A stretch of DNA of 64,000 nucleotides. Origin: Nitrososphaerota archaeon (GTDB lineage: Archaea > Thermoproteota > Nitrososphaeria > Nitrososphaerales > Nitrosopumilaceae). Numbering within the stretch: position 1 is the stretch's first letter; the number at the start of each line of letters is the position of its first letter. A model generated the notes under the pieces. The model saw only the letters and a list, made by a program, of their open reading frames with translations. It made no database searches and had not been told where the DNA came from. The position numbers and the translations under genes are program-made. The stretch is taken from contig JAJPGU010000010.1 in the NCBI GenBank assembly GCA_021325615.1, positions 62,001-126,000 of the forward strand, in the 5' to 3' direction. Of this stretch, positions 1 to 64,000 are shown in pieces.

Positions 1-1115
1 TTTACTTCGATTTCCCGTATTTCTGACCCGGCCTTCTCGCTTGGAACAGGATTATTTTCAAGGATCTGGTGGATGAGGTCTTCCAGGGATGGAACGTTCT
101 TGCCTGTCGCCGCTGAGACGGCAAGCCACTTCCTGTTCCCGGTGAGGCCTATTTGGACAGCCTTCTCCGAGATGTCTTCCTCGGTTACAAGGTCGGACTT
201 GTTGAGCACAAAGACAATCTTGTCATGGTTTACCCCGATCTCGTCAAGCGTGGAGACGCAGCTGCGGAACTTCTTTTTCAGCTCCGGTACGGGATCGCTG
301 GCATCTATTACCACTAGAACGATGTCCGTGTAGACAAGTTCCTCAAGGGTTGACTTGAAGGCCTCGATCATGTAGGCCGGCAGCCTGCTTATGAAGCCCA
401 CAGTGTCGGAAACAAGAATCTCCATGCCGCGCAGGACAATTTTTCTTGTGGTGGTGGAAAGAGTCGTAAAGAGGTTCGGGCTTTCCTCCCTCTGTTCTCC
501 TGTAAGCGTGTTAAAGAGAGTGGTCTTTCCCGCAGACGTGTATCCTGCAAGGGAAATCGTCTTAAAACCGATCCTTTTTCTTGCCTGCCTGTGCAGCTCG
601 CGCTGTCTTGACGACTTGACAAGCTTTGCCTTGGTACTATTCATCCTGTTCCGGATGTCGTTGTGGTAAACATCAACCTCGAATTTCCCGATGCCCATGA
701 ATCCTGGCTGCTCCCCCATTTTTGCCAGCCTTACACGCTCCTTGGCCCTTGACATCTCGTATCTCAACTGGGCCATCTTTACCTGAAGCATAGATTCCGA
801 GCTCCTCGCCCTGCGCTCAAAAATTTCTAAAATCAGCATCTCTCTGTCCAGAATTTTTGTCTTGAGCGTCGAGGCCAGGTTGTAGTTCTGGCTTGGCCTT
901 AGTATTTCATCGTAAATTATGACATCCGGCTTGAGGGACTTGACGAGCTCCTTGAGTTCCTCGACCTTTCCCTCCCCAAGGCCGAACTTGGACCTGTTCA
1001 AAAACTTTTGCCGGATGGTCTTCTTCAATTCGTATCCTGCGGCGTCGCAAAGAGCAAAGGCCTCCTTTACAACGTCCTCCTTGTCATAGGTAATCAGTAT
1101 GGCAGAATCTCTCAA
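1..1115 (-). CDS. hflX: GTPase HflX (C-terminus cut by window edge)
   Basis: HflX-family GTPase, a ribosome-associated translational GTPase. About 371 residues are visible. After an N-terminal HflX domain and a helical segment comes the G domain: P-loop GYTSAGKTT near residue 190, G3 DTVGF near 233 and G4 NKSD near 303. The reading frame is still open at base 1, so the end is missing. I place the start at TTG 1115-1113 ([14 protein letters not shown]); there is no ATG at the N-terminus and a GAGG lies about 12 nt upstream. It lies 26 nt downstream of the phoU-like gene on the same strand and may be cotranscribed with it. The family call is firm; the exact start is not. Confidence 0.93.
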
Positions 1116-1141
1116 TGAATACGGTTCCTCGCGATTCGTAT

Positions 1142-2185
1142 CTATTGCTTTCGCAGGGTCTTTTCTATGGTCATGTTTATGACTATCTCGGCAATATCGC
1201 TAGCATACTCGGCGATCCTCCGTATGTTCTCGTTCATGCGCCTGACGCGGTAAATCTCCTCATCGTCCCTCACGGACTTGAGGCTGTCTAGTATTTTCTT
1301 CTCATACTTGGCAATGTCGGCGCTCTTTTCCACCGTTATCTCCGCCTGGTTGAAATCCTTCTTAAAGAGTGAGAGGCATGCCTCGTCAAGGACCGACAGG
1401 GCAAACGTGCTCAGTTCATCGATCGGCTCAAGGACGGACTTTCTAATGGGCTTTTTGAAGTCAAGCAGGTCTTTTGCAAGCTGCGTGGCGTGGTCGCCTA
1501 CCCGCTCGATGTTCTTTACAATAAGCCTGTAGCCCAGGCAATGGTGTGGAAACTCTATGCCCATCTCCTTGAGCATGTGCTCGTTTTGGATGGCGATTTT
1601 TAGCTGCCTTATGATGTAAAAGCTAAACCTGTCAACCTCGTCGTCGCTTGCGATGACCTCCTTTGCAAGGTCAAAGTTGGCCTCGCCTAGGGCAAGAAGC
1701 GCGTCGTTCTGCATGGACTTGGCAATAATCAGCATCCTTTTCAGGGCCCCGTCAACGGACAACTCGAAGAGGTTTATCAGAACCTGGATTGTTATGCCCT
1801 CAGTAGAATCTGCAATTATCTCGGTGCCCATGAGGATTCCCTTGACCGCCTCCTTTACCGCGTTCCTCTGGCTTGGCTTCAGCCTGCCGACCTTTGGTTT
1901 TACGTTGATAATGTTAAAGCCTAACAGATAGAGCGAAATGAGCTTCCTTGTGATCTGCGGCCCCTCATCTTCGGGTTTGATTTCCACAGTGGCATCCTCA
2001 GTCGTTACCGGTTTGTTGTGATGTCTTAGCGGGACTATCTGCAAGGTTGAGACCCCTTGTCGGACGACGGCAACCTGGTCTCCCTGTTTTAGTCCCATGT
2101 CGGCAATCCACTGTTTTGGAAGGGATACGATGTAGGACGACTTGCCTGTAAACTGTATCTTCCTCATCTCTTCGGTATTTCCCAT
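1142..2185 (-). CDS. AbrB-PhoU domain phosphate-type regulator
   Basis: 347 residues. The N-terminus (about 7-50, with [20 protein letters not shown]) is a SpoVT/AbrB-like DNA-binding swapped hairpin. The rest (about 115-335) is a helical PhoU domain. This architecture is widespread in archaea and is annotated as a phosphate-uptake regulator; DNA binding is expected from the AbrB part. The start ATG is about 26 bp from a CTATATAG TATA box, so the mRNA is probably leaderless. That TATA box lies inside a perfect inverted repeat (2206-2238), which suggests autoregulation. No phosphate transporter genes are next to it, so the regulated process is inferred only. Confidence 0.88.
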
Positions 2186-2205
2186 GCCAAATGTGTGAGG
2201 GGTTA

Positions 2206-2238
2206 TTCTATATAGTTCTTCGGCTTTACTATATAGAA
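2206..2238. promoter_or_regulatory. 11-bp inverted repeat over the phoU-like gene promoter
   Basis: TTCTATATAGT (2206-2216) and ACTATATAGAA (2228-2238) are perfect reverse complements separated by 11 bp. The left arm contains the TATA box of the minus-strand AbrB-PhoU gene, with its centre about 26 bp from the ATG. The two CTATATAG cores are 21 bp apart, two helical turns, so a dimer or two dimers could bind one DNA face. The position suggests an operator, possibly for the AbrB-PhoU protein itself. Confidence 0.6.
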
Positions 2239-2252
2239 AATTCCTTTGTAGA

Positions 2253-2261
2253 ATTATTTAG
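2253..2261 (+). promoter_or_regulatory. TATA box for the PUA gene
   Basis: ATTATTTAG is centred about 25 bp before ATG 2282, the spacing expected for a leaderless archaeal transcript. It lies just outside the palindrome, so the divergent gene could share the control region. Confidence 0.5.
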
Positions 2262-2281
2262 GGGCTCGATGAAAATAACCC

Positions 2282-2749
2282 ATGGATTCAGCCCTGAAGA
2301 TCAGGCATACTGTTGACGCCCTCTTCGGCTCGGGCGTTTCGAGGCATGTCCCAAAGGACGCCACGTTCACATACTCAAAGAAGACAGGCAGGATCCAGCA
2401 TGTTTACAGCGGGGAGGAGCTTTTGTGCACCCTCCGGATTGACGGGGGCCTTGCAATAACCCCGAAATTTGCGCAGATGCTCCTAAAAAGCAAGAAATTC
2501 CGTGAAAACTGCCTCGAAGTGGACGACGATTCCAAGCCGTTCCTGGAGAAGGGCAGCTCGGTCTTTTGCGGGCATATAAAATGGTGCGGCAGCAACATCC
2601 TCATCGGTTCTGAGGTTCCCGTGCTGCACGAGGGGAGGGTGATTGCAGTAGGGAGGGCCATCGTGTCTTCGAAGATGATGAGGTCCCTCAGGAGGGGCGT
2701 GGCCGTCAAGACCAGAGATAGTTTAAAAGCGGTTTCGGAGGAAGGATGA
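2282..2749 (+). CDS. PUA-domain RNA-binding protein
   Basis: 155 residues. The C-terminal half (about 75-148) reads as a PUA domain (KPFLEKGSSVF, then GSEVPVLHEGRVIAVGRAIV), the RNA-binding module of archaeosine transglycosylases, pseudouridine synthases and related proteins. The N-terminal half resembles the small pre-PUA domain seen in stand-alone archaeal PUA proteins. No catalytic domain is present, so the protein probably binds tRNA or rRNA, or acts as a translation factor of the MCT-1/Tma20 type. The NAC gene follows after 7 nt, which supports a cotranscribed, translation-related role. Confidence 0.82.
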   Translation: MDSALKIRHTVDALFGSGVSRHVPKDATFTYSKKTGRIQHVYSGEELLCTLRIDGGLAITPKFAQMLLKSKKFRENCLEVDDDSKPFLEKGSSVFCGHIKWCGSNILIGSEVPVLHEGRVIAVGRAIVSSKMMRSLRRGVAVKTRDSLKAVSEEG

Positions 2750-2756
2750 GTAGGAT

Positions 2757-3098
2757 ATGATGCGTGGCGGAAACCGGGAGATGAGAAGGATGCTTGATAG
2801 GATGGGCCTTGAAATGAAGGAGGTAAGCAACGTACAGGAAGTCATCATAAAGACCGACACCAAGGAGATTATCATAGCAAAACCCGCTGTCACTGAAATG
2901 AAGGCAAAGGACAATTCCATCTTTCAGGTAATAGCCGAAAGCTATGAGGAAAGAGAATTGGAGGTGCCTATTTTCAGCCAGGAGGATATCACCCTTGTCG
3001 CGCAACAGGCCAATGTCTCGCCCGAGGAGGCCACAAAGGCACTAACTGAGGCCAAGGGAGACCTGGCAAGGGCAATTCTTCTCTTGACAACTAAATGA
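2757..3098 (+). CDS. nac: Nascent polypeptide-associated complex protein (archaeal NAC)
   Basis: 113 residues, the usual archaeal NAC length. A NAC barrel covers about 10-65 and a UBA domain about 75-113 (EDITLVAQQANVSPEEATKA). Archaeal NAC binds near the ribosome exit tunnel as a homodimer and shields nascent chains. The start has two consecutive ATG codons, of which the first is used here. It begins 7 nt after the PUA gene, in an apparent two-gene translation operon. Confidence 0.93.
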   Translation: MMRGGNREMRRMLDRMGLEMKEVSNVQEVIIKTDTKEIIIAKPAVTEMKAKDNSIFQVIAESYEERELEVPIFSQEDITLVAQQANVSPEEATKALTEAKGDLARAILLLTTK

Positions 3099-3199
3099 TC
3101 ACATTTGATCAAAATTAGAGCACAAAAAAACTTTAAATTTTCAGAGGAGAGATTTTAGGCATAGAATATCAAGCCCAAAACAACATTGCTGTTGCAACT

Positions 3200-3817
3200 G
3201 TGTACGGGAGATCCTATTACAAGTTTGTAAATACTCTGAAGAATTTGAAACTGAATTATGATTCTGTACTGCCTGAAGAAATCACAAGTTCAGACAGGAG
3301 GCTGATACTGACCACAATGCGGGAGTCATCAAAGATCCCTGCTACAAGCCTGGTCCTCTTTGATGATGAGTTTGACTATGATCCGACGATTGTAAGGGGT
3401 AAGATTGTAAAAAAACTCGAGTCAGGGCTGCACCGGAGCTCCCTAGTCATAGGAATCGATCCTGGAAACAGGATAGGGCTCTCAGTATTCTATTATGAGA
3501 AAGAAATCGAGAGCTCTATCTATACGTCAGTCGAAGAGCTGATCTCACACATTGTCAAGATTCTGGTGGGGCTAAATGCGGACCGCAAGGTGGTAAAGGT
3601 GGGAAACGGGAACATGGCAATAGCAAGGCAGATCACCGACATGCTAAACCTTAGGTTCTGCTCGCACTTTGAACTTGAGTTTGTTGACGAGCGAAGGACG
3701 TCCGTGCGGGTGAAGAACTACAACAAGCGTGGGGCCCGCGACAGGCTTTCTGCAAGATACATCACCCAGCGGGAAGGCTACAGGCACCTTGTGCTACCGC
3801 TTTCAAGAATCGGCTAA
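3200..3817 (+). CDS. RuvC/YqgF-like RNase H-fold protein
   Basis: 205 residues from GTG 3200. The sequence carries a nuclease-like series: GIDPGNRIG (85-93, strand 1 with the metal-binding Asp), VGNG (134-137), VDERRTS (162-168) and ARDRLSARYI (179-188). This order matches YqgF/RuvX, whose diagnostic motifs are a DxGxxRIG strand, DERxST and a C-terminal D-x-AA helix. The first 80 residues are an unassigned extra domain. The open frame continues upstream of the GTG, through AVATVYG-like residues, without a standard start, so a non-canonical start or a longer protein is possible. A TATA-like CTTTAAATT lies at 3131-3139. The fold call is reasonable; nuclease activity is inferred. Confidence 0.6.
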   Translation: MYGRSYYKFVNTLKNLKLNYDSVLPEEITSSDRRLILTTMRESSKIPATSLVLFDDEFDYDPTIVRGKIVKKLESGLHRSSLVIGIDPGNRIGLSVFYYEKEIESSIYTSVEELISHIVKILVGLNADRKVVKVGNGNMAIARQITDMLNLRFCSHFELEFVDERRTSVRVKNYNKRGARDRLSARYITQREGYRHLVLPLSRIG

Positions 3818-4071
3818 AAAACAAAAAAATGATCAAGAATCCTTAAATATTTGAATCAAATCATCGGCCAAAAATTGAATTTTTTTTATTTTTTGATAGG
3901 CATACATATTTATAGAACATTTTATCGTTTTTCCTGAAAACTGTTGATCGTGCCACGGATGACCATATGAAATATTTCCATAAATTGACATTCCAATTTA
4001 TAGAAATTTCTGATCTATGCTTAAATCATACTATTACTACAATAAAGTACACAAGGTAAAGTGACTCAAAA
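3818..4071. other. AT-rich intergenic region with promoter elements
   Basis: No coding potential seen in 254 bp. It holds T-runs near 3889-3906 that could terminate the upstream transcript, an imperfect palindrome at 3974-4007, and a TATA-like GCTTAAATC near 4019-4027 for the zinc-protein gene. A purine stretch AAGGTAAAG (4055-4063) could act as its ribosome binding site. Confidence 0.5.
3974..4007. promoter_or_regulatory. Imperfect palindrome upstream of the zinc-protein gene
   Basis: ATTTCCATAAATTG (3974-3987) and CAATTTATAGAAAT (3994-4007) are complementary at 13 of 14 positions around a 6-nt centre (ACATTC); the inner 8 bp are perfect. It sits just upstream of the TATA-like element of the gene at 4072, as expected for an archaeal operator. 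A DNA hairpin without regulatory function is the alternative. Confidence 0.45.
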
Positions 4072-4308
4072 ATGACATGTAAAGGAATATGCACAAGATA
4101 CAAGGCACAGAAGCCAGTAGGGACGGGCCGTTACGCATCAGGACAAAAGAGATGCCAAATCTGTGAGATCTTCATAAAATGGGAAGGTCTTTGGTGTCCT
4201 TGCTGCGGGTACAGACTCAGAACCAAACCACGAAACCTCAAGTACAAGGCAAAACTACGCGCAAGAGTAGAAGCAGACCAATTAGAAGCGATAGCAATAA
4301 AGGCGTAG
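4072..4308 (+). CDS. Small conserved thaumarchaeal zinc protein
   Basis: 78 residues with seven cysteines at 3, 7, 28, 31, 42, 44 and 45 (CxxC at 28-31, then CPCC), followed by a basic tail rich in Lys and Arg. The pattern indicates a structural zinc ribbon, and the basic C-terminus suggests nucleic-acid binding. I recognise it as a protein conserved across Nitrososphaeria, but its function is unknown to me. It has its own AT-rich promoter region with a palindrome upstream, so it is probably independently regulated. Confidence 0.8.
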   Translation: MTCKGICTRYKAQKPVGTGRYASGQKRCQICEIFIKWEGLWCPCCGYRLRTKPRNLKYKAKLRARVEADQLEAIAIKA

Positions 4309-4327
4309 GACTGCTGTCGTAGGCTGA

Positions 4328-4663
4328 ATGGTATCCAAGGTCGGTTATAGGAAACAAACCGTCAATGTGGATAATCGGGATTTCTTGGTACAAATGGTTC
4401 CCTTCACTAATGGAAATTTTATTTCCGTGACGGAAGGGAATGAGAAGATTGGGACACTTGTTGTTTCAATAGGTTCTGGTGGCCGCACTAGTACTGCTAC
4501 AGTAATACCGTCAAAATCCGAAACCATCTTTCTCAAGATGGTTGCAGAAAGGGTAGCAACGACTGTCAACGGAATCAGTATTTTTTCTTTAAACATACAA
4601 AAAGAGCTTGATCTTGAAAGCATGAAGGCTCTGATGAACGAAATTATGGAGATAATAAAATGA
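4328..4663 (+). CDS. Conserved hypothetical protein (possible proteasome-assembly-chaperone fold)
   Basis: 111 residues, soluble, with no signal peptide or cysteines. Alternating strands (FISVTEG, IGTLVVSIG, TVIPSK) precede a helix-strand-helix end (FLKMVAERVA, GISIFSLNIQ). This order is loosely like the PAC3/PAC4-type proteasome assembly chaperones, but I would not rely on that. Its stop overlaps the ubiD start by 4 nt (ATGA), so the two genes are translationally coupled. A function linked to UbiD is therefore possible, although the usual UbiD partner UbiX is a different, flavodoxin-like fold. Confidence 0.7.
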   Translation: MVSKVGYRKQTVNVDNRDFLVQMVPFTNGNFISVTEGNEKIGTLVVSIGSGGRTSTATVIPSKSETIFLKMVAERVATTVNGISIFSLNIQKELDLESMKALMNEIMEIIK

Positions 4664-6003
4664 CGGCGCCCGACTTGCGAGGTTACCTTGCAAAGGTTGC
4701 AGGTGCGGGGGAGCTTGCCGTAGTAAAACGCAGGGTTTCCACAAAATACGAAATTGCCGCCATCACCGCAAAGCTTGACGGCTCAAGCGCCGTCCTCTTT
4801 GAAAACATCAAGGAAAGCAAGTTCCGAGTCGTTTCAAACCTAGTGGGAACCAAGAAGAGGTTCGCGCTGGCGGTGGGCGCCGATGAACCCAAGATCCATG
4901 ATAAGGTAAGCTATGCAATAAGCCATGCTGCAAAGCCACGGGTGGCAACAAGGGCAAGGTTCATGGAGAACAAGTCTACGGACTTGTACGATCTGCCCAT
5001 TATGACCCACTTTGAAAAGGAGCCTGGGGCTTTTATCACGTCCTCGGTTATTTACACGCAGAACCAGGAGACCGGAACGCAAAATTCCTCGTTCCACCGG
5101 CTCCTAAGGCTGGACGAACGGCACTTTTCCGTGAGGATGGTGGAGGGAAGGCACCTGCACCGCTCATTCATGTATGCAAAGGAGCGGGGCGAGGACCTCC
5201 GGGTAGCCATCACGGTAGGGGTGCATCCCGCCGTGTCGATAGCGGGGGCCTATCAGGCAGACTGGGGCAAGGACGAGCTTGAGATCGCCAACACACTGCT
5301 TAACAGGAAACTGGCCCTTGCGATGACGCCATATTCAGGGATGATGGTGCCCTCGGAGGCCGAGATTGTCATGGAGGGCAGGATCCTCAGGGACAGGACC
5401 CACAAGGAATGGATGGTGGAGATGCTCCGCACTTATGACTTTAAACGCGAACAGCCAGTCTTCGAGCTTGAAAGGATGTACTACAGGAATGATCCAATAT
5501 TTCATGATATACTTGCAGGATATGCCGAACACAGGCTGCTTATGGGGATGCCAATTGAGGCAAAGCTGAACAAGAACCTCAAGCGCGGGATGCCGCAGGT
5601 AAGGAGGGTGGTGCTAAGCGACGGGGGCTGCAACTGGCTGCATGCCATAGTCCAGATATCAAAGCGGAGGGAACCGGACGGAAAGAGGGCGATCAACGCA
5701 GCCTTCAAGGCACACAGGTCGCTCAAGCACGTAATCGTGGTGGACGACGACATCAACCCGTCCAACCCCGTAGAGGTCGAGTATGCCGTCGCCACGAGGT
5801 TTCAGGCGGACAGGGGCCTTGTCATACTTCCAAAGGTCAGGGGCTCAAGCCTTGACCCGTCAAGCGACCAGAAAAAGCTGCTCACTACAAAGATGGGGAT
5901 GGACGCCACAAGGTCGCTCTCAAAACGCAAGGAAGGTTTCGAGATTGCAAGGATTCCGGGCTCTGAAAAAATTTCTCTGAAAAACTATCTCAAGCTATCT
6001 TAG
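4660..6003 (+). CDS. ubiD: UbiD-family (de)carboxylase
   Basis: 447 residues, within the usual UbiD range. Family signatures include SSFHRLLRLDERHFSVRM near 142 and SEAEIVMEG near 231, the conserved Glu region of the prenylated-FMN active site. UbiD enzymes reversibly decarboxylate aromatic or unsaturated acids; in archaea with quinones the usual assignment is a prenyl-hydroxybenzoate or menaquinone-precursor decarboxylase. The heme O synthase gene next to it, in convergent orientation, also feeds respiration, but shared regulation cannot be claimed. The cofactor-making partner ubiX is not in the window. Start ATG overlaps the upstream stop. Confidence 0.9.
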   Translation: MTAPDLRGYLAKVAGAGELAVVKRRVSTKYEIAAITAKLDGSSAVLFENIKESKFRVVSNLVGTKKRFALAVGADEPKIHDKVSYAISHAAKPRVATRARFMENKSTDLYDLPIMTHFEKEPGAFITSSVIYTQNQETGTQNSSFHRLLRLDERHFSVRMVEGRHLHRSFMYAKERGEDLRVAITVGVHPAVSIAGAYQADWGKDELEIANTLLNRKLALAMTPYSGMMVPSEAEIVMEGRILRDRTHKEWMVEMLRTYDFKREQPVFELERMYYRNDPIFHDILAGYAEHRLLMGMPIEAKLNKNLKRGMPQVRRVVLSDGGCNWLHAIVQISKRREPDGKRAINAAFKAHRSLKHVIVVDDDINPSNPVEVEYAVATRFQADRGLVILPKVRGSSLDPSSDQKKLLTTKMGMDATRSLSKRKEGFEIARIPGSEKISLKNYLKLS

Positions 6004-6903
6004 GACCGAATCCACCATCAGTGCGATGAACAGGATCGCAAGATAGGGGCTTGAAAACTTGAACAATGTCCAGGACGCCCTCTCAGACGGCTTGACAAGA
6101 AGCCACAAGCTGAGCGCCACCATTATGGCGCCCGAGGCGATTGCGGTGTAGAGGTAGATTCCGTGGAAGAGGTGTCCTCCGGAACCGTTCGTCATGAAGA
6201 ATGGCAGCACGCTGAAAAGGACCATCATCAGTGTTGTCCCGGCAATTACGCGGACCGAGGTCTTTTCAGATTCTACCGCGGTAAGCATTGGCACCTTCAC
6301 CTTGTTGTAATCGTCCTTGACATGAAGGGTAAGGCTCCAGATGTGCATGGGTATCCAGACAAAGACAAGTCCTGCCATCACTAGTCCAAGGTCCCACAAC
6401 CCGGTTGTTGTGACTGCAACATATCCAATCATTGCAGGGGCTCCGCCTGAAAATCCGCCAAGGACAATGTTGGTCCTGCTCCTCCTCTTGAGAAGTTTGC
6501 TGTAGACAAGTATGTTGTCCGCCAGGCCAAACGCCATGAAGATTCCTGCCCACATGTTGATTGCAAAAGCGCATACGAGCGAGATCCCTGCCAGGATGAG
6601 CCCGAAGTGCAGCGCCTTCTCCGCGGGGAAAATCCTCCTGCTTGGAATCGGCCTTTCCTTGGTCCTCTCCATTATTGCGTCGATATCCCTGTCATTGTAG
6701 TTGGTCAGGGTGTTGGCTGCGGCAGACCCCGCCATCACGCCGAAGGTGACAAGCGCCCACGTAAGGGCAGAGACCGGTATGTGGTAAAGGTTGGAAGCCG
6801 TGTATGTCGCCCCCATCGCGGTAAAGACCAGGAGGTACCATATCTTTGGCTTGGTAACCTCATAGTAAGTCTTAATCCTGGAACTGGCCTTGGTTGTTAG
6901 CAC
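5995..6903 (-). CDS. ctaB: Protoheme IX farnesyltransferase (heme O synthase)
   Basis: 302 residues, a polytopic UbiA-family prenyltransferase with about nine predicted membrane segments. The prenyl-diphosphate Mg site NxxNDRDIDAIMERT is at about 68-81 and the second Asp motif DDYNKVKVPML at about 196-206. It converts heme B to heme O, the first step to the heme of terminal oxidases. The start is GTG (MLTTKASSR). Its last 9 nt overlap the end of ubiD tail to tail. Confidence 0.93.
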   Translation of the reverse strand: MLTTKASSRIKTYYEVTKPKIWYLLVFTAMGATYTASNLYHIPVSALTWALVTFGVMAGSAAANTLTNYNDRDIDAIMERTKERPIPSRRIFPAEKALHFGLILAGISLVCAFAINMWAGIFMAFGLADNILVYSKLLKRRSRTNIVLGGFSGGAPAMIGYVAVTTTGLWDLGLVMAGLVFVWIPMHIWSLTLHVKDDYNKVKVPMLTAVESEKTSVRVIAGTTLMMVLFSVLPFFMTNGSGGHLFHGIYLYTAIASGAIMVALSLWLLVKPSERASWTLFKFSSPYLAILFIALMVDSVLR

Positions 6904-6954
6904 GATCGTTCCTTTTTGGAGTCTTTTTGTTATTTATAGGTTGAAAATATGCCG

Positions 6955-7413
6955 CTATTTTGAGGCCTTGTATGGCATGGGCTTTGTGGTCCTCTTCATC
7001 TCAATGAAGCTCTCGGACCTCTGGACGCCCTGAATCCGCCCTACCCGTTCGGATATCAGGCGGTGCATCTCGTCTAGGTTCTTGGCATACATGGTAACTA
7101 TGATGTCGAACCTGCCGGTTACCTCGGATATCTCCCTTACCTCGGAAATCTTGAGCAGCTCGTCTATCACATGGTCGCGCATCTTTGAATCCATGTTTAT
7201 GCCGGTGAGGGCCTTTACAGTGTAGCCAAGCTCCCTGTCGTTTACCACTATGGTAAACCGCTCGATAAGCTTCCTCTTGATGAGGCGTTTTATCCTGCTA
7301 TACACAACCGAGGAGTTTACGTTAATCTTCTTTGATATTCGCGGGACGGAGATGTTTGCATCCTGGGACAGTTCTGATAAAATTATCATATCCAGATCAT
7401 CAACTTTTGCCAT
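6955..7413 (-). CDS. Lrp/AsnC-family transcriptional regulator
   Basis: 152 residues. An N-terminal winged helix-turn-helix (about 1-50, with ISVPRISKKINVNSSVVYSR) is followed by a RAM ligand-binding domain (about 65-140, ending SFIEMKRTTKPMPYK). Such proteins form octamers and typically respond to amino acids. It lies between ctaB and asd on the same strand, with an AT-rich stretch at 7414-7475 holding its promoter, so asd or amino-acid synthesis is a plausible but unproven target. Confidence 0.9.
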   Translation of the reverse strand: MAKVDDLDMIILSELSQDANISVPRISKKINVNSSVVYSRIKRLIKRKLIERFTIVVNDRELGYTVKALTGINMDSKMRDHVIDELLKISEVREISEVTGRFDIIVTMYAKNLDEMHRLISERVGRIQGVQRSESFIEMKRTTKPMPYKASK

Positions 7414-7484
7414 TCAAAACACCAATTATTGTGAATTAATGGATCTTAATAAACTTGTTATTATAATTTTTCCAAAATTTGGGC

Positions 7485-8564
7485 CTAGATGTATCCTTTC
7501 TTATGAAGCATCTCTGCCAGCAGCACCGCCCCCTTGGCAGATCCCATCTTCTCGTTGTGCGAGAACAGGACATACTTGATGCCGTTGTCAAATACAGTGT
7601 CCTCCCTTATTCTTCCAACGACCGTGGTCATCCCGCCATTGATCTCCCTGTCAAGCCTCGGCTGCGGCCTTGTCGGGTCCTCGTTGACCATGAGGTATTC
7701 CTTTGGTGCCGACGGCAGGCCAGTAACGCTTACCTTGCTTGAGAATTCCTTCATGGCGTTCTTTACGCCCTCGGGATCAGTTCGTGCCGCAGTCTCTACA
7801 AAGACGGTCTCCGTATGGCCGTCAATTACCGGGACTCGCGTACAGGTGCAGCTCACCTTCAACTTGGCTGGGTCTATCTTCCCGTCCACGAGCTTGCCGA
7901 GAATCTTGCCGGTCTCTAGCCTCACCTTGTCCTCCTCCTTTGGTATGTAGGGTATGATGTTGTCCGTGATGTCAAGTGCGGAGACTCCCGGGGACCTTCC
8001 TGCGCCGGACATGGATTGCATCGAGGTCATGATTATCTTCTGTGCCCCGAACTTGTCAAGCAGGGGCTTCATAGTGATTGCAAGTCCGGTAGTGGTGCAG
8101 TTTGGCAGGGGGGCAACGAATCCCTTCCAGCCCCTGTTCTTCCTCTGCTGGTCGAGCAGCGCTATGTGGTCGTCATTTATCCCCGGTATAAGGATTGGGA
8201 CGTCCTGCTCGTACCTGTAGGCTGCCGAGGTGCTGATGACGGGCACCTGCTGGGCAAACTTTGTCTCTATATCCCTTGCCGCCTCGCTCTCTACGGAACT
8301 GAATATTAAATCAAGGTTTTCAGGCTTGATGTCGTCGACTGACTCGACGACCATTTCTTTAACGTAATCGGGAATCGGATCCCTGATATGCCACCTTAGG
8401 ATTCCGCTGTTTGGATCCCTTATGGCATCTGTGAACTTTTTCTTTGCGGATCTTTCCGACGCTGCTATCTGCTTTACCTCGAACCAAGGATGGTTGTTTA
8501 GGGCCACGACAAACTCTTGTCCTACCGCCCCGGTGACGCCTATGATAGCTACGCGTTTCTTCAT
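7485..8564 (-). CDS. asd: Aspartate-semialdehyde dehydrogenase
   Basis: 359 residues. It reduces aspartyl phosphate to aspartate semialdehyde with NADPH for Thr, Met and Lys synthesis. The dinucleotide-binding GVTGAVGQE is at 9-17, the catalytic Cys156 lies in APLPNCTTTG, and the conserved DGHTETV is near 246. This is the archaeal/fungal-type Asd. Malonyl-CoA reductase of some archaeal carbon-fixation cycles evolved from this family, so a role there cannot be excluded from sequence alone; Asd is the simpler reading. ThrC, which uses a product of this pathway, is encoded at 50.5 kb. Confidence 0.92.
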   Translation of the reverse strand: MKKRVAIIGVTGAVGQEFVVALNNHPWFEVKQIAASERSAKKKFTDAIRDPNSGILRWHIRDPIPDYVKEMVVESVDDIKPENLDLIFSSVESEAARDIETKFAQQVPVISTSAAYRYEQDVPILIPGINDDHIALLDQQRKNRGWKGFVAPLPNCTTTGLAITMKPLLDKFGAQKIIMTSMQSMSGAGRSPGVSALDITDNIIPYIPKEEDKVRLETGKILGKLVDGKIDPAKLKVSCTCTRVPVIDGHTETVFVETAARTDPEGVKNAMKEFSSKVSVTGLPSAPKEYLMVNEDPTRPQPRLDREINGGMTTVVGRIREDTVFDNGIKYVLFSHNEKMGSAKGAVLLAEMLHKKGYI

Positions 8565-8651
8565 GTAAAAAAATGGCCCTCATACAATTAATAATCCTTT
8601 AGAAGAAAGAGCCAAAACACAACTAAATACCCATGCGACATCAAAACAGTA

Positions 8652-9728
8652 TTGAGACTCGGGGTGGCACCGCCTGTAACCAGTCGTCGGGCAGTAGCCC
8701 ATGGGGGCATCTATTCCTCAGGCCTTGCCTATGACCCGAAAATACTGGATTTTAGCTCAAACGTAAACCCGCTGGGAATTCCGCGCTCGGTAAGGAGGAG
8801 TGCAGGAAAAAACACCGACCTGTTTTCAATATATCCGGACTCTGACTCGAACGCACTGAGGAAAAGGCTAGAGAGGTACACCGGAATTCCAAGCCGCCAG
8901 ATAACCGTCGGAAATGGGGCGACGGAGATAATCTATAATTTTTGCAGGGCATTTCTTCAGGGGAAAAAGGTGCTAATCCCGGCGCCCACATTTGGGGAAT
9001 ACGAGTCTGCCGCAAAACTCGAGGGCGCAAAGATATCATACTTTGAGACGATGGACCTCGACCGGGACATTGAGGAACTGTCAAGGGCCATTCCGGGCAA
9101 GCAATGCGTTTTTGTCTGCAACCCGAACAACCCGACGGGCCTTCTTGTCAAGCGAAAAAACATGGTAAGGATACTTGAGGCATCAAGGAAAAATTCCGCA
9201 CTCGTTTTTGTAGACGAGTGCTTTATCGAACTTTCGGACCCCTCCCAGAGCGTCGCTGCGGAACTCCGGCGTTTTGACAACCTGTTTGTCCTACGGTCCC
9301 TCACCAAGTCCTTTGGACTTGCAGGGCTGAGGGTTGGCTACGGCCTAGGGAGCAGGGCCATGGTGGATGTTCTAAACAGGCTCAAGATTCCATGGAACGT
9401 CAGCGGCATAGCCCAGAGCGCCGCGGTTGCGGCCCTGTCAGAACCGTCGCACCTCGAAAAGACAAGGAACCTGATAGCAAGGGAGAGGGCCTTTCTGAGG
9501 GATTCGATATCAAGAATTGGCGGGTTCCAATGCCTTGACTCGGACGCAAACTTTATGCTGGTAAGATCGGACCTGCCCGCAAGGCTGCTAAGGAAGAAAC
9601 TTTTGGGAAAAAAAATACTTGTCAGAGACTGCAGCTCCTTCCGGGGACTGGGAGGTAGGTTCGTCAGGATCGCGGTGAGGACCCGCCGCGAGAACCGGAG
9701 GCTTGTTGAAGAGATGGGAAGGGCATGA
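8652..9728 (+). CDS. cobD: L-threonine-O-3-phosphate decarboxylase (CobD type)
   Basis: 358 residues, a PLP aminotransferase fold I enzyme. It has the CobD-like N-terminal HGG (AHGGIYSSG), NPNNPTG near 155, and the PLP lysine K219 in SLTKSFGLAG. CobD makes aminopropanol phosphate, attached to cobyric acid by CbiB. HisC is the close relative, but the true hisC is at 44.7 kb and this gene leads the cobalamin operon, so CobD is preferred. Start is TTG 8652. It overlaps the next gene by 4 nt. No obvious riboswitch lies in the 87 bp before it. Confidence 0.9.
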   Translation: MRLGVAPPVTSRRAVAHGGIYSSGLAYDPKILDFSSNVNPLGIPRSVRRSAGKNTDLFSIYPDSDSNALRKRLERYTGIPSRQITVGNGATEIIYNFCRAFLQGKKVLIPAPTFGEYESAAKLEGAKISYFETMDLDRDIEELSRAIPGKQCVFVCNPNNPTGLLVKRKNMVRILEASRKNSALVFVDECFIELSDPSQSVAAELRRFDNLFVLRSLTKSFGLAGLRVGYGLGSRAMVDVLNRLKIPWNVSGIAQSAAVAALSEPSHLEKTRNLIARERAFLRDSISRIGGFQCLDSDANFMLVRSDLPARLLRKKLLGKKILVRDCSSFRGLGGRFVRIAVRTRRENRRLVEEMGRA

Positions 9729-10564
9729 CAGGCGCGCTGATGGTGCAGGGCACGTCGTCCGGGGCGGGAAAGACAACACTTGTTACGGCACTGTGCAGGA
9801 TCTTTGCCGACAAGGGGTACAGGGTGGCGCCGTTCAAATCGCAGAACATGTCCTCCTACTCTTTCCGCGGAAGGGACTTTGAGATCTCAAGGGCCCAGGC
9901 CGTGCAGGCCATTGCCGCAAGGGCTGAGATCTCGCCGCACATGAATCCGATACTGCTCAAGCCCCTTGGTGAATACAGGAGCGAGGTATTCGTCCGGGGC
10001 AGGAGGTACAAGAGCATGCACGCAGATGAATACTACAAGAAATTCGCACTGGGCAGGGGCCTTGCAGAGGCAAGAATGTCGCTTGAAAGGCTGAGAGGGG
10101 AATACGACCTGGTGATATTGGAGGGTGCAGGATCTCCGGCGGAGGTGAACATGCAGAAGTATGACATTGCCAACATGAGGATGGCAAAGGAGGCGTCGTG
10201 TCCGGTACTTCTGATCTCAGACATCGACAAGGGTGGCACGTTTGCAAGCATCATGGGAACAATGGAACTGCTGGGTAGGGACAGGAGGTTTGTTAGGGGT
10301 TTTGTTATAAACAAGTTCAGGGGCGACATAGGAATCCTGCGGCCGGGGTTTTCGTTCCTCAGGAGGAAGACCGGCAGGCCAGTCCTTGGCACGATCCCTC
10401 TGCTCAGGTTCGAGATCCCGGAGGAGGACTCGCTCCATGCAAGCCCAAAACAGGTCTCCTTTACCCCGGGATACCTGAGGCGGCTTGAAAGGGAGATAGA
10501 GCATTTAAGTCGAGCCGTCAAATCAAGTCTTGACATGAAGGCGATAGGTGCCCTCCTGAAATGA
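9725..10564 (+). CDS. cobQ: Cobyric acid synthase CobQ lacking the glutaminase domain
   Basis: 279 residues; CobQ is usually near 480-500. The dethiobiotin-synthetase-like ATPase domain is complete: P-loop GTSSGAGKTT (9-18), LVILEGAGSPAEVNM near 135-149 and VINKFRGDIGILRPG near 194-208. The C-terminal triad-type glutamine amidotransferase domain is absent. The protein ends in a short helical tail and the next cob gene starts 4 nt before its stop, so no separate glutaminase fits between. Either ammonia is used directly, another subunit supplies it, or the ATPase has a shifted role. Operon position argues for a working gene rather than decay. Confidence 0.85.
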   Translation: MTGALMVQGTSSGAGKTTLVTALCRIFADKGYRVAPFKSQNMSSYSFRGRDFEISRAQAVQAIAARAEISPHMNPILLKPLGEYRSEVFVRGRRYKSMHADEYYKKFALGRGLAEARMSLERLRGEYDLVILEGAGSPAEVNMQKYDIANMRMAKEASCPVLLISDIDKGGTFASIMGTMELLGRDRRFVRGFVINKFRGDIGILRPGFSFLRRKTGRPVLGTIPLLRFEIPEEDSLHASPKQVSFTPGYLRRLEREIEHLSRAVKSSLDMKAIGALLK

Positions 10565-11550
10565 TGGTTCTTCTTGTACTGGCGGCTATGGCTGCGCTTG
10601 CCCTTGACCTTGCCCTTGGGGACCCAGGCAGCAGGTGGCATCCCACGGCATGGGTGGGGGCTCTAATAGCAAGGCTGGCGCCACGGGCAAGGTGCGCAAG
10701 CCCCCGGGTGGAAAAACTCCGCGGTACTGCGGTACTTGTAGCAGTGGCCGCACCCGTGGCATTTCTGGCATACCTTGCGGGCCACTCGCTGTCATACCTT
10801 TGGAGCCTTGACCTTGGTCCTTCAAGGATGCTGGTCCTTGCCGCCTCGGCCTTTGCGGCGGGGCTCTTGCTCAAGACAACCATCGCAGTCAGGGGCATGC
10901 AGGAGCATACGTCCAAGGTAATGGCGTCGCTTGCAAGCGGCGACCTTGAGGGTGCAAGGTCGAACCTTGCGTTGATAGTAAAGAGGCCTACGAGGAATTT
11001 GGACAGGCAACATGTCATATCTGCGACCCTTGAGAGCATTAGCGAAAACATCGTTGATGGAATAACCGGGCCGCTCTTCTACTTTGCATTCTTCGGGCTT
11101 GCGGGGGCCTTTGTCTACAGGACAGTCAACACCGCAGACTCTATGGTAGGTTACAGGAATGACCTGTTCAGAAACATCGGGTGGTTCTCCGCTAGGTGCG
11201 ACACCATCCTGAACTTTGTCCCGGCAAGGCTTACAAGCTTGGTAATGGTACTTGCAGGGATGGCGGTAGGGTGCGACTGGCGGCGCTCGGTCCAAGTCAT
11301 GAGGAGGGACGGGCCTAGGACGGAGAGCGCAAACGCGGGCTACCCAATGGCCACGATGGCGGGGGCGCTTGGGGTGAGATTTGAAAAACTCGACAGCTAT
11401 GCGCTCGGTGACGGGGATGTGGAGTTTGCCGAGGAGCACTTTGGCAAGGCGATCTCCATGATGAAGGCTACTGCGGTCCTCTTTGTCGCGCTGTTTACCG
11501 TTCCAGTCATAGTGGCACTGTCGATCTTGGGTTGGTGGGGGCTTGCTTAA
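10561..11550 (+). CDS. cbiB: Adenosylcobinamide-phosphate synthase
   Basis: 329 residues, an integral membrane protein of the CbiB/CobD-Pseudomonas family. It shows the N-terminal signature LALGDPGSRWHPTAWVG (about 17-33), the motif HVISATLESISENIVDG near 157-173 and hydrophobic segments at both ends. It joins aminopropanol phosphate to adenosylcobyric acid. It overlaps cobQ by 4 nt and cobS by 8 nt, so the operon is strongly coupled. Confidence 0.93.
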   Translation: MMVLLVLAAMAALALDLALGDPGSRWHPTAWVGALIARLAPRARCASPRVEKLRGTAVLVAVAAPVAFLAYLAGHSLSYLWSLDLGPSRMLVLAASAFAAGLLLKTTIAVRGMQEHTSKVMASLASGDLEGARSNLALIVKRPTRNLDRQHVISATLESISENIVDGITGPLFYFAFFGLAGAFVYRTVNTADSMVGYRNDLFRNIGWFSARCDTILNFVPARLTSLVMVLAGMAVGCDWRRSVQVMRRDGPRTESANAGYPMATMAGALGVRFEKLDSYALGDGDVEFAEEHFGKAISMMKATAVLFVALFTVPVIVALSILGWWGLA

Positions 11551-12268
11551 GGGAATTTCATCCGTGGTATCATTCCTTACAATCATCCCTTCGAGGGGGG
11601 CAGAGCTTGACGTTGTTGCAAAAAACATGTACCTCTTCCCCGTGGCGGGCGCAATAATCGGGCTTCTCATAGGAGGGGCGGGATGGGGGCTATCCCTTTA
11701 TGTCCAGCCGCTGGTCGTGGGCCTTGTCCTGACCGCGGCCCTTGTCATAGCAACTGGCGTGCACCACACCGACGCCTTGTGCGACTTTGCCGACGGGATG
11801 ATGGCAAAGGGCACCAAGGAGAAGAAGCTCAAGGCGATGCGCGACCCGGCAGTGGGATCAGCCGGGGTCGTAACAGTGGTTCTATATGTAGCCGGAATGA
11901 TACTTTCACTTTCAATGATGAAGGGCCTCGTCATGCTTGAGGCGGTACTTGTAAGCGAGATGATGGCCAAGTTTTCCATGGTACTACAGGCAAACAGGGG
12001 GGCATCCGCGTGGGAAGGGCTAAGCTCGCCCTTTACCCAGCAAATGAAGAACCCTGCCAAGCTTGCCGCTGCCGCAGCCATGGCAATAGTCCCCGCGGTG
12101 GTTCTTGGCGGGATCACGGGCATCATAGTGGTCGGTGCCACGGTGGGCCTGTCGTTCCTGCTCCTTGCGGTATCGAACAGGAGTTTTGGCGGGGTTTCAG
12201 GTGACGTCTTTGGTGCGAGCAACGAGCTTGTCAGGCTTGTATCGCTTTTGATCTTTGCATCAAGATGA
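11543..12268 (+). CDS. cobS: Adenosylcobinamide-GDP ribazoletransferase (cobalamin synthase)
   Basis: 241 residues, a polytopic membrane protein. It has the N-terminal FLTIIPS and the aspartate-rich HHTDALCDFADGMMAKG (74-90; D77, D81, D84), the CobS metal and substrate site. CobS joins the nucleotide base to adenosylcobinamide-GDP at the membrane, the final or next-to-final step. The start is TTG 11543, inside the end of cbiB, and it overlaps cobY by 4 nt. Confidence 0.92.
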   Translation: MLKGISSVVSFLTIIPSRGAELDVVAKNMYLFPVAGAIIGLLIGGAGWGLSLYVQPLVVGLVLTAALVIATGVHHTDALCDFADGMMAKGTKEKKLKAMRDPAVGSAGVVTVVLYVAGMILSLSMMKGLVMLEAVLVSEMMAKFSMVLQANRGASAWEGLSSPFTQQMKNPAKLAAAAAMAIVPAVVLGGITGIIVVGATVGLSFLLLAVSNRSFGGVSGDVFGASNELVRLVSLLIFASR

Positions 12269-12849
12269 TAGGGCTCGTAATGTGTGGCGGCAAGGGAACG
12301 AGGATGGCAGGGGAAGGGGAGAAGCTGCTCCTCCGGTACAGGAAGCCGCTCGTGCAGCACGTCGTATCGGCACTCGAGGAGTCAAGCTGCTTCTCAAGGG
12401 TGGTGTGCGCGACGAGCAAGAATGCCCCAAGGACGGCCGAGTTTGTGGGGGGACTGGGGGTGGAGGTGGTGGAGACTGCGGGAGGCGGATATGTACGGGA
12501 TCTCTCGGAAGCACTCAAGGGCCTCGCCGAGGAGGTGTTCGTGGTTTCAGGAGACCTTGCGCTCCTTGACGCCGATATTGTAAAGACAATTGTTGGAATG
12601 CACGACGCATCGCACGCTTGGACAAGCGTCCTTGTATCAAAAGGGTTCCTTGACTCGCTTGGCCTGCGCGCGGAATTCCTGGTGCGCCACGGGGAAACAC
12701 AGTGTGCCTACACTGGAATATCAATTGTTGATCCAAAAAGGGTGGGCGGAAACGGACACGTGGAGGAGGATTACATCCTGATTGACGACAAGCGTGTGGC
12801 GTTCAACTTAAACACAAAGGAGGATTATGACCTACTCGGCGCTGCCTAG
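12265..12849 (+). CDS. cobY: GTP:adenosylcobinamide-phosphate guanylyltransferase (CobY)
   Basis: 194 residues, the archaeal non-orthologous replacement of CobU. The nucleotidyltransferase loop LVMCGGKGTRM is at 4-14 and the metal-binding VVSGDLALLD near 93-102. It activates adenosylcobinamide phosphate with GTP for CobS. It ends the cob operon; its last 18 nt overlap the convergent S27e gene. Confidence 0.92.
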   Translation: MIGLVMCGGKGTRMAGEGEKLLLRYRKPLVQHVVSALEESSCFSRVVCATSKNAPRTAEFVGGLGVEVVETAGGGYVRDLSEALKGLAEEVFVVSGDLALLDADIVKTIVGMHDASHAWTSVLVSKGFLDSLGLRAEFLVRHGETQCAYTGISIVDPKRVGGNGHVEEDYILIDDKRVAFNLNTKEDYDLLGAA

Positions 12850-13029
12850 TACCTTGCCGTTTATCTTTGCAATAGAACCAGTTGGCTCTGCCAGCGTGTT
12901 ACCGCATGCCTTGCAGGCAACCGTTGTGGAAACATGGGAGAATACGATGCTCTCTTCTCCGCATTCCTTGCACTGGACCCTCTGGAACTTGCTTCCAGGC
13001 CTTGGGATGAGAATTTGTGCCTTTTTCAT
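12832..13029 (-). CDS. rps27e: 30S ribosomal protein S27e
   Basis: 65 residues with one C4 zinc ribbon: C20, C23, C39 and C42 (VQCKECG and VACKACGNTL), followed by the typical LAEPTG. Length and order match archaeal S27e. It overlaps the L44e gene by 4 nt, the common archaeal L44e-S27e pair, and runs 18 nt into cobY from the opposite strand. Confidence 0.96.
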   Translation of the reverse strand: MKKAQILIPRPGSKFQRVQCKECGEESIVFSHVSTTVACKACGNTLAEPTGSIAKINGKVLGSAE

Positions 13030-13307
13030 TGTGCTACCAACTCCAACTTTCTTAGCCTAATCCCTGCCACGTTAAATTTCTTTTTGCACTCGGGGCAGAG
13101 TAGTATGGGCGTCATCTTCTTGGTGGTCTTGGCGGGCTTGGCAAGCTTTGGGAACTTTTGCCCTCCGTAACCCTTCTTGTCCTCGGCGTGCCTTCGCTCG
13201 CCTATTGCAGAGCCCCGCCTCTTTCCCGCCTTGTACAAGGAGACCTTCTGAAGCGTATGCTTCTTGCACTTGGGGCAATACCTTCTGATCTCCTTGGGCA
13301 TGTTCAT
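13026..13307 (-). CDS. rpl44e: 50S ribosomal protein L44e
   Basis: 93 residues with zinc-ligand cysteines C11/C14 (YCPKCKKHT) and C71/C74 (LLCPECKKKF) around a basic linker. This is the archaeal L44e, located near the tRNA E site. A second ATG at codon 3 could be the start. A TATA box (TTTAAATTA on the minus strand, about 13329-13337) is about 25 bp from the start, so the pair probably has a leaderless or very short-leader mRNA. Confidence 0.96.
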   Translation of the reverse strand: MNMPKEIRRYCPKCKKHTLQKVSLYKAGKRRGSAIGERRHAEDKKGYGGQKFPKLAKPAKTTKKMTPILLCPECKKKFNVAGIRLRKLELVAQ

Positions 13308-13410
13308 AAGGAGATTCCGACCCTGACCGTAATTTAAAGGTGCCAGAAATTTCTTGTCAGTGTTGCCCTACTCCGGCACCGGGGCATAGCTCACGCAATA
13401 ACCCAGGCCC

Positions 13411-13587
13411 TCAGACCGGGGATGCGGAGGAAGTCTTGGAATCCCCATGAAAACTTCCACACGCGGGACAGAGATTGTCTTCAAGAACGGAAAGTAAATT
13501 CCAAGCATGAACGGGATTGCGGGCAAGCAGGCGACGCCGCAACTTTGGCAAGCCTTCGGGGAAGGTAATGTCTACGGCATGTTCCAT
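13411..13587 (-). CDS. Possible small protein with a CxxC motif
   Basis: 58 codons from ATG 13587 to a stop at 13411. It begins MEHAVDITFPEGLPKL and has CPACGSFHG near residues 43-51. Against it, arginine is mostly CGN here while the neighbours favour AGG, there is no clear TATA box at the right distance and I recognise no family. The frame stays open further upstream, into the adjacent gene. This is a weak call that fills an otherwise empty 350-bp gap. Confidence 0.22.
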   Translation of the reverse strand: MEHAVDITFPEGLPKLRRRLLARNPVHAWNLLSVLEDNLCPACGSFHGDSKTSSASPV

Positions 13588-13629
13588 ATGGGACCTGCGG
13601 CAGCTTGCGGCATGTCCATTTTGACATCG

Positions 13630-13639
13630 CTTTAATACC
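13630..13639 (+). promoter_or_regulatory. TATA box for adenine deaminase
   Basis: CTTTAATACC is about 25 bp before GTG 13661 and fixes that start as the 5' end of a leaderless mRNA. Confidence 0.5.
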
Positions 13640-13660
13640 GTAACTACCAAGAGTAGTTTT

Positions 13661-15430
13661 GTGAAGGCAAGCTCCCTTGCAGCAATGTTGGGTCCGCTAA
13701 ACCAGGTTGCAATGGGGGAGAAAAAGGCGGACCTTGTTTTGAAAAACTGCAGGCTTGTCAACGTTTACTCAAGGGAGATAATACCGCATACCCATGTTGC
13801 AATATTCAGGGACAGGATTGCATACGTCGGAAGGGACGCGTCGCATACTGTCGGGCAAAAGACGGCAGTCATAGACTTGGAGGAAAAGTTTGTGACGCCG
13901 GGATTTGCTGACCCGCACATTCACATGGACCAGTTTGTCATGCCGTCAGAACTTGCAAGGCATGCCCTTCTTTGCGGGACGACCTCGCTGTTCTCAGATC
14001 CGATAGACATCGTAAGCGTCTGCGGATACCGGGGGTTCAGGGAGTTTGCAAGGCTGACGGAGGCCCTGCCGCTCCGGGTCTTTCACATGGTTCCGGGGGG
14101 CCTTCCGGTAGACAGGAAGTTCAGCCATGCAAGGACGATGTCAAGGGCGGAGCAGAGAAACGCGTTGAAGATGGATGGCGTCCTCGGGATGGGCGAGGTC
14201 TTCTCGTGGACCAAGGTTACCGGCAGGGACGCGGAGACCATGGGGAACCTGAGGCAGGTGCTGGAGGCGGGAGGGATCATAAACGGCCACACTGCAGGGG
14301 CCGGCGACCGGAAGCTTAACGCCTACATCGCATCGGGGATCTTTTCATGCCACGAGCCAATCGACTATGACCAGCTTATCGAGAGGGTGAGGCTTGGGAT
14401 GTGGGTGATGATGAGGGAGGGTTCCATAAGGCGGGACCTTGAAAGGATGGTTCCAAGCATACTTTCACACAAGCCGTACCTTGACAGGCTCATGTTCTGC
14501 ACTGACGGCGTGACCCCCAAGGACCTGCTGGAGTTCGGACTCATCGACCACTGCATACGCAAGTCGGTCTCGCTTGGAATGGAACTCATCGACGCAATAA
14601 CAATCGCATCTCGCAACTGCTTCCAGTATTACGGGATGGGGGACGACCTGGGCGGGATAGCCCCTGGAAAACTTGCGGACATTCTTGTATTTGACGATCT
14701 GGCCAAGGCCCGGCCTGACAAGGTCTTTGTCGGGGGCAGGCTTGTTGTCGCGCACGGAAGCCCGGTATTCAGTGGCCCAAGGCCCGCCCTGCCGGGCTGG
14801 GTAACAAACACCGTGAGGGTTGGCAGGAGGCTGGCTCCCGGAGACTTTGTGGTGCGGGGAAAAGGGGAGGCGGCAAACGCGACGGTAATCAGGATGGATA
14901 CTGAAATAATAACAAGGAGGGACTCGGAGCAGCTACGCGTGGTGGACGGCAACGTCATTGCGTCGCGCGACAAGGACGTCTGGAAGGTGGCCGCGATAGA
15001 CAGGACATATGGTTCGGGAAAAAGGTGCGTCGGGTTCCTGAAGAACCTTGGGGCAGACATCGGGGCATTTGCCTCCACGCAGAGCTTCCATGAAAACGAT
15101 CTTATCGTCATAGGGTCCGACGAGCGTGAGATGGCCCTTGTTGCAAACGAGCTCCTGCGGACCCGGGGAGGCATGGCAGCGTCCCGAGGGGGGAAGATCC
15201 TTGCAAGGGTGGCGATGCCGTTTGCCGGGCTTGCCTCGCGCGATTCTGCGGAGGATGTCGCATCGGGGATAAGGGAATTTGATGACAGGATTGTCGAGGC
15301 AGGGTGCAGGTTCGGCCAGCCCCACCTGATACCGCTCTTCCTTCCCTTCCTTGCACTGCCGGAGGTCAGGATACTTTACAGCGGGATCGTCGACGTAAAG
15401 AACAGGAAGTACCTCGACGTTATCACCTGA
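13661..15430 (+). CDS. ade: Adenine deaminase
   Basis: 589 residues, matching the roughly 580-residue Ade family of the amidohydrolase superfamily. The metal motif PGFADPHIHMD is at 80-90 (H86, H88), followed by GEVFSWTKV, INGHTAGAGD and ASGIFSCHEP. CTDGVTPKDLL replaces the more common TDD..P form. It hydrolyses adenine to hypoxanthine and ammonia for purine salvage. In the same window GuaA and GuaB carry IMP on to GMP. Start GTG 13661 follows a TATA box at leaderless spacing. Confidence 0.9.
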   Translation: MKASSLAAMLGPLNQVAMGEKKADLVLKNCRLVNVYSREIIPHTHVAIFRDRIAYVGRDASHTVGQKTAVIDLEEKFVTPGFADPHIHMDQFVMPSELARHALLCGTTSLFSDPIDIVSVCGYRGFREFARLTEALPLRVFHMVPGGLPVDRKFSHARTMSRAEQRNALKMDGVLGMGEVFSWTKVTGRDAETMGNLRQVLEAGGIINGHTAGAGDRKLNAYIASGIFSCHEPIDYDQLIERVRLGMWVMMREGSIRRDLERMVPSILSHKPYLDRLMFCTDGVTPKDLLEFGLIDHCIRKSVSLGMELIDAITIASRNCFQYYGMGDDLGGIAPGKLADILVFDDLAKARPDKVFVGGRLVVAHGSPVFSGPRPALPGWVTNTVRVGRRLAPGDFVVRGKGEAANATVIRMDTEIITRRDSEQLRVVDGNVIASRDKDVWKVAAIDRTYGSGKRCVGFLKNLGADIGAFASTQSFHENDLIVIGSDEREMALVANELLRTRGGMAASRGGKILARVAMPFAGLASRDSAEDVASGIREFDDRIVEAGCRFGQPHLIPLFLPFLALPEVRILYSGIVDVKNRKYLDVIT

Positions 15431-15499
15431 CAAGCTGCAAAACTGCAATTTTGTTATAGAACTATTTGGAGCAATTACTTTAAGCCGGATACGCCTACC

Positions 15500-15733
15500 A
15501 TGGGTGTGGAAAGCGCACAAGGCTTGGTAAGTAAGGGATCATTTCTTGTGGACAACGGCAGGTACGAGGAGGCGCTAGAGTTCTTTGAGCAAGCCCTGCT
15601 GCTCAGGCCCAATGACCCGGACATACTCAACAAAAAGGGCGTAGCCCTGAGGAGCCTCGGGCGGTACGACGAGGCAGTAAGATGTTTTACCAAGTCGCTT
15701 GAGATCCTTCCAAGGGATCTTGCGGCATCATAG
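15500..15733 (+). CDS. Small TPR protein
   Basis: 77 residues containing two tetratricopeptide repeats (GRYEEALEFFEQALLLRP and GRYDEAVRCFTKSLEILP). It is a protein-protein interaction module without a catalytic domain. A TATA-like ACTTTAAG lies about 20 bp before ATG 15500. It overlaps the convergent endonuclease V gene by 6 nt. Partner unknown. Confidence 0.75.
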   Translation: MGVESAQGLVSKGSFLVDNGRYEEALEFFEQALLLRPNDPDILNKKGVALRSLGRYDEAVRCFTKSLEILPRDLAAS

Positions 15734-16363
15734 GTTTTTTGGGACGACGCGTTTGGGAGCCCGTTTTTTCGAGTACATGTCGGCAAGCCTTAGCGGCTCG
15801 GGCAGCCACTGTCCCCTTGCGATGAGCGAGGATGCAAGCCTTGAGGCAGTACCTAGCGAGATCTTGTTGCCAATGCTGACAAATATCTTCCTGCCTTCCC
15901 TTCCACTGATCACCTTTGCAACGGTCCTGCCCCCCAGAATTACCGAGTCCTTTTTCTCCGTCCCGCAAAGAAGGCTTTTTGCTACGCCAACGGTAGGCTT
16001 GTCAAGCATGACGCCCAGGTAGCACGCAAGCCCGAACCTCCTTGGATGCAGCTGGCCGTTTCCATCAACGAGCAGGACGTCAAACCCGGTCTTTAGGAGG
16101 CCTAGAGCGGACATGGCAGGCCCTGCCTCCCTCAACATCATGAGGCCTGGAACGTACGGGACTTTGACCTTGGTAGTCGAAGTGACATGCTCGAGAACCT
16201 CCAGCGTCGCCGCGTCCATCACGACGGCAGCCGCGTTTGCCAGGCCTTCCCTGTATGACACGTCCACAGCGCAGACAGTCCGGATGGATTTTAGCGAGTC
16301 CCGCGTTACAACGGTGGGCGCAAGCCTCCTTTGGAGTTTTACTGCTTCGGTATAGCGGGACAT
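15728..16363 (-). CDS. nfi: Endonuclease V
   Basis: 211 residues. Motifs are CAVDVSY (31-36; catalytic D34), YVPGLMMLREAGP (70-82, with the catalytic Glu79) and LLVDGNGQLHPRRFG (97-111, D100). The enzyme nicks DNA, or RNA in some lineages, one base 3' of deoxyinosine, starting repair of deaminated adenine. It is 9 nt downstream of a stand-alone RAM-domain gene on the same strand, probably one transcript. Confidence 0.94.
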   Translation of the reverse strand: MSRYTEAVKLQRRLAPTVVTRDSLKSIRTVCAVDVSYREGLANAAAVVMDAATLEVLEHVTSTTKVKVPYVPGLMMLREAGPAMSALGLLKTGFDVLLVDGNGQLHPRRFGLACYLGVMLDKPTVGVAKSLLCGTEKKDSVILGGRTVAKVISGREGRKIFVSIGNKISLGTASRLASSLIARGQWLPEPLRLADMYSKKRAPKRVVPKNL

Positions 16364-16372
16364 GGGCCACCC

Positions 16373-16621
16373 TCAGTCGTCAACGGTGCCGCCCTGTCCA
16401 CTGATTGCCGTAAAGGTGGTCGTGCTTGTTACGGGCGTGATATCCCTGACCCTTGTCAGGGTCTCGTGCAGGTCCGACTCCGTACCTGCCGAGACCTTTA
16501 TGAACAAATCATACCGGCCCATGATGCCGTTTACCTCGGAAACATTCTTGATGCCACGGATCTTTGAAATTGCATCCTTTTCCTGGCCGGGAATGCAGGT
16601 TGCAAAAATATAGGCGATCAA
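16373..16621 (-). CDS. Stand-alone Lrp/AsnC RAM ligand-binding domain protein
   Basis: 82 residues that match only the RAM (ACT-like) effector domain of Lrp/AsnC regulators: IMGRYDLFIKVSAGTES corresponds to the core GxxDxxxxV strand. No helix-turn-helix is present. Such proteins may modify the oligomers of full-length Lrp proteins or bind an amino acid on their own. Start is TTG 16621. A second copy of this type is at 38285-38515 and a full-length Lrp at 6955-7413. Confidence 0.82.
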   Translation of the reverse strand: MIAYIFATCIPGQEKDAISKIRGIKNVSEVNGIMGRYDLFIKVSAGTESDLHETLTRVRDITPVTSTTTFTAISGQGGTVDD

Positions 16622-16745
16622 CGGTTAATATAGAAAAAAATGCAATAAAAACAATTTTTAGCCAAAAAGGCCTTCCAGCGGGGCGCAATCCCTGAAAGGT
16701 CGGGCGGGAGCGCCGCCAAGGACCCTTCGTATGCAACGGCAGAAG

Positions 16746-16754
16746 CTATTAAAA
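16746..16754 (+). promoter_or_regulatory. TATA box for the thermosome gene
   Basis: CTATTAAAA is about 38 bp before TTG 16789, leaving a short leader that carries GAGGAAAA, a ribosome binding site at good spacing. This gene therefore differs from the leaderless neighbours. Confidence 0.5.
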
Positions 16755-16788
16755 GGGGAAATTAAACAACGAATTCGAGGAAAACATT

Positions 16789-18420
16789 TTGGCTTCAATT
16801 CAGCAGACACCACAAGGTCCCGTCCTAGTGCTAAAGGAGAGCGCCCTGCAGCAGAAGGGACGCGATGCCCAGAAGAACAATATTGCGGCGGCCAAGCTGG
16901 TCGCCGAACTTGTTAGGACCAGCCTAGGCCCTAGGGGAATGGACAAGATGCTTGTGGACTCTTTAGGCGATGTTACGATTACCAACGACGGCGCCACCAT
17001 ACTAAAGGAGATAGACGTGCAGCATCCTGCTGCAAAAATGATGGTGGAGATCTCAAAGACCGTAGACAACGAGGTAGGTGACGGGACCACCTCGTCGGTT
17101 GTATTCGGCGGCTCGCTCCTTGCCAAGGCCGAGGAGCTGCTGGAAAAGGACGTTCATGCTACAGTGATAATCGAGGGATTCCAGGCTGCTGCCGAGAAGG
17201 CGCTTTCCCTGCTTCAGGAGCTTGCAAAATCCGTGAGCCCCAGCGAGAAGGACGTGCTGCTAAAGGTGGCAAAGACCAGCATGGAATCAAAGCTAATCTC
17301 GGAGGACTCGGACATGCTCTCAAAGCTAGTCGTCGACGCCATCCTGCAGATAGTGGAGAAGGAGGCTGCCGGCAACAGGGTAGACCTTGACAACATCAAG
17401 GTCGAGAAGAAGGCAGGCGGCTCGATTCGAAACACCCAGCTCATCAAGGGGATAGTCCTTGACAAGGAGGTTGTGCACAGCGGCATGCCGACCAAGATGG
17501 AAAAGGCAAAGATAGCGCTGCTCAACTCCGCGCTCGAGATTGAAAAGACCGAGATGAGTGCAGAGATAAGGATAACAGACCCGACACAGATGCAGATGTT
17601 CCTAGAGGAGGAAAACAGGATGCTCAAGTCGATGGTGGACAAGATCCACGAGATAGGGGCAAACGTGCTCATCTGCCAGAAGGGAATCGACGACATTGCA
17701 CAGCATTACCTTGCCAAGCAGGGAATTCTTTCAGTAAGACGCGTAAAGGAAAGCGACATGGCAAAGCTTGCCAAGGCCACCGGCGGCAGAATCAGCAGCA
17801 ACATAGACGACATGACGCCAAAGGACCTTGGAAGCGCGGAGACGGTGGAACAAAGGAAGGTGGAGACAGAAAAGTGGGTCTTCATCGAGGGATGCAAGAA
17901 CCCACGGGCCATCACAGTCCTGATACGCGGGGGATCCCAGAGGGTCGTCGACGAGGTGGACAGGTCGCTTCATGACTCGCTTATGGTGGTAAAGGACGTT
18001 ATTGAAAAGCCCGCGGTAGTGGCAGGAGGAGGAGCCCCGGAGGAGTTCCTCTCGTCCAACCTAAAGGACTGGGCCGACAGGTTTGAGGGAAGGGAGCAGC
18101 TTGCGATAAAGAAATACGCGGAGGCCCTTGAGATCATTCCCCTTACGATAGCGGAAAATGCAGGAATGGACCCGATAAACACGATGGTGACGCTCAGGGC
18201 AAAGCAGAGCCAGGGCAAAAAGTGGACTGGGATTGATGCACGCAACACAAGGGTTGCTGACATGTACGCCCTTGATATCATCGAGCCGGTTGCGGTAAAG
18301 GAGCAGATAATCAAGTCCGCCACAGAGGCCGCATGCATGATCCTTAGGATAGATGACGTGATAGCGGCATCAGGCAAGGGCGGAGGCAGAGGCGGTCCCC
18401 CGATGCCACCAATGGGCTAG
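16789..18420 (+). CDS. thsA: Thermosome subunit (group II chaperonin)
   Basis: 543 residues, standard for archaeal Hsp60. Visible motifs are [13 protein letters not shown] near 44-56, the ATPase GDGTTSSVV near 97, VVAGGGAPE near 408 and a Gly/Met-rich C-terminus (GGPPMPPMG), which points into the cavity. It assembles double-ring ATP-dependent folding chambers in the cytoplasm. Start is TTG 16789 with GAGGAAAA upstream. The paralogue letter is arbitrary because other subunits may lie elsewhere. GrpE-DnaK-DnaJ are also in the window at 55-59 kb. Confidence 0.95.
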
Positions 18421-18429
18421 AAACCCTTC

Positions 18430-19425
18430 ATGCTAGAAAAATTCCGTAACACTGACATCGGACCCGTTGTAGTTTTAAACGATTTTTTCCTGGACAGGAT
18501 AATCTCGGTTTCTGACGTTGGGAGTTTTTACGGCCAGATCATGGAAAAGATAAACTTTGGCGGCAGCATACGGGACATACCGCAGAGGGACATCAAGGGC
18601 GGCAACGCGACAAACGTCGCCTTTGCGCTGGCAAGGCTTGGCTGCCCGGTTTCGCTTGTCACGGTTTCTGACAAGGCGGGGACCGCCCTCATACGGGAGA
18701 CCTTTGCGGGGCTTGACAACGTCAACCTTTACGTCATTGACGGCAGGCCCGGCAGGACCACCGCGCTGGAATTCCAGAACGGGGACCACATTGTAAACAT
18801 AATGTTCTCAGACCTTGGGGACAACGCGAACTTTGGCCCCGAAAGGCTGGGGGCCAAGGAACGGGGCGCGGTGGAGGGGGCCGGGGCCGTAATTGTCACA
18901 AACTGGGCCAGCAACATGAAGGGTACGGAACTTGCCAAGTTCGCCTTTGAAAAGTCGAAGGGGGCCCTCCACATCCTGGATCCGGCCGACATACAGACAA
19001 GGTCCAAGGAGTTCCGGGAGGCGCTTGGAAGGCTGGGACCTGACATGGACTCGCTTTGCATAAACGAGAACGAGTGCAACATCCTGCTGGGCCAGTACGG
19101 CCTTGGAAGGGCGTCTGGCACCGAGGAGACAAAGGACCTTGTAAAGGAGCTCTCGGCCAAGTCGTCCGTGCCTATAGACCTGCATGGCATATCAGGCTCG
19201 TACTGGACAGATGGCAGGGAGGCCTTGTTTGTAAAGTCATTTCCTGCAAGGCCCGTCCTGGTGACGGGGGCGGGGGATGTATGGGATGCGGCAAATGCGG
19301 TAGGATACATGGCGGAGCTCGAGCCTGATGAGAGGCTTCTCTTTGCCAACGCAACGGCGGCACTCTACGTATCAAGGGGCGTGCCCCCCACGTTTGAGGA
19401 GGCCCTGTCCCTTGCAAAAAGATGA
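18430..19425 (+). CDS. PfkB-family carbohydrate or nucleoside kinase
   Basis: 331 residues. The ribokinase fold is shown by the N-terminal GGNATNVAFALARLG (57-71) and the catalytic GAGDVWDAAN (about 279-288; Asp is the base). The family phosphorylates sugars, nucleosides and related compounds with ATP. The substrate cannot be read from sequence; archaeal relatives include ribose-1-phosphate, cytidine and fructose kinases. It begins 9 nt after the thermosome stop and is probably cotranscribed with it, an unusual pairing. Confidence 0.85.
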   Translation: MLEKFRNTDIGPVVVLNDFFLDRIISVSDVGSFYGQIMEKINFGGSIRDIPQRDIKGGNATNVAFALARLGCPVSLVTVSDKAGTALIRETFAGLDNVNLYVIDGRPGRTTALEFQNGDHIVNIMFSDLGDNANFGPERLGAKERGAVEGAGAVIVTNWASNMKGTELAKFAFEKSKGALHILDPADIQTRSKEFREALGRLGPDMDSLCINENECNILLGQYGLGRASGTEETKDLVKELSAKSSVPIDLHGISGSYWTDGREALFVKSFPARPVLVTGAGDVWDAANAVGYMAELEPDERLLFANATAALYVSRGVPPTFEEALSLAKR

Positions 19426-19463
19426 TCAAAGACAGGTACTGAAAAGAAGGCCGGGATTCACTG

Positions 19464-19625
19464 CTATGCCTTGAGGGAGAGGACTTTTCTGCAGTCGAGG
19501 CATTCTATGCGGTCATGGGTCTTGTGGAGCGAGTCGGAGCCGCACCTGAGGCAGATGAGGATGTACTTCCTGGAACTTTTAACGCCAAAGAAGTTGAGCA
19601 GGGCTACCTTTTTGCTGGATGCCAT
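19464..19625 (-). CDS. Small zinc-ribbon protein
   Basis: 53 residues from ATG 19625 (MASSKKVALLNFFGVKS), with two CxxC pairs, CLRCGS and CLDCRK, about 20 residues apart, i.e. one zinc ribbon. The frame is open 23 codons further upstream, including another ATG. I prefer the shorter form because it starts directly before the compact ribbon and a TATA-like GGATAAATC lies about 30 bp upstream. Function unknown. Confidence 0.6.
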   Translation of the reverse strand: MASSKKVALLNFFGVKSSRKYILICLRCGSDSLHKTHDRIECLDCRKVLSLKA

Positions 19626-19748
19626 ACTGGTTCTATGCCCGCCCGGGCGATTTATCCAGTCGGTATGCAGTGAAGTGCAATGCAAACACCGCATGCGGGA
19701 AATCCCGCCTGAAAAGACCCTTTCCCGGCAGGCCTGCTGCGGTAGCCG

Positions 19749-22508
19749 CTACTTTGCCGAATAGAGGTCGCCGCCGTAGGCGCTTACCGCTCCTGATGCC
19801 ACAAGGTTGTGGCTCGAGTCGTAGGCGTTGAGGGTTGACTTGATGGGAAAGTGGTACTGGCCAATCTCAAGCGAGGCCGAGCCCCCTGAGACCCCGGTCG
19901 AGTTGAGGACTGTCCCGGAGCTTTCCACAAGCGATATGGTTGCGGCGTTGCCTGGCAGGTTCTCGGCGGTTATTGCCTCGTTCGAGGTGACGTAATAGTC
20001 GGTAAACGTGCCTGTGAGCAACTGCCCTGCATAGGAAGTTTCAGGCTCTAGGTAGACGTTGAAGGGCGCAGGCATCTGAAGGTTCAGGCTGCCGCTTGAA
20101 TAAAAGAGGCTGCCGTCAAGGTAGACCTTTAGGTAGTTGTTGCCATTGGTGATGATGGTGCAGTCCCTCGTCAGGGGCTGGTTTGCCGAGTTGTCCATGG
20201 CAAGGACCGTCTCCGTTGTTGCCTGGTTGTAGTTTCCTGTAGACGATATCACGGCCCAGACGGTGGCCTGGTCGTTTGTAAGGGCCACGCAGGTTACGTA
20301 GTTGATGTATCCGTTAGCAGTCTGGACATACATTCCGTTGTTGTAAAACTCGTTGGAGGGAAGTGCCCTCAGGGGCGTGGTAATGACCGAGTGGAACAGC
20401 TCGGCATTCGTGTTGGGGCTTTCCGCAAAGAATCCGGCCCACGTGCCGTCCTTTGGAGCCTGCACGCCTATGTGGAGGCCGCTTGTATCCCTTGAGAACT
20501 GGTAGGGTGCGTTCTCGCTTGGGGCGTCACCTGTGTACTGCCAATAGCCCGGGCTTGACTGGAGCTGCTGCTGGCTTTCCGTCTCGTTTGTAAGCGAGTC
20601 TGACGCAACGAGGCCCGACTGCGACTGGGCAACGCCTGCGGTGGGCGGGGCACTGGTCGTTGCCGAGGCGTCACCGGAAGGTGTGCCTGTCCCAGCGGAG
20701 TTTGTTGCCGAGACCCTGTAGGTATAGGTGGTGCTGGGCTGGAGCCCCGTGTCAGAGTATGCCGTTGCAGTGCTGCCTGTGTTGGTAACCGTGGACCACG
20801 TAGACCCACCGTCAAGCGACCTCTCTATCTTGTAGCCTGTGACTGGCGAGCCGCCGTTGTTGGAGGGGGCGGTCCATGAAAGGTTGACCTGTGTTGAGGA
20901 CGTCGAAGTTGCGCTCAGGCCTGTCGGGGATCCGGGAGCGGAGGCCGTGCCGACTTGTACGGGATCTGACTTGATCTCTAGCGCAATGTCGTCCCACTGG
21001 TCGCCGCTGCTTGCAGTCCAGCTGCATGACGCGCTGCCTGGTGACGGCTCTATTGCCGAGCTTGATGCGCCCGTGATGGCGCCTGGGATGTTCGAGTCCC
21101 ACTGCTGGGTGCAAGTCGGGTTTGAAAGTGTGACTCCGCCGTAGATTGCAGGCAGGTCAAGGACAAAGCTGTTGGGATATGCGGTAGTAATCGAGATCGA
21201 GGGGCTTCCTGCGGCGGTGTTGTGGTTTGACGCGGTGGTGGGAACTGGGTTGGACTGGTCCACTCCGGAAAAGGCGTAGGCCCCAACCACGGCCGAGGTC
21301 TTGCCTGCCATGGACACCACAACGTCTCCTGTACCCGAGGGGTTCTTGAGATACCAGAATTCCGCGTCGTTGTTGTAAAATGAGGACGCGGCCTGCGTGA
21401 GGGGTACCCCGCCAAAGGTAACGGAGGCAACATTGTTGCTGTTTGCGCTGATGCCTACAACAAGGAGGCGGTCCGTGCCGTTGCCCGCCGCAAATCCGGG
21501 AAGCGTAACCTGGAAGGGAGAGGATGATACCGTGGCCGATGTTGACGCAACCTTGTTGAGGGATATGCCACCAGTCGTGCTTGTGGATCCTCCCGTTGTT
21601 GCCTGTGCAGTGTTGGAGGGAGTGCTCGTGCCTGCTGAGTTTATGGCCGAGACACGGTAGGTATAGGTGGTACCGGATTGCAGGCCAGAATCAGAGTAAG
21701 ACGTAGCTGCAGAGGCAGTGTTTGCCACGAGGGTGGACCATGTCGACCCACCGTCAAGCGACCTCTCTATCTTGTACCCTGTGACTGGCGAGCCGCCGTT
21801 GTTGGAGGGGGCTGTCCATGAAAGGTTGATCTGCGACGCTGAAACCGCGCTTGCCGCAAGGCCGGTGGGGGGCTGCGGTGCGCTGCTGCTGCCGGTGGAA
21901 TAGAATGCCGAGAGGACAGTGTTGGTGGAAATCGATATCTGCCTTGCGGGATTGGTGCTGCCGTTGTCCCAGTGGTTGAATACGGTATTTTGGTAGTCGT
22001 TTGCATAAACTGTATACTGCTGGCCGGACGTCAGTGAGAAATTAGCGGGTGAATAGCCTGTTGCCAAGTCCTTGCCGGTAGAGTCCTGAATCTCGATGTA
22101 GACACCTGTAATCTCGTTTCCTGAGAGGTCATAGGTATCCACGGTAAGGTTGACCGAGTTAGGACCTGTGGCAGTGCCACTTTTGGCCGATGGCTTGTGC
22201 GGGTCAAAGAAGAAGGACATGGCCACCCCGTTAACCGAGGTGCTGATGGTGCCGTTGCCGAAGACCTTGACACCTGCAACGGTGGTAGAGGCGTTGACCG
22301 AAATCGTGTCGTTGGGCAATGGGAGGCCCAGGCTTCCTGTAGAGGTCGTGCCGCCGGTTGAAGTAAGGTTGGAAGAAGTGGTAGATGTAGTGTTGTTAAT
22401 GGATGTCGTGTTCAGCGCTATCTGGGCAAAGGAGGAATTTACTGCGGGAACAAACAGGAGCGAAAGGACAATTCCTACGCTAAGTAGTGTGCGGTTCGTC
22501 AACGCCAT
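19749..22508 (-). CDS. Exported multidomain protein with two fibronectin type III domains
   Basis: 919 residues with a signal peptide (TLLSVGIVLSLLFVPAVNS, cleavage near SFA-Q). After a Thr/Ser-rich stretch come Fn3-1 (about 208-306), a middle beta domain (GISLNKVAST to about 520), Fn3-2 (about 521-619) and a C-terminal concanavalin-like module (YWQYTGDAPSENAPYQFSRD onward) that may bind carbohydrate. The two Fn3 domains are nearly identical, also in DNA. No membrane anchor is seen at the C-terminus, so it is secreted or held by other surface proteins. Role in adhesion is inferred. Fn3 and the middle module look bacterial in style, suggesting transfer. Confidence 0.82.
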   Translation of the reverse strand: MALTNRTLLSVGIVLSLLFVPAVNSSFAQIALNTTSINNTTSTTSSNLTSTGGTTSTGSLGLPLPNDTISVNASTTVAGVKVFGNGTISTSVNGVAMSFFFDPHKPSAKSGTATGPNSVNLTVDTYDLSGNEITGVYIEIQDSTGKDLATGYSPANFSLTSGQQYTVYANDYQNTVFNHWDNGSTNPARQISISTNTVLSAFYSTGSSSAPQPPTGLAASAVSASQINLSWTAPSNNGGSPVTGYKIERSLDGGSTWSTLVANTASAATSYSDSGLQSGTTYTYRVSAINSAGTSTPSNTAQATTGGSTSTTGGISLNKVASTSATVSSSPFQVTLPGFAAGNGTDRLLVVGISANSNNVASVTFGGVPLTQAASSFYNNDAEFWYLKNPSGTGDVVVSMAGKTSAVVGAYAFSGVDQSNPVPTTASNHNTAAGSPSISITTAYPNSFVLDLPAIYGGVTLSNPTCTQQWDSNIPGAITGASSSAIEPSPGSASCSWTASSGDQWDDIALEIKSDPVQVGTASAPGSPTGLSATSTSSTQVNLSWTAPSNNGGSPVTGYKIERSLDGGSTWSTVTNTGSTATAYSDTGLQPSTTYTYRVSATNSAGTGTPSGDASATTSAPPTAGVAQSQSGLVASDSLTNETESQQQLQSSPGYWQYTGDAPSENAPYQFSRDTSGLHIGVQAPKDGTWAGFFAESPNTNAELFHSVITTPLRALPSNEFYNNGMYVQTANGYINYVTCVALTNDQATVWAVISSTGNYNQATTETVLAMDNSANQPLTRDCTIITNGNNYLKVYLDGSLFYSSGSLNLQMPAPFNVYLEPETSYAGQLLTGTFTDYYVTSNEAITAENLPGNAATISLVESSGTVLNSTGVSGGSASLEIGQYHFPIKSTLNAYDSSHNLVASGAVSAYGGDLYSAK
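20791..20891. repeat. Fn3 repeat, copy 2
   Basis: About 100 bp that match 21732-21832 with only a handful of differences; both copies contain the same 19-bp run GACCTCTCTATCTTGTANC with one variable base. They encode the core of the two Fn3 domains (INLSWTAPSNNGGSPVTGYK and the VNLSW version). Confidence 0.85.
21732..21832. repeat. Fn3 repeat, copy 1
   Basis: Partner of 20791-20891. The similarity falls off quickly outside the Fn3 core, so the unit is the domain and not the whole region. Such close repeats can recombine, changing the domain number. Confidence 0.85.
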
Positions 22509-22650
22509 GCCAAACGATCAATATTAGTAAAATCATTACATATCTGAATATGCGTAAAATCTTACCTAAAAACAAACCATAATGATCTTAGTCAAAATGA
22601 TTTCAGACCGTCCTCCCAGGCCCAGGTAATTCCTTTGAAATATTTTCCAG

Positions 22651-24171
22651 CTAGCCTGTGACGCTTCCTATCTTTGTTGCCCACGTCTTTCCAAGTGCGG
22701 CGTAATCCAAGGTTCCTGAACCGTATTCACCAGCCACCCACACCTTTGTCGGGTCGCTCGGGTCTGTCCCGGCTCCAAAGTAGTCGCCATATCTGCAACC
22801 GGAGGTGCTGATGCAGCCGAGAAGTAGGGTTACGGGACCGTTCCCCTGCTGGAGCGCCGTCGGAGTTTCTACAGAGCCTGCCTGATCAGTTGAGGCCTGA
22901 GTAGTAACCTCGATACCGGGATAATCACTCGAAGATGAAAGCCCGTACACCATGACGAGATCGCCGTTTGCTGTCTGGCTTATGGCAGGGTAGAAGAGAT
23001 ACTTGCCTGCAATGCCGAAATCAAAATCCTGCATCACGGTCATTTGACCGGGCGTGGTGTTGTTTCCCGTACCAATCTTTACAAGGTGGAGGCATGATCT
23101 AGTGTAAGAGTCCCCTGAAGGAGTGCATGCGTTGTTGTGTGCAAGCCAGATTGTTCCGTTCGACCAAAACGCATCCTGCACACGCGAGTCTCCAGTATCA
23201 AGTGCCAATATCGTCCCCGGCTGGGTGGCGCTGGGAGGATCCGAAATGGATGATACTGGAAGCCTTGTTATCGAGACAGAAACGGGGTTTGGCGGGACTC
23301 CGTTTACCGAAAAGACCGCTATTATCGATCCTGCGACCCTGTTGGCAGTGCTTACCATGTATCCAGTCTCGGTGCTTGTAAGGGAGCGCACGGGGTGGAT
23401 GGAGAAGAAACTGGTTGATGTCTTGCTCACGAAGCTTGCAGGCGAGCAGGCCATCATGTCGGACTTGTTCAAGACCCAGTACTGCGTGTGCAGGAATTGC
23501 TGTGTAAACGAGCTAAAGACGTTTGCGGAAACTATGATCTTGTCGTCACTAGAGCCGATTATTGGCTGGTCTAGAATGGTATACCTTGGCCCCCTCACGG
23601 TGTAGACGCAAAAACCTCCTGTTGCATCGCTGGTGTCGGAAACCCCCACCTTTACGGTGCTTGCCGTGACATCGGTTATTGAGGTGACCCATCTTCCTCC
23701 CGACGAGTCATAGAAAACCTTCGGGTCTGAGATAAAATCAGTGCCTGTCCCAAAAAAGGTGGCAAGGTCAAACGGGGGACCCTGCGGCGTTCCGTCCTTT
23801 GCCCAAGCCTCTCCTTCCAAGTTTACCATCTCCATTATATTCAACGGCCCTGCTGCCACCTGGACATCTGGCGGGGTTACGTTATCATATCCAATGCCCT
23901 CTATCGTTGTGCTTGTTTCCACATTCTGCCCGGCATTTACCCTTGCGAGGACTTGCGGCGACTCGAGGGCCTTGACTCCTGCCGCAGTGTGAATCCTGTA
24001 GATTGGCACGCTCCTTTCCTTTTGGTTTACTGGCGCACGGGCCAGTTCCTTTATGGTAACCTTGTGGTCAGGCGCAATTTTTCCCTGCTCATCCCAGTAC
24101 GACTTTCCATATGCGGGTGTGACATGCATGATAGGCAGGGCCTGCGTCATCAGCAACAACGAAGAAATCAA
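22651..24171 (-). CDS. Exported protein of unknown function
   Basis: 506 residues from TTG 24171. The N-terminus is hydrophobic (MISSLLLMTQALPIMHVTPAYG), a signal peptide. The mature part is Ser/Thr/Gly-rich beta structure (for example DPKVFYDSSGGRWVTSITD and YPAISQTANGDLVMVYG), reminiscent of propeller or sialidase-like folds, with few cysteines. I do not recognise a named family. The frame is open further upstream across an AAAAAAACCCCCC run; a TTTAAAGC TATA box at about 24226-24233 would place a leaderless start near 24205, in another frame. The start is therefore uncertain. Confidence 0.7.
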   Translation of the reverse strand: MISSLLLMTQALPIMHVTPAYGKSYWDEQGKIAPDHKVTIKELARAPVNQKERSVPIYRIHTAAGVKALESPQVLARVNAGQNVETSTTIEGIGYDNVTPPDVQVAAGPLNIMEMVNLEGEAWAKDGTPQGPPFDLATFFGTGTDFISDPKVFYDSSGGRWVTSITDVTASTVKVGVSDTSDATGGFCVYTVRGPRYTILDQPIIGSSDDKIIVSANVFSSFTQQFLHTQYWVLNKSDMMACSPASFVSKTSTSFFSIHPVRSLTSTETGYMVSTANRVAGSIIAVFSVNGVPPNPVSVSITRLPVSSISDPPSATQPGTILALDTGDSRVQDAFWSNGTIWLAHNNACTPSGDSYTRSCLHLVKIGTGNNTTPGQMTVMQDFDFGIAGKYLFYPAISQTANGDLVMVYGLSSSSDYPGIEVTTQASTDQAGSVETPTALQQGNGPVTLLLGCISTSGCRYGDYFGAGTDPSDPTKVWVAGEYGSGTLDYAALGKTWATKIGSVTG

Positions 24172-24340
24172 GACAAATGAGATTTGGGGGGTTTTTTTGT
24201 ACAGTACAAGGAGATTGATTCCTGAGGCTTTAAACTGCGCTCACTGTAGGGGCAAGTGAAACTTTTCCGTAGTGCCACTCCATTCTATTTTATACCCAAG
24301 TTTAAAGTGAATACACGCCCCTAGGTACAGTACTCAAGGC

Positions 24341-24598
24341 ATGTCAAAATGGAGGCCGTCCCAATTTCTAATCTCGCAATTGCTGCACTTCTTCGCAGGT
24401 ACTGCCTTCGTTTTTGCCTCGGTTGCCCTCCACTATCCTTGGTATTACGGGGCCGTCATTATTCTGGTGATTTCAGGCGCAAAGGAGGTCACCTTTGACA
24501 GGTGGGTTGAGGGAGACAGCTATCGGGACGGTCTTATCGACTGGCTGTTTTATGCCCTGGGATGCCTTGTGGCGGCTGCCGTGATCGCCTTTTTCTAG
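24341..24598 (+). CDS. Small membrane protein
   Basis: 85 residues with two or three hydrophobic segments (about 15-32 and 34-46, then 66-84) and a charged loop AKEVTFDRWVEGDSYRDG. The loop D-R-W-x-E-G resembles small phage or VanZ-like membrane proteins only superficially. It is the only plus-strand gene in the surrounding minus-strand secreted block. Function unknown. Confidence 0.6.
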   Translation: MSKWRPSQFLISQLLHFFAGTAFVFASVALHYPWYYGAVIILVISGAKEVTFDRWVEGDSYRDGLIDWLFYALGCLVAAAVIAFF

Positions 24599-24617
24599 GC
24601 ACTAGCCCTTGCGGCCT

Positions 24618-25628
24618 TTATTTCAGGGTGCTTCCGACCAGGATGCCGTTGGCAAAGTAATCCCCAGTGGGACTGTCAGGAAGCAAGTCATATGTGAATT
24701 CATATTGGTACGGAACAAGATTTGATGATACTACGGTGGACCCGTCATATTTCTGGCCATTCTTGAGGGCGGCAACAGTCCCGCCGTCATACGTGGGATG
24801 GTTTGGAGAGGCGAAAAGCTCCCTTCCGTCTGCGAGCTTAAGGTCAATCACTCTGTGAGTCGTTCCTACAAAGGTGTGGTGAACCTCCAAGACCTTTGAC
24901 CTGATTACGTTTCCGTCCGAGTCAGTTGACCAAACGGACATCCCGACCGTGACATTCCTTATGTTTACCTCGCCGTTCGGGGTACTGATAAGGGAATTGG
25001 CGGACAGGCAGATGGGGCAGCCTCCGGGGCGCGGGGTGGTGGGCTTGCCCATTGTAACGGTGATGGAGTCGGGAAAGTTGATCGAGGTAATTACTAGTGG
25101 CGCAGACCCTTCGCAGGTCGGGTTGAGGGTGTCACCGACGTGCATGGTGGTGAAGACCCCGGGGCCGGGGTGCTGTATTGGAAAGGGATTGTTGTAATAG
25201 CCTGTGACGTTGTCGGCATTTATTGAGGAGATGGTAAATACGCCTACCCTATCGCCGGACCTGAACTTGGCAACATTTGTCAGGGCAAACGGGTTATGCT
25301 CTGCAACAATGTTGCCCCACCCGCGCGCTACGAGTTTTTGCGCTGTATCGGGAGTCACACACGCGGGAGAATTGTCGTGGGAATTTTGTACGAGTACAAG
25401 GCCTTGGGCACAAGTGACATCCTGGGGAGGAATTCCAGCCCTTGTCTGTTGCAGGGGCGTGTTCAGGGACAGGGGGTGGATGGTAGTGGAATTGTAAATG
25501 GCGCCTGCGGGGACGGCAGTCCCGTTAACAAAACCTGACATTTCCTGGCTTGCATATGAGGCATGCATGCAAAAAATGGTGGCCAGTAACAGTAGTACTG
25601 GAAAAAATGCCTTGCACGATAATGGCAT
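24618..25628 (-). CDS. Secreted protein with C-terminal Hint (hedgehog/intein) domain
   Basis: 336 residues from ATG 25628, chosen because it opens a clean signal peptide (MPLSCKAFFPVLLLLATIFC). An unassigned N-terminal domain of about 180 residues follows. From about residue 206 the Hint fold begins: a Cys at the splice-type junction (CLSANSLISTPNGEVNIRN), VGMSVWSTDSDGNVIRSKV, then block B ADGRELFASPNHPTYDG and an end YFANGILVGSTLK. Hint domains break the upstream peptide bond through a thioester. The usual terminal His-Asn of inteins is missing, as in hedgehog proteins, so N-terminal cleavage or transfer rather than full splicing is expected. An extracellular Hint protein in an archaeon is unusual. 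Confidence 0.75.
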   Translation of the reverse strand: MPLSCKAFFPVLLLLATIFCMHASYASQEMSGFVNGTAVPAGAIYNSTTIHPLSLNTPLQQTRAGIPPQDVTCAQGLVLVQNSHDNSPACVTPDTAQKLVARGWGNIVAEHNPFALTNVAKFRSGDRVGVFTISSINADNVTGYYNNPFPIQHPGPGVFTTMHVGDTLNPTCEGSAPLVITSINFPDSITVTMGKPTTPRPGGCPICLSANSLISTPNGEVNIRNVTVGMSVWSTDSDGNVIRSKVLEVHHTFVGTTHRVIDLKLADGRELFASPNHPTYDGGTVAALKNGQKYDGSTVVSSNLVPYQYEFTYDLLPDSPTGDYFANGILVGSTLK

Positions 25629-25773
25629 CGGAGCTTGCTCGCCGTTCAAACTCAAAAGTGTTTGGATCAAATTATTCTTTCCAAAACATTACGAATTTTC
25701 TCAGCATTTCCAATTTTTGGCAATCTTTCCTCCTTTTGGAAAATCGATCAATTAAGAAAATTGTTTCAGAAGA

Positions 25774-26295
25774 TTAGCCGGGAATCGAGAGGCCCTTCCT
25801 TAAAAGATCCATGACCTGTCCCAGGCCGTTAATGTTTCCAAGACCATAGGCAATTATCTTCTCAAGCATCTGCTGCTGGACGATGCCCGAGGATGTTTTT
25901 ATCGTGGAACGCAGCCAGCTCCTTGTCTTGCCGTCTGCAAGTTTCTGCGCTATTCTTTCCGCATTTTCAGGGCTAGATAAAAGGTCCAGGACTGGTTTTA
26001 GCATCCTTTTTGTATAAATGACGCCGTCCACGGTGATGAAGTAAAAATCCGACAACTCTGAATCCGCCTGAGCGGCATTTTTCAGGGCTGGCTGGCCCCT
26101 TCTGATGAGTCCCATCCTTTCAAGTTTGCCCAGCCCCTCGATCACATCCCTTTTTTGAAAGCCATCTGTCATCGCGGTAATGCAGCAGGCCTTGAGGACG
26201 TTCATTCCGCTTATCCCGCCCTCCGAATTATGCAGGTGCAAAAGTGCCCACTTTTGGAAGGGTGAAAGTACCTGTGGTGGATCTGCCGCCTTCAA
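25774..26295 (-). CDS. Winged-helix-like regulatory protein
   Basis: 173 residues. The first 110 look like a winged helix: helices at LSPFQKWALLHLHNS and KRDVIEGLGKLERMGLIRRG, then the wing FYFITVDGVIYTKRML. The C-terminus is helical and Gly-rich (AYGLGNINGLGQVMDL). DNA binding is inferred. Upstream, ACGGT and ACCGT half-sites around 26327-26348 could be its own operator. The target is unknown; the neighbouring exported genes are candidates. Confidence 0.55.
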   Translation of the reverse strand: MKAADPPQVLSPFQKWALLHLHNSEGGISGMNVLKACCITAMTDGFQKRDVIEGLGKLERMGLIRRGQPALKNAAQADSELSDFYFITVDGVIYTKRMLKPVLDLLSSPENAERIAQKLADGKTRSWLRSTIKTSSGIVQQQMLEKIIAYGLGNINGLGQVMDLLRKGLSIPG

Positions 26296-26419
26296 GGATG
26301 CGGTATGTTACCCCTCTAAACTAATAACGGTGATCATTTGTACCGTATTAACCTCTGGTCTTATCGTGGCGGATCCGCGGGTTAAATGCCGCGGGGATTT
26401 TCTTGCCACCGCAAAACAA

Positions 26420-26956
26420 TCATTTCATTCTGGAGGGAAGACTTATTGTTCTTCCAGCCACCATGAAATTCCCTCGTCCAAAATGATGTATGGTGCTTGG
26501 GTATGTTCTATGCGGAGCCGCCCAAGCCTTGACCACCTCTAGGATGAAGATGTTGTATTTTTCTACCATTGTGGTGTCTATCACCTTGCACTCTAGGCTT
26601 GCATAACACTCGTCAATCAGCGGAGCCTTCACCTCTGAGGCAGGAACGGGGGTGAGGCAGAATTTCTTGAACTTGTCGGTCTTGCTTCCGGAGGTGTTCC
26701 CGCATCCAACGACCTTTCTTGCCATGTTGACGGTGGGAATGTTGATTACGCATTCCCTTGTCCTTCTCAGCGTTTCGAAGGTATAGTCGCGGTTTGAGAT
26801 AACGCAGGCAACAATGGGGGGCTCAAAATCCACCATCATGTGCCATGACATCGTCATCACGTTTGCCCCTTTCAGCCCCGCCGTCGTGAGCATTACAACC
26901 GGTCCGGGCTCGAGGAGGCGGTAGACCCGAGATAGTGGCAGGTTTCTTTTTTTCAT
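26420..26956 (-). CDS. Flavin reductase-like FMN-binding protein
   Basis: 178 residues, FMN-binding split barrel of the flavoredoxin/flavin reductase family. Diagnostic are VMLTTAGLKGANVMTMSWHM (about 21-40) and the strand IVACVISNRDYTFETLRRT, then ECVINIP. It likely binds FMN and transfers electrons from NAD(P)H or a partner; the substrate is not evident. Stand-alone gene with the start MKKRNLPLSRVYRLL. Confidence 0.85.
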   Translation of the reverse strand: MKKRNLPLSRVYRLLEPGPVVMLTTAGLKGANVMTMSWHMMVDFEPPIVACVISNRDYTFETLRRTRECVINIPTVNMARKVVGCGNTSGSKTDKFKKFCLTPVPASEVKAPLIDECYASLECKVIDTTMVEKYNIFILEVVKAWAAPHRTYPSTIHHFGRGNFMVAGRTISLPSRMK

Positions 26957-27035
26957 GGGGGTGTTTGCCTAACGGGTAGCTTGTTCTCTACGGGCTTTTA
27001 AGGCTAGTCGTAGTCTGCCAAGAACCAGCGGTGAT

Positions 27036-28136
27036 TTAGACATCCAGGGGTTTGCCAGACCCGGAAAATGCTAGTCTTGCAAGATACAGTATCACAATTC
27101 CAATCAGCAAGGGAGGGGCAGCAAATGAAAATTCTGGAACGGGCATCGAAAGGCGCAGGCTAGACACGGTGTCCGAATTGTGTATGGTCGTGAACACCTC
27201 GTCATCTTGAGGATCATAAACTGCCCCAAACGGGATCTTGCCAATATCCGCTGTCTCGACCACCATGTTTGACTTGTCTGAGATCACTGAAATAGTGTCA
27301 GAATTGTATCTTGTCACAAGCATCTCGCCTGCGGGGCCTGGTGCAATGTAGTAGGGATTGTTTCCAACCTGGATTGCGGCAACCGTCTTGCCCGTGCTGG
27401 CCGAGATGGCCGATACTGAGGAATTTGTCCCGGTTACAAATACCTCGTCCATCACCGGGTCATAGGCAATCCCGAAGGGATACCCGCCTGCCTTGAATGT
27501 GGCAACCACAGCATCAGTCTTGTCGGAGATTGCCGATATTGTAGAATCCGAGCTTGTTACAAACACCTCGTCCGTTTGGGGATCATACGCCATCTCAAAG
27601 GGAATCCCCCTGACTTGGACTGAGGCAATTACCATGTCAGTACTATCTGATATCACTGATACCGTTCCTGACTTTTCGTTGGCAACAAACACCTCCCCCC
27701 TCCTAGAGTCGTATGCTATGCCATGTGGTCCTGACCCGACGGAAACCGTATCTATGACAGTGTTGTTCTGGTCGGATATCACCGAGACGGAGTCGGAAAG
27801 AAGGTTTGCGACAAATAGTTCTCCTTTTCCCTGATCATATGCAATGCCATGGGGAGCCGTACCCACCGCTATTGTGCCCAAGACCGTGTCATTGTTAACG
27901 GATATGACTGAGACGGTGTTGGACTCTGCGTTTGTAACAAACACCTCTCCCTTTCCCAAGTCATAGGCTATGCCGTAGGGGATTTTTCCGACCGTGGTCG
28001 ATGAAGCCTCGGGTTCTGCGTTCGCGACGGGGATGAAAAGAGGGAATAACATTAAGAGAAACAACGCCAACTCCATTTTTTTTGGGTTAGCAAAGTTGGA
28101 CATCTCGCCTAAGCTGCCTGCTTTCCCTGCAACCAT
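27036..28136 (-). CDS. Exported seven-bladed YVTN beta-propeller with PEF-type C-terminus
   Basis: 366 residues. Signal peptide (LALFLLMLFPLFIPVANA), then seven repeats of about 42 residues in the YVTN pattern (PxGIAYDxxxGEVFVTN...VSVIS), enough for one complete propeller. It ends in MPVPEFSFAAPPLL, a hydrophobic stretch and a few polar residues. This looks like the archaeal PEF-CTERM sorting signal, in which the C-terminus is processed and the protein attached to the cell surface. Start ATG 28136 overlaps the stop of the upstream small membrane gene (TAATG). A start at a later Met is possible. Confidence 0.82.
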   Translation of the reverse strand: MVAGKAGSLGEMSNFANPKKMELALFLLMLFPLFIPVANAEPEASSTTVGKIPYGIAYDLGKGEVFVTNAESNTVSVISVNNDTVLGTIAVGTAPHGIAYDQGKGELFVANLLSDSVSVISDQNNTVIDTVSVGSGPHGIAYDSRRGEVFVANEKSGTVSVISDSTDMVIASVQVRGIPFEMAYDPQTDEVFVTSSDSTISAISDKTDAVVATFKAGGYPFGIAYDPVMDEVFVTGTNSSVSAISASTGKTVAAIQVGNNPYYIAPGPAGEMLVTRYNSDTISVISDKSNMVVETADIGKIPFGAVYDPQDDEVFTTIHNSDTVSSLRLSMPVPEFSFAAPPLLIGIVILYLARLAFSGSGKPLDV

Positions 28137-28363
28137 TACCTTCGATTGGGTTTTCGTTTTGGCTCGGCAGGGGGCGTCTTTTTTTTGTCAAGATACCTGA
28201 CTGCAAATCCTGCAATGAAAAGCACCCAGCCAAAGATGACCACGGTACCCATAAAGCCCTTCAAACTTTGAAACTCTGGGGAGCCTGACATCGTAGAGGA
28301 GATTATCCAGTTTGCAACCTGCATGGAAAGTCCGGCTATCATAATTATTGTGCCGCGCTGCAT
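28136..28363 (-). CDS. Small two-helix membrane protein
   Basis: 75 residues with membrane helices at about 7-22 and 38-60 and a basic tail (KKKTPPAEPKRKPNRR), implying the C-terminus is cytoplasmic. It is coupled to the YVTN propeller gene by a TAATG overlap and may serve that protein, for example in anchoring. No family recognised. Confidence 0.6.
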   Translation of the reverse strand: MQRGTIIMIAGLSMQVANWIISSTMSGSPEFQSLKGFMGTVVIFGWVLFIAGFAVRYLDKKKTPPAEPKRKPNRR

Positions 28364-28384
28364 GCCGTCCTATGTTTGTGTTGA

Positions 28385-28556
28385 CCTTAAAGGTTGTCCT
28401 TCCCTGAATTATGACCTCGTCAAAGGGACATGCACTTGCTGGCAACTCTAGAACTTCTTTTTTGTCTGAAAAGGGATCAATTCCCTGAGAGAATACTAGC
28501 CTTGAGTTTTGTACTTTGATTGAGAGCCCCTCAACCTGAAGAAATAGGGATTTCAA
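28385..28556 (-). pseudogene. Possible Cas1-like N-terminal remnant
   Basis: From TTG 28556 the frame reads MKSLFLQVEGLSIKVQNS, then RLVFSQ and LPASACPFDEVIIQGRTTF. This has the layout of the Cas1 N-terminal beta domain: two opening strands, a variable turn, then a strand ending in a II-x-G step. About 57 residues fit; then similarity stops and the frame runs under the next membrane-protein gene. No Cas1 catalytic domain, cas2 or CRISPR repeats are nearby. If correct, it is a dead fragment of a cas1 or casposase gene. The identification rests on pattern only. Confidence 0.35.
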
Positions 28557-28572
28557 TTCTTACCTTTTAGAG

Positions 28573-28995
28573 TCATTCTGGCCCCGCCATCATAGTTCCA
28601 TTTAGTGCATCAACGAAAAACAACTTTTCATGAAAAGAATTTCGCATTGACAGTCCTTTGATATCTATTTGCCAGTACAGTTGATTATCGCTAACATCAG
28701 GAGTTGAAAGAGGTACTACTTGAGGATATATTCCAGCAGACAAAGTTATGGGATCTATAACAAAGGCATTGTGAGTATACAAATGAGCTTGTAATAGTTC
28801 AGCCTCAGTCGTCTCGTTAGCAAGTTCTTGCGGTGAAAAATGGGCATAGTTGAAAACTATAGCAATGGCCCGCTCTTTAGAAATTATGTGAGGGTGGAGA
28901 TTTCGTTGGGATGTGAAATAATTATGGCCAATTAATAGCGCAAAAATTATTCCTATTGAGAAAAGTCCAATGGTTAGTACCGTTATCTTCTTCAC
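28573..28995 (-). CDS. Membrane-anchored PepSY-like protein
   Basis: 140 residues. N-terminal membrane helix (ITVLTIGLFSIGIIFALLIG), then an extracellular part with ISKERAIAIVFNYAHF and, at the end, LYWQIDIKG with KLFFVDALNGTMMAG. The latter resembles PepSY-type domains (YW-x-VD ... VDAxTGxV). PepSY domains may inhibit peptidases or bind surface ligands. The local sequence is AT-richer than the neighbours, as is the Cas1-like fragment beside it, hinting at acquired DNA. Confidence 0.6.
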   Translation of the reverse strand: MKKITVLTIGLFSIGIIFALLIGHNYFTSQRNLHPHIISKERAIAIVFNYAHFSPQELANETTEAELLQAHLYTHNAFVIDPITLSAGIYPQVVPLSTPDVSDNQLYWQIDIKGLSMRNSFHEKLFFVDALNGTMMAGPE

Positions 28996-29074
28996 AAGAT
29001 CTTACTTGATATTATTAATCTAAAGGTTTACGAGAAGCGTCAGATTTTCATGCCTATTTTGGGACGTTCTATTT

Positions 29075-30598
29075 TTACTGTGGCTCTATTGTGGCAGGGG
29101 GCTTGCTTGATATGACATAGCTGACCCAGGCCACGTCCTCAACCTCATTGGTTATCCTATTGCTCATCTTCTCTAGTATGTCGCTAGGCACCCTTGTCCA
29201 GTCTGCAGTCATGGCATCGATAGAGTCTACTATCCTTACGAGAACGACATGACCGTACTTGCGCTCATCGCCGACCACTCCAACTGCCCTGTCGTCCCCT
29301 ACTGCAGCAAACGCCTGCCATACCTTGTCATACCATCCTGCCGCTGCCAGCTCATCCTCGACTATCTTGCTTGCCTCCTTGCATACCTGCAGCTTCGCCC
29401 TTGTCACCTCTCCCATTATCCTGACCGCAAGGCCAGGGCCGGGAAACGGGTGACGGAAGAGAAGCTTGTCTGGGACTCCTAGGATCTTGCCCACTTTTCT
29501 AACCTCGTCCTTGTAGAGGAACCTGAGGGGTTCGAGCACCTTGAGGTTGAGCCAGTCGGGTAGTCCGCCTACGTTGTGGTGGGTCTTGATGACTGCCGCG
29601 GGCCCCTTTGAAACGCCGCTCTCGATGACATCCGGGTAAAGCGTTCCCTGTGCAAGCCACTTGAACGGGCCGTTTTTTTCGGCAAACTCTGTGAAAACCT
29701 TGACGAATTCTTCCCCAACTATCTTTCGTTTTTTCTCGGGGTCGTTGACTCCCTTGAGCCTTTCAAGAAACCTCTCCTTTGCGTTTATCGCCGTAAAATC
29801 CATCCCGAAATTATTCGTAAACATTTCCTCCACCTCGCGTTCCTCGTCAAGTCGCAGTAGCCCGTTGTCTACGAATACGCACTTGAGCCTTCTTCCTATG
29901 GCCTTGGAGATTAGCAGTGCGGCGACGGTGGAATCCACCCCGCCGCTGATGCCGCATAGGACGTTTCCATCAATCTTGGAAAGCTGTGAAACTGTATCAT
30001 CGACAAAGTTCTCAAGGGTCCAGTCCTGCTTGGCCTTGCATATGTTCAGGACAAAGTTCTTGAGTACCTGTATTCCGTTTTCTGTGTGTACCACCTCCGG
30101 GTGGAACTGTATCCCATAGATGAGCCTCTGCCTGTTCGCAATCGCGGCCGCAAAGGAACTATCCGTATGTCCTATTACCTCAAACCCCTTCGGGAGGCTA
30201 TCTGCCGCATCGCCGTGAGACATCCAAGCCCTTGTAGAAGTGCCCATGCCCGAAAGCAGGTCGGACCCATTGTCTATCCTCAGGGTGGACGAGCCATATT
30301 CCTTGTGTGCGCGCCTGACCTTCCCCCCAAAATTATTTACGATTAGCTGGTGCCCGTAGCATATCCCGAGCACCGGCAACCCCATCTCAAAAATCTTGGG
30401 TGATGGCTGGGGCGAGTCCTTGTTGTATACGCTGGCTGGCCCCCCCGAAAAAACAATGCCTTTTGGTTCCATCTTCCTGAGCTCTTCGGGCGAGATGTCA
30501 AAAGGGACAAGCTCGGCATATACTGAAAACTCCCTTATCCTCCTGCATATGAGGTGGCTATACTGCGACCCAAAGTCTAAAACAATTATCTTGTCCAT
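29075..30598 (-). CDS. guaA: GMP synthase (glutamine-hydrolysing), single-chain
   Basis: 507 residues with both parts fused: an N-terminal class I glutaminase (SGGPASVY near 51-58, nucleophile C80 in GICYGHQL, FHPEVVH near 166) and a C-terminal ATP-pyrophosphatase (SGGVDST near 219) with dimer domain ending in EPQ. Many archaea split these into two proteins, so the fused form is worth noting. It aminates XMP to GMP in the cytosol; GuaB, the preceding step, is at 33.8 kb. It starts 4 nt after the upstream coiled-coil gene. Confidence 0.96.
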   Translation of the reverse strand: MDKIIVLDFGSQYSHLICRRIREFSVYAELVPFDISPEELRKMEPKGIVFSGGPASVYNKDSPQPSPKIFEMGLPVLGICYGHQLIVNNFGGKVRRAHKEYGSSTLRIDNGSDLLSGMGTSTRAWMSHGDAADSLPKGFEVIGHTDSSFAAAIANRQRLIYGIQFHPEVVHTENGIQVLKNFVLNICKAKQDWTLENFVDDTVSQLSKIDGNVLCGISGGVDSTVAALLISKAIGRRLKCVFVDNGLLRLDEEREVEEMFTNNFGMDFTAINAKERFLERLKGVNDPEKKRKIVGEEFVKVFTEFAEKNGPFKWLAQGTLYPDVIESGVSKGPAAVIKTHHNVGGLPDWLNLKVLEPLRFLYKDEVRKVGKILGVPDKLLFRHPFPGPGLAVRIMGEVTRAKLQVCKEASKIVEDELAAAGWYDKVWQAFAAVGDDRAVGVVGDERKYGHVVLVRIVDSIDAMTADWTRVPSDILEKMSNRITNEVEDVAWVSYVISSKPPATIEPQ

Positions 30599-30602
30599 CT
30601 GT

Positions 30603-31175
30603 TCACTTTCTCGAGTTTTCCATCATGCGCGCAAAGGACCAGGTCGCGGTATTGATTATTTCGTTCACCCTCTCCTTTTGCCTGTAGTTCCTGATTAGTA
30701 TCTCCCTTATCCTGCCGCCGTCCTTGTTTACCATGCAGCTTATTGCAGAGTTTGGCGGGATCTTGCCGCTCTTGATGTCCGTCCCGTCCTGGCTCTCCAT
30801 GGCACCTATTATGCGTCCTAGAAAGAAGGACTTGAACGGCTGCATCTCTATGTCAAGCTGGATCCCCTCTGCGGGGATTATCACAAGCTCGTTCTCTGTT
30901 ATGTGGGCATTAGCTATAACCTGGTTATCGGGAGTCTTCATCGGGATTACCGTTGCAGGGTCCTGCATGGCTGGCTGCTGGATCTTGCTTGCTTGGGCTG
31001 GCGACGACGCAAGGTGAGATGCCTTGCTGAAGCTTGATTGCTTGACAAGAGAGTCGAGAATCCTGAGATTCTGGGTAAGCCTTTCAACCTCCCTCTGCCG
31101 CTTTTCGATCTCTTCGGCGATCCACTCGCGCAGCTCTAGGATGTCGCGAATTTCCTCTTCCGAATGAAAGTCCAT
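30603..31175 (-). CDS. Conserved thaumarchaeal coiled-coil protein
   Basis: 190 residues from ATG 31175. The N-terminus is a coiled coil (EIEKRQREVERLTQNLRILD near 20-42), followed by a Gln/Pro-rich linker and a C-terminal alpha/beta domain (ELVIIPAEGIQLDIEMQPFK to WSFARMMENS). A longer frame reaches 31256, but a strong TATA box (31199-31212) lies about 25-35 bp upstream of ATG 31175 and inside that extension, so the shorter form is preferred. It precedes guaA with a 4-nt gap. Function unknown. Confidence 0.72.
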   Translation of the reverse strand: MDFHSEEEIRDILELREWIAEEIEKRQREVERLTQNLRILDSLVKQSSFSKASHLASSPAQASKIQQPAMQDPATVIPMKTPDNQVIANAHITENELVIIPAEGIQLDIEMQPFKSFFLGRIIGAMESQDGTDIKSGKIPPNSAISCMVNKDGGRIREILIRNYRQKERVNEIINTATWSFARMMENSRK

Positions 31176-31198
31176 GTTTTTTCTACTTGCGGACGCAT

Positions 31199-31212
31199 AA
31201 TAAATATTAAAA
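31199..31212 (-). promoter_or_regulatory. TATA box for the coiled-coil gene and guaA
   Basis: TTTTAATATTTATT on the minus strand, about 25-35 bp before ATG 31175. It decides the start of that gene and probably drives the two-gene unit with guaA. Confidence 0.5.
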
Positions 31213-31289
31213 AAACCAGTTGTTGATCCGAGCATCGCGTTTGTTACAGGCTCCAAGGCATGTGGAACGCGAGTCCTGCCGCCGCCCCT

Positions 31290-32105
31290 CTAGTGGCTGC
31301 CTGCAAATTCGGAAAGCGTGCTCTGGTCCCTGTCCTTCCACGTAACATGTTCAAGCCCGAGGCACGCCCGCATCTTGTTTGCCGTGACTGGCGCAAATCC
31401 CTCAAAGTGGTTGTTTGCCATCACTATTGCAAGCGAGACTCCCTTGCCCGCTTCTGCCAGCCTCTCTGCCCATTTCTGTACGAGGGCAGTCCTGTCTAGG
31501 TGCATCCGGCCAAACTGGCTTTCTGGGATGGACCTGTCCCCGATCAGCCTCAGGTAGACAAAGTCTGCCGTCACGGGCGCGGGGTTTGCAACCCCGTCCA
31601 CCTCGTTCCACACAAGGGACATGTTTCTTTCCGAGAGAAACCTGTACGAGTCTTCGCCAAACCATGACGGGTGCCTTCCCTCTACCGCATACCTGAATGT
31701 TTCCGGCAGGTGGCCTGACATCTTTTCAAGTTGCACCCTTGCCTCTGGGAATGAAAGAGATGGGGGAAGCTGGATGACTAGGATTTTCATCTTTTGACCC
31801 AGCGGCCTGATGGCGTTGAGGAACTGATCAAGGTACGGGCCCGGCCTGAGCCTGTTCTCATGCGTTATGACCCGGGGGAACTTGGCAGTGAAGACAAAAC
31901 CGTCAGGCGTGTCGGCATGCCATTTGGCTGCCATGGACTGGGTGGGGATCCTGTAAAATGTCGAATTGATCTCGGTGATGTCAAAGGACTTTGCGTAATG
32001 CTTGAGGTAGTCTTTTGGATCCATGGTGGCAGGATAGAAGGGGCCATTCCAACCGCCGAAGCTCCAGCCGGTGCATCCAACTCTTACCTCCAACAACCTC
32101 CACAC
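31290..32105 (-). CDS. DUF72 (YecE) family protein
   Basis: 271 residues, TIM-barrel-like DUF72 family: VRVGCTGWSFGGWNGPFYP near 8-26, ITEINSTFYRIPTQ near 43-56, YAVEGRHPSWF near 139-149 and FVYLRLIGDR. Members occur in all domains; no reaction is established to my knowledge. Codon 7 (VRVGCTGW) may lie closer to the real start than the ORF's first codon. It is a single gene between guaA and the pterin genes. Confidence 0.88.
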   Translation of the reverse strand: MWRLLEVRVGCTGWSFGGWNGPFYPATMDPKDYLKHYAKSFDITEINSTFYRIPTQSMAAKWHADTPDGFVFTAKFPRVITHENRLRPGPYLDQFLNAIRPLGQKMKILVIQLPPSLSFPEARVQLEKMSGHLPETFRYAVEGRHPSWFGEDSYRFLSERNMSLVWNEVDGVANPAPVTADFVYLRLIGDRSIPESQFGRMHLDRTALVQKWAERLAEAGKGVSLAIVMANNHFEGFAPVTANKMRACLGLEHVTWKDRDQSTLSEFAGSH

Positions 32106-32137
32106 TGCCTATGGAAATAATAAGAATGGCAAGGCGC

Positions 32138-32896
32138 TTACCTGCGCGCCTCCATTCCCACCGGGACCAGCCCTTCAAGGTCCTCGTAGCGTATCTTCTC
32201 AAACCCCTCTAGCGGAACCGAGGTTGTATAGAACCGCGCGCCTCCACGCGAGGCCAGCCACTCCAGCAGTGACTTGGCCCTGGCAAGTTTTGCGACCTTG
32301 ATCTTCCTGTCATACCTCCCCTCCTTTGAGTATCTGCCGATTTTTTTTCCGAAATCCATTCCGAAGAGTACGATGTTTTCTGCCCCGAAATACCTTGCAA
32401 GAAAGACGCACCTGTCGCCGTCGGTAAAGCCCCCGAAGTTCCGTATCTTGCCAAACGGCTTGCCCTCGGTGGTACCGATGCAGTTCCTGAAAAGTAGCGC
32501 TGCCGGAAGAATGCCCATGTTGTCGGCATGGGAATGCACCACCATCAGGGCGCCCATCATGGAGGCCTTTCTAAGGGCCTCGAGGTTCCCGTCAAGGTCT
32601 GTGACCACAATATCGGGTTTTATGCCGCCTTCTAGCAGGGCCTTGGCGGCGCCGTCTGCCACAATCTTTGTAACGCCCCTGAACCGGCGCAGTAATCCAA
32701 TCGATCCTGGCAGTGAGGGTCCTGCCCCAATCACAAATACGGTCCTTCCCTCAATTTTTTGTTGGAGGCTGTGCAGCGGCTCCTTTGAGGGAAGGAGCGA
32801 GTTTAACAGCCTTGCAGCGTCTTCATCGCCCTTTCTGCTAAAACCAAAGTCTCGCAGTATCTCGCCATATTTGCGGTCCCACCCGTCCAATCTCAT
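32138..32896 (-). CDS. mptE: 6-hydroxymethyl-7,8-dihydropterin pyrophosphokinase, MptE type
   Basis: 252 residues from ATG 32896 (MRLDGWDRKYGEIL). Motifs are VFVIGAGPSLPGS, IVVTDLDGNLEAL and VVHSHADNMG, as in the archaeal MptE/DUF115 family, which replaces FolK and adds pyrophosphate to the pterin. The frame is open further upstream but would overlap the divergent folP gene; a TATA-like GTTTAATC about 25 bp before ATG 32896 supports the short start. Divergent dihydropteroate synthase uses its product, making a coherent methanopterin/folate pair. Confidence 0.85.
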   Translation of the reverse strand: MRLDGWDRKYGEILRDFGFSRKGDEDAARLLNSLLPSKEPLHSLQQKIEGRTVFVIGAGPSLPGSIGLLRRFRGVTKIVADGAAKALLEGGIKPDIVVTDLDGNLEALRKASMMGALMVVHSHADNMGILPAALLFRNCIGTTEGKPFGKIRNFGGFTDGDRCVFLARYFGAENIVLFGMDFGKKIGRYSKEGRYDRKIKVAKLARAKSLLEWLASRGGARFYTTSVPLEGFEKIRYEDLEGLVPVGMEARR

Positions 32897-32930
32897 AGGT
32901 CTAAATGGGATTGACCTGTGATTAAACCAT

Positions 32931-33797
32931 ATGAGCAGGCTCGGGCCCGTGCGCGTCGGGGGTTCAAATCCCGCAAGAATTATGGGCATAATCAACGCAA
33001 GCCCGGAATCCTTCTACAAAAAGTCTGTTCATACGGAACGCGGCGATCTTGCAAGGGTGGCAAAGGCGATGGAGGAGGACGGCGCAGACATTATCGATGT
33101 AGGGGGGATGTCCACTGCCCCGTATCTCAGGACGCTTGTACCGGAAACGAAGGAGATTGAGCGCGTCACGAAGGCAATATCTGCTGTACGGAGGGCCACC
33201 AACCTTCCAGTCTCTGTTGACACGTGTAGGGCGGGCGTTGCAAGGGCTGCGCTCGAACATGGCGCCGAGATAATCAATGATGTCACAGGTCTCCAGTTTG
33301 ACGATGGCATGCAAAAAGTGCTTGGCGAATACCTTCCCTCGGTCGTGGTTTGTGCATACAGCAGATCCCGGGTGTCTGGAAACCATGCGGCCGCGGCAAG
33401 GAAACTCCTCCGGCAAAGCATCTCTATTGCCAGGAAATCAGGGATACCAAAGGACAGGATAGCGGTGGATCCCGCAATTGGTTTTTTCAGGAAAAAGGCG
33501 GAGGGAATATTTTCCACACGAATTAGGTCCGACTGGCTCCAGCGTGATGTTGACATCTTGCGAAACCTGGAGGAGATAAAGATCGGTTATCCAATCCTTG
33601 TCTCCGTCTCAAGAAAATCTTTCATTGGAAAAATTCTCGGCGAAGAAGATCCAGACAGGAGGCTCGCAGGCTCGCTTGCGGCAGAAACATTTGCGGTATT
33701 GAACGGTGCAGACATAATTCGGACCCACAACGTCAGGGCAACTGCAGATGTTGTAAAAATTGCACAGAAGCTCCAAAGCCCCAAGAAAGGCTTATAA
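32931..33797 (+). CDS. folP: Dihydropteroate synthase-like pterin-binding enzyme
   Basis: 288 residues with the pterin-binding TIM barrel: RIMGIINASPESFYKKS (17-33), DIIDVGGMSTAP (54-65), SVDTCRAGVARAALEHGAEI and INDVTGL. Classic DHPS enzymes join a pterin to p-aminobenzoate; archaeal relatives may act in methanopterin synthesis. A TATA-like TCTAAATGG at 32898-32906 supports ATG 32931; a GTG at codon 7 is an alternative start. Its end runs directly into the guaB promoter region. Confidence 0.88.
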   Translation: MSRLGPVRVGGSNPARIMGIINASPESFYKKSVHTERGDLARVAKAMEEDGADIIDVGGMSTAPYLRTLVPETKEIERVTKAISAVRRATNLPVSVDTCRAGVARAALEHGAEIINDVTGLQFDDGMQKVLGEYLPSVVVCAYSRSRVSGNHAAAARKLLRQSISIARKSGIPKDRIAVDPAIGFFRKKAEGIFSTRIRSDWLQRDVDILRNLEEIKIGYPILVSVSRKSFIGKILGEEDPDRRLAGSLAAETFAVLNGADIIRTHNVRATADVVKIAQKLQSPKKGL

Positions 33798-33827
33798 CAG
33801 ATTGCAAATCTAATCAAGAAGGTTTCA

Positions 33828-35267
33828 TTGGATATCAGGGAAGGACTAACTTTCGACGACGTGCTCCTTGTTCCCAAACGCTCCAACATTGTTACTAGAT
33901 CTCAAACCAACCTGCAGACAAAACTTTCACGAAACATTACTCTTAACATACCGGTCATAAGTGCCAACATGGATACCGTCACAGAATCTGCCATGGCAGT
34001 TGCCATGGCACGCGAGGGAGGCATTGGAATAATCCACAGGTTTCTTACCATTTCCGAACAGGTAACAGAGGTGCTCAAAGTCAAGCGATCCGGAAGCATC
34101 CTAATAGAGAACCCCTACACAATTGGCCCGAACCAGACCATCCGAGAGGCGCTCGACAACATGCGCGAGAAGGGAGTTTCGGGGCTGCTTGTGACTGACG
34201 CAACTGGCAAGCTCGTGGGCATACTTACAAGAAGGGACATCGTGATGCTCGAGCCTGCTGACGAGAAGAAACTCGTAAGCGAAGTCATGACAAGCGACGT
34301 AATCACCGCCAAGGCGGGAGTAGGCATATCTGAGGCACGAGATCTCCTGCGCGAGAACTGCATCGAGAAACTTCCCCTGCTTGACGAGCGGGGAAACGTC
34401 AAGGGGCTGATAACAAGCAAGGACATAATCAATGCGGGCAATTTTCCCTCTGCGTCAAAGGACAAGAAGGGAAGGCCTCTGGTAGGTGCCGCCGTCGGCG
34501 TAAAGGGCGACTTTATGGAAAGGACTGAGGCCCTGCTAGATGCAGGAACCGATGTCATTGTCGTCGATATCGCACACGGGCACAGCGACAACGCAATTAA
34601 CACTGTAAGGCTGATCAAAAAGGCGTTTCCTAACTGCGAACTCATCGCAGGAAACGTGGCTACAGCGCATGGCGCGGAAGACCTGATAAAGGCAGGCGTC
34701 GACGCAGTCAAGGTGGGGGTTGGATCCGGGTCCATATGCATCACGAGGGTTATCACGGGGTCCGGCGTCCCACAGCTTACCGCCGTCGTGGACTGCGCCG
34801 AGGTGGGCAAGAAGTATGACATACCGATAATCTCCGACGGGGGAGTGAGAAACTCGGGCGATGCCACCAAGGCCCTCGCTGCGGGCGCCTCGACCGTGAT
34901 GGTGGGCAGCCTGCTTGGCGGCACTGACGAGAGCCCGGGATCCTATGTGATGAAAAACGGAAAGAGGTACAAGATTTACCGCGGCATGGCCTCGTTCTAT
35001 GCGGCACTCGGGAGAAAGTCAAAGGAAACCGGAACTGCAGCCATGAGCGAGGATCTCAATGACTACGTGGCCGAGGGGGTGGAGGCGATGGTCCCATACA
35101 AGGGGACGGTGGTAGATATAGTAAAGCAGCTCACCGGGGGGATTCGCTCGGGCCTAAGCTACTGCGGCGCGAACACAATTCCTCAGATGCAGCAGAACGC
35201 GGAGTTCATAAAGATGTCAACGGCGGGGTATGCTGAAAGCCAGCCACATGACGTCGAACTTATGTGA
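33828..35267 (+). CDS. guaB: Inosine-5'-monophosphate dehydrogenase
   Basis: 479 residues from TTG 33828 (MDIREGLTFDDVLLVPKRS). Two CBS domains are inserted at about 95-210. The catalytic cysteine lies in GSGSICITRV near 300-309 and GGVRNSGDATKALAAGAS near 341. It oxidises IMP to XMP with NAD, the committed step to GMP. A TATA-like CTTATAAC about 30 bp upstream overlaps the end of folP and suggests its own leaderless mRNA. Confidence 0.95.
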   Translation: MDIREGLTFDDVLLVPKRSNIVTRSQTNLQTKLSRNITLNIPVISANMDTVTESAMAVAMAREGGIGIIHRFLTISEQVTEVLKVKRSGSILIENPYTIGPNQTIREALDNMREKGVSGLLVTDATGKLVGILTRRDIVMLEPADEKKLVSEVMTSDVITAKAGVGISEARDLLRENCIEKLPLLDERGNVKGLITSKDIINAGNFPSASKDKKGRPLVGAAVGVKGDFMERTEALLDAGTDVIVVDIAHGHSDNAINTVRLIKKAFPNCELIAGNVATAHGAEDLIKAGVDAVKVGVGSGSICITRVITGSGVPQLTAVVDCAEVGKKYDIPIISDGGVRNSGDATKALAAGASTVMVGSLLGGTDESPGSYVMKNGKRYKIYRGMASFYAALGRKSKETGTAAMSEDLNDYVAEGVEAMVPYKGTVVDIVKQLTGGIRSGLSYCGANTIPQMQQNAEFIKMSTAGYAESQPHDVELM

Positions 35268-35302
35268 TTAATTTTTAAATGTGTGTTTCCTAGCTCCGTC
35301 TA

Positions 35303-35767
35303 GTGCTAACCAAAAAGACTGCGATTGGAATTGGCATAGGATCCCTTGCAATAGCGCTCGGATCATTCTTTCTGGTGCAGTCCCTAATTTCAAACGTCAA
35401 TGTTGTAAGCGATACGGTGGACATGGGAAAGAGCGATATCTTCCAGTTTGAGGCACAGAAACACTTTCATGAATTCCTCAATGTTACTGGAGAATCATTC
35501 CATGTCAACCTGAAGACCCCGGGGGATGGAATCCAGGTGAACCAGGACTTTCAGAATAACACTAGCTTTGACTGGTACAGTCTTACAGACGGTAAACACT
35601 TTATCAACGTGACAAACACGGGCGGGTCGGTGCTGCATGTCACGGGACAACTGCAGGCGGTGCAGAGCCCGCTGATATTCATGTCGCACCTCTTGGTGAT
35701 CTCATCGGGAGTCCTGATAATCGGCTTTAGCGCTGCATTCTCAATCCGAAAGCCAAGGGGCTTCTAG
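35303..35767 (+). CDS. Two-helix membrane protein with extracellular domain
   Basis: 154 residues from GTG 35303. Membrane helices at about 7-27 and 125-146 flank a loop of about 95 residues (KSDIFQFEAQKHFHEF, NVTNTGGSVLHVTGQL) that is probably extracellular and beta-rich. The pattern is common among thaumarchaeal membrane proteins, but I know no function. Its last 4 nt overlap the end of the convergent pheA gene. Confidence 0.7.
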   Translation: MLTKKTAIGIGIGSLAIALGSFFLVQSLISNVNVVSDTVDMGKSDIFQFEAQKHFHEFLNVTGESFHVNLKTPGDGIQVNQDFQNNTSFDWYSLTDGKHFINVTNTGGSVLHVTGQLQAVQSPLIFMSHLLVISSGVLIIGFSAAFSIRKPRGF

Positions 35768-36579
35768 GTAAGCTCCGCCCTGGGATACGAGCCGAGTATC
35801 TTGAGAAATATCGTGTTGGGCTTAATCTTTTCAAGCGCGTCTGCAATGTTCGGGTCGCCCTGGTTTCCCTCAAGGTCTACGTAAAAGTTGTATTCCCACG
35901 GCGTGGCCTTTGTGGGCCGTGACTCTATTTTGGTAAGGTTGATCTTGTTTGAATGGAATTTTTCAAGCACGTCGAAGAGGGCCCCTGGGACATGCTTGAT
36001 TGAAAATATTATCGAGGTCTTGTCCCTCTGGGACTTTGCGCGTCTCTCTTTTGATAGCACGAGGAACCTGGTGTAGTTGCTTGCGTTGTCCTCGATTCCT
36101 TCCTTTATCACCGGGACCTTGTATATCTCGGCCGCCCTCCTGCTTGCTATGCATGCAATGTTGTCCTTCTTCAGCTCGAGCAGAATCTTCACGCTGCCTG
36201 CCGTATCATAAGTCGGTACAGGCTTGAGGTGTCGGTCCTGGATGAATTTCCGGCACTGGCCAAGGGCCTGTGGGTGGGAGTATACCGTGTCAATCTTGTC
36301 CATGCCGTCAAACCCTATGAGGCAGTGCCTTATCCTGTGGTAAATCTCGCCTGTCACAATGAGCTTGGTTGTAAGCAGGAGGTCATAGCTCTCCCCGACA
36401 CTCCCCTCAAGCGAGTTCTCGACCGGCAGGATGGAATAGTCGGTGGTTCCCTCCTCGGTCGATTCGAGGGCGTCGTGGAAGGTGGGATATGGTACCGTTT
36501 CAATCGGATCCTTGAAGAATGTCATTGCAGCGGACTCGCTGTAGGCCCCGCGCTCGCCTTGAAATGCCACTTTGAGCAT
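35764..36579 (-). CDS. pheA: Prephenate dehydratase
   Basis: 271 residues. The catalytic domain (about 1-180) has FQGERGAYSESAA, LPVENSLEGSVGES and SNYTRFLVLSKE, with the essential TRF. An ACT domain (about 190-265; ESRPTKATPWEYNFYVDLEG) mediates feedback by phenylalanine. It converts prephenate to phenylpyruvate. No chorismate mutase domain is fused. It starts 4 nt after Csl4 in a dph2-csl4-pheA run. Confidence 0.95.
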   Translation of the reverse strand: MLKVAFQGERGAYSESAAMTFFKDPIETVPYPTFHDALESTEEGTTDYSILPVENSLEGSVGESYDLLLTTKLIVTGEIYHRIRHCLIGFDGMDKIDTVYSHPQALGQCRKFIQDRHLKPVPTYDTAGSVKILLELKKDNIACIASRRAAEIYKVPVIKEGIEDNASNYTRFLVLSKERRAKSQRDKTSIIFSIKHVPGALFDVLEKFHSNKINLTKIESRPTKATPWEYNFYVDLEGNQGDPNIADALEKIKPNTIFLKILGSYPRAELT

Positions 36580-36583
36580 GTTC

Positions 36584-37138
36584 TTAATTGGAAGTGAATT
36601 TTATAAAATCGCTGTTTCCGAACTTTAGGGACAGCTTCCTTTCCTCGATATACCCGCAGTCAACGCACTTTACGTTGCTGCCCATGGGAACTACGGCCCC
36701 GGCGCACCTGTTGCATTTGGTGAAGAGCACCCCCAGGTCAGGCTCGTTGATTACTGCGTGAATGACGCCGTTTAGCAGGCTGATAACCTTGGCAGTCGCA
36801 ATGTCTCCAACCCTTACCATGATCCTCTTCTTGGCTCCCTTTGCCTGGCAGATTACCTCGAGGCCTGCCTCGGTTGGCCTTCCTTCGACATACATTACGT
36901 TTATCGCGAACATGTTGTTCATGAGGGCGGAAACGTTTCCCACAATGATGTTGCCGGGCCTTGGCACGACGAGCCTCTTGCTCTCGTTTATCTTTGCTAT
37001 GCGGTTTGCCTTGTCAAATTCCGCTGTCCCGACCACGAGTGATCTTATGGACTGGCCGTCATCAAATGTGTTCTTGCCCGTTTCAAACTCCTCGATTATC
37101 GCAATCTTGTCGCCTGGAATGGCTGGGTTGGTTGACAA
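36584..37138 (-). CDS. csl4: Exosome complex RNA-binding protein Csl4
   Basis: 184 residues. N-terminal domain, S1 RNA-binding domain (about 60-125; RPGNIIVGNVSALMNNMFAI) and a C-terminal zinc ribbon with CNRCAG and CVDCGY. Csl4 caps the archaeal exosome and recruits RNA for degradation or tailing. Start is TTG 37138 (MSTNPAIPGDK), with a TATA-like GATTATAATC about 26 bp upstream. Confidence 0.94.
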   Translation of the reverse strand: MSTNPAIPGDKIAIIEEFETGKNTFDDGQSIRSLVVGTAEFDKANRIAKINESKRLVVPRPGNIIVGNVSALMNNMFAINVMYVEGRPTEAGLEVICQAKGAKKRIMVRVGDIATAKVISLLNGVIHAVINEPDLGVLFTKCNRCAGAVVPMGSNVKCVDCGYIEERKLSLKFGNSDFIKFTSN

Positions 37139-37208
37139 CGAGTCAACTGAGGTTCTGGTGATTATAATCGTTTATGGCTGTGCCGGCCTCATCGTGCCCG
37201 GGTACTTC

Positions 37209-38204
37209 CTAGAGCCAGTGCTGGATCTGGAATATCCCCTCGGGGTTTTCCTTTCTTAGGATCCTAACAAGTGCATTGGCCTGGGGGGTCGACAGCACCG
37301 GTTTGTGGAACTGGTTGTCGGTCGATATCCTAGGACAGGCCACCTGGATGAAGGCATCAACATCCTTCAGGTTTCTCAGCTTGTCGTCTGTTATGTCGGT
37401 GAGCGCAAACAGCTGGACCTTTTTTCCCAGGCCCTCAAGCTCCCTCTTGAACTTGAGCGCGGCCATCTTTGAAAACTGGCCCTCCTTCAAGCCTACTACT
37501 ATCCCGAAGCACTCGGCCTCGGCTGCCTTGTAAACTGCAAGTATGGATTTTTTCTGGAGGGTCTGGGCAAACTCCGTAACGTCCCTTATCTCGTTAAAGT
37601 ATGGATCAAGTACAAATGTAGGCCTGTTCGTTGATAGCGCCACGCCCGCAGCGTGGAAGTTGCTCTGCCCCATGAAGATGTTCGCGTCTACGCGGTCCCT
37701 TGTCTCCATTACTGGATAAAACTCGCAGCCAAAGACCTGGCCGTCATTCAGCTGCCCCTTTCCCCTGCCAACCACCACCCGAACGCCCCCGTTTTCTAGG
37801 ACCGACCTGACCCTGTCCACCTCGTGAAGGTGCTGGCTGTCGGTAACAAGCGAAACCGTCCTTCCGGAAAACTCCCTGGAACACTTTTCGGCCACGCTTT
37901 CAAAGGAGATGTTGTCAAATGCGTCCACTAGAACCACGCCGTTTCCAAAACTTGTGGAGTTGATTGTGTGTCCTATGTGGAAGAGGATCTCCGCGCCGAG
38001 GACCTTTGCACCGTTCGTATTCATGTCGCAGGTCCCAAAACAACTGTCTGCAAGAACGTAGGCCGGTATGCCGAACATTTCCATAATCCTGGATGCCGTT
38101 TCCTGAATCTTTGGAAGTATGCCGTCGGGGCCGTTCAAAGCCACGGAGACCGGCTTTCTACTCTCGATCTCCTCGAAGATCCTTTTCTCATCTATTACTA
38201 TCAA
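37209..38204 (-). CDS. dph2: Diphthamide synthase subunit Dph2 (radical 4Fe-4S enzyme)
   Basis: 331 residues. It transfers 3-amino-3-carboxypropyl from SAM to a histidine of elongation factor 2. The three cluster cysteines are in widely spaced motifs: DSCFGTCD (about 53-60), VFGCEFYP (about 158-165) and QVACPRIST (about 287-295). Unlike the eukaryotic Dph1-Dph2 heterodimer, archaeal enzymes are homodimers. Start TTG 38204 is about 26 bp from a TTTAAATTAAAA TATA region shared with the divergent RAM-domain gene. Confidence 0.94.
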   Translation of the reverse strand: MIVIDEKRIFEEIESRKPVSVALNGPDGILPKIQETASRIMEMFGIPAYVLADSCFGTCDMNTNGAKVLGAEILFHIGHTINSTSFGNGVVLVDAFDNISFESVAEKCSREFSGRTVSLVTDSQHLHEVDRVRSVLENGGVRVVVGRGKGQLNDGQVFGCEFYPVMETRDRVDANIFMGQSNFHAAGVALSTNRPTFVLDPYFNEIRDVTEFAQTLQKKSILAVYKAAEAECFGIVVGLKEGQFSKMAALKFKRELEGLGKKVQLFALTDITDDKLRNLKDVDAFIQVACPRISTDNQFHKPVLSTPQANALVRILRKENPEGIFQIQHWL

Positions 38205-38284
38205 ACGCTATCTGAGATTGTTTTTTTAATTTAAACCAAACGACCCTCACAATATTTAATATGATATCAAATCAAGAGCAGGTG

Positions 38285-38515
38285 ATGCCGATAGCATTCG
38301 TCCTTCTAAATGCGGAGCTTGGAAAGGAGAACGAACTGCTAAACCAGGTGAGGGCCATCGAGCACGTCAAGTACGTGTATGTCCTTTACGGCGCATATGA
38401 TCTGGTGGTAAAGATTGAGGCGCCGGACAGCGAGACTCTCAAGAAGACCATTTCAAGCCAGATAAGGCAACTCAAAAATGTCCGTTCCACGCTTACAATG
38501 ACTGTAATAGAATGA
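38285..38515 (+). CDS. Stand-alone Lrp/AsnC RAM-domain protein
   Basis: 76 residues from ATG 38285 (MPIAFVLLNAELGKENE). The frame is open from 38261, but the TATA-like ATATTTAATATG at 38250-38262 overlaps that start and a GGTG lies just before ATG 38285. The core YVLYGAYDLVVKIEAPDSE is the RAM fold, without a DNA-binding domain. It overlaps tiaS by 4 nt. Second such protein in this window. Confidence 0.82.
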   Translation: MPIAFVLLNAELGKENELLNQVRAIEHVKYVYVLYGAYDLVVKIEAPDSETLKKTISSQIRQLKNVRSTLTMTVIE

Positions 38516-39837
38516 AAAAGAGCATACTGCACATAGGCTTTGACGACACCGATTCGCGGAAGGGCATGTGTACCACCTTCCTTGCATTCAAAATCGTGGA
38601 GCACCTGCGCAAGAAACGAGTGCGGTTCGTGGACTACCCTTACCTCATCAGGTTCAACCCTAACATCCCGTGGAAGACGAGGGGAAACGGCGCCGTGGCC
38701 CTGAAGGTTCAGACGGCAAGGCCAGAACTTGTCAAGCGAAGCGTAATCAAATTTGTAAGGAAATACTCCGCAATCGGAGAGGGCGCCAATCCCGGCCTTG
38801 CGTTTTACGAAAGCGACAGGATCCCGGAGGAATTTGTCAAGTTCGGCAGGGCTGCCCTCCACACCCTTGTGAACCGGAATGAGGCCAAGAGGTTTGCGGC
38901 ACGGAACCGGATTGAGACGTTCTACATGGGAAACGGGCAGGGCTTGGTGGGTGCGATAGGGGCGATAGGATACGCCTTCTATGATCATACGTTCGAGCTT
39001 ATAACCTACAGGAACAGGTCCAACCTTGGCAAGAAGAGGATTATCCTCAAGGACAGCGTGAGGAGGATGCAGGAGGAAACATTCCCAAGGACTTTTAACA
39101 GCTACGACGACTCGAGGGGACGCATACTTATAGCTCCCCACGGGCCTGACCCGGTGCTTTTCGGGATCCGTGGCGAGGACGTGGGCTCGGTGGTAAGGGG
39201 CGCATCTCTTGTCAGGTCTGGGGAAAGGCTTTCCGGATACATGGTATTCAGGTCAAACCAGGGAACAGGAAGCCACCTGCAGAACGAACTTGACATGGGA
39301 AACCTCAGACCGTACTCCTCGGGATACGTGGAAGGGGAGGTTTCCAAGGAACCGGTAACGACAGAGGGCGGGCACGTCATGTTTTCAATTTCCAGGTCGG
39401 GGCGCGAGGCAAGGTGCGCAGTTTACAAGCCGACTGGGCTAGGGGCGGTGGCATCGCGGCTCATGAGGGGCGACGTCATAAGGGTTGGCGGAGGAGTAAG
39501 GAGGGCCTCGAAAACTCACGGCAGGACGATAAACGTGGAATTCATCTCCGTTTCCAAGCTTGCCAAGAGCACGGCACTTGCAAACCCGGTATGTGTCCGG
39601 TGCAACAAGCACATGAAATCAAAAGGAAGGGGTCAGGGATTCAAGTGCATCCGCTGCGGCGCCATTTCAACGGCCAAGGTGGAGAGGCCCGTGCCGCGCG
39701 CGATAGGCAAGCGACTCTACCTCCCTGTCCCGTCTGCGCATAGGCACCTGACAAGGCCCCTGCAGCGGATCAACAGGGTCAATGCAGAGGTGACATTTGA
39801 CAGGTCTGCAAAATGGTTCCGTAATCTGAAGGGGTAG
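38512..39837 (+). CDS. tiaS: tRNA-Ile2 2-agmatinylcytidine synthetase TiaS
   Basis: 441 residues. N-terminal IGFDDTDSRKGMCTTF (about 8-23) is the TiaS kinase-like domain; GNGQGLVGAIGAIGYAF near 140-156, an OB-fold region (VRSGERLSGYMVFRSNQGTG) and a C-terminal zinc ribbon (CVRCNKH and FKCIRCGA) follow. It attaches agmatine to C34 of tRNA-Ile(CAU) so that it reads AUA. It is an archaeal hallmark. ATG overlaps the RAM gene stop by 4 nt; the tRNA-Met gene with an identical CAU anticodon lies just downstream. Confidence 0.95.
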   Translation: MKKSILHIGFDDTDSRKGMCTTFLAFKIVEHLRKKRVRFVDYPYLIRFNPNIPWKTRGNGAVALKVQTARPELVKRSVIKFVRKYSAIGEGANPGLAFYESDRIPEEFVKFGRAALHTLVNRNEAKRFAARNRIETFYMGNGQGLVGAIGAIGYAFYDHTFELITYRNRSNLGKKRIILKDSVRRMQEETFPRTFNSYDDSRGRILIAPHGPDPVLFGIRGEDVGSVVRGASLVRSGERLSGYMVFRSNQGTGSHLQNELDMGNLRPYSSGYVEGEVSKEPVTTEGGHVMFSISRSGREARCAVYKPTGLGAVASRLMRGDVIRVGGGVRRASKTHGRTINVEFISVSKLAKSTALANPVCVRCNKHMKSKGRGQGFKCIRCGAISTAKVERPVPRAIGKRLYLPVPSAHRHLTRPLQRINRVNAEVTFDRSAKWFRNLKG

Positions 39838-39872
39838 TGTCCCGACCCCTCACAATCTGGCTGCTGCGTGGC

Positions 39873-39889
39873 TGAATAACAAAATAAGG
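39873..39889 (-). terminator. T-rich end of the initiator tRNA transcript
   Basis: Directly after the discriminator base the minus strand reads CCTTATTTTGTTATTCA, a T-rich stretch typical of archaeal termination. Confidence 0.5.
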
Positions 39890-39902
39890 TAGCGGGGAGT
39901 AG

Positions 39903-39930
39903 ATTTTCCGGAACCTAAGCTCCTTTTGAA
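39903..39930 (-). other. T-loop region with a 21-nt intron
   Basis: The T-loop should be 7 nt (TTCAAAT) but is 28 nt here, implying a 21-nt intron. Exact cut sites are ambiguous because of repeated A residues at both borders. Confidence 0.7.
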
Positions 39931-39946
39931 CTACTGACTTGCGGGT

Positions 39947-39963
39947 ATCTCATCTGGATTGAT
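39947..39963 (-). other. Canonical tRNA intron (position 37/38), 17 nt
   Basis: ATCAATCCAGATGAGAT sits between A37 and A38. Its ATGAG pairs with the CTCAT of the anticodon loop, the central helix of the splicing motif. Confidence 0.82.
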
Positions 39964-39983
39964 TATGAGCCCGCCGGGATGAC

Positions 39984-39996
39984 CTAGCCCCGTAGT
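39984..39996 (-). other. D-loop tRNA intron, 13 nt
   Basis: ACTACGGGGCTAG; its removal restores a 10-nt D-loop AGCCAGGTCA with the G18-G19 pair. Intron GGCT can pair with exon AGCC. Cut position may shift by a base or two. Confidence 0.72.
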
Positions 39997-40040
39997 CTGG
40001 CTTCCCCACCCCGCTAAGTGAAAAGGTGTTTCGGGGTGAT

Positions 40041-40048
40041 ATATACGC
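40041..40048 (-). promoter_or_regulatory. TATA box of the initiator tRNA gene
   Basis: TATATATC on the minus strand, 26-33 bp before the first tRNA base, the normal archaeal spacing. Confidence 0.6.
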
Positions 40049-40097
40049 TTTATCTACTCTGAGAAATAATTAATAAGATTTCAAAGGTTTCAGACCC

Positions 40098-41192
40098 GTG
40101 GATAAAAAAACTAGAATACTGGCTATAGCTGCAGCAGTTGCCGCCTCCATAATAATCATCATGTCGCCCTCTAACCCAATTCTCATCCCGCCGCCAAACA
40201 CAAGCCTCAACGGCACGGCCGCGGTACAAGTGGTTGCCACAAACCTGCAGGAGCCGTGGGCCATGACATTTGCCGACAACAAGATCTTCTTCACAGAAAA
40301 GGTGGGAAGGGTCAGGGTGATTGATAACGGGACCCTTGTGAATGACTCGGTGGCAGACCTGCACGTGGCAGACGTTACAGAGGCGGGGCTGCTTGGAATA
40401 GCAGCAGACCCGGATTTTGGCAAGAACCACTACCTCTACGTATACTATACCTACAAGGACGGTGACAACCTGTGGAACAAGGTCCTGAGGATGACGGTAT
40501 ACGACGACAAGATAGCCGATGCAACCACGATACTTGACAAAATACCGGGGGCGGAGTTTGACGATGGAGGGGTGATAAAGTTTGGTCCCGACAAGAAGCT
40601 TTACATCGGTACCGGAGACGCCACCAACCAGAACTCGACCCAGGATCTGAACTCTCTTGCCGGTAAGATTCTGAGGATAAACAGCGATGGCTCGTTTCCA
40701 AAGGACAATCCGTTTCCAGACTCTCCAGTTTATTCCTACGGGCACAGGAACCCGCAGGGACTGACATGGGACGACAAGGGAAACCTTTACGAGACGGAGG
40801 AGGGGCCGACAAGGAACGATGAGATAAACCTGATCAAACCAGGGCAGAACTATGGATGGCCCTCCCAGGAATGCACCGGCTCGCCCAAGTTCAAATCCCC
40901 GCTTGTCTGCTATAACCCAAGCATAGGCCCGGCGGGAATAACCTACTACACTGGCGAGAAGCTTGACATGAAAGACAGCCTCATACTTGCGGCACTGCTT
41001 GGCCATGGCGTATACCAGCTGCCTCTGCAGAACGGAACAATCTCTTCACAAAAAATCATACTTGATGGGGCGGGAAGGATTCGCGACGTCGAGGAGGGGC
41101 CGGACGGATCCCTGTACGTCCTTACATCCAACACGGACGGGCAGGGCTATCCCGAAAAGAACGACGACAAACTTTTGAGGATTGTGAAATAA
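40098..41192 (+). CDS. Exported PQQ-type sugar dehydrogenase
   Basis: 364 residues from GTG 40098. An N-terminal membrane helix (ILAIAAAVAASIIIIMSP) anchors or exports it. The rest is the glucose/sorbosone dehydrogenase six-bladed propeller: LLGIAADPDFGKNHYLYVYY, KLYIGTGDATNQ, YSYGHRNPQGLTWD and YETEEGPTRNDEINLI, with the catalytic His in GHRNPQG. The family oxidises sugars with PQQ; whether this host makes PQQ is not visible here, so the substrate and cofactor are inferred. It ends 1 nt before the HMG-CoA reductase start. Confidence 0.85.
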   Translation: MDKKTRILAIAAAVAASIIIIMSPSNPILIPPPNTSLNGTAAVQVVATNLQEPWAMTFADNKIFFTEKVGRVRVIDNGTLVNDSVADLHVADVTEAGLLGIAADPDFGKNHYLYVYYTYKDGDNLWNKVLRMTVYDDKIADATTILDKIPGAEFDDGGVIKFGPDKKLYIGTGDATNQNSTQDLNSLAGKILRINSDGSFPKDNPFPDSPVYSYGHRNPQGLTWDDKGNLYETEEGPTRNDEINLIKPGQNYGWPSQECTGSPKFKSPLVCYNPSIGPAGITYYTGEKLDMKDSLILAALLGHGVYQLPLQNGTISSQKIILDGAGRIRDVEEGPDGSLYVLTSNTDGQGYPEKNDDKLLRIVK

Positions 41193-41193
41193 A

Positions 41194-42450
41194 TTGGCAG
41201 AAACAAACTCGAAAAGGTTTCATGAGAAGGACAGGGAGGACAGGATCAGGACAGTAAAGGAATTTTCAGGGCTTTCGGAGGACGAGGCTGAAATCCTCAG
41301 GGGCAACGACGGAATCTCCTTTGGAGAGGCGGACCACATGGTGGAAAACGTCATAGGCACAATGGCGTTCCCGCTTGGGATTGGGACCAATTTCAGGATA
41401 AACGGCAGGGACTATCTGGTACCTATGGTCATCGAAGAGTCCTCTGTTATTGCAGCGGCCTCCAAGGCCGCAAAGATTGCGAGGAAGCACGGGGGATTTT
41501 CCATGGAATCGGACGAGTCGTACAGCATAGGCCAGATCCAGGTGGTAGGGGTCAACCCAAGGACTGCCATACCGAAGGTCCTCAGGGCCTCGAAAACAAT
41601 TTTGAAACTTGCCAACTCCAAGAGCAAGACCCTCTCGCAGATGAAGAAGGGCGCAAAAAAGGTGACATGCAAGAGACTTGAGACCAAGTCTGGTCCCATG
41701 CTAATCGTGGAACTCCTAATAGACGTGGGCGACGCGATGGGGGCAAACGTGACCAATACCATGTGTGAGGGAGTCGCCCCGCTGATTGAGGAAATCACAG
41801 GGGGGAGGGTCATTCTCAGGATCCTTTCAAACTATTCCACAAGGAGGCTTGTCAGGGGCAAGGCGGTATTTGACAAGGAGGAGGTGGGGGGAAGCAAGGT
41901 GGTGGCAGACATTATCCATGCATACAATTTTGCAGCAAACGATCCGTACCGCGCCGTTACGCACAACAAGGGTGTAATGAACGGGATTATCGCAGTAGCA
42001 AATGCCACGGGGCAGGACACCAGGGCTATGGAGGCTGCGGCTCATGCATTTGCGTCAAAGGGCGGAATCTATACCTCGCTTACAACGTGGAAGAAGGACA
42101 AGGCTGGAAACCTGGTGGGCTCGATAGAGGTGCCCATGCCAGTGGGGATTGTTGGAGGGATAATTAACGTCCACCCAATGATAAGGGTCTGCCTCAAGAT
42201 TTTGGGGGTCAAGTCGGCAGGGGAGCTTGGGTGCGTCATCGGAGCGGTAGGCCTTGCGCAAAACTTCAGCGCCATCAGGGCTCTTGCCTCCGAAGGAATC
42301 CAGAAGGGGCACATGAGGCTCCATGCAAAAAACATAGCAATCAGCGCCGGGGTGCCAAAGGAGAAGGTGCATGAGGTGGCGCAAAAGATGATACAAGAAA
42401 ACAACGTCTCCGTCGGCAGAGCTCGCGAGATGCTCGAGTCGGGCAACTAG
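41194..42450 (+). CDS. Hydroxymethylglutaryl-CoA reductase, class II
   Basis: 418 residues from TTG 41194. The order ENVIGTMAFPLGIGTNFRI near 50-68, DYLVPMVIEESSVIAAASKA near 72-91 and DAMGANVTNTMCEG near 178-191 fits class II (Pseudomonas mevalonii type) rather than the class I form of most archaea. Despite its degradative name, class II enzymes serve mevalonate synthesis for isoprenoid lipids in some archaea. No other mevalonate genes are adjacent. Cofactor preference (NADH or NADPH) cannot be read safely. Confidence 0.9.
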   Translation: MAETNSKRFHEKDREDRIRTVKEFSGLSEDEAEILRGNDGISFGEADHMVENVIGTMAFPLGIGTNFRINGRDYLVPMVIEESSVIAAASKAAKIARKHGGFSMESDESYSIGQIQVVGVNPRTAIPKVLRASKTILKLANSKSKTLSQMKKGAKKVTCKRLETKSGPMLIVELLIDVGDAMGANVTNTMCEGVAPLIEEITGGRVILRILSNYSTRRLVRGKAVFDKEEVGGSKVVADIIHAYNFAANDPYRAVTHNKGVMNGIIAVANATGQDTRAMEAAAHAFASKGGIYTSLTTWKKDKAGNLVGSIEVPMPVGIVGGIINVHPMIRVCLKILGVKSAGELGCVIGAVGLAQNFSAIRALASEGIQKGHMRLHAKNIAISAGVPKEKVHEVAQKMIQENNVSVGRAREMLESGN

Positions 42451-42451
42451 A

Positions 42452-42459
42452 TATATATC
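42452..42459 (+). promoter_or_regulatory. TATA box of the histidine operon
   Basis: TATATATC lies 24-31 bp before TTG 42483 and directly after the HMG-CoA reductase stop. It favours TTG 42483 as the hisG start over the upstream in-frame TTG at 42468. Confidence 0.55.
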
Positions 42460-42482
42460 TAAAAGGGTTGGTAGGGGCTACG

Positions 42483-43460
42483 TTGGCTAGAGTAAAATTT
42501 GCAGTTCCAAAAGGTAGCATCGAGGAGGCAACATTCAAGATTCTTGAAAAATCCTGGACGAGGGTTGTCAGGAGGGAAAGGACTTACAGGGTGCTGCTTG
42601 ATGATCCGGAAATTTCCGTTAAGATGCTAAGGCCACAGGAAATCCCAAACCTTGTAAACGACGGGCTCTATGACGTCGGCATTACCGGCAGGGACTGGGT
42701 GGCAGAGACAAAATCCGACGTCGACATCCTGCTAGACCTTGAATATGGAAGGATAAAGCTTGTGATCGCTATTCCGGACTCGTACCACTACAAGTCCCTT
42801 GACGACATGATACTTGATTATGCTAAGAAAAAGAAGATCCTGAGGATTTCATCGGAATATCTCACCACTGCTGCGAAGTTCATCATGCAGTGCAAGAGCT
42901 ACAAGAAATTCTACGGCGCGAAACAGCCTGTGATAGTCACCCCGTGGCTTAGGCTTGGCTCCAACAAGAACATACAGATCTTCCTTTCATTTGGCGCGAC
43001 GGAGGCCAAGCCGCCGGAAGACGTCGACGCTATAATGGACGTCACAGAGACGGGAACCACGCTGACACAGAACCAGCTGAAGATCGTGGATACGGTCATG
43101 GAGTCTACCGCCGTTCTCATTGCAAACAAGGCATCCTTAAGGGACAGGACAAAGCGCGAAAAGATCTATGACATAGTGACAATGCTGCACGGTGCGGTGG
43201 AAGGAAAGAAGCACCTCCACCTCTTCCTCAACGTAAGGCAGGAAAACCTCAGCCGCCTCCTCAGGGAGCTTCCGTCCCTCAAAAGGCCCACGGTAAGCCC
43301 GCTCAGCGAGAAGGGCTGGTACGGCATTAACACTGTGATTCCAAAGTCAGAGTTCCACAAGCTGGTACCGAAGCTAAGGAAGATAGCTCAGGGCTTGGTC
43401 GTGCACGAGCCAAAGCAAATTCTTGCACTAGAGGAGATAAAGCGTGATGAGGAAAGTTGA
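42483..43460 (+). CDS. hisG: ATP phosphoribosyltransferase, long form
   Basis: 325 residues from TTG 42483 (MARVKFAVPKGSIEEATF). It catalyses the first step of histidine synthesis. The catalytic domain has GLYDVGITGRDWV and the PRPP-binding VTETGTTLTQN (about 185-195). The C-terminal third (about 235-315; LHLFLNVRQENLSRLLRELP) is the regulatory ACT-like domain of the long form, so no HisZ partner is needed and histidine feedback is expected. The TATA box fixes the start. Its stop overlaps hisD. Confidence 0.94.
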   Translation: MARVKFAVPKGSIEEATFKILEKSWTRVVRRERTYRVLLDDPEISVKMLRPQEIPNLVNDGLYDVGITGRDWVAETKSDVDILLDLEYGRIKLVIAIPDSYHYKSLDDMILDYAKKKKILRISSEYLTTAAKFIMQCKSYKKFYGAKQPVIVTPWLRLGSNKNIQIFLSFGATEAKPPEDVDAIMDVTETGTTLTQNQLKIVDTVMESTAVLIANKASLRDRTKREKIYDIVTMLHGAVEGKKHLHLFLNVRQENLSRLLRELPSLKRPTVSPLSEKGWYGINTVIPKSEFHKLVPKLRKIAQGLVVHEPKQILALEEIKRDEES

Positions 43461-44728
43461 TGAGAATCATAAAAGTCAGAGACATAGACTCCATACTACA
43501 ATCGGTGAGGCCTAGGGCCGACGGGCGCCTCAGGAAAACGGTAACAGACATCATATCGGATGTAAAAAAGCGGGGCGACGCCGCGGTGCGAGACTACGAA
43601 CGCAGGTTTGGCGGTACGACCCACAAGTCTTTCAAGGTGACGCGCCAGGAAATCAGGAACTCGTACAGCAGGGTTTCAAAGGAGCAGGTTGAGGCAATAA
43701 GGATGGCAAAGAAGAGGCTTGAGGCCTCTGAGCTCCTGATAAAGAAGAAGATGGGGAGCGTCTCACTCGCAAGGGACGGCATTAAGATAACAAAGGAATT
43801 CCTCCCGCTTGGCAGCGTGGCCTGCTACATTCCGGGCGGCAAGGCTCGCTATCCAAGTACCGTTGTAATGACGGCCGTTCCCGCTGCAGTCGCCGGCGTA
43901 AAAAAGATAATCGCCGTTTCCCCGGCGGGCAGGGATGGGAAGGTGGATCCACTAACCCTTGTGGCGGCGGACATCTGCGGCGTCGATGAGTTTTACAAGA
44001 TAGGGGGCGCGCAGGCCATCGCCGCACTTGCATACGGCACGCGTTCTGTACCGAAGGTGGACAAGATAGTGGGACCGGGAGGGATGTTTGTCACCCTTGC
44101 AAAGTCAATCCTGAGCGACGTGGTGTCAATCGACATGATTGCAGGCCCGACGGAACTTGCGGTCGTGGCAGACTCGTCGGCTGATCCCGATCTTGTTGCC
44201 TTGGACCTCATCTCACAGGCGGAGCACAGTCCAGACACTGCATGCTGTCTTTTGACAGACTCGGCGCAACTTGCGGAAAGGGTGTCTGAGGCCATTAAAA
44301 AAAGGAGCAGGGCCATTTCGAGGTCTGCCATTGTTGCTGAAAGTTTCAAAAATAATGGGTTTATTGCTTTATGCCGGACGGAATCGCAAATGATTGACCT
44401 TGCAAACAAGCTTGCCCCCGAGCACCTTGAGGTAATGACCCGGGAGCCGAAGAAAATTGCGCGCAAGATAAAATGCGCGGGCCTTGTCCTTCTCGGAAAC
44501 GACACGCCTTCCTCTGCAAGCGACTACCTGCTTGGATCAAACCACGTGCTTCCGACAGGCGGCTTTGGAAGGGCTAGGGGGTCCCTCGGAGTCCTGGATT
44601 TTGTAAAGCTCCAGACAAGCGTCCAGTCCTCTAAGGAGGCACTGGGTAGGATTTCCAGATACATGAGGGCCCTTACCGACGCCGAAGGCCTGCCAAACCA
44701 CTATGAGGCAGTGAGGCGGAGGACATGA
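43460..44728 (+). CDS. hisD: Histidinol dehydrogenase
   Basis: 422 residues from ATG 43460, overlapping the hisG stop (TGATG). Motifs are ACYIPGGKARYPSTVVM, VDKIVGPGGMFVTLAKS and AGPTELAVVAD, and the zinc-binding QAEHSPDTACCLLT region. It makes the last two NAD-dependent oxidations from histidinol to histidine. Length and motifs are standard. Confidence 0.95.
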   Translation: MRIIKVRDIDSILQSVRPRADGRLRKTVTDIISDVKKRGDAAVRDYERRFGGTTHKSFKVTRQEIRNSYSRVSKEQVEAIRMAKKRLEASELLIKKKMGSVSLARDGIKITKEFLPLGSVACYIPGGKARYPSTVVMTAVPAAVAGVKKIIAVSPAGRDGKVDPLTLVAADICGVDEFYKIGGAQAIAALAYGTRSVPKVDKIVGPGGMFVTLAKSILSDVVSIDMIAGPTELAVVADSSADPDLVALDLISQAEHSPDTACCLLTDSAQLAERVSEAIKKRSRAISRSAIVAESFKNNGFIALCRTESQMIDLANKLAPEHLEVMTREPKKIARKIKCAGLVLLGNDTPSSASDYLLGSNHVLPTGGFGRARGSLGVLDFVKLQTSVQSSKEALGRISRYMRALTDAEGLPNHYEAVRRRT

Positions 44729-45795
44729 AAAAAAACTGGTTTTCAAGTAAGATAGGGGAAATTTCCAAACTTGGTGGCTACAAAAAGCCTGACAAGTATT
44801 CAAACGCGATCAAGCTTGACTCAAACGAGAACTATGCGGTAGACCCATCCCTCTTCCAGGACCTCATGGGGCAGGCAAGGGAAAGGATAGACGTGCGGGA
44901 ATATCCGCTTGGGGGGACCGAGAGGCTGGTGGCATCGCTTGCAGAATACGTAAAGATGCCAGCCGAGATGGTGGGCGTTGGCAACGGCTCGGACCAGATA
45001 ATCGACCTGATCCTTGGAAACCTTGCCTCGCGTGACACCAGAATCCTGACATCCGAGCCAACCTTTGGCTTCTTCGAGGAGAGGTGCAAGCTGTATGGGC
45101 TTCCGACCACCAAGATCCCGTTCGACGGCGAGATGGGCCTGCAAGCCGAAGACTTTGCGGCCAAGTCAAAGAAGGCGGACATACTTTACTTGGACTCTCC
45201 GAACAACCCAACAGGATTCCAGTTTCCGCGCAAGCAGCTTGAAAGGCTTGCCAAGTCCTTTGAGGGGCTGGTGATAATTGACGAGGCCTACGTGGAGTTT
45301 GCACCGTACAGCTTTGTGGATGCCGCAAAAAAGATGGAAAACCTGATAGTATTGAGGACGCTCTCCAAGTCATTTGGCTTGGCAGGACTCCGCATAGGGT
45401 ATTTCGTGGCAGACAGGAAGGTTGCCGACGCGTTTTCAAGAGTGGTGCAGTACCCGTACCCGCTCAATACAATCGCGATCGAGGCGGGCATACTGGCGCT
45501 AAAGAAGCAGAAATACTTTGCAGGCGTCGTGGAACTTGTAAAGAGGGAACGCCAGAGGATCACGGAGAAACTCAGGGAGATGGGGGTCTTCAAGGTCTTT
45601 GACTCGCAGGCAAACTTTGTCCTCTTTTCTGCGGGCGGCGCAAGCAGGAGAATCCACAAGGCACTCATAGAGCAGGGCATCGTGATAAAAAATCTGGGAA
45701 GAGTTGGGAGCTACGACGGATGCCTCAGGGTCACCGTCGGCACTCCTGAGATGAATTCCAAATTCCTTACTGCAATACGTGATCTGCTGAATTGA
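44725..45795 (+). CDS. hisC: Histidinol-phosphate aminotransferase
   Basis: 356 residues, PLP fold type I. SNENYAVDP near 33-41, DSPNNPTGFQF near 157-167, IIDEAYVEF near 182-190 and the PLP lysine in RTLSKSFGLAGLRIGY near 209-224 (Lys about 213). It aminates imidazole-acetol phosphate. ATG overlaps the hisD stop, and its end overlaps the HAD gene by 4 nt. Confidence 0.94.
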   Translation: MKKNWFSSKIGEISKLGGYKKPDKYSNAIKLDSNENYAVDPSLFQDLMGQARERIDVREYPLGGTERLVASLAEYVKMPAEMVGVGNGSDQIIDLILGNLASRDTRILTSEPTFGFFEERCKLYGLPTTKIPFDGEMGLQAEDFAAKSKKADILYLDSPNNPTGFQFPRKQLERLAKSFEGLVIIDEAYVEFAPYSFVDAAKKMENLIVLRTLSKSFGLAGLRIGYFVADRKVADAFSRVVQYPYPLNTIAIEAGILALKKQKYFAGVVELVKRERQRITEKLREMGVFKVFDSQANFVLFSAGGASRRIHKALIEQGIVIKNLGRVGSYDGCLRVTVGTPEMNSKFLTAIRDLLN

Positions 45796-46775
45796 CCCTC
45801 AAAGAACTCGGTAGCGGCATCTACGTCGATTCGGAAAAGACAGGCAGGGTGAAAAAACTTGATTCGGTGATATTTGACTGCGATGGTGTCCTGATAGACG
45901 TCTCCAACTCTTACGACCTTGCAATAAAGAGGACTGTGGATTTTGTGGCAAGGACGGTAGCATCCGTCGGCGGGGCAGAGGTCACCTCGGAAATGATAGA
46001 CGGGTTCAAAAGGACCGGCGGCTTCAACGACGAGGTCGACGTCACATACGCCCTGGTGCTTGCCGCGGTGGCGGCCAAGAAAAAGGCCGAAGAATTTCCC
46101 CGCGTGGCACGGGAGGTTGCGCAAAACGCAGATTCATCCGGAATAAGATCAGTCGAGAAATACCTTGACTCGCAGGGCCTGGACCTTGCCGAGATCAAGG
46201 CCAAGCTTGCATACCCGTCAAAGAGGTTTGAGAGCCCGCTCTCGTCCATGTTTGACGAGGCCTTTTACGGCAGGGACCTTTACACCAGGCTTTACAACCG
46301 GCCCCCGAAATACTGGGACACGCAGGGGCTCATTGAGAACGATGTCGTGCTGGTAACCCGCGAGATTCTGGACCAGCTTCGCAGAAAATTCGGCTCAAGG
46401 ATTGCCATTGTGACAGGAAGGGGGGCCATATCCGCAAGCCACTCGCTAAAGAGTCTCTTTGAGGAGTTTGATTTGAAAAACTCGAGGTTCCTTGAGGACG
46501 AGCCCCGGGAGATGGCCAAGCCCAACCCGTCAACCCTTGTAGCTACCATCCAGGGCATGCAGGGGACATGCTCGCTTTTTGTCGGCGATTCCACCGAGGA
46601 TCTCATCATGGCCAGGAAGGCTGAGGAGGCTGGGGTGCCGACCCTCTTCTGCGGTATATATGGGACAAGCAAGGACCCGCAGGGAAAGAGGGCCTTTTTT
46701 GAGCAGAAGGGGGCAGACATGGTGCTGGAATCGGTCTCCCTGCTTCCGAAGACATTAAATCTAGTCGGGGCATAA
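45792..46775 (+). CDS. HAD-family phosphatase in the his operon, candidate histidinol-phosphatase
   Basis: 327 residues from TTG 45792. HAD motif I is [15 protein letters not shown] (about 26-40; nucleophile D29), motif II VTGRG near 213 and motif [14 protein letters not shown] near 263-274, with a large helical cap. It sits between hisC and hisB, where histidinol-phosphate phosphatase activity is needed, and no PHP-type HisJ or bifunctional HisB is present: the hisB here lacks a phosphatase domain. The assignment is by context; some HAD proteins in his operons could have other roles. The 4-nt overlap with hisC shows tight coupling. Confidence 0.82.
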
Positions 46776-46798
46776 GGCACTTCTCTCTGGGGGACTCC

Positions 46799-47386
46799 AT
46801 GAAATCTAGGATAGGAAACATTATCAGAAAGACAAAGGAGACGGAGGTGTCCATAACCTTAAACTTGGACGGACAGGGCAAGATTTCCGCAAAGACAGGC
46901 CTGCCGTTTCTTGATCACCTAGTTACTTCGTTTGCAAAACACTCCATGCTTGACCTGAAGCTCAATGCTGCATCAAAGGACGACATAGACCACCACTTGG
47001 TGGAGGACACTGCAATCGGCCTAGGCAACGCCTTAGACAAGGCGCTTGGCGGCAGGGAGGGGATAACCCGCTTTGCCTATGCATCGGTCCCGATGGATGA
47101 GGCGCTGGCTGATGCGTCGCTTGACCTTGTAAAGAGGCCGTTCCACAAGATAGATCTCCAGCTCGAGCGGGCGCAGGTGGAAGGCATTTCAAGGGAGGAT
47201 CTGGAGCACTTTTTCAGGTCGCTGGCGCAGAGCCTCAACAGCTGCATCCACGTCTCGGTCAAGTATGGCGAGAACGACCACCACAAGATAGAGGCTGCAA
47301 TCAAGGCCCTGGCCGTTGCGTTAAGGGGAGCGGCGGCCATTGACAAGAGGCAGAGGGGGCCTCCCAGCACAAAGGGCGTGATGTAG
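46799..47386 (+). CDS. hisB: Imidazoleglycerol-phosphate dehydratase
   Basis: 195 residues, dehydratase domain only. [14 protein letters not shown] (about 36-49), [16 protein letters not shown] and [19 protein letters not shown] carry the histidine-rich manganese sites. The stop is followed immediately by the hisH ATG. It removes water from imidazole-glycerol phosphate. Confidence 0.95.
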
Positions 47387-47992
47387 ATGGTAAAGGTTGC
47401 AATCTTTGATTATGGGGCAGGAAACATCTTCAGCCTCAGGTCATCGCTTGAGAAGAACGGGGCGGAGGTGGACGTGATAACCGACCTTGACAAGATGAAC
47501 GGATACTCGGGACTCCTTCTTCCAGGCGTAGGCAACTTTGATCCGGCAATCCGTAGCCTCAGCTCATCGAAGATGGCATTCCGGGATCTGGCGAAAAAGC
47601 AGCTCCCGGTTCTTGGCATCTGCCTTGGAATGGAGATGTTCTTTGAGAAAAGCGAGGAGGGCAAGCTGCACGGCCTGGGAGTGCTGGAGGGCGAGGTTGT
47701 CATACTCCCCAACAAGTTCAAGATCCCGCACATGGGATGGAACGACCTGCAGATGAAGAGGCCAAGCGTCCTCCTTGAAGGCGTAAAGGAGGGATCGTGG
47801 GTTTATTTTGTCCACTCGTACAGGGTAAAGCCAAAGAACGAGGATATTGTAAAGGCAGATTCCGACTATGGAATCAGCGTTCCTGCGATAGTGGAGAGCG
47901 GCACGCTCTTTGGCACCCAGTTCCACCCGGAAAAGTCCGGCAAGGTGGGGGCGCTGATGATAAAGAACTTTTTACGGGCGTGCAAGCGGTGA
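47387..47992 (+). CDS. hisH: Imidazole glycerol phosphate synthase, glutaminase subunit
   Basis: 201 residues, class I glutaminase: FDYGAGNIFSLR near 6-17, nucleophile cysteine in LGICLGMEMFF near 75-85, and TQFHPEKSGKVG near 178-189. It supplies ammonia to HisF. The start ATG directly follows the hisB stop. Its stop overlaps the hisA GTG. Confidence 0.95.
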   Translation: MVKVAIFDYGAGNIFSLRSSLEKNGAEVDVITDLDKMNGYSGLLLPGVGNFDPAIRSLSSSKMAFRDLAKKQLPVLGICLGMEMFFEKSEEGKLHGLGVLEGEVVILPNKFKIPHMGWNDLQMKRPSVLLEGVKEGSWVYFVHSYRVKPKNEDIVKADSDYGISVPAIVESGTLFGTQFHPEKSGKVGALMIKNFLRACKR

Positions 47993-48696
47993 AGGTCATT
48001 CCGGCAATCGATATCATGGACGGCAAGGTCGTCCGTCTGGTAAAGGGAGATCCAAAAAATAAGACAGTCTACAGCGACGACCCGGTAAAGGTTGCCCTCA
48101 AGTGGGAGGGCGCGGGAGCCGACATGCTTCACGTGGTAGACCTTGACGCAACGCTTGGGATCGGATCCAACATGGATACAATAAGGAGGATTGTGGATGC
48201 CACCTCTGTACCGGTCGAGGTCGCAGGCGGCCTGAGGAGCGAGGAAGCAATAGGGGAGGCAATGGATTTTGCACCAAAGGTAGTCCTCGGCACATTTGCG
48301 TTCAAGAACAGGGATGGTCTCAGGCGGGTAGCGGAAAGGTTCGGCACTGAAAGGATTGTGATATCTGCAGACCAGCTTGGCGGCAAGATTGTGGTAAGCG
48401 GATGGCAGGAAAGCACCGGCCTTGGCCTGGTAAGCGGAATCGAGGAGTTTGTTGCCCTTGGGTTCTCGGAATTCCTCATAACTAGCGTGGACAGGGACGG
48501 CACGCTTGCGGGGCCGGACCTTGAATCCCTCAGAAAGGCATGTGCCGTAAAGGGAACAAGGATAATTGCAAGCGGGGGAATCTCCAAACTGCAGGACACG
48601 ATAGACGTAAAGGGGATCGGTGCCGCAGGGGTGATACTTGGGAAGGCGCTTTATGATGAAAAAATTACAATCGGGGAGGTCAGGGCGGTAGCATGA
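47989..48696 (+). CDS. hisA: ProFAR isomerase
   Basis: 235 residues from GTG 47989 (MKVIPAIDIMDGKVVRLVKG). The open frame extends back into hisH, but homology starts at this GTG, which overlaps the hisH stop. TIM barrel with phosphate-binding halves VEVAGGLRSEEA and IASGGISKLQD, and catalytic Asp in PAIDIMDG. It isomerises the aminoaldose ProFAR to PRFAR for HisF. Confidence 0.94.
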   Translation: MKVIPAIDIMDGKVVRLVKGDPKNKTVYSDDPVKVALKWEGAGADMLHVVDLDATLGIGSNMDTIRRIVDATSVPVEVAGGLRSEEAIGEAMDFAPKVVLGTFAFKNRDGLRRVAERFGTERIVISADQLGGKIVVSGWQESTGLGLVSGIEEFVALGFSEFLITSVDRDGTLAGPDLESLRKACAVKGTRIIASGGISKLQDTIDVKGIGAAGVILGKALYDEKITIGEVRAVA

Positions 48697-49496
48697 CGCT
48701 AACGAAGCGGGTAATACCGTGCCTTGATGTGGACAACGGCCGGGTTGTAAAGGGAATGCATTTCAAGTCGATAAAGGACGCTGGAGACCCCGTCCTGCTT
48801 GCAGAGAAGTACAGCAAGGAGGGGGCTGACGAGCTTGTCTTTCTTGATATCACTGCCTCCGAACAGCAGAGGGAGACAATAAAGAGCCTTGTAAAGAAGG
48901 TCGCCCAGGTGATAGACATTCCGTTTACCGTCGGTGGAGGCGTGAAGACCCTGCAGGACGCAAGGGACATACTGCTGAGCGGCGCGGACAAGGTTGCAAT
49001 CAACACGGGAGCCGTCAAGAACCCCGAGGTAATCACAAAGCTCATGGAGATTTTCGGCAAACAGTGCATAGTGGTGGCCATGGACGTAAGGCGCAACTAC
49101 GAGATAAAGGAGGGGAAGAACATTTACACGATTGATTCAAAAAAATTCTGGTTCGAGGTGTACATTTACGGCGGAAAGACGCCTACAGGCCTAGATGCGA
49201 TAGAATGGGCAAGGGAGGTGGAAAGGCGAGGCGCGGGAGAAATCCTTCTTACCAGCATAGACATGGACGGTACAAAGGAGGGGTATGATATCCAGCTTAC
49301 AAAGGAGATTGTCAATGCCGTAAACATCCCGGTCATCGCTTCGGGAGGCGCAGGCAAGCCAAAGCACATGCTTGACGTGTTCCTGCAGACCAACGTCGAC
49401 GCAGCCCTTGCAGCCTCAATTTTTCACTACAAGACCCATTCCGTGGACAGGGTAAAGGAATACCTTAAAGAAAACGGCGTACCTGTAAGGATCTAG
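48693..49496 (+). CDS. hisF: Imidazole glycerol phosphate synthase, cyclase subunit
   Basis: 267 residues, TIM barrel. [19 protein letters not shown] near 5-23 carries the catalytic Asp, with [32 protein letters not shown] (second catalytic Asp) and [13 protein letters not shown]. It joins PRFAR and HisH-derived ammonia, giving imidazole-glycerol phosphate and AICAR. ATG overlaps hisA. Confidence 0.96.
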
Positions 49497-49506
49497 TGAT
49501 GGCGGA

Positions 49507-49833
49507 TTGAAAATGAAAATCTCTGACATTGATTTTGCAAAGGGCGACGGGCTCGTCCCCGTAATAGTCCAAGATGCCAACACAAGGGAGGTTCTCACGC
49601 TGGCATACTCCAACAAGGAGTCGCTTGAGCTGACCCAGAAGACCGGCAACTCGTGGTTCTGGAGCAGGTCAAGGAACAAGCTGTGGATGAAGGGCGAGGA
49701 ATCTGGCAACGTGCAGAAGGTGAGGGAGATTCTTGTCGACTGCGACTCTGATGCCGTCATTTATCTGGTCGAGCCCTCGGGACCTGCATGCCACACGGGA
49801 GACAGGGTCTGCTTCCACAACAACCTAGAGTAG
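49507..49833 (+). CDS. hisI: Phosphoribosyl-AMP cyclohydrolase
   Basis: 108 residues from TTG 49507, or 106 from ATG 49513. Motifs [39 protein letters not shown] and [24 protein letters not shown] contain the zinc and magnesium ligands. The protein has no HisE domain, so phosphoribosyl-ATP pyrophosphatase must come from elsewhere. It ends the operon and abuts the convergent membrane gene. Confidence 0.94.
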
Positions 49834-50316
49834 CTAGCAGGGATTGATTGCCTTTATCTCGGCCTGGGAGCCTTCGACCCACTCGTTGACCACCTTGAAT
49901 GTCAGTGACCTGTAGGTGGTTCCCTGGAAGGTTATGGTCCAGGTTCCTACGAGGTCCTGGGGGGTGCAAAGCTTTTCAAGTCTTTCCGTGTCCGGTTTGA
50001 AGTAATAGTTGAAGCTTGACTTCTCCGTCCCGTTGAAGGGGACCTGTGTGAAGATCCCTCCCTTGGGGTCCGTCACAACCATCTTGCCTACGTCGGTAGG
50101 CTTGAGGCCGGTTATTGTCATAAAGACATTGTCCCCCAGCCTGTAGGTGGAGTTGTTTATCGCAAACGGTCCTGAGGTTATCCACTGCTCCGTGACTGAA
50201 CCGGACATCTGGTGGTTAAGGTAATAGATAATGCCTGCCGTGATTGCCACTACCGCGATCACGGAAATTAACGCGCCTGTTACATTCTTCTTTTTCACGC
50301 TTTTTTGCTTCTTCAA
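49834..50316 (-). CDS. Membrane-anchored extracellular protein
   Basis: 160 residues. A basic start (MKKQKSVKKKN) precedes a membrane helix at about 12-32 (ALISVIAVVAITAGIIYYLN). The outer part is beta-rich (STYRLGDNVFMTITGLKPTD, DLVGTWTITFQGTTYRSLTF), Ig-like in character, ending in KAINPC with a terminal cysteine. No family recognised. Its stop is directly next to the hisI stop. Confidence 0.7.
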   Translation of the reverse strand: MKKQKSVKKKNVTGALISVIAVVAITAGIIYYLNHQMSGSVTEQWITSGPFAINNSTYRLGDNVFMTITGLKPTDVGKMVVTDPKGGIFTQVPFNGTEKSSFNYYFKPDTERLEKLCTPQDLVGTWTITFQGTTYRSLTFKVVNEWVEGSQAEIKAINPC

Positions 50317-50550
50317 ATTTCGATTAACGTTCGTTTGGCATCATTAATATCTCTTTTAATTGAAAAAAATTCATAAAAATTCCAGATCACAATAATTTTC
50401 AGCGGTACGAGGACCGATTTGCCACAACTTTTTCCTGTAAATGGCACGATTTGCATTAATTTTCACTGAATTCACAAGTCTGGAAAATTAAGTGTCACTT
50501 AAATTAATATTAGGATTTTTTATGTATTATCCTACAAAGTCAGAATTGTC
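50317..50550. other. AT-rich intergenic region before threonine synthase
   Basis: 234 bp with no reading frame. It carries promoter material for the two divergent genes: TATA-like ATTAATATC near 50344-50352 (minus) and ATTTTTTATGT near 50514-50524 (plus), the latter about 25-35 bp before GTG 50551. Confidence 0.45.
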
Positions 50551-51768
50551 GTGGCAAAGATAAAATCATTACAGTGCAGGGAATGTAAAAAGGAGTACGC
50601 CCCTACTTTTAGGTACATATGCGAGGAGTGCTTCGGCCCACTTGACGTAACCTATGACTTTCCGAGGGTGGGAAAAGACACGTTTGCAAGCCGCGAGCAT
50701 ACGTACTGGCGCTACCACGAGATGTTGCCAATCGAATCAAAATCAAACATAGTAAGCATTGGTGCCGGCCTCACGCCGCTTATCAGGGCGGACAAACTTG
50801 GCGAGAAACTAGGCCTTAACAATTTGTATGTCAAAAACGACTCTGTCAACCCGACATTTTCATTCAAGGACAGGCCTGCAGGAGTGGCAGTCTCCAAGGC
50901 AAAGGAGTTCGGCCTTGCCGCGGTAGGATGCGCCTCGACCGGAAACCTTGCATCTGCAACCGCCGCCCATGCCGCAAAGGGGGGGTTCCCGTGCTACATC
51001 TTTGCACCAAGCGACATCGAGCACGCCAAGATTACTCAGGCACTTTCCTACGGTGCCAACTTCATAGCAGTTGACGGTACATATGACGATGCAAACAGAA
51101 TAGCAGCCCAGATAGGGGACAGCAAGGGAATGGGGATTGTAAACATAAACATGCGCTCATACTATGTCGAGGGATCCAAGACCCTTGCCTTTGAGGTTGC
51201 GGAACAGCTTGGATGGCAGGTGCCAGACCAGCTGATTGTGCCGGTAGGAAGCGGGGCAATGCTAAATGCAATCTGCAAGGGGTTTGAGGAGCTTGAAGGC
51301 CTCTCGCTTGTAGACCGTGTTTCCGGCATGCACATGATAGCTGCCCAGCCGCACGGCTGTGCGCCCGTAGTGGAGGCATTCAAGAATAACAGGACCGAGG
51401 TCACCCCGGTGGAGAGCCCGGACACTATAGCAAAGAGCCTCGCAATAGGCGATCCGGGAGACGGGCAGTACGTGCTAAAAAGACTGAAGCAGTACAACGG
51501 CTACGCCGAAGAGTCGTCGAACAGGGAGATCCTGGATGCCATCCTGCTGCTTGCAAAGACCGAGGGCATATTTACGGAGCCTGCGGGGGGCGTGTCCGTG
51601 GCGGTACTCAAAAAGATGGTAGAGGCAGGAAAGATTGACAGGAACGACTCCGTCGTATGCTATGTCACAGGCAACGGCCTCAAGACGACCGAGGTGATGA
51701 TGGAGGTGCTGCAAAAGCCGCAGACCATGCAGGCAGACGTTGCCAAGATTGCGGCACTGGTGAGATAA
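50551..51768 (+). CDS. thrC: Threonine synthase
   Basis: 405 residues from GTG 50551. An N-terminal zinc ribbon (C9, C12, C24, C27: LQCRECKK and YICEECFGP) precedes the PLP domain with K106 in PTFSFKDRPAGV and the phosphate loop VGSGAMLNA. It converts O-phosphohomoserine to threonine. The next gene, 2 nt after its stop, encodes a fused sulfur-carrier/E1 protein. A role in sulfur transfer to O-phosphohomoserine has not been shown for this family, but the pairing makes it worth testing. Confidence 0.92.
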   Translation: MAKIKSLQCRECKKEYAPTFRYICEECFGPLDVTYDFPRVGKDTFASREHTYWRYHEMLPIESKSNIVSIGAGLTPLIRADKLGEKLGLNNLYVKNDSVNPTFSFKDRPAGVAVSKAKEFGLAAVGCASTGNLASATAAHAAKGGFPCYIFAPSDIEHAKITQALSYGANFIAVDGTYDDANRIAAQIGDSKGMGIVNINMRSYYVEGSKTLAFEVAEQLGWQVPDQLIVPVGSGAMLNAICKGFEELEGLSLVDRVSGMHMIAAQPHGCAPVVEAFKNNRTEVTPVESPDTIAKSLAIGDPGDGQYVLKRLKQYNGYAEESSNREILDAILLLAKTEGIFTEPAGGVSVAVLKKMVEAGKIDRNDSVVCYVTGNGLKTTEVMMEVLQKPQTMQADVAKIAALVR

Positions 51769-51770
51769 AG

Positions 51771-53087
51771 ATGGCCAGCATAAAATTCACGATACCTTCA
51801 GTTTTAAACAAGGGCGGGGGGGAGAAAAAGGTCGACATATCGGCACTTACCCTCAGCGAGGCCTTCAACAAGGTTTCTGAGCAGCTCGGGGACGAGTTCA
51901 AGAGGCGGGTCCTCAACCCTGACGGATCTCCGCGCTCGCTCATCAACATCTACGTGAACGGAAAAAACATGAGGTTTTCAGGCGGTATGGAGACGGCCCT
52001 GAAGGACGGCGATGAAATCTACATACTTCCCGCAGTGGCAGGAGGGTCCGAGCTGTCGGCAAGGGATCTTGAACGATATTCCAGGCAGGTAATGCTGGAG
52101 GAGATAGGATATGAGGGGCAGCTGAAGCTCAGGAGCAAAAAGGCATGCGTAGTGGGGGTAGGAGGCCTTGGCAATCCTATAGCAAGCAGGCTTGTCGCAA
52201 TGGGCATAGGCAGCATAAGGATAGTGGACAGGGACGTGGTGGAGCTCTCAAACCTCCACAGGCAGACCATGTTTGACGAATCCGACATTGGGCAGGTAAA
52301 GGTGGAGGCGGCTGCAAGAAAGCTGAAGAAAATGAATTCCGACGTCACAATCGAGGCGCTTCCCGTATCGGTAAACGACTATACTGCGCTTGACATCGTT
52401 GAGGGCTGCGACGTAGTAATTGACGCCCTCGACAGCGTAAACGCAAGGTACTCGCTGAACAAGGCATGCGTGAAAAAAAATATTCCGTTTGTCACAGGGG
52501 CCGCTGTGGGAGTCTCGGGACAGGCGTTTACAATACTTCCAAACACGACTGCCTGCTACCACTGTGTATTCCCGTCGCTTGAGGAGGACTCGATGCCGAC
52601 ATGCAGCACCGAGGGGGTGCACCCATCCATACTCTCCATCGTAGGGGGGATAGAGGTGGCCGAGGCGGTCAAGATATTGATTGGCAGGCCCCCGACCCTG
52701 ACTAACAAGCTGCTTTACATCGACCTTGACAACCTTGACTTTAGCACCGCGGAATTCCGCAAGGCTGGCGAGTGCTCCATCTGCGGTACCGGAAAGAAGG
52801 AGGAATTGCCAAAGCAGGACCTGATAATTGAGGAGCTCTGCGGGCGCAACAGGGGCAAGCGGACATTCTCGATTACGCCGACAAAGATGTTTGAGATTGA
52901 CGTGCCAAAAATCACAAACGCGGCATCCGGCAGGGGATTCAAGGTGCAGAACCAGGGCGAACTCGGGCTCTCTATGTCCACAAACGACATCTATGTAAGC
53001 TTCCTAAAGAGGGGCTCGGCTGTAATAGTGGGAGAGAAGGACGAGGACTCGGCAATCGCGCTGTACAAGACTCTTGTAAGCGCCTGA
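51771..53087 (+). CDS. Fused ubiquitin-like (MoaD/ThiS) and E1-like (MoeB/ThiF) protein
   Basis: 438 residues from ATG 51771. Residues 1-92 form a MoaD/ThiS-like beta-grasp domain ending in DGDEIYILPAVAGG, with the diglycine (91-92) typical of sulfur carriers, here followed by the E1 domain instead of a free end. The E1-like domain has the ATP site VVGVGGLGNP (127-136), YSRQVMLEEIG, and DALDSVNARY. Zinc cysteine pairs are in CYHCVF (about 261) and CSICG, and a catalytic Cys lies in MPTCSTEGVHPS (about 277). A C-terminal domain of about 100 residues follows. Such proteins adenylate a carrier's C-terminus for molybdopterin, thiamin, thiolation or protein conjugation. Here the internal diglycine cannot be activated unless the link is cut. 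Confidence 0.85.
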   Translation: MASIKFTIPSVLNKGGGEKKVDISALTLSEAFNKVSEQLGDEFKRRVLNPDGSPRSLINIYVNGKNMRFSGGMETALKDGDEIYILPAVAGGSELSARDLERYSRQVMLEEIGYEGQLKLRSKKACVVGVGGLGNPIASRLVAMGIGSIRIVDRDVVELSNLHRQTMFDESDIGQVKVEAAARKLKKMNSDVTIEALPVSVNDYTALDIVEGCDVVIDALDSVNARYSLNKACVKKNIPFVTGAAVGVSGQAFTILPNTTACYHCVFPSLEEDSMPTCSTEGVHPSILSIVGGIEVAEAVKILIGRPPTLTNKLLYIDLDNLDFSTAEFRKAGECSICGTGKKEELPKQDLIIEELCGRNRGKRTFSITPTKMFEIDVPKITNAASGRGFKVQNQGELGLSMSTNDIYVSFLKRGSAVIVGEKDEDSAIALYKTLVSA

Positions 53088-53089
53088 GT

Positions 53090-54115
53090 CTACAGGGACC
53101 TGATTGCGGAAAGCAGCTTCGGGTAGGGATCCTCCATCGAATCCAAGATCCTCCTTGCCTTTGACCTGTTGTCGGCGCCCCCCTCCAGCATCCGTTTTGC
53201 CATGCGAACCAGCCTTTTGGGGTCGGTCTCCCTCCTTGCAAGGCCTGCACTAACAAGATATTTCTCGATATGGTTTGGAACAGCATCGTATGAAATTGTA
53301 GGCACTCCCATCAGGGCTGCCTCCGCGGTCATGGTCCCTCCGGAGCCTATGAACAGGCTTGTGGACTCGAGCAGCGCCCTGCCATCCACCACCCTGCCAA
53401 GGACTGTAACCTTTCTGCCAAACTCCTTCCTCAATTTTTCCGCCTGGGCCTTGTACCTTGCAAGCACCAGCACCTTGTACCTTCTCCCCTCCCTTGCAAG
53501 CTCGGAGATGATGGCATGGCTTGTGCTTTTCTTTCCGATGGCATAGGCAGCGGCAGACTCTTCAACCCTGATAACTACCGTCTTCCCGCTTCCCGGGAGG
53601 ATGGGGGCAGCGGTCCCGCGGCCCTCCTTTACTATCACTGCTGCATCTATTGCCCTGTACGGGATGATGTCCCTTTTTGAAATACCGTACCGTATGAATT
53701 CCTCTCTTGGTATTATCCAAGGGATGAGCAGCTTCTGAGCAAACGGAAGTGCAAGCCTCATCACCGCCTCTGCATGGGGGGAATCGGAGAACACCACGTG
53801 CTTTATCCCAAGGCCAAACGCCACCCGCGCAGCCTCTGGCGAGCAGAAGCTGATTGCAAGGTCGGGCGAGAACTTTGAGACCAATTCCGTAAGCTGCTTG
53901 ACCCTTTGGGTGCTTGCCTCCAGCTTGCCCTTCCTTGTGGCGCCGCCGTGGCGGCCCACTATCAAAAGGCGGACATGCTTTATCCTTGCAAGGTCCACAA
54001 CCTGCCCATAACTCCTCGAAGTGCACAATATTTTGTGATTTTTTCCAAGTTTTCTCATCATTGGGCTGAAAAATAGCAGCTGTTTCGGCGTAAGTATGTC
54101 AAACCAAATCTTCAA
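53090..54115 (-). CDS. DUF354 glycosyltransferase-B-like protein
   Basis: 341 residues beginning MKIWFDILTPKQLLFF, the DUF354 signature. The fold is GT-B-like, with LFIGSGGTMTAEAALMGVP near 258-276 resembling the UDP-sugar pocket of MurG-type enzymes. Archaeal members are often beside polysaccharide genes; none is adjacent here. Enzymatic function is inferred. It ends 2 nt from the E1-like gene in convergent orientation. Confidence 0.85.
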   Translation of the reverse strand: MKIWFDILTPKQLLFFSPMMRKLGKNHKILCTSRSYGQVVDLARIKHVRLLIVGRHGGATRKGKLEASTQRVKQLTELVSKFSPDLAISFCSPEAARVAFGLGIKHVVFSDSPHAEAVMRLALPFAQKLLIPWIIPREEFIRYGISKRDIIPYRAIDAAVIVKEGRGTAAPILPGSGKTVVIRVEESAAAYAIGKKSTSHAIISELAREGRRYKVLVLARYKAQAEKLRKEFGRKVTVLGRVVDGRALLESTSLFIGSGGTMTAEAALMGVPTISYDAVPNHIEKYLVSAGLARRETDPKRLVRMAKRMLEGGADNRSKARRILDSMEDPYPKLLSAIRSL

Positions 54116-54246
54116 ACAGTTTGAGTAGAATTTAAGGGTGGAAAAAGTTTTGCCTTTGCCGGGCTACTGGGCAGTTGTCCGTGAGGGATGACAAGAATAA
54201 GACCTAAGGAAAGTTTTTCTTATCCAGCACTCATAGTTCGCATGAT

Positions 54247-55380
54247 TTGGCCGCCACAAAAGTTGTTGTTTATGGGCTGAGCACGGAGGGATATTCTATT
54301 GCGTGCCAGATGGCAATCAAGGGGGCGGACGTATTCATCGTGGACGAGTCGGCCCACATGGCAATCTCCCTCAAGGCGGAAATTGCAAAGACATATCCAA
54401 ATGTTACCTCGCTAAAGGAGGACGAGCCCCTCCTCGGAGTGGAGCCAATTGACGTGGCAATCTCGCATGCCGAATACCTGTTCTTTGCGCCGAGGATAAG
54501 AAAGACGGGCCAGGAGGCAAAGATGGAGATCCACTCAAAGTTCAAGGACGCCACGGCATCTCTGAAAAAGGGGGCCTCTGTAATCTACAACCTGCCGACT
54601 GGGATAGGCGGCAACAACGAGACAATATCGCTTTTAGAACACATCACCGGGCTTGAGATGGGAAAGGGAATATCATATTTCTACTACCCGCTGTCAAAGG
54701 GCGCGGCGCCTGAAATTGTGGGATCATTTAACGGCAAGCCGGACGACAAGCTCGGGAAGCTGCTGGAGGCTGACAAGAAGGCAAAAAAATTCGCGTCAAT
54801 GTCGTCTGCCGAGATCATGCATGCCATAAAGGTCCTGACCCAGTTTTCCGGCCTCTCAAGCATCTTGGAGGTGTGCAAGTTCGCCCAGGATGCGCCGACA
54901 AGGAGCGACCTTGTCTTCACAGAATACAAGGACCTGTTCCTTGACGACATGACAAACGGCCTGTATGATCTCAGGTCGCTTGGCACCTCGGTCGAGGGCG
55001 CAGGCACCATGATGTACCTAGTCAACGGAAGCATAAAGGGAATCGAGGGATACGTCAAGAGGCTCATAGACGAGATACGGTCCACGCTCAAGAAGAACGA
55101 GCTAAAGGCAAGCAGGACCAAGGTCATGCTGGTCTGGACACAGGACTCTTATGAGATGAGGGGCGACAAGGTGGACATGCTCAACTCCCTTGTGACCAAG
55201 CTTCGAGACTATATCGGAGATGTGGAGGTGCAGCAGGGGCCAGGCCTTGACTTGTTCCACAGCGACAAGACGACCATTATCGTGGCATGCTCCAAAAGCG
55301 ACTACGAGAAGGTCTCAAAGAACGGCAAGGACTCGGACGTCATAATAATTAAGACAAACCCCCTCTGTGAGATATTGTAA
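54247..55380 (+). CDS. Rossmann-fold nucleotide-binding protein upstream of grpE
   Basis: 377 residues from TTG 54247. An N-terminal Rossmann site VVVYGLSTEGYSIACQMAIK (7-26) is followed by SYFYYPLSKGAAPEIVGSF and a helical central part, similar in layout to UDP-sugar or 6-phosphogluconate dehydrogenases. Catalytic residues of those families are not evident. It precedes grpE with an 8-nt gap and is therefore probably part of the grpE-dnaK-dnaJ unit. Confidence 0.65.
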   Translation: MAATKVVVYGLSTEGYSIACQMAIKGADVFIVDESAHMAISLKAEIAKTYPNVTSLKEDEPLLGVEPIDVAISHAEYLFFAPRIRKTGQEAKMEIHSKFKDATASLKKGASVIYNLPTGIGGNNETISLLEHITGLEMGKGISYFYYPLSKGAAPEIVGSFNGKPDDKLGKLLEADKKAKKFASMSSAEIMHAIKVLTQFSGLSSILEVCKFAQDAPTRSDLVFTEYKDLFLDDMTNGLYDLRSLGTSVEGAGTMMYLVNGSIKGIEGYVKRLIDEIRSTLKKNELKASRTKVMLVWTQDSYEMRGDKVDMLNSLVTKLRDYIGDVEVQQGPGLDLFHSDKTTIIVACSKSDYEKVSKNGKDSDVIIIKTNPLCEIL

Positions 55381-55388
55381 TAAAAGGA

Positions 55389-55958
55389 ATGAGGCAAATG
55401 AAAGATGTAGACTTGTCTGAAAAGGAACCCGATGAAACGGTACGGGGGGAGGAACCCGGCGACGACGGCGCAGGGCAGGAGGGAATAGAGGATCTGAGGG
55501 ACGAACTTGAGAGGGAGAAGGAGAGGGCCTCCTCCCAGGAAAAAAAGATCCAGTACCTGCTTGCGGATTTCGAAAACCTGAAGAAGAGGGCCGACCTTGA
55601 CGTTCAGAACAAGGTGGACACAATCACAGACGGGATGATATTGAAGTTTCTATTGATTTATGACGATTTCGTTAGGGCAAAGGATGCGCTATTCAAACAA
55701 AATGTAAATACTGCAGGGCTTGATGCCATCTTGAAGAACATGAACTCTTTTCTCTCAGAATACGGGGTGAGGCCAATCGAGGCGCTGGGCGAAGTCTTCG
55801 ACCCAAGGATGCACGAGGCAATCTCCATAAAGCAGGACCGAAATCTTGACGACAACACGATTACGGCGGAACTGCGCAAGGGATATATTTTGAAAGACAG
55901 GATTATTAGACCTAGCCTGGTAGAAATATCTAAGAAACAGACAAGCGAGATGAATTAA
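55389..55958 (+). CDS. grpE: GrpE nucleotide exchange factor
   Basis: 189 residues. An acidic N-terminus ([16 protein letters not shown]) leads into a long coiled coil ([20 protein letters not shown]) and the beta domain ([20 protein letters not shown]). GrpE releases ADP from DnaK. It is followed by dnaK after 1 nt, in the order grpE-dnaK-dnaJ. Confidence 0.94.
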
Positions 55959-55959
55959 A

Positions 55960-57810
55960 ATGGCAAAAATTATTGGAATCGATTTAGGAACTAGCAACTC
56001 TGCTGCGGCAGTTATGATGGGGGGCAAGCCGGTACTGATTCCGGCAGCCGAGGGGACGACAATAGGCGGCAAGGCCTTTCCGTCCGTAGTGGCATTCACA
56101 AAGGACGGCCAGCTCCTTGTGGGGGAACCTGCAAGAAGGCAGGCCGTGACAAACCCGGAGGGCACGGTTGTTGCCGCCAAGAGGAAGATGGGGGCGGATC
56201 ACACTTTCAAGATTTACGACAAGGCATACAAGCCGCAGCAGGTCTCGGCATTCATCCTCCAGAAGATAAAGAAGGACGCGGAGGCCTTTGTAGGCGAGAA
56301 AATAGACAAGGCAGTCATAACGGTTCCAGCCTACTTTAACGACAACCAGAGGCAGGCAACCAAGGACGCGGGGCAGATTGCCGGCCTTGAGGTAGTAAGG
56401 ATAATCAACGAGCCCACTGCCGCCGCACTGGCCTTCGGGCTTGACAAGTCAAAACAGGACATGAAGATAATGGTGTTCGACCTGGGAGGGGGGACGCTTG
56501 ATGTTACGATAATGGAGATGGGAGGAGGGGTCTTTGAGGTAATGAGCACCTCGGGAGACACACAACTCGGCGGTACCGACATGGACAAGGTACTCATTGA
56601 CTATATTGTTGACAACTTCCGCAAGTCATCGGGCATAGACCTGACAAAGGACAGTGCCGCCATGGTGCGGGTAAGGGAGGCGGCCGAGAAGGCAAAGATA
56701 GAGCTCTCGTCGGTCTTTGAGACGGATGTCAACCTTCCATTCATTTCCTACGACCCGTCCGCGGGGCCCAAAAACTTGGAATTGAAGATAACCAGGGCAA
56801 AGTTTGAGGAGCTGATAAACCCGATCGTGGAAAGGTGCAGGCCCTCGATGACAAAGGCGATGGAGGATGCAAAGCTTTCCCCGGCAGATGTAAGCAAGAT
56901 AATACTGGTGGGAGGTCCTACAAGGATTCCGATGGTAAGGAAGTTTGTCGCAAGCGTACTGGGAAAGGAGCCCGAGGCGGGAGTTGACCCGATGGAGGCA
57001 GTAGCACTAGGCGCCGCAATTCAGGCGGGAATCATAGGGGGCGAGGTAACAAGCGACATCGTCCTGCTTGATGTGACGCCGCTTACCCTTGGAGTGGAGG
57101 TGCTGGGAGGCCTGCGGGAGCCCATAATCGACAGGAATACAACCATTCCAACCTCGAAGAGCAAGACATTCACCACTGCTGCCGATAACCAGACTGCAGT
57201 CACCATTCACATAGTACAGGGAGAGAGGCCCATGGCGGCAGACAACGTCTCACTTGGAAGCTTCAACCTTTCCGGCATACCGCCGGCGCCGCGCGGAATA
57301 CCGCAGATCGAGGTCAAGTTCGACATCGATGCAAACGGCATACTAAACGTAACAGCCAGGGACCTTGCCACCCAGAAAGAGGCAAAGATAACGATAACTG
57401 CAAGCACCAAGCTGTCAAAGGACGACATCGAAAAAATGAAGAAGGATGCGGAGACCTTTGCCGAGCAGGACAAGATGAAGAGGGAGGAGGTGGAGGTAAA
57501 GAACGAGGCGGAGCAATACATCTACACCACCGAGAAGCTTGTTAACCAGGACCTCAAGGACAAGATCTCGCAGGACCAGGGGATAAAGATCACCAACGCC
57601 ATAAAGGAGCTCAAGGACGTCATTGACAAGGGGGCCACTGAGATAAAACCCAAACTTGATGCGCTAAAGAAGATAGTAAACGACATTAGTACTGAACTTT
57701 ACAAGAACGTCACTCCGCCGCCGGGCGCCGGTGCGCAGGGCTCTGCCGGCGCAGGCCCGCAAGAAGATGCGGGGCCCTCGGGCCAGAACCCGGGCGGGGC
57801 GACTAACTGA
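55960..57810 (+). CDS. dnaK: Hsp70 chaperone DnaK
   Basis: 616 residues. ATPase domain starts with [15 protein letters not shown] (4-18), then [34 protein letters not shown] and [13 protein letters not shown]. The substrate domain and lid follow; the end is Gly/Ala/Pro-rich ([17 protein letters not shown]). Group of bacterial-type Hsp70, thought to have reached archaea by transfer; here it works beside the thermosome. Confidence 0.97.
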
Positions 57811-57840
57811 TGCCTTGCCTGAAAGCACCCGCGTACGATC

Positions 57841-58947
57841 ATGAGCAATAAGCGCGATTACTACGAGGTACTGGGCCTGCAAAAAAACGCGTCCCAGGAC
57901 GAGATCAAGTCACAGTACAGGAAGCTTGCGCTAAAGTTCCACCCCGACAGGAACAAGTCACCGGACGCGGCCGAGCACTTTAAGGAGGTCTCGGAGGCAT
58001 ATGCCGTGCTTTCTGATGCGGAAAAGAGGAAGACCTACGATGCATATGGTCATGCTGGCGTTGACAACAAGTACAGCACTGAAGACATCTTCCAGGGATC
58101 ACGCGTAAATTTTGAGGACATCTTCGGGTCTGGGTTTGAATCGATATTCCAGAACCTCTTTGGGAGGGGAGGGGGCGGGTTTGGTTTTGGGGGATTTGAC
58201 TTTGGGTATGGCGGCCAGCGGGGGGCAGATCTGGTATACGACACGGAGATTGCGCTGGAGGAGGTGCTCACGGGCAAGCAGGAGGAGATCGAGCTTCCAA
58301 GCGAGAACCCGTGTGGGGACTGCAAGGGCACGGGCGCGACACCCGGCACCACTGCCCGCACATGCACCGTATGCAACGGACACGGGCAGGTGAGGACCTC
58401 CCGCAGCAGCGGGTTTTCCACCTTTGTTACGGTGCAGCCCTGCAACACATGCAGGGGACAGGGAAAGATAATCGAGAGGCCATGCTCCAAGTGCAGGGGA
58501 TCAGGCAAGCAAAAGGGGACTAGGACCTTCAACTTTGACATCCCTCCGGGCATCGAGACCGGGGAGTACCGGATAAGGGGGGAGGGCGAGCAAAAGGCAA
58601 ACGGGGCAAACGGGGACCTCATAGTACGAATCAAGGTAAAGCCGCATGACAAGTTCAAGCGCGACGGGGCAGACATTTTTTACGACGAGGAAGTCTCCAT
58701 GGTCGATGCCGTGCTCGGGAAGAAGGCAATAGTGCCGACCCTTGAGGGTACGGAAAAGATAGAGGTGGAGCCCGGCAGCCAGCCAAACACCATAATCAAG
58801 CTCAGGGGGAAGGGCCTGCCGCACCACGGCTCCAGGGGAAGGGGGGACCAGTACGTGAGGCTGGTCGTAAGCATACCGAAAAAGCTGGACAAGCAGCAGA
58901 AAAAACTCCTCGAGGACCTCCGGGACAGCTTTGAAAGGGGCGATTAG
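57841..58947 (+). CDS. dnaJ: Hsp40 co-chaperone DnaJ, type I
   Basis: 368 residues. J domain with HPD at 34-36, a Gly/Phe-rich region, four zinc-finger CxxCxGxG repeats ([32 protein letters not shown]) and the C-terminal substrate domains. All parts of a full type I DnaJ are present. It stimulates DnaK's ATPase. The stop TAG is followed 3 nt later by the HAD nucleotidase in the same reading frame. Confidence 0.97.
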
Positions 58948-58950
58948 GAA

Positions 58951-59499
58951 ACGAGGATAGCGCTTGATGTCGACGGGGTCCTTGCCGACGTAATAGATTC
59001 TTGGCTCTCGTACAACAACAAGATGCGGGAGGCGATCCAAAAGTCCGAGATCTCCGAGTGGGATTTCTGGAAAAAATACAACATAAACAAGTTTGATTTT
59101 TACGAGGAGCTCTCTATGTGCTGGAAGAACTGGAAGGCAATACCACCAACCGAGTCCAACCTTTCCCAGACCTCGGGGGAACTTGCCAATGTGGGGACGG
59201 TGGACATTGTCACTGCCAGGGATGATTCCACGCATGACGACGTCAAGAACTGGCTACGGATGCACGGGGTCTCCTTTAGGAACTACGTCGGGGTGCTTGA
59301 GGGGACGGAGAAGGCGCGGCTTGACTATGACGTATTCATAGACGACTCGCCCATAAATGCAAAAACCATGCTTGCAAGCCAGAAATCTGTGATACTTTAC
59401 AGCCAGCCCTGGAACCTTGAATTCCCAGACCCAAGGGCAAGGAGGATTTCAGAGCTGAGGCAGGCCGTCGGAATCATCAGAAGCATGGGCCAAAACTAA
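58951..59499 (+). CDS. HAD-family nucleotidase with apparent ACG start
   Basis: 182 residues read from ACG 58951. Homology requires the beginning (M)RIALDVDGVLADVIDSWL, since IALDVDGV is HAD motif I (nucleophile D6). Later come VDIVTARDDSTHDD (motif II) and DYDVFIDDSPINA (motif IV). It resembles 5'(3')-deoxyribonucleotidases. No ATG, GTG or TTG lies between the dnaJ stop and motif I in this frame; ACG, one base from ATG, takes the position where Met is expected, and GAAAGGGG is about 12 nt upstream. A downstream ATG at 59023 would delete motif I. Alternatives are a recent ATG-to-ACG mutation or leaky readthrough of the dnaJ stop. Confidence 0.75.
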   Translation, partial: TRIALDVDGVLADVIDSWLSYNNKMREAIQKSEISEWDFWKKYNINKFDFYEELSMCWKNWKAIPPTESNLSQTSGELANVGTVDIVTARDDSTHDDVKNWLRMHGVSFRNYVGVLEGTEKARLDYDVFIDDSPINAKTMLASQKSVILYSQPWNLEFPDPRARRISELRQAVGIIRSMGQN

Positions 59500-59631
59500 A
59501 GGATCCCATCGCGGGGAGCCTAGGAGGACAGTTTTTTCTGATGGGGGCAAGGAGAATAAAGACACAATATATTTGATATATCTATACATAATTAAAAGAC
59601 TTAATATATGTAATATGCATAACCGAGTCTT
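59500..59631. other. AT-rich junction before the recombinase remnant
   Basis: 132 bp. The last half (59566-59625) is a run of A and T with repeated ATATAT, TATAC and TTAATATATG elements, containing the promoter of the decayed recombinase. GC content drops here and stays lower to the window end. No tRNA is present that could be an attachment site. Confidence 0.45.
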
Positions 59632-60616
59632 ATGCAGCTACAAAGTGAGGAGGACAGGATCAATTCATTTCTTGACAAGAAACTAAGGTATTCCAAGAGC
59701 TATGCAACGAGGCAGACTTATCGCATGGCAATGAACAAGTTTCTGGAATTTCTCAGGACAAAATATAATATAGATCTGGCCCAAATTTTCGAGAGGTTTG
59801 AAGAGAAAACCTAGAACCAATAGGCGTACTTGACGATTTCTACACCTTCTTGTCCTCTTATAATCTCAAAAGCGGCAGGATAGGATATCGAAACTCTACC
59901 ATGGTTACAATCATCGTGGCGGTGAAGGAGTTCCTGAACTCGGAAGGCCTTCACATATACAATGAAGATCTTAAGCAGAGGTTTAGGCTCCCAAAGAAAC
60001 AACACGTGTTTGAGGAGGGGCTGACTAAGGAAATACTAGTACGCCTACTTCACAATTGTTCTCCTAAGCTGCAGACTGCCATTCTGATTGCTTGCTCCAG
60101 CGGGATGAGGATAGGGGAGATAGTTCAACTCAAAATAAGTGATATTGACTTTGGTACTAATCCCACTACAATACATATCAGGGCAGAAACAACATCCACT
60201 TTCACGCCTTCCGTGCCTGGTTCAAGACCCAAGTGACAAACGCACATCAGTCGGATTTTGCCGAAGCCCTTATGGGGCACTCTAGTGTCAAACTCACATA
60301 TTATAGGCAGAATTCAAAGGAGAGATTAAGGACCTACCTTCAAGTCGAACCATCTTTAACAATATCTGACTATTCAACTGTTGAAAATACTATGGAAAGC
60401 CTTCATAAAGAGATAGAACATCTAAAGTCCGACCTAGCTAAGGTGCAGCAATGGAAGGAGATGGCTAAAAGATATGAAAAAGTTGGTTAGGATAAAATTA
60501 GGACTGATATACTTGATGGGCTTTTCGCAGCAGGCCACAAGAACGAAAATATTGATTCGATCATCGTTAGACTCCTGAGGGAGTACAACCAGAATAACTA
60601 CCAAGACATTGTGTAG
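59632..60616 (+). pseudogene. Decayed tyrosine recombinase (XerC/D-type integrase)
   Basis: The reading is broken at several points. 59632-59814 encodes the N-terminal core-binding SAM-like domain (YSKSYATRQTYRMAMNKFLE). A frameshift leads to 59817-60190, with the catalytic first Arg in ACSSGMRIGEIVQLKISDID. About 60190-60330, in another frame, gives FHAFRAWFKTQ (the H-x-x-R motif) and LMGHSSVKLTYYRQ with the nucleophile Tyr. The usual 80-100 residues between these, with the catalytic Lys, are missing. An in-frame stop follows at 60488, after which coding-like sequence continues to 60616. All pieces belong to one dead integrase. Confidence 0.85.
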
Positions 60617-60690
60617 TCCCGTCAGGCCCCTGCCATCATCTAACTTAAACTAATTACACAAAATTTACATAATTCGTAGGACTTCAACAG

Positions 60691-63600
60691 ATGTTGCTAG
60701 GATCCCAATTAGATAATATTAGATCAAAATTAATCGCGATACTCCTAATAGCGATGTTGATTCTTTCAGGATCTTCATCATTGACCTCACTCGAATCGTT
60801 ATACTCGAACAAGGAGATTCAGAAAAATTTTGCCGCATACGGAACCCTGAACCTATCAAACCCTATAACACAAAACGTAACCGTGGGATCAAATCCTTGG
60901 GGGATAGCTTACGATCCAAAAGATGGCTACGTGTTTGTAGGTGGACCAAATGGAAACTCAGAGGTAGCTGTCATAGACAGCACTACAAGTAATGTTGTGA
61001 GTTACATCCAAGTAGGCGGTTCAGTAGAAGGATTAAGTTACGACCCTAATAATGATGCGATTTACGTCGCGGATTTTACGAAAAACATTGCTGTAATCAG
61101 CGGCTCTACTTTGCAATTAATAGCGCAGATTCCAACTAACTATGGTAGTGCATGGGGAACTACCTTTGACCCTGCGAATGGTGACATCTATGTTACTTAT
61201 GATGGACCATCCGGTGTCACAATCATAAACGGTGCAACAAACCAAGTAACTGGAACATTGAAGGTGGGTAATACCTGTAATGCGGCTTCATGGACAGGAG
61301 TTTATGATGCAAACTCGCAAGAAATTTACCTTCCGGATTATTGTGACAGTTCCATTTCCGTAATAAACGCGGTTTCAAACACGATGGTCACCAGTATAAT
61401 ACCACATAACGGACAGCCTTATTCTATAACCTACAATCCATCAAAGAACGAGTTTTATGTATTGGGGAATGTGGGCATTGGTCTGATAAACGGGTCCACC
61501 AATACAGTAATTGGCACTATTGGATACACAGAGGGTACTAATGGATACGGGGGCATTACCTATGATCCTACTGACAATCTTGTCTTTGCAGCCATGAATG
61601 CTGGTTCCAACTTGATGGTCGTTAACAGTACAACTGATGGTCTAGTAACAAATCTTTCTACACAAAGTGAACCGTTGGGAGTCTTGTATGACTCCCAGAA
61701 TTCTGATCTTTATGTTGCAAATTATGGAGCAGGTACTGTTTCTATAATCTCCTTTAATCCTCCCACAAAAAATTACCAGGTAAATTTCTCTGAAGATGGC
61801 ATGGCTCCAGGTCTTACGTGGTCAACCACGTTTGGTACCCAGACAAAACCCTCTGGTTCTGGAACAATTTCTTTTGTTACCACAAATGGTACATTTCCTT
61901 TTAGCGTACAACCGCCAACTGGATACGCTGCTAATCCAAGCAGTAGCAGCATAACCGTAGCAGGAAAAAACATCACTAATTACATCAACATCAGTCCCAC
62001 TGTTTTTTCACAAATTACCTTTTCTGAACAAGGGCTCTCATCTGGCCTGCCATGGACAGTCCATTTTAATGGAGTCGTACAATCATCGGTCACTAGCTCA
62101 TTGCAATTCAGCGAACCAAATGGAAACTTCGGTTATTCCGTTACCCCGCCTCCCGGCTATACGGTATACCCGACTCAAGGTTCAATTGATGTAAATGGTC
62201 CATCCACAACCACCCTTGTCTTTACACCAGTTACTTCAATAGGTGTAGGACAGGGGCCGCAGTCAATTGCATATGACTCCAATAACGGAGATATCTATGT
62301 CGCAAATTTGTATTCCGGAACTGTCTCTGTGATAAATGGAGCCATTAACACCGTATCTAAGACAATATCTGTTGGAACGGATCCTACTGCAATATTATAC
62401 GACCCAGCAAATAAGGAAATCTATGTTGCCAATTCCTATTCGAACAACGTATCCGTGATATCAGACTCTACTAACCAAGTGGTAGACACTATTCCAGCTG
62501 GAACTTACCCATCATATCTTTTGTTTGATTCTGCAAATGGCTACATATACGTCTCAAACAATGGTCAAGGTACTGTTACCATCATTAACGGCGCAGATAA
62601 TTCCATAAAAAATACTGTTAGTGTAGGACAGGGGCCGCAGGGAATGGCGACTGACAGCTCTGGGAATGTATATGTTGCAAACAGTAACTCATATACCATA
62701 TCCGTAATCTCTGCCTCCAGCAACTCAGTCACTAACACAGTAACCGGGGTGTATGCCAATCCTAGTCTTGTTGCTTATGATTCAGCGAATAGTGAGATTT
62801 ATGCAATGGGAAGTGATGTGGTTTATCCAATCTCTAACTATCAGGCAGGCAATCCAATACAACTTAGCGGGGGCGAGGCAGACGGAATTATCTTTGCAAA
62901 TAACTCCATCTACGTAGCTGATGGCAATACAGTTTCAGTAATTTCTGGGAGCACCTTGACCCCCATAACTGTTGGCACAGGAGCTCAAAACATGCTGTAT
63001 GATCCAAACAATAATTTGGTATATGTAGCAAATTATGGGGGCAGTTCGATATCTGTAATATCTTCAAGCAATACTGTGGTATCGACGATCACCGTTGGAA
63101 GTGCTCCTGCAAATTTGGTTTTGGGAGCAAATAATCAAATATATTCAGCAAATTTTGGATCCAGTACAGTCTCTGCAATATCTGGACAAGGATCTCCAAT
63201 TGGACCAGTCGTTTCGAGCATTCAGGTTTCTTCAAATCCAACCTCTATAACAATTAATGGTCAGCAGGCTATCATTCAGGCTACGGTGTTGGACCAGAAC
63301 AACAACCCTGTTTCAGGAGTCACTGTTTCCTTTTACAGCAATTATGGTTCGCTATCTGCAACTGATGCCATAACAAACAACGTGGGTCAAGCAACAACAA
63401 CTTTGTCTTACAGTGGAAATCTTCAGACATCACTTACCAGTACTATAATTGCTACTGCATTAGGCAAAAGCGGAACAACTCAGGTGATGATTGTACCATC
63501 TACCGAGCCTTCCCCCCCAACTCAAAAATCCATATCTCTAAGCCCGGCTTGTACACAGGAATTAAGTGTTCAAATTTATGCGATAATAGGTTCTGAAAGT

Positions 63601-64000
63601 TCCACTACCTCTATTGTGTGGAATTGGGGAGACGGTTCCACCAGTACAGGAGCTATTGGATATCATGTATATTCTCAAGGGAATTCATATCCCCTTCAAG
63701 TCACTGCCTCTTACTCTGATGGTTCTTCTGTGACGACTTCAACCACAGTAAGCGTCTCTGAATTTGGAGCACCTTCGAGCTGCGAAATTTTGACCGTCAC
63801 CTCTGGTAATGGTGGCAATATTTCTGTCGTTCTTCCTAGCGGTTCAAACTTGTATCAAGGTGGACAATCCCAAACCGTTTTTCTGGCAAAAGGAACTCCA
63901 GTAACACTTACAGCAGAACCAAGTAACGGTTTTTCCTTCGATGCATGGATAGCAAGTAACAATGTAGATAACACTCCGAGTGGAGAACCGATAAACTCGG
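60691..64000 (+). CDS. Very large exported surface protein, cut by window edge
   Basis: At least 1103 residues from ATG 60691 with no stop before the edge. A signal sequence (LIAILLIAMLILSGSSS) is followed by YVTN propeller repeats (about 50-360), two copies of a GL-x-G-type module (FSEDGMAPGLTWSTTFG and FSEQGLSSGLPWTVHF; about 365-515), a second propeller (about 520-840), an invasin-like Ig domain (ATVLDQNNNPVSGVTVSFYS) and a PKD domain (NWGDGSTSTGAIGYHVYSQG). The module style occurs in Thermoplasmata and Thaumarchaeota surface proteins and suggests adhesion. The DNA is clearly AT-richer than the core genes, and it follows a dead integrase, so it may be on an acquired segment. Confidence 0.82.
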   Translation, partial: MLLGSQLDNIRSKLIAILLIAMLILSGSSSLTSLESLYSNKEIQKNFAAYGTLNLSNPITQNVTVGSNPWGIAYDPKDGYVFVGGPNGNSEVAVIDSTTSNVVSYIQVGGSVEGLSYDPNNDAIYVADFTKNIAVISGSTLQLIAQIPTNYGSAWGTTFDPANGDIYVTYDGPSGVTIINGATNQVTGTLKVGNTCNAASWTGVYDANSQEIYLPDYCDSSISVINAVSNTMVTSIIPHNGQPYSITYNPSKNEFYVLGNVGIGLINGSTNTVIGTIGYTEGTNGYGGITYDPTDNLVFAAMNAGSNLMVVNSTTDGLVTNLSTQSEPLGVLYDSQNSDLYVANYGAGTVSIISFNPPTKNYQVNFSEDGMAPGLTWSTTFGTQTKPSGSGTISFVTTNGTFPFSVQPPTGYAANPSSSSITVAGKNITNYINISPTVFSQITFSEQGLSSGLPWTVHFNGVVQSSVTSSLQFSEPNGNFGYSVTPPPGYTVYPTQGSIDVNGPSTTTLVFTPVTSIGVGQGPQSIAYDSNNGDIYVANLYSGTVSVINGAINTVSKTISVGTDPTAILYDPANKEIYVANSYSNNVSVISDSTNQVVDTIPAGTYPSYLLFDSANGYIYVSNNGQGTVTIINGADNSIKNTVSVGQGPQGMATDSSGNVYVANSNSYTISVISASSNSVTNTVTGVYANPSLVAYDSANSEIYAMGSDVVYPISNYQAGNPIQLSGGEADGIIFANNSIYVADGNTVSVISGSTLTPITVGTGAQNMLYDPNNNLVYVANYGGSSISVISSSNTVVSTITVGSAPANLVLGANNQIYSANFGSSTVSAISGQGSPIGPVVSSIQVSSNPTSITINGQQAIIQATVLDQNNNPVSGVTVSFYSNYGSLSATDAITNNVGQATTTLSYSGNLQTSLTSTIIATALGKSGTTQVMIVPSTEPSPPTQKSISLSPACTQELSVQIYAIIGSESSTTSIVWNWGDGSTSTGAIGYHVYSQGNSYPLQVTASYSDGSSVTTSTTVSVSEFGAPSSCEILTVTSGNGGNISVVLPSGSNLYQGGQSQTVFLAKGTPVTLTAEPSNGFSFDAWIASNNVDNTPSGEPINS

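Follow-up and report, generated by a model that had tools for sequence, protein, structure and literature searches.

Transfer RNA genes with several introns have been published for members of the Thermoproteales, and passages in two papers describe two or three introns per tRNA in Pyrobaculum and Thermofilum (PMC3218864, PMC8450103). Like the gene described here, these tRNAs contain up to three short bulge-helix-bulge (BHB) introns at canonical and non-canonical sites, and their hosts have a heterotetrameric splicing endonuclease with a crenarchaea-specific loop. The loop has been linked to endonuclease specificity (PMC12397907, PMC4090602) and tied to a broad substrate range (PMC12397907), and alpha2-beta2 endonucleases have been noted in Thaumarchaeota (PMC4090602). 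tRNAscan-SE 2.0 features a Thaumarchaeota-specific BHB model, and 107 non-canonical introns were counted in the Thaumarchaeota genomes studied (PMC8450103). Those introns are of the same kind and from the same phylum as the ones here, but the passages of PMC8450103 that deal with them name neither this species nor an initiator gene with three introns. Putative introns in various tRNAs are also mentioned for Candidatus Nitrosotalea devanaterra (PMC4836417). Disrupted initiator tRNAs are known as well: Thermofilum pendens has a permuted initiator tRNA with junctions at 59/60 and 37/38, and Nanoarchaeum equitans has a split one (PMC3218864).

The locus analyzed here is an initiator tRNA-Met gene with three introns, found in a window (the whole stretch of DNA that was analyzed) of 64,000 nucleotides. 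Both the kind of intron and the enzyme that removes it are already known in archaea, and up to three BHB introns per tRNA have been published. The preliminary description was right that three introns in one tRNA have precedents, but it placed them in a Thermoproteales setting. The closest named relatives are Nitrosopumilaceae, and the host appears to be a Nitrosotalea, an ammonia-oxidizing soil thaumarchaeon and so no member of the Thermoproteales. The gene differs from the Thermoproteales examples in its thaumarchaeal host and in being an initiator tRNA; this likeness was judged apart from the intron sequences. It shares two of its three interruption sites with the T. pendens junctions, however, the T. 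pendens and N. equitans genes are in permuted order or in separate halves, whereas this is an ordinary linear gene with introns. No publication naming this gene was found among the open-access papers searched.

Features of the initiator tRNA-Met locus, in coordinates of the window
Feature	Coordinates	Strand	Description
promoter-like element (BRE/TATA)	40039..40054	-	GATAAAGCGTATATAT, ~30 nt upstream of the gene
exon 1	39997..40015	-	positions 1-18; acceptor strand AGCGGGG, D-stem GGGA, ends at G18
D-loop intron	39984..39996	-	13 nt, ACTACGGGGCTAG, position 18/19; presence/absence in orthologues
exon 2	39964..39983	-	positions 19-37; GTCATCCC, anticodon-stem GCGGG, loop CTCATA with CAU anticodon
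anticodon-loop intron	39947..39963	-	17 nt, ATCAATCCAGATGAGAT, canonical position 37/38
exon 3	39925..39946	-	positions 38-59; ACCCGC, variable loop AAGTC, T-stem AGTAG, TTCAAA
T-loop intron	39904..39924	-	21 nt, AGGAGCTTAGGTTCCGGAAAA, position 59/60
exon 4	39890..39903	-	positions 60-73; T-stem CTACT, acceptor CCCCGCT, discriminator A73
tiaS (tRNA-Ile2 agmatinylcytidine synthetase)	38512..39837	+	convergent conserved neighbour

The gene lies on the minus strand (40015-39890) and gives a tRNA of 75 nt once inserts of 13, 17, and 21 nt are removed; the sequence, coordinates, stems, and insert lengths given in the preliminary description were exact to the base. The spliced form features an A1-T72 pair, three G-C pairs (GGG:CCC) under a CTCATAA loop with the CAU anticodon, GG in the D-loop, and TTCAAAT in the T-loop. 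With the inserts removed, ARAGORN identifies it as tRNA-Met(cat) with all four arms. The unspliced gene gave no ARAGORN match in the window and no Rfam match at gathering or permissive thresholds, because it is interrupted by introns. The gene sequence lacks the 3' CCA (ACC is followed by TT).

The intron boundaries were determined from orthologues. The convergent arrangement with tiaS is kept across the Nitrosopumilaceae and marks the orthologous initiator locus. The initiator gene was extracted from more than 100 loci and divided into four exons with up to three inserts, and the loci vary in which of the inserts they have at precisely these three sites. In some relatives, many Nitrosopumilus among them, the gene is 74 nt long and has no introns, and others have the D-loop insert alone, the D-loop and anticodon inserts, or all three. 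One intron-free orthologue beside tiaS (L120) shares 72 of 74 bases with the predicted spliced product, a likeness beyond chance; thus, the inserts are precise and their boundaries do not depend on the drawing of stems alone. The contig with this orthologue, JAJFKT010000034.1, is titled Woeseiaceae bacterium although it features an archaeal tiaS and an archaeal initiator tRNA, and it is very likely a mis-binned thaumarchaeal contig. These zero-, one-, and two-intron orthologues, together with the helix covariation described below, bear out the earlier reading of a three-intron initiator tRNA.

The introns differ in their distribution. The gene was found in 33 Nitrosotalea genomes, all of which have the D-loop and anticodon introns; 29 of the 33 have these two inserts without the T-loop intron, which is present in the other 4 and is sporadic in other genera. 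All three introns occur in this window and in the congeners REEA14 (G018), JOPF033 (G019), and REEA70 (G030), and also in Nitrosotenuis, including Candidatus Nitrosotenuis chungbukensis MY2, in CSP1-1, and in members of other families. In MY2 and three relatives (L112, L115, and L116) the same gene is located beside tiaS and is interrupted at the same three sites. Of 300 sampled genomes of the order, 22 genomes from 11 genera matched a T-loop-intron pattern derived from the T-arm of this tRNA, and these matches were partly confirmed as the initiator gene. The rarity attributed to this arrangement was therefore overstated, since two of the introns are genus-wide where the gene was found and three-intron initiators occur in Nitrosotenuis and other families. 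Five initiator genes from other families of the order (L023, L073, L078, L084, and L085) have a fourth intron site, with an extra insert located after the variable loop and before the T-loop.

At all three sites, a cut after the second base of each 3-nt bulge yields the mature tRNA. The BHB motif at 37/38 is complete and consists of the outer helix GCGGG:CCCGC, the bulge ATA, the central helix CTCA:TGAG, the bulge TAA, and the inner helix TC:GA; the CTCA:TGAG pairing is the one between the middle intron and the anticodon region that had been proposed. The motif at 59/60 is also complete, with the T-stem as outer helix, the bulge AAT, the central helix TTC(A):(G)GAA, the bulge AAA, and the inner helix GGAG:TTCC. 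In Nitrosotalea this central helix features one A-G mismatch, at the inner pair, whereas the T-loop intron of Nitrosotenuis chungbukensis MY2 (TGGAG..CTCCTGAAAG) forms a perfect TTCA:TGAA central helix. The motif at 18/19 has a central helix AGCC:GGCT and bulges AGA and AGG; both its outer helix and its inner helix are short or weak.

Covariation is consistent with these pairings. The central helices at 37/38 and 59/60 cannot covary because they are opposite invariant exon bases, and the inner helices were scored at these sites. With shuffles that ignore kinship, the T inner helix has 41 of 44 cells paired among distinct sequences (shuffle mean 26.8; 0 of 10000 shuffles as high) and the anticodon inner helix has 29 of 38 paired (shuffle mean 18.1; 0 of 10000 as high). 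The D central helix has 124 of 136 cells paired against a mean of 120.6 in shuffles that likewise ignore kinship, with 38 of 10000 as high, and its third pair compensates between species, from C-G to T-A or T-G. ViennaRNA folding of the whole precursor gave a minimum-energy structure of -46.9 versus -37.1 for the cloverleaf with all BHB motifs. The difference is mainly around the D arm, where the minimum-energy fold lacks the outer and inner helices of the 18/19 motif. This result suggests a relaxed, perhaps order-dependent D motif, and splicing at the D-loop site probably calls for an enzyme that tolerates such motifs or for a set sequence of steps.

The genome encodes two PF01974 proteins, the alpha and beta splicing-endonuclease subunits, as well as RtcB. 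The catalytic alpha subunit aligns over nearly its whole length with EndA of PDB 3p1z (156 bits). It has KPK aligned to K44-P45-R46 of 3p1z_B, which belong to the crenarchaea-specific loop and its Lys-Pro/Val-Lys/Arg signature, and the catalytic Tyr/His/Lys are kept (FAVY..DHAPY..VRK). The second subunit lacks the catalytic His. By its sequence the endonuclease is predicted to be of the (alpha-beta)2 type with the crenarchaea-specific loop, in agreement with the earlier expectation that such a host would need a broad-specificity enzyme. Upstream of the gene, the promoter-like element is near-invariant across Nitrosotalea, and similar or recognizable elements are found in Nitrosotenuis and Nitrosopumilus. 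In all likelihood this initiator tRNA-Met gene of a Nitrosotalea species is functional and single-copy, and its transcript is spliced by the (alpha-beta)2 endonuclease and RtcB. The precursor would be transcribed from the conserved TATA promoter, the endonuclease would cut BHB or relaxed motifs at 18/19, 37/38, and 59/60, RtcB would join the exons, and CCA would be added after joining. These steps would take place in that order, and the gene is presumably expressed and essential.

There are three other readings of the interrupted gene. The locus could be a decaying pseudogene that collected insertions while a working initiator tRNA is located elsewhere. The genome is a draft of 32 contigs, and the set of tRNAs recovered from it is incomplete, as it lacks some expected isoacceptors. 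No second initiator tRNA was found among the 37 Rfam tRNA matches of this 96%-complete genome, however, and BLAST with the mature sequence found no other locus in it at a significant score, as the earlier claim of a single initiator gene had it. The exon bases and pairs are all intact and near-identical to those of the orthologues, the promoter is conserved, and the introns retain their paired motifs. Additionally, two single-contig relatives (G035 and G006) have one initiator gene each, with two of these introns. A pseudogene is thus highly improbable. The extra T-loop bases might instead result from an assembly or binning artefact, given the draft assembly and the absence of the T-loop insert from most congeners. 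The T-loop intron is, however, common to the three independently assembled congeners, where the homologous insert features sequence differences that preserve the pairing, and a similar insert is present in Nitrosotenuis chungbukensis MY2. The independent assemblies in effect refute an artefact, and its probability is close to nil.

It has also been considered that the inserts are not introns spliced by the endonuclease, but retained expansion segments of an unusual tRNA or self-splicing elements. Two observations fit this reading: the D motif departs from a textbook BHB, and at minimum energy the precursor folds into a structure other than the BHB cloverleaf. On the other hand, inserts of 13-21 nt are too short for self-splicing, as they are far below the size of a self-splicing ribozyme, and retained segments would disrupt the conserved contacts between the T- and D-loops. 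The precise absence of the inserts in orthologues, the paired motifs at every site, and the presence in the genome of RtcB and an endonuclease with the broad-specificity loop also argue against it. Retention or self-splicing is therefore very unlikely, and removal by the endonuclease is the preferred reading.

The genome features other tRNA genes that are unusual. Two CAU tRNA candidates for a second initiator were rejected. One (L050) is of the elongator type, with G1-C72 and no GGG:CCC stem. The other is Ile2-like, is found at two contig ends (L060 on C26 and L067 on C9 of this genome, G000), and has its own non-canonical intron of 17 nt inside the anticodon stem (~30/31). A gene labelled Gly(tcc) by ARAGORN (L064, G000:C6:38-141) reads as Gln(CTG) and has two introns, one in the D-loop and one at the anticodon. 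The former ends in GGGCTAG, as does the D-loop intron of the initiator gene, which suggests that D-loop introns of different tRNAs may share an origin. Another gene (L056, G000:C30:407-488) combines a long variable arm of the Ser/Leu type with a GAA (Phe) anticodon, and a normal Phe tRNA is also present. Many tRNA genes are located at or near contig ends (contigs C3, C6, C8, C9, C12, C17, C26, and C31) and two of them are duplicated there. Such a pattern would be expected if the assembly breaks at tRNA genes because of integrated elements or strain variation.

The distribution of the introns points to turnover. On a TiaS tree of 94 rows, a quick single-gene tree in which the window is a long branch with odd composition, the D-loop, anticodon, and T-loop introns need 4, 4, and 6 changes, respectively, with gain and loss counted alike. 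In the clearest example, one gene with the T-loop intron (L098) has a close sister without it (L101/L013), and the D-loop and anticodon introns are identical in both. There is about an even chance that gains, or precise losses, of the T-loop intron have recurred in Nitrosotalea on the time-scale of species. The possibility that the T-loop intron is a mobile copy also inserted in other tRNAs was rejected. Patterns searched in its own genome and in 37 congeneric genomes match the initiator gene alone, so there is no sign in those genomes of intron copying between tRNAs. One sequence resembling the T-loop intron (L177) has no tRNA around it.

The main value of the locus is in the presence/absence series, which includes genes of sister species that differ by the T-loop intron alone. 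With orthologues of zero to three introns at one syntenic locus, gain versus loss becomes testable. If the T-loop intron has been repeatedly gained or lost, the gene records the ongoing turnover of tRNA introns and offers a natural test of the role of introns in initiator tRNAs. Since ARAGORN and Rfam miss the gene, genomes of this kind can appear to lack an initiator tRNA. Nearly all protein synthesis begins with the single initiator tRNA, and the triple splicing of that tRNA would show how heavy an intron load archaeal translation can tolerate, given an endonuclease of broad specificity.
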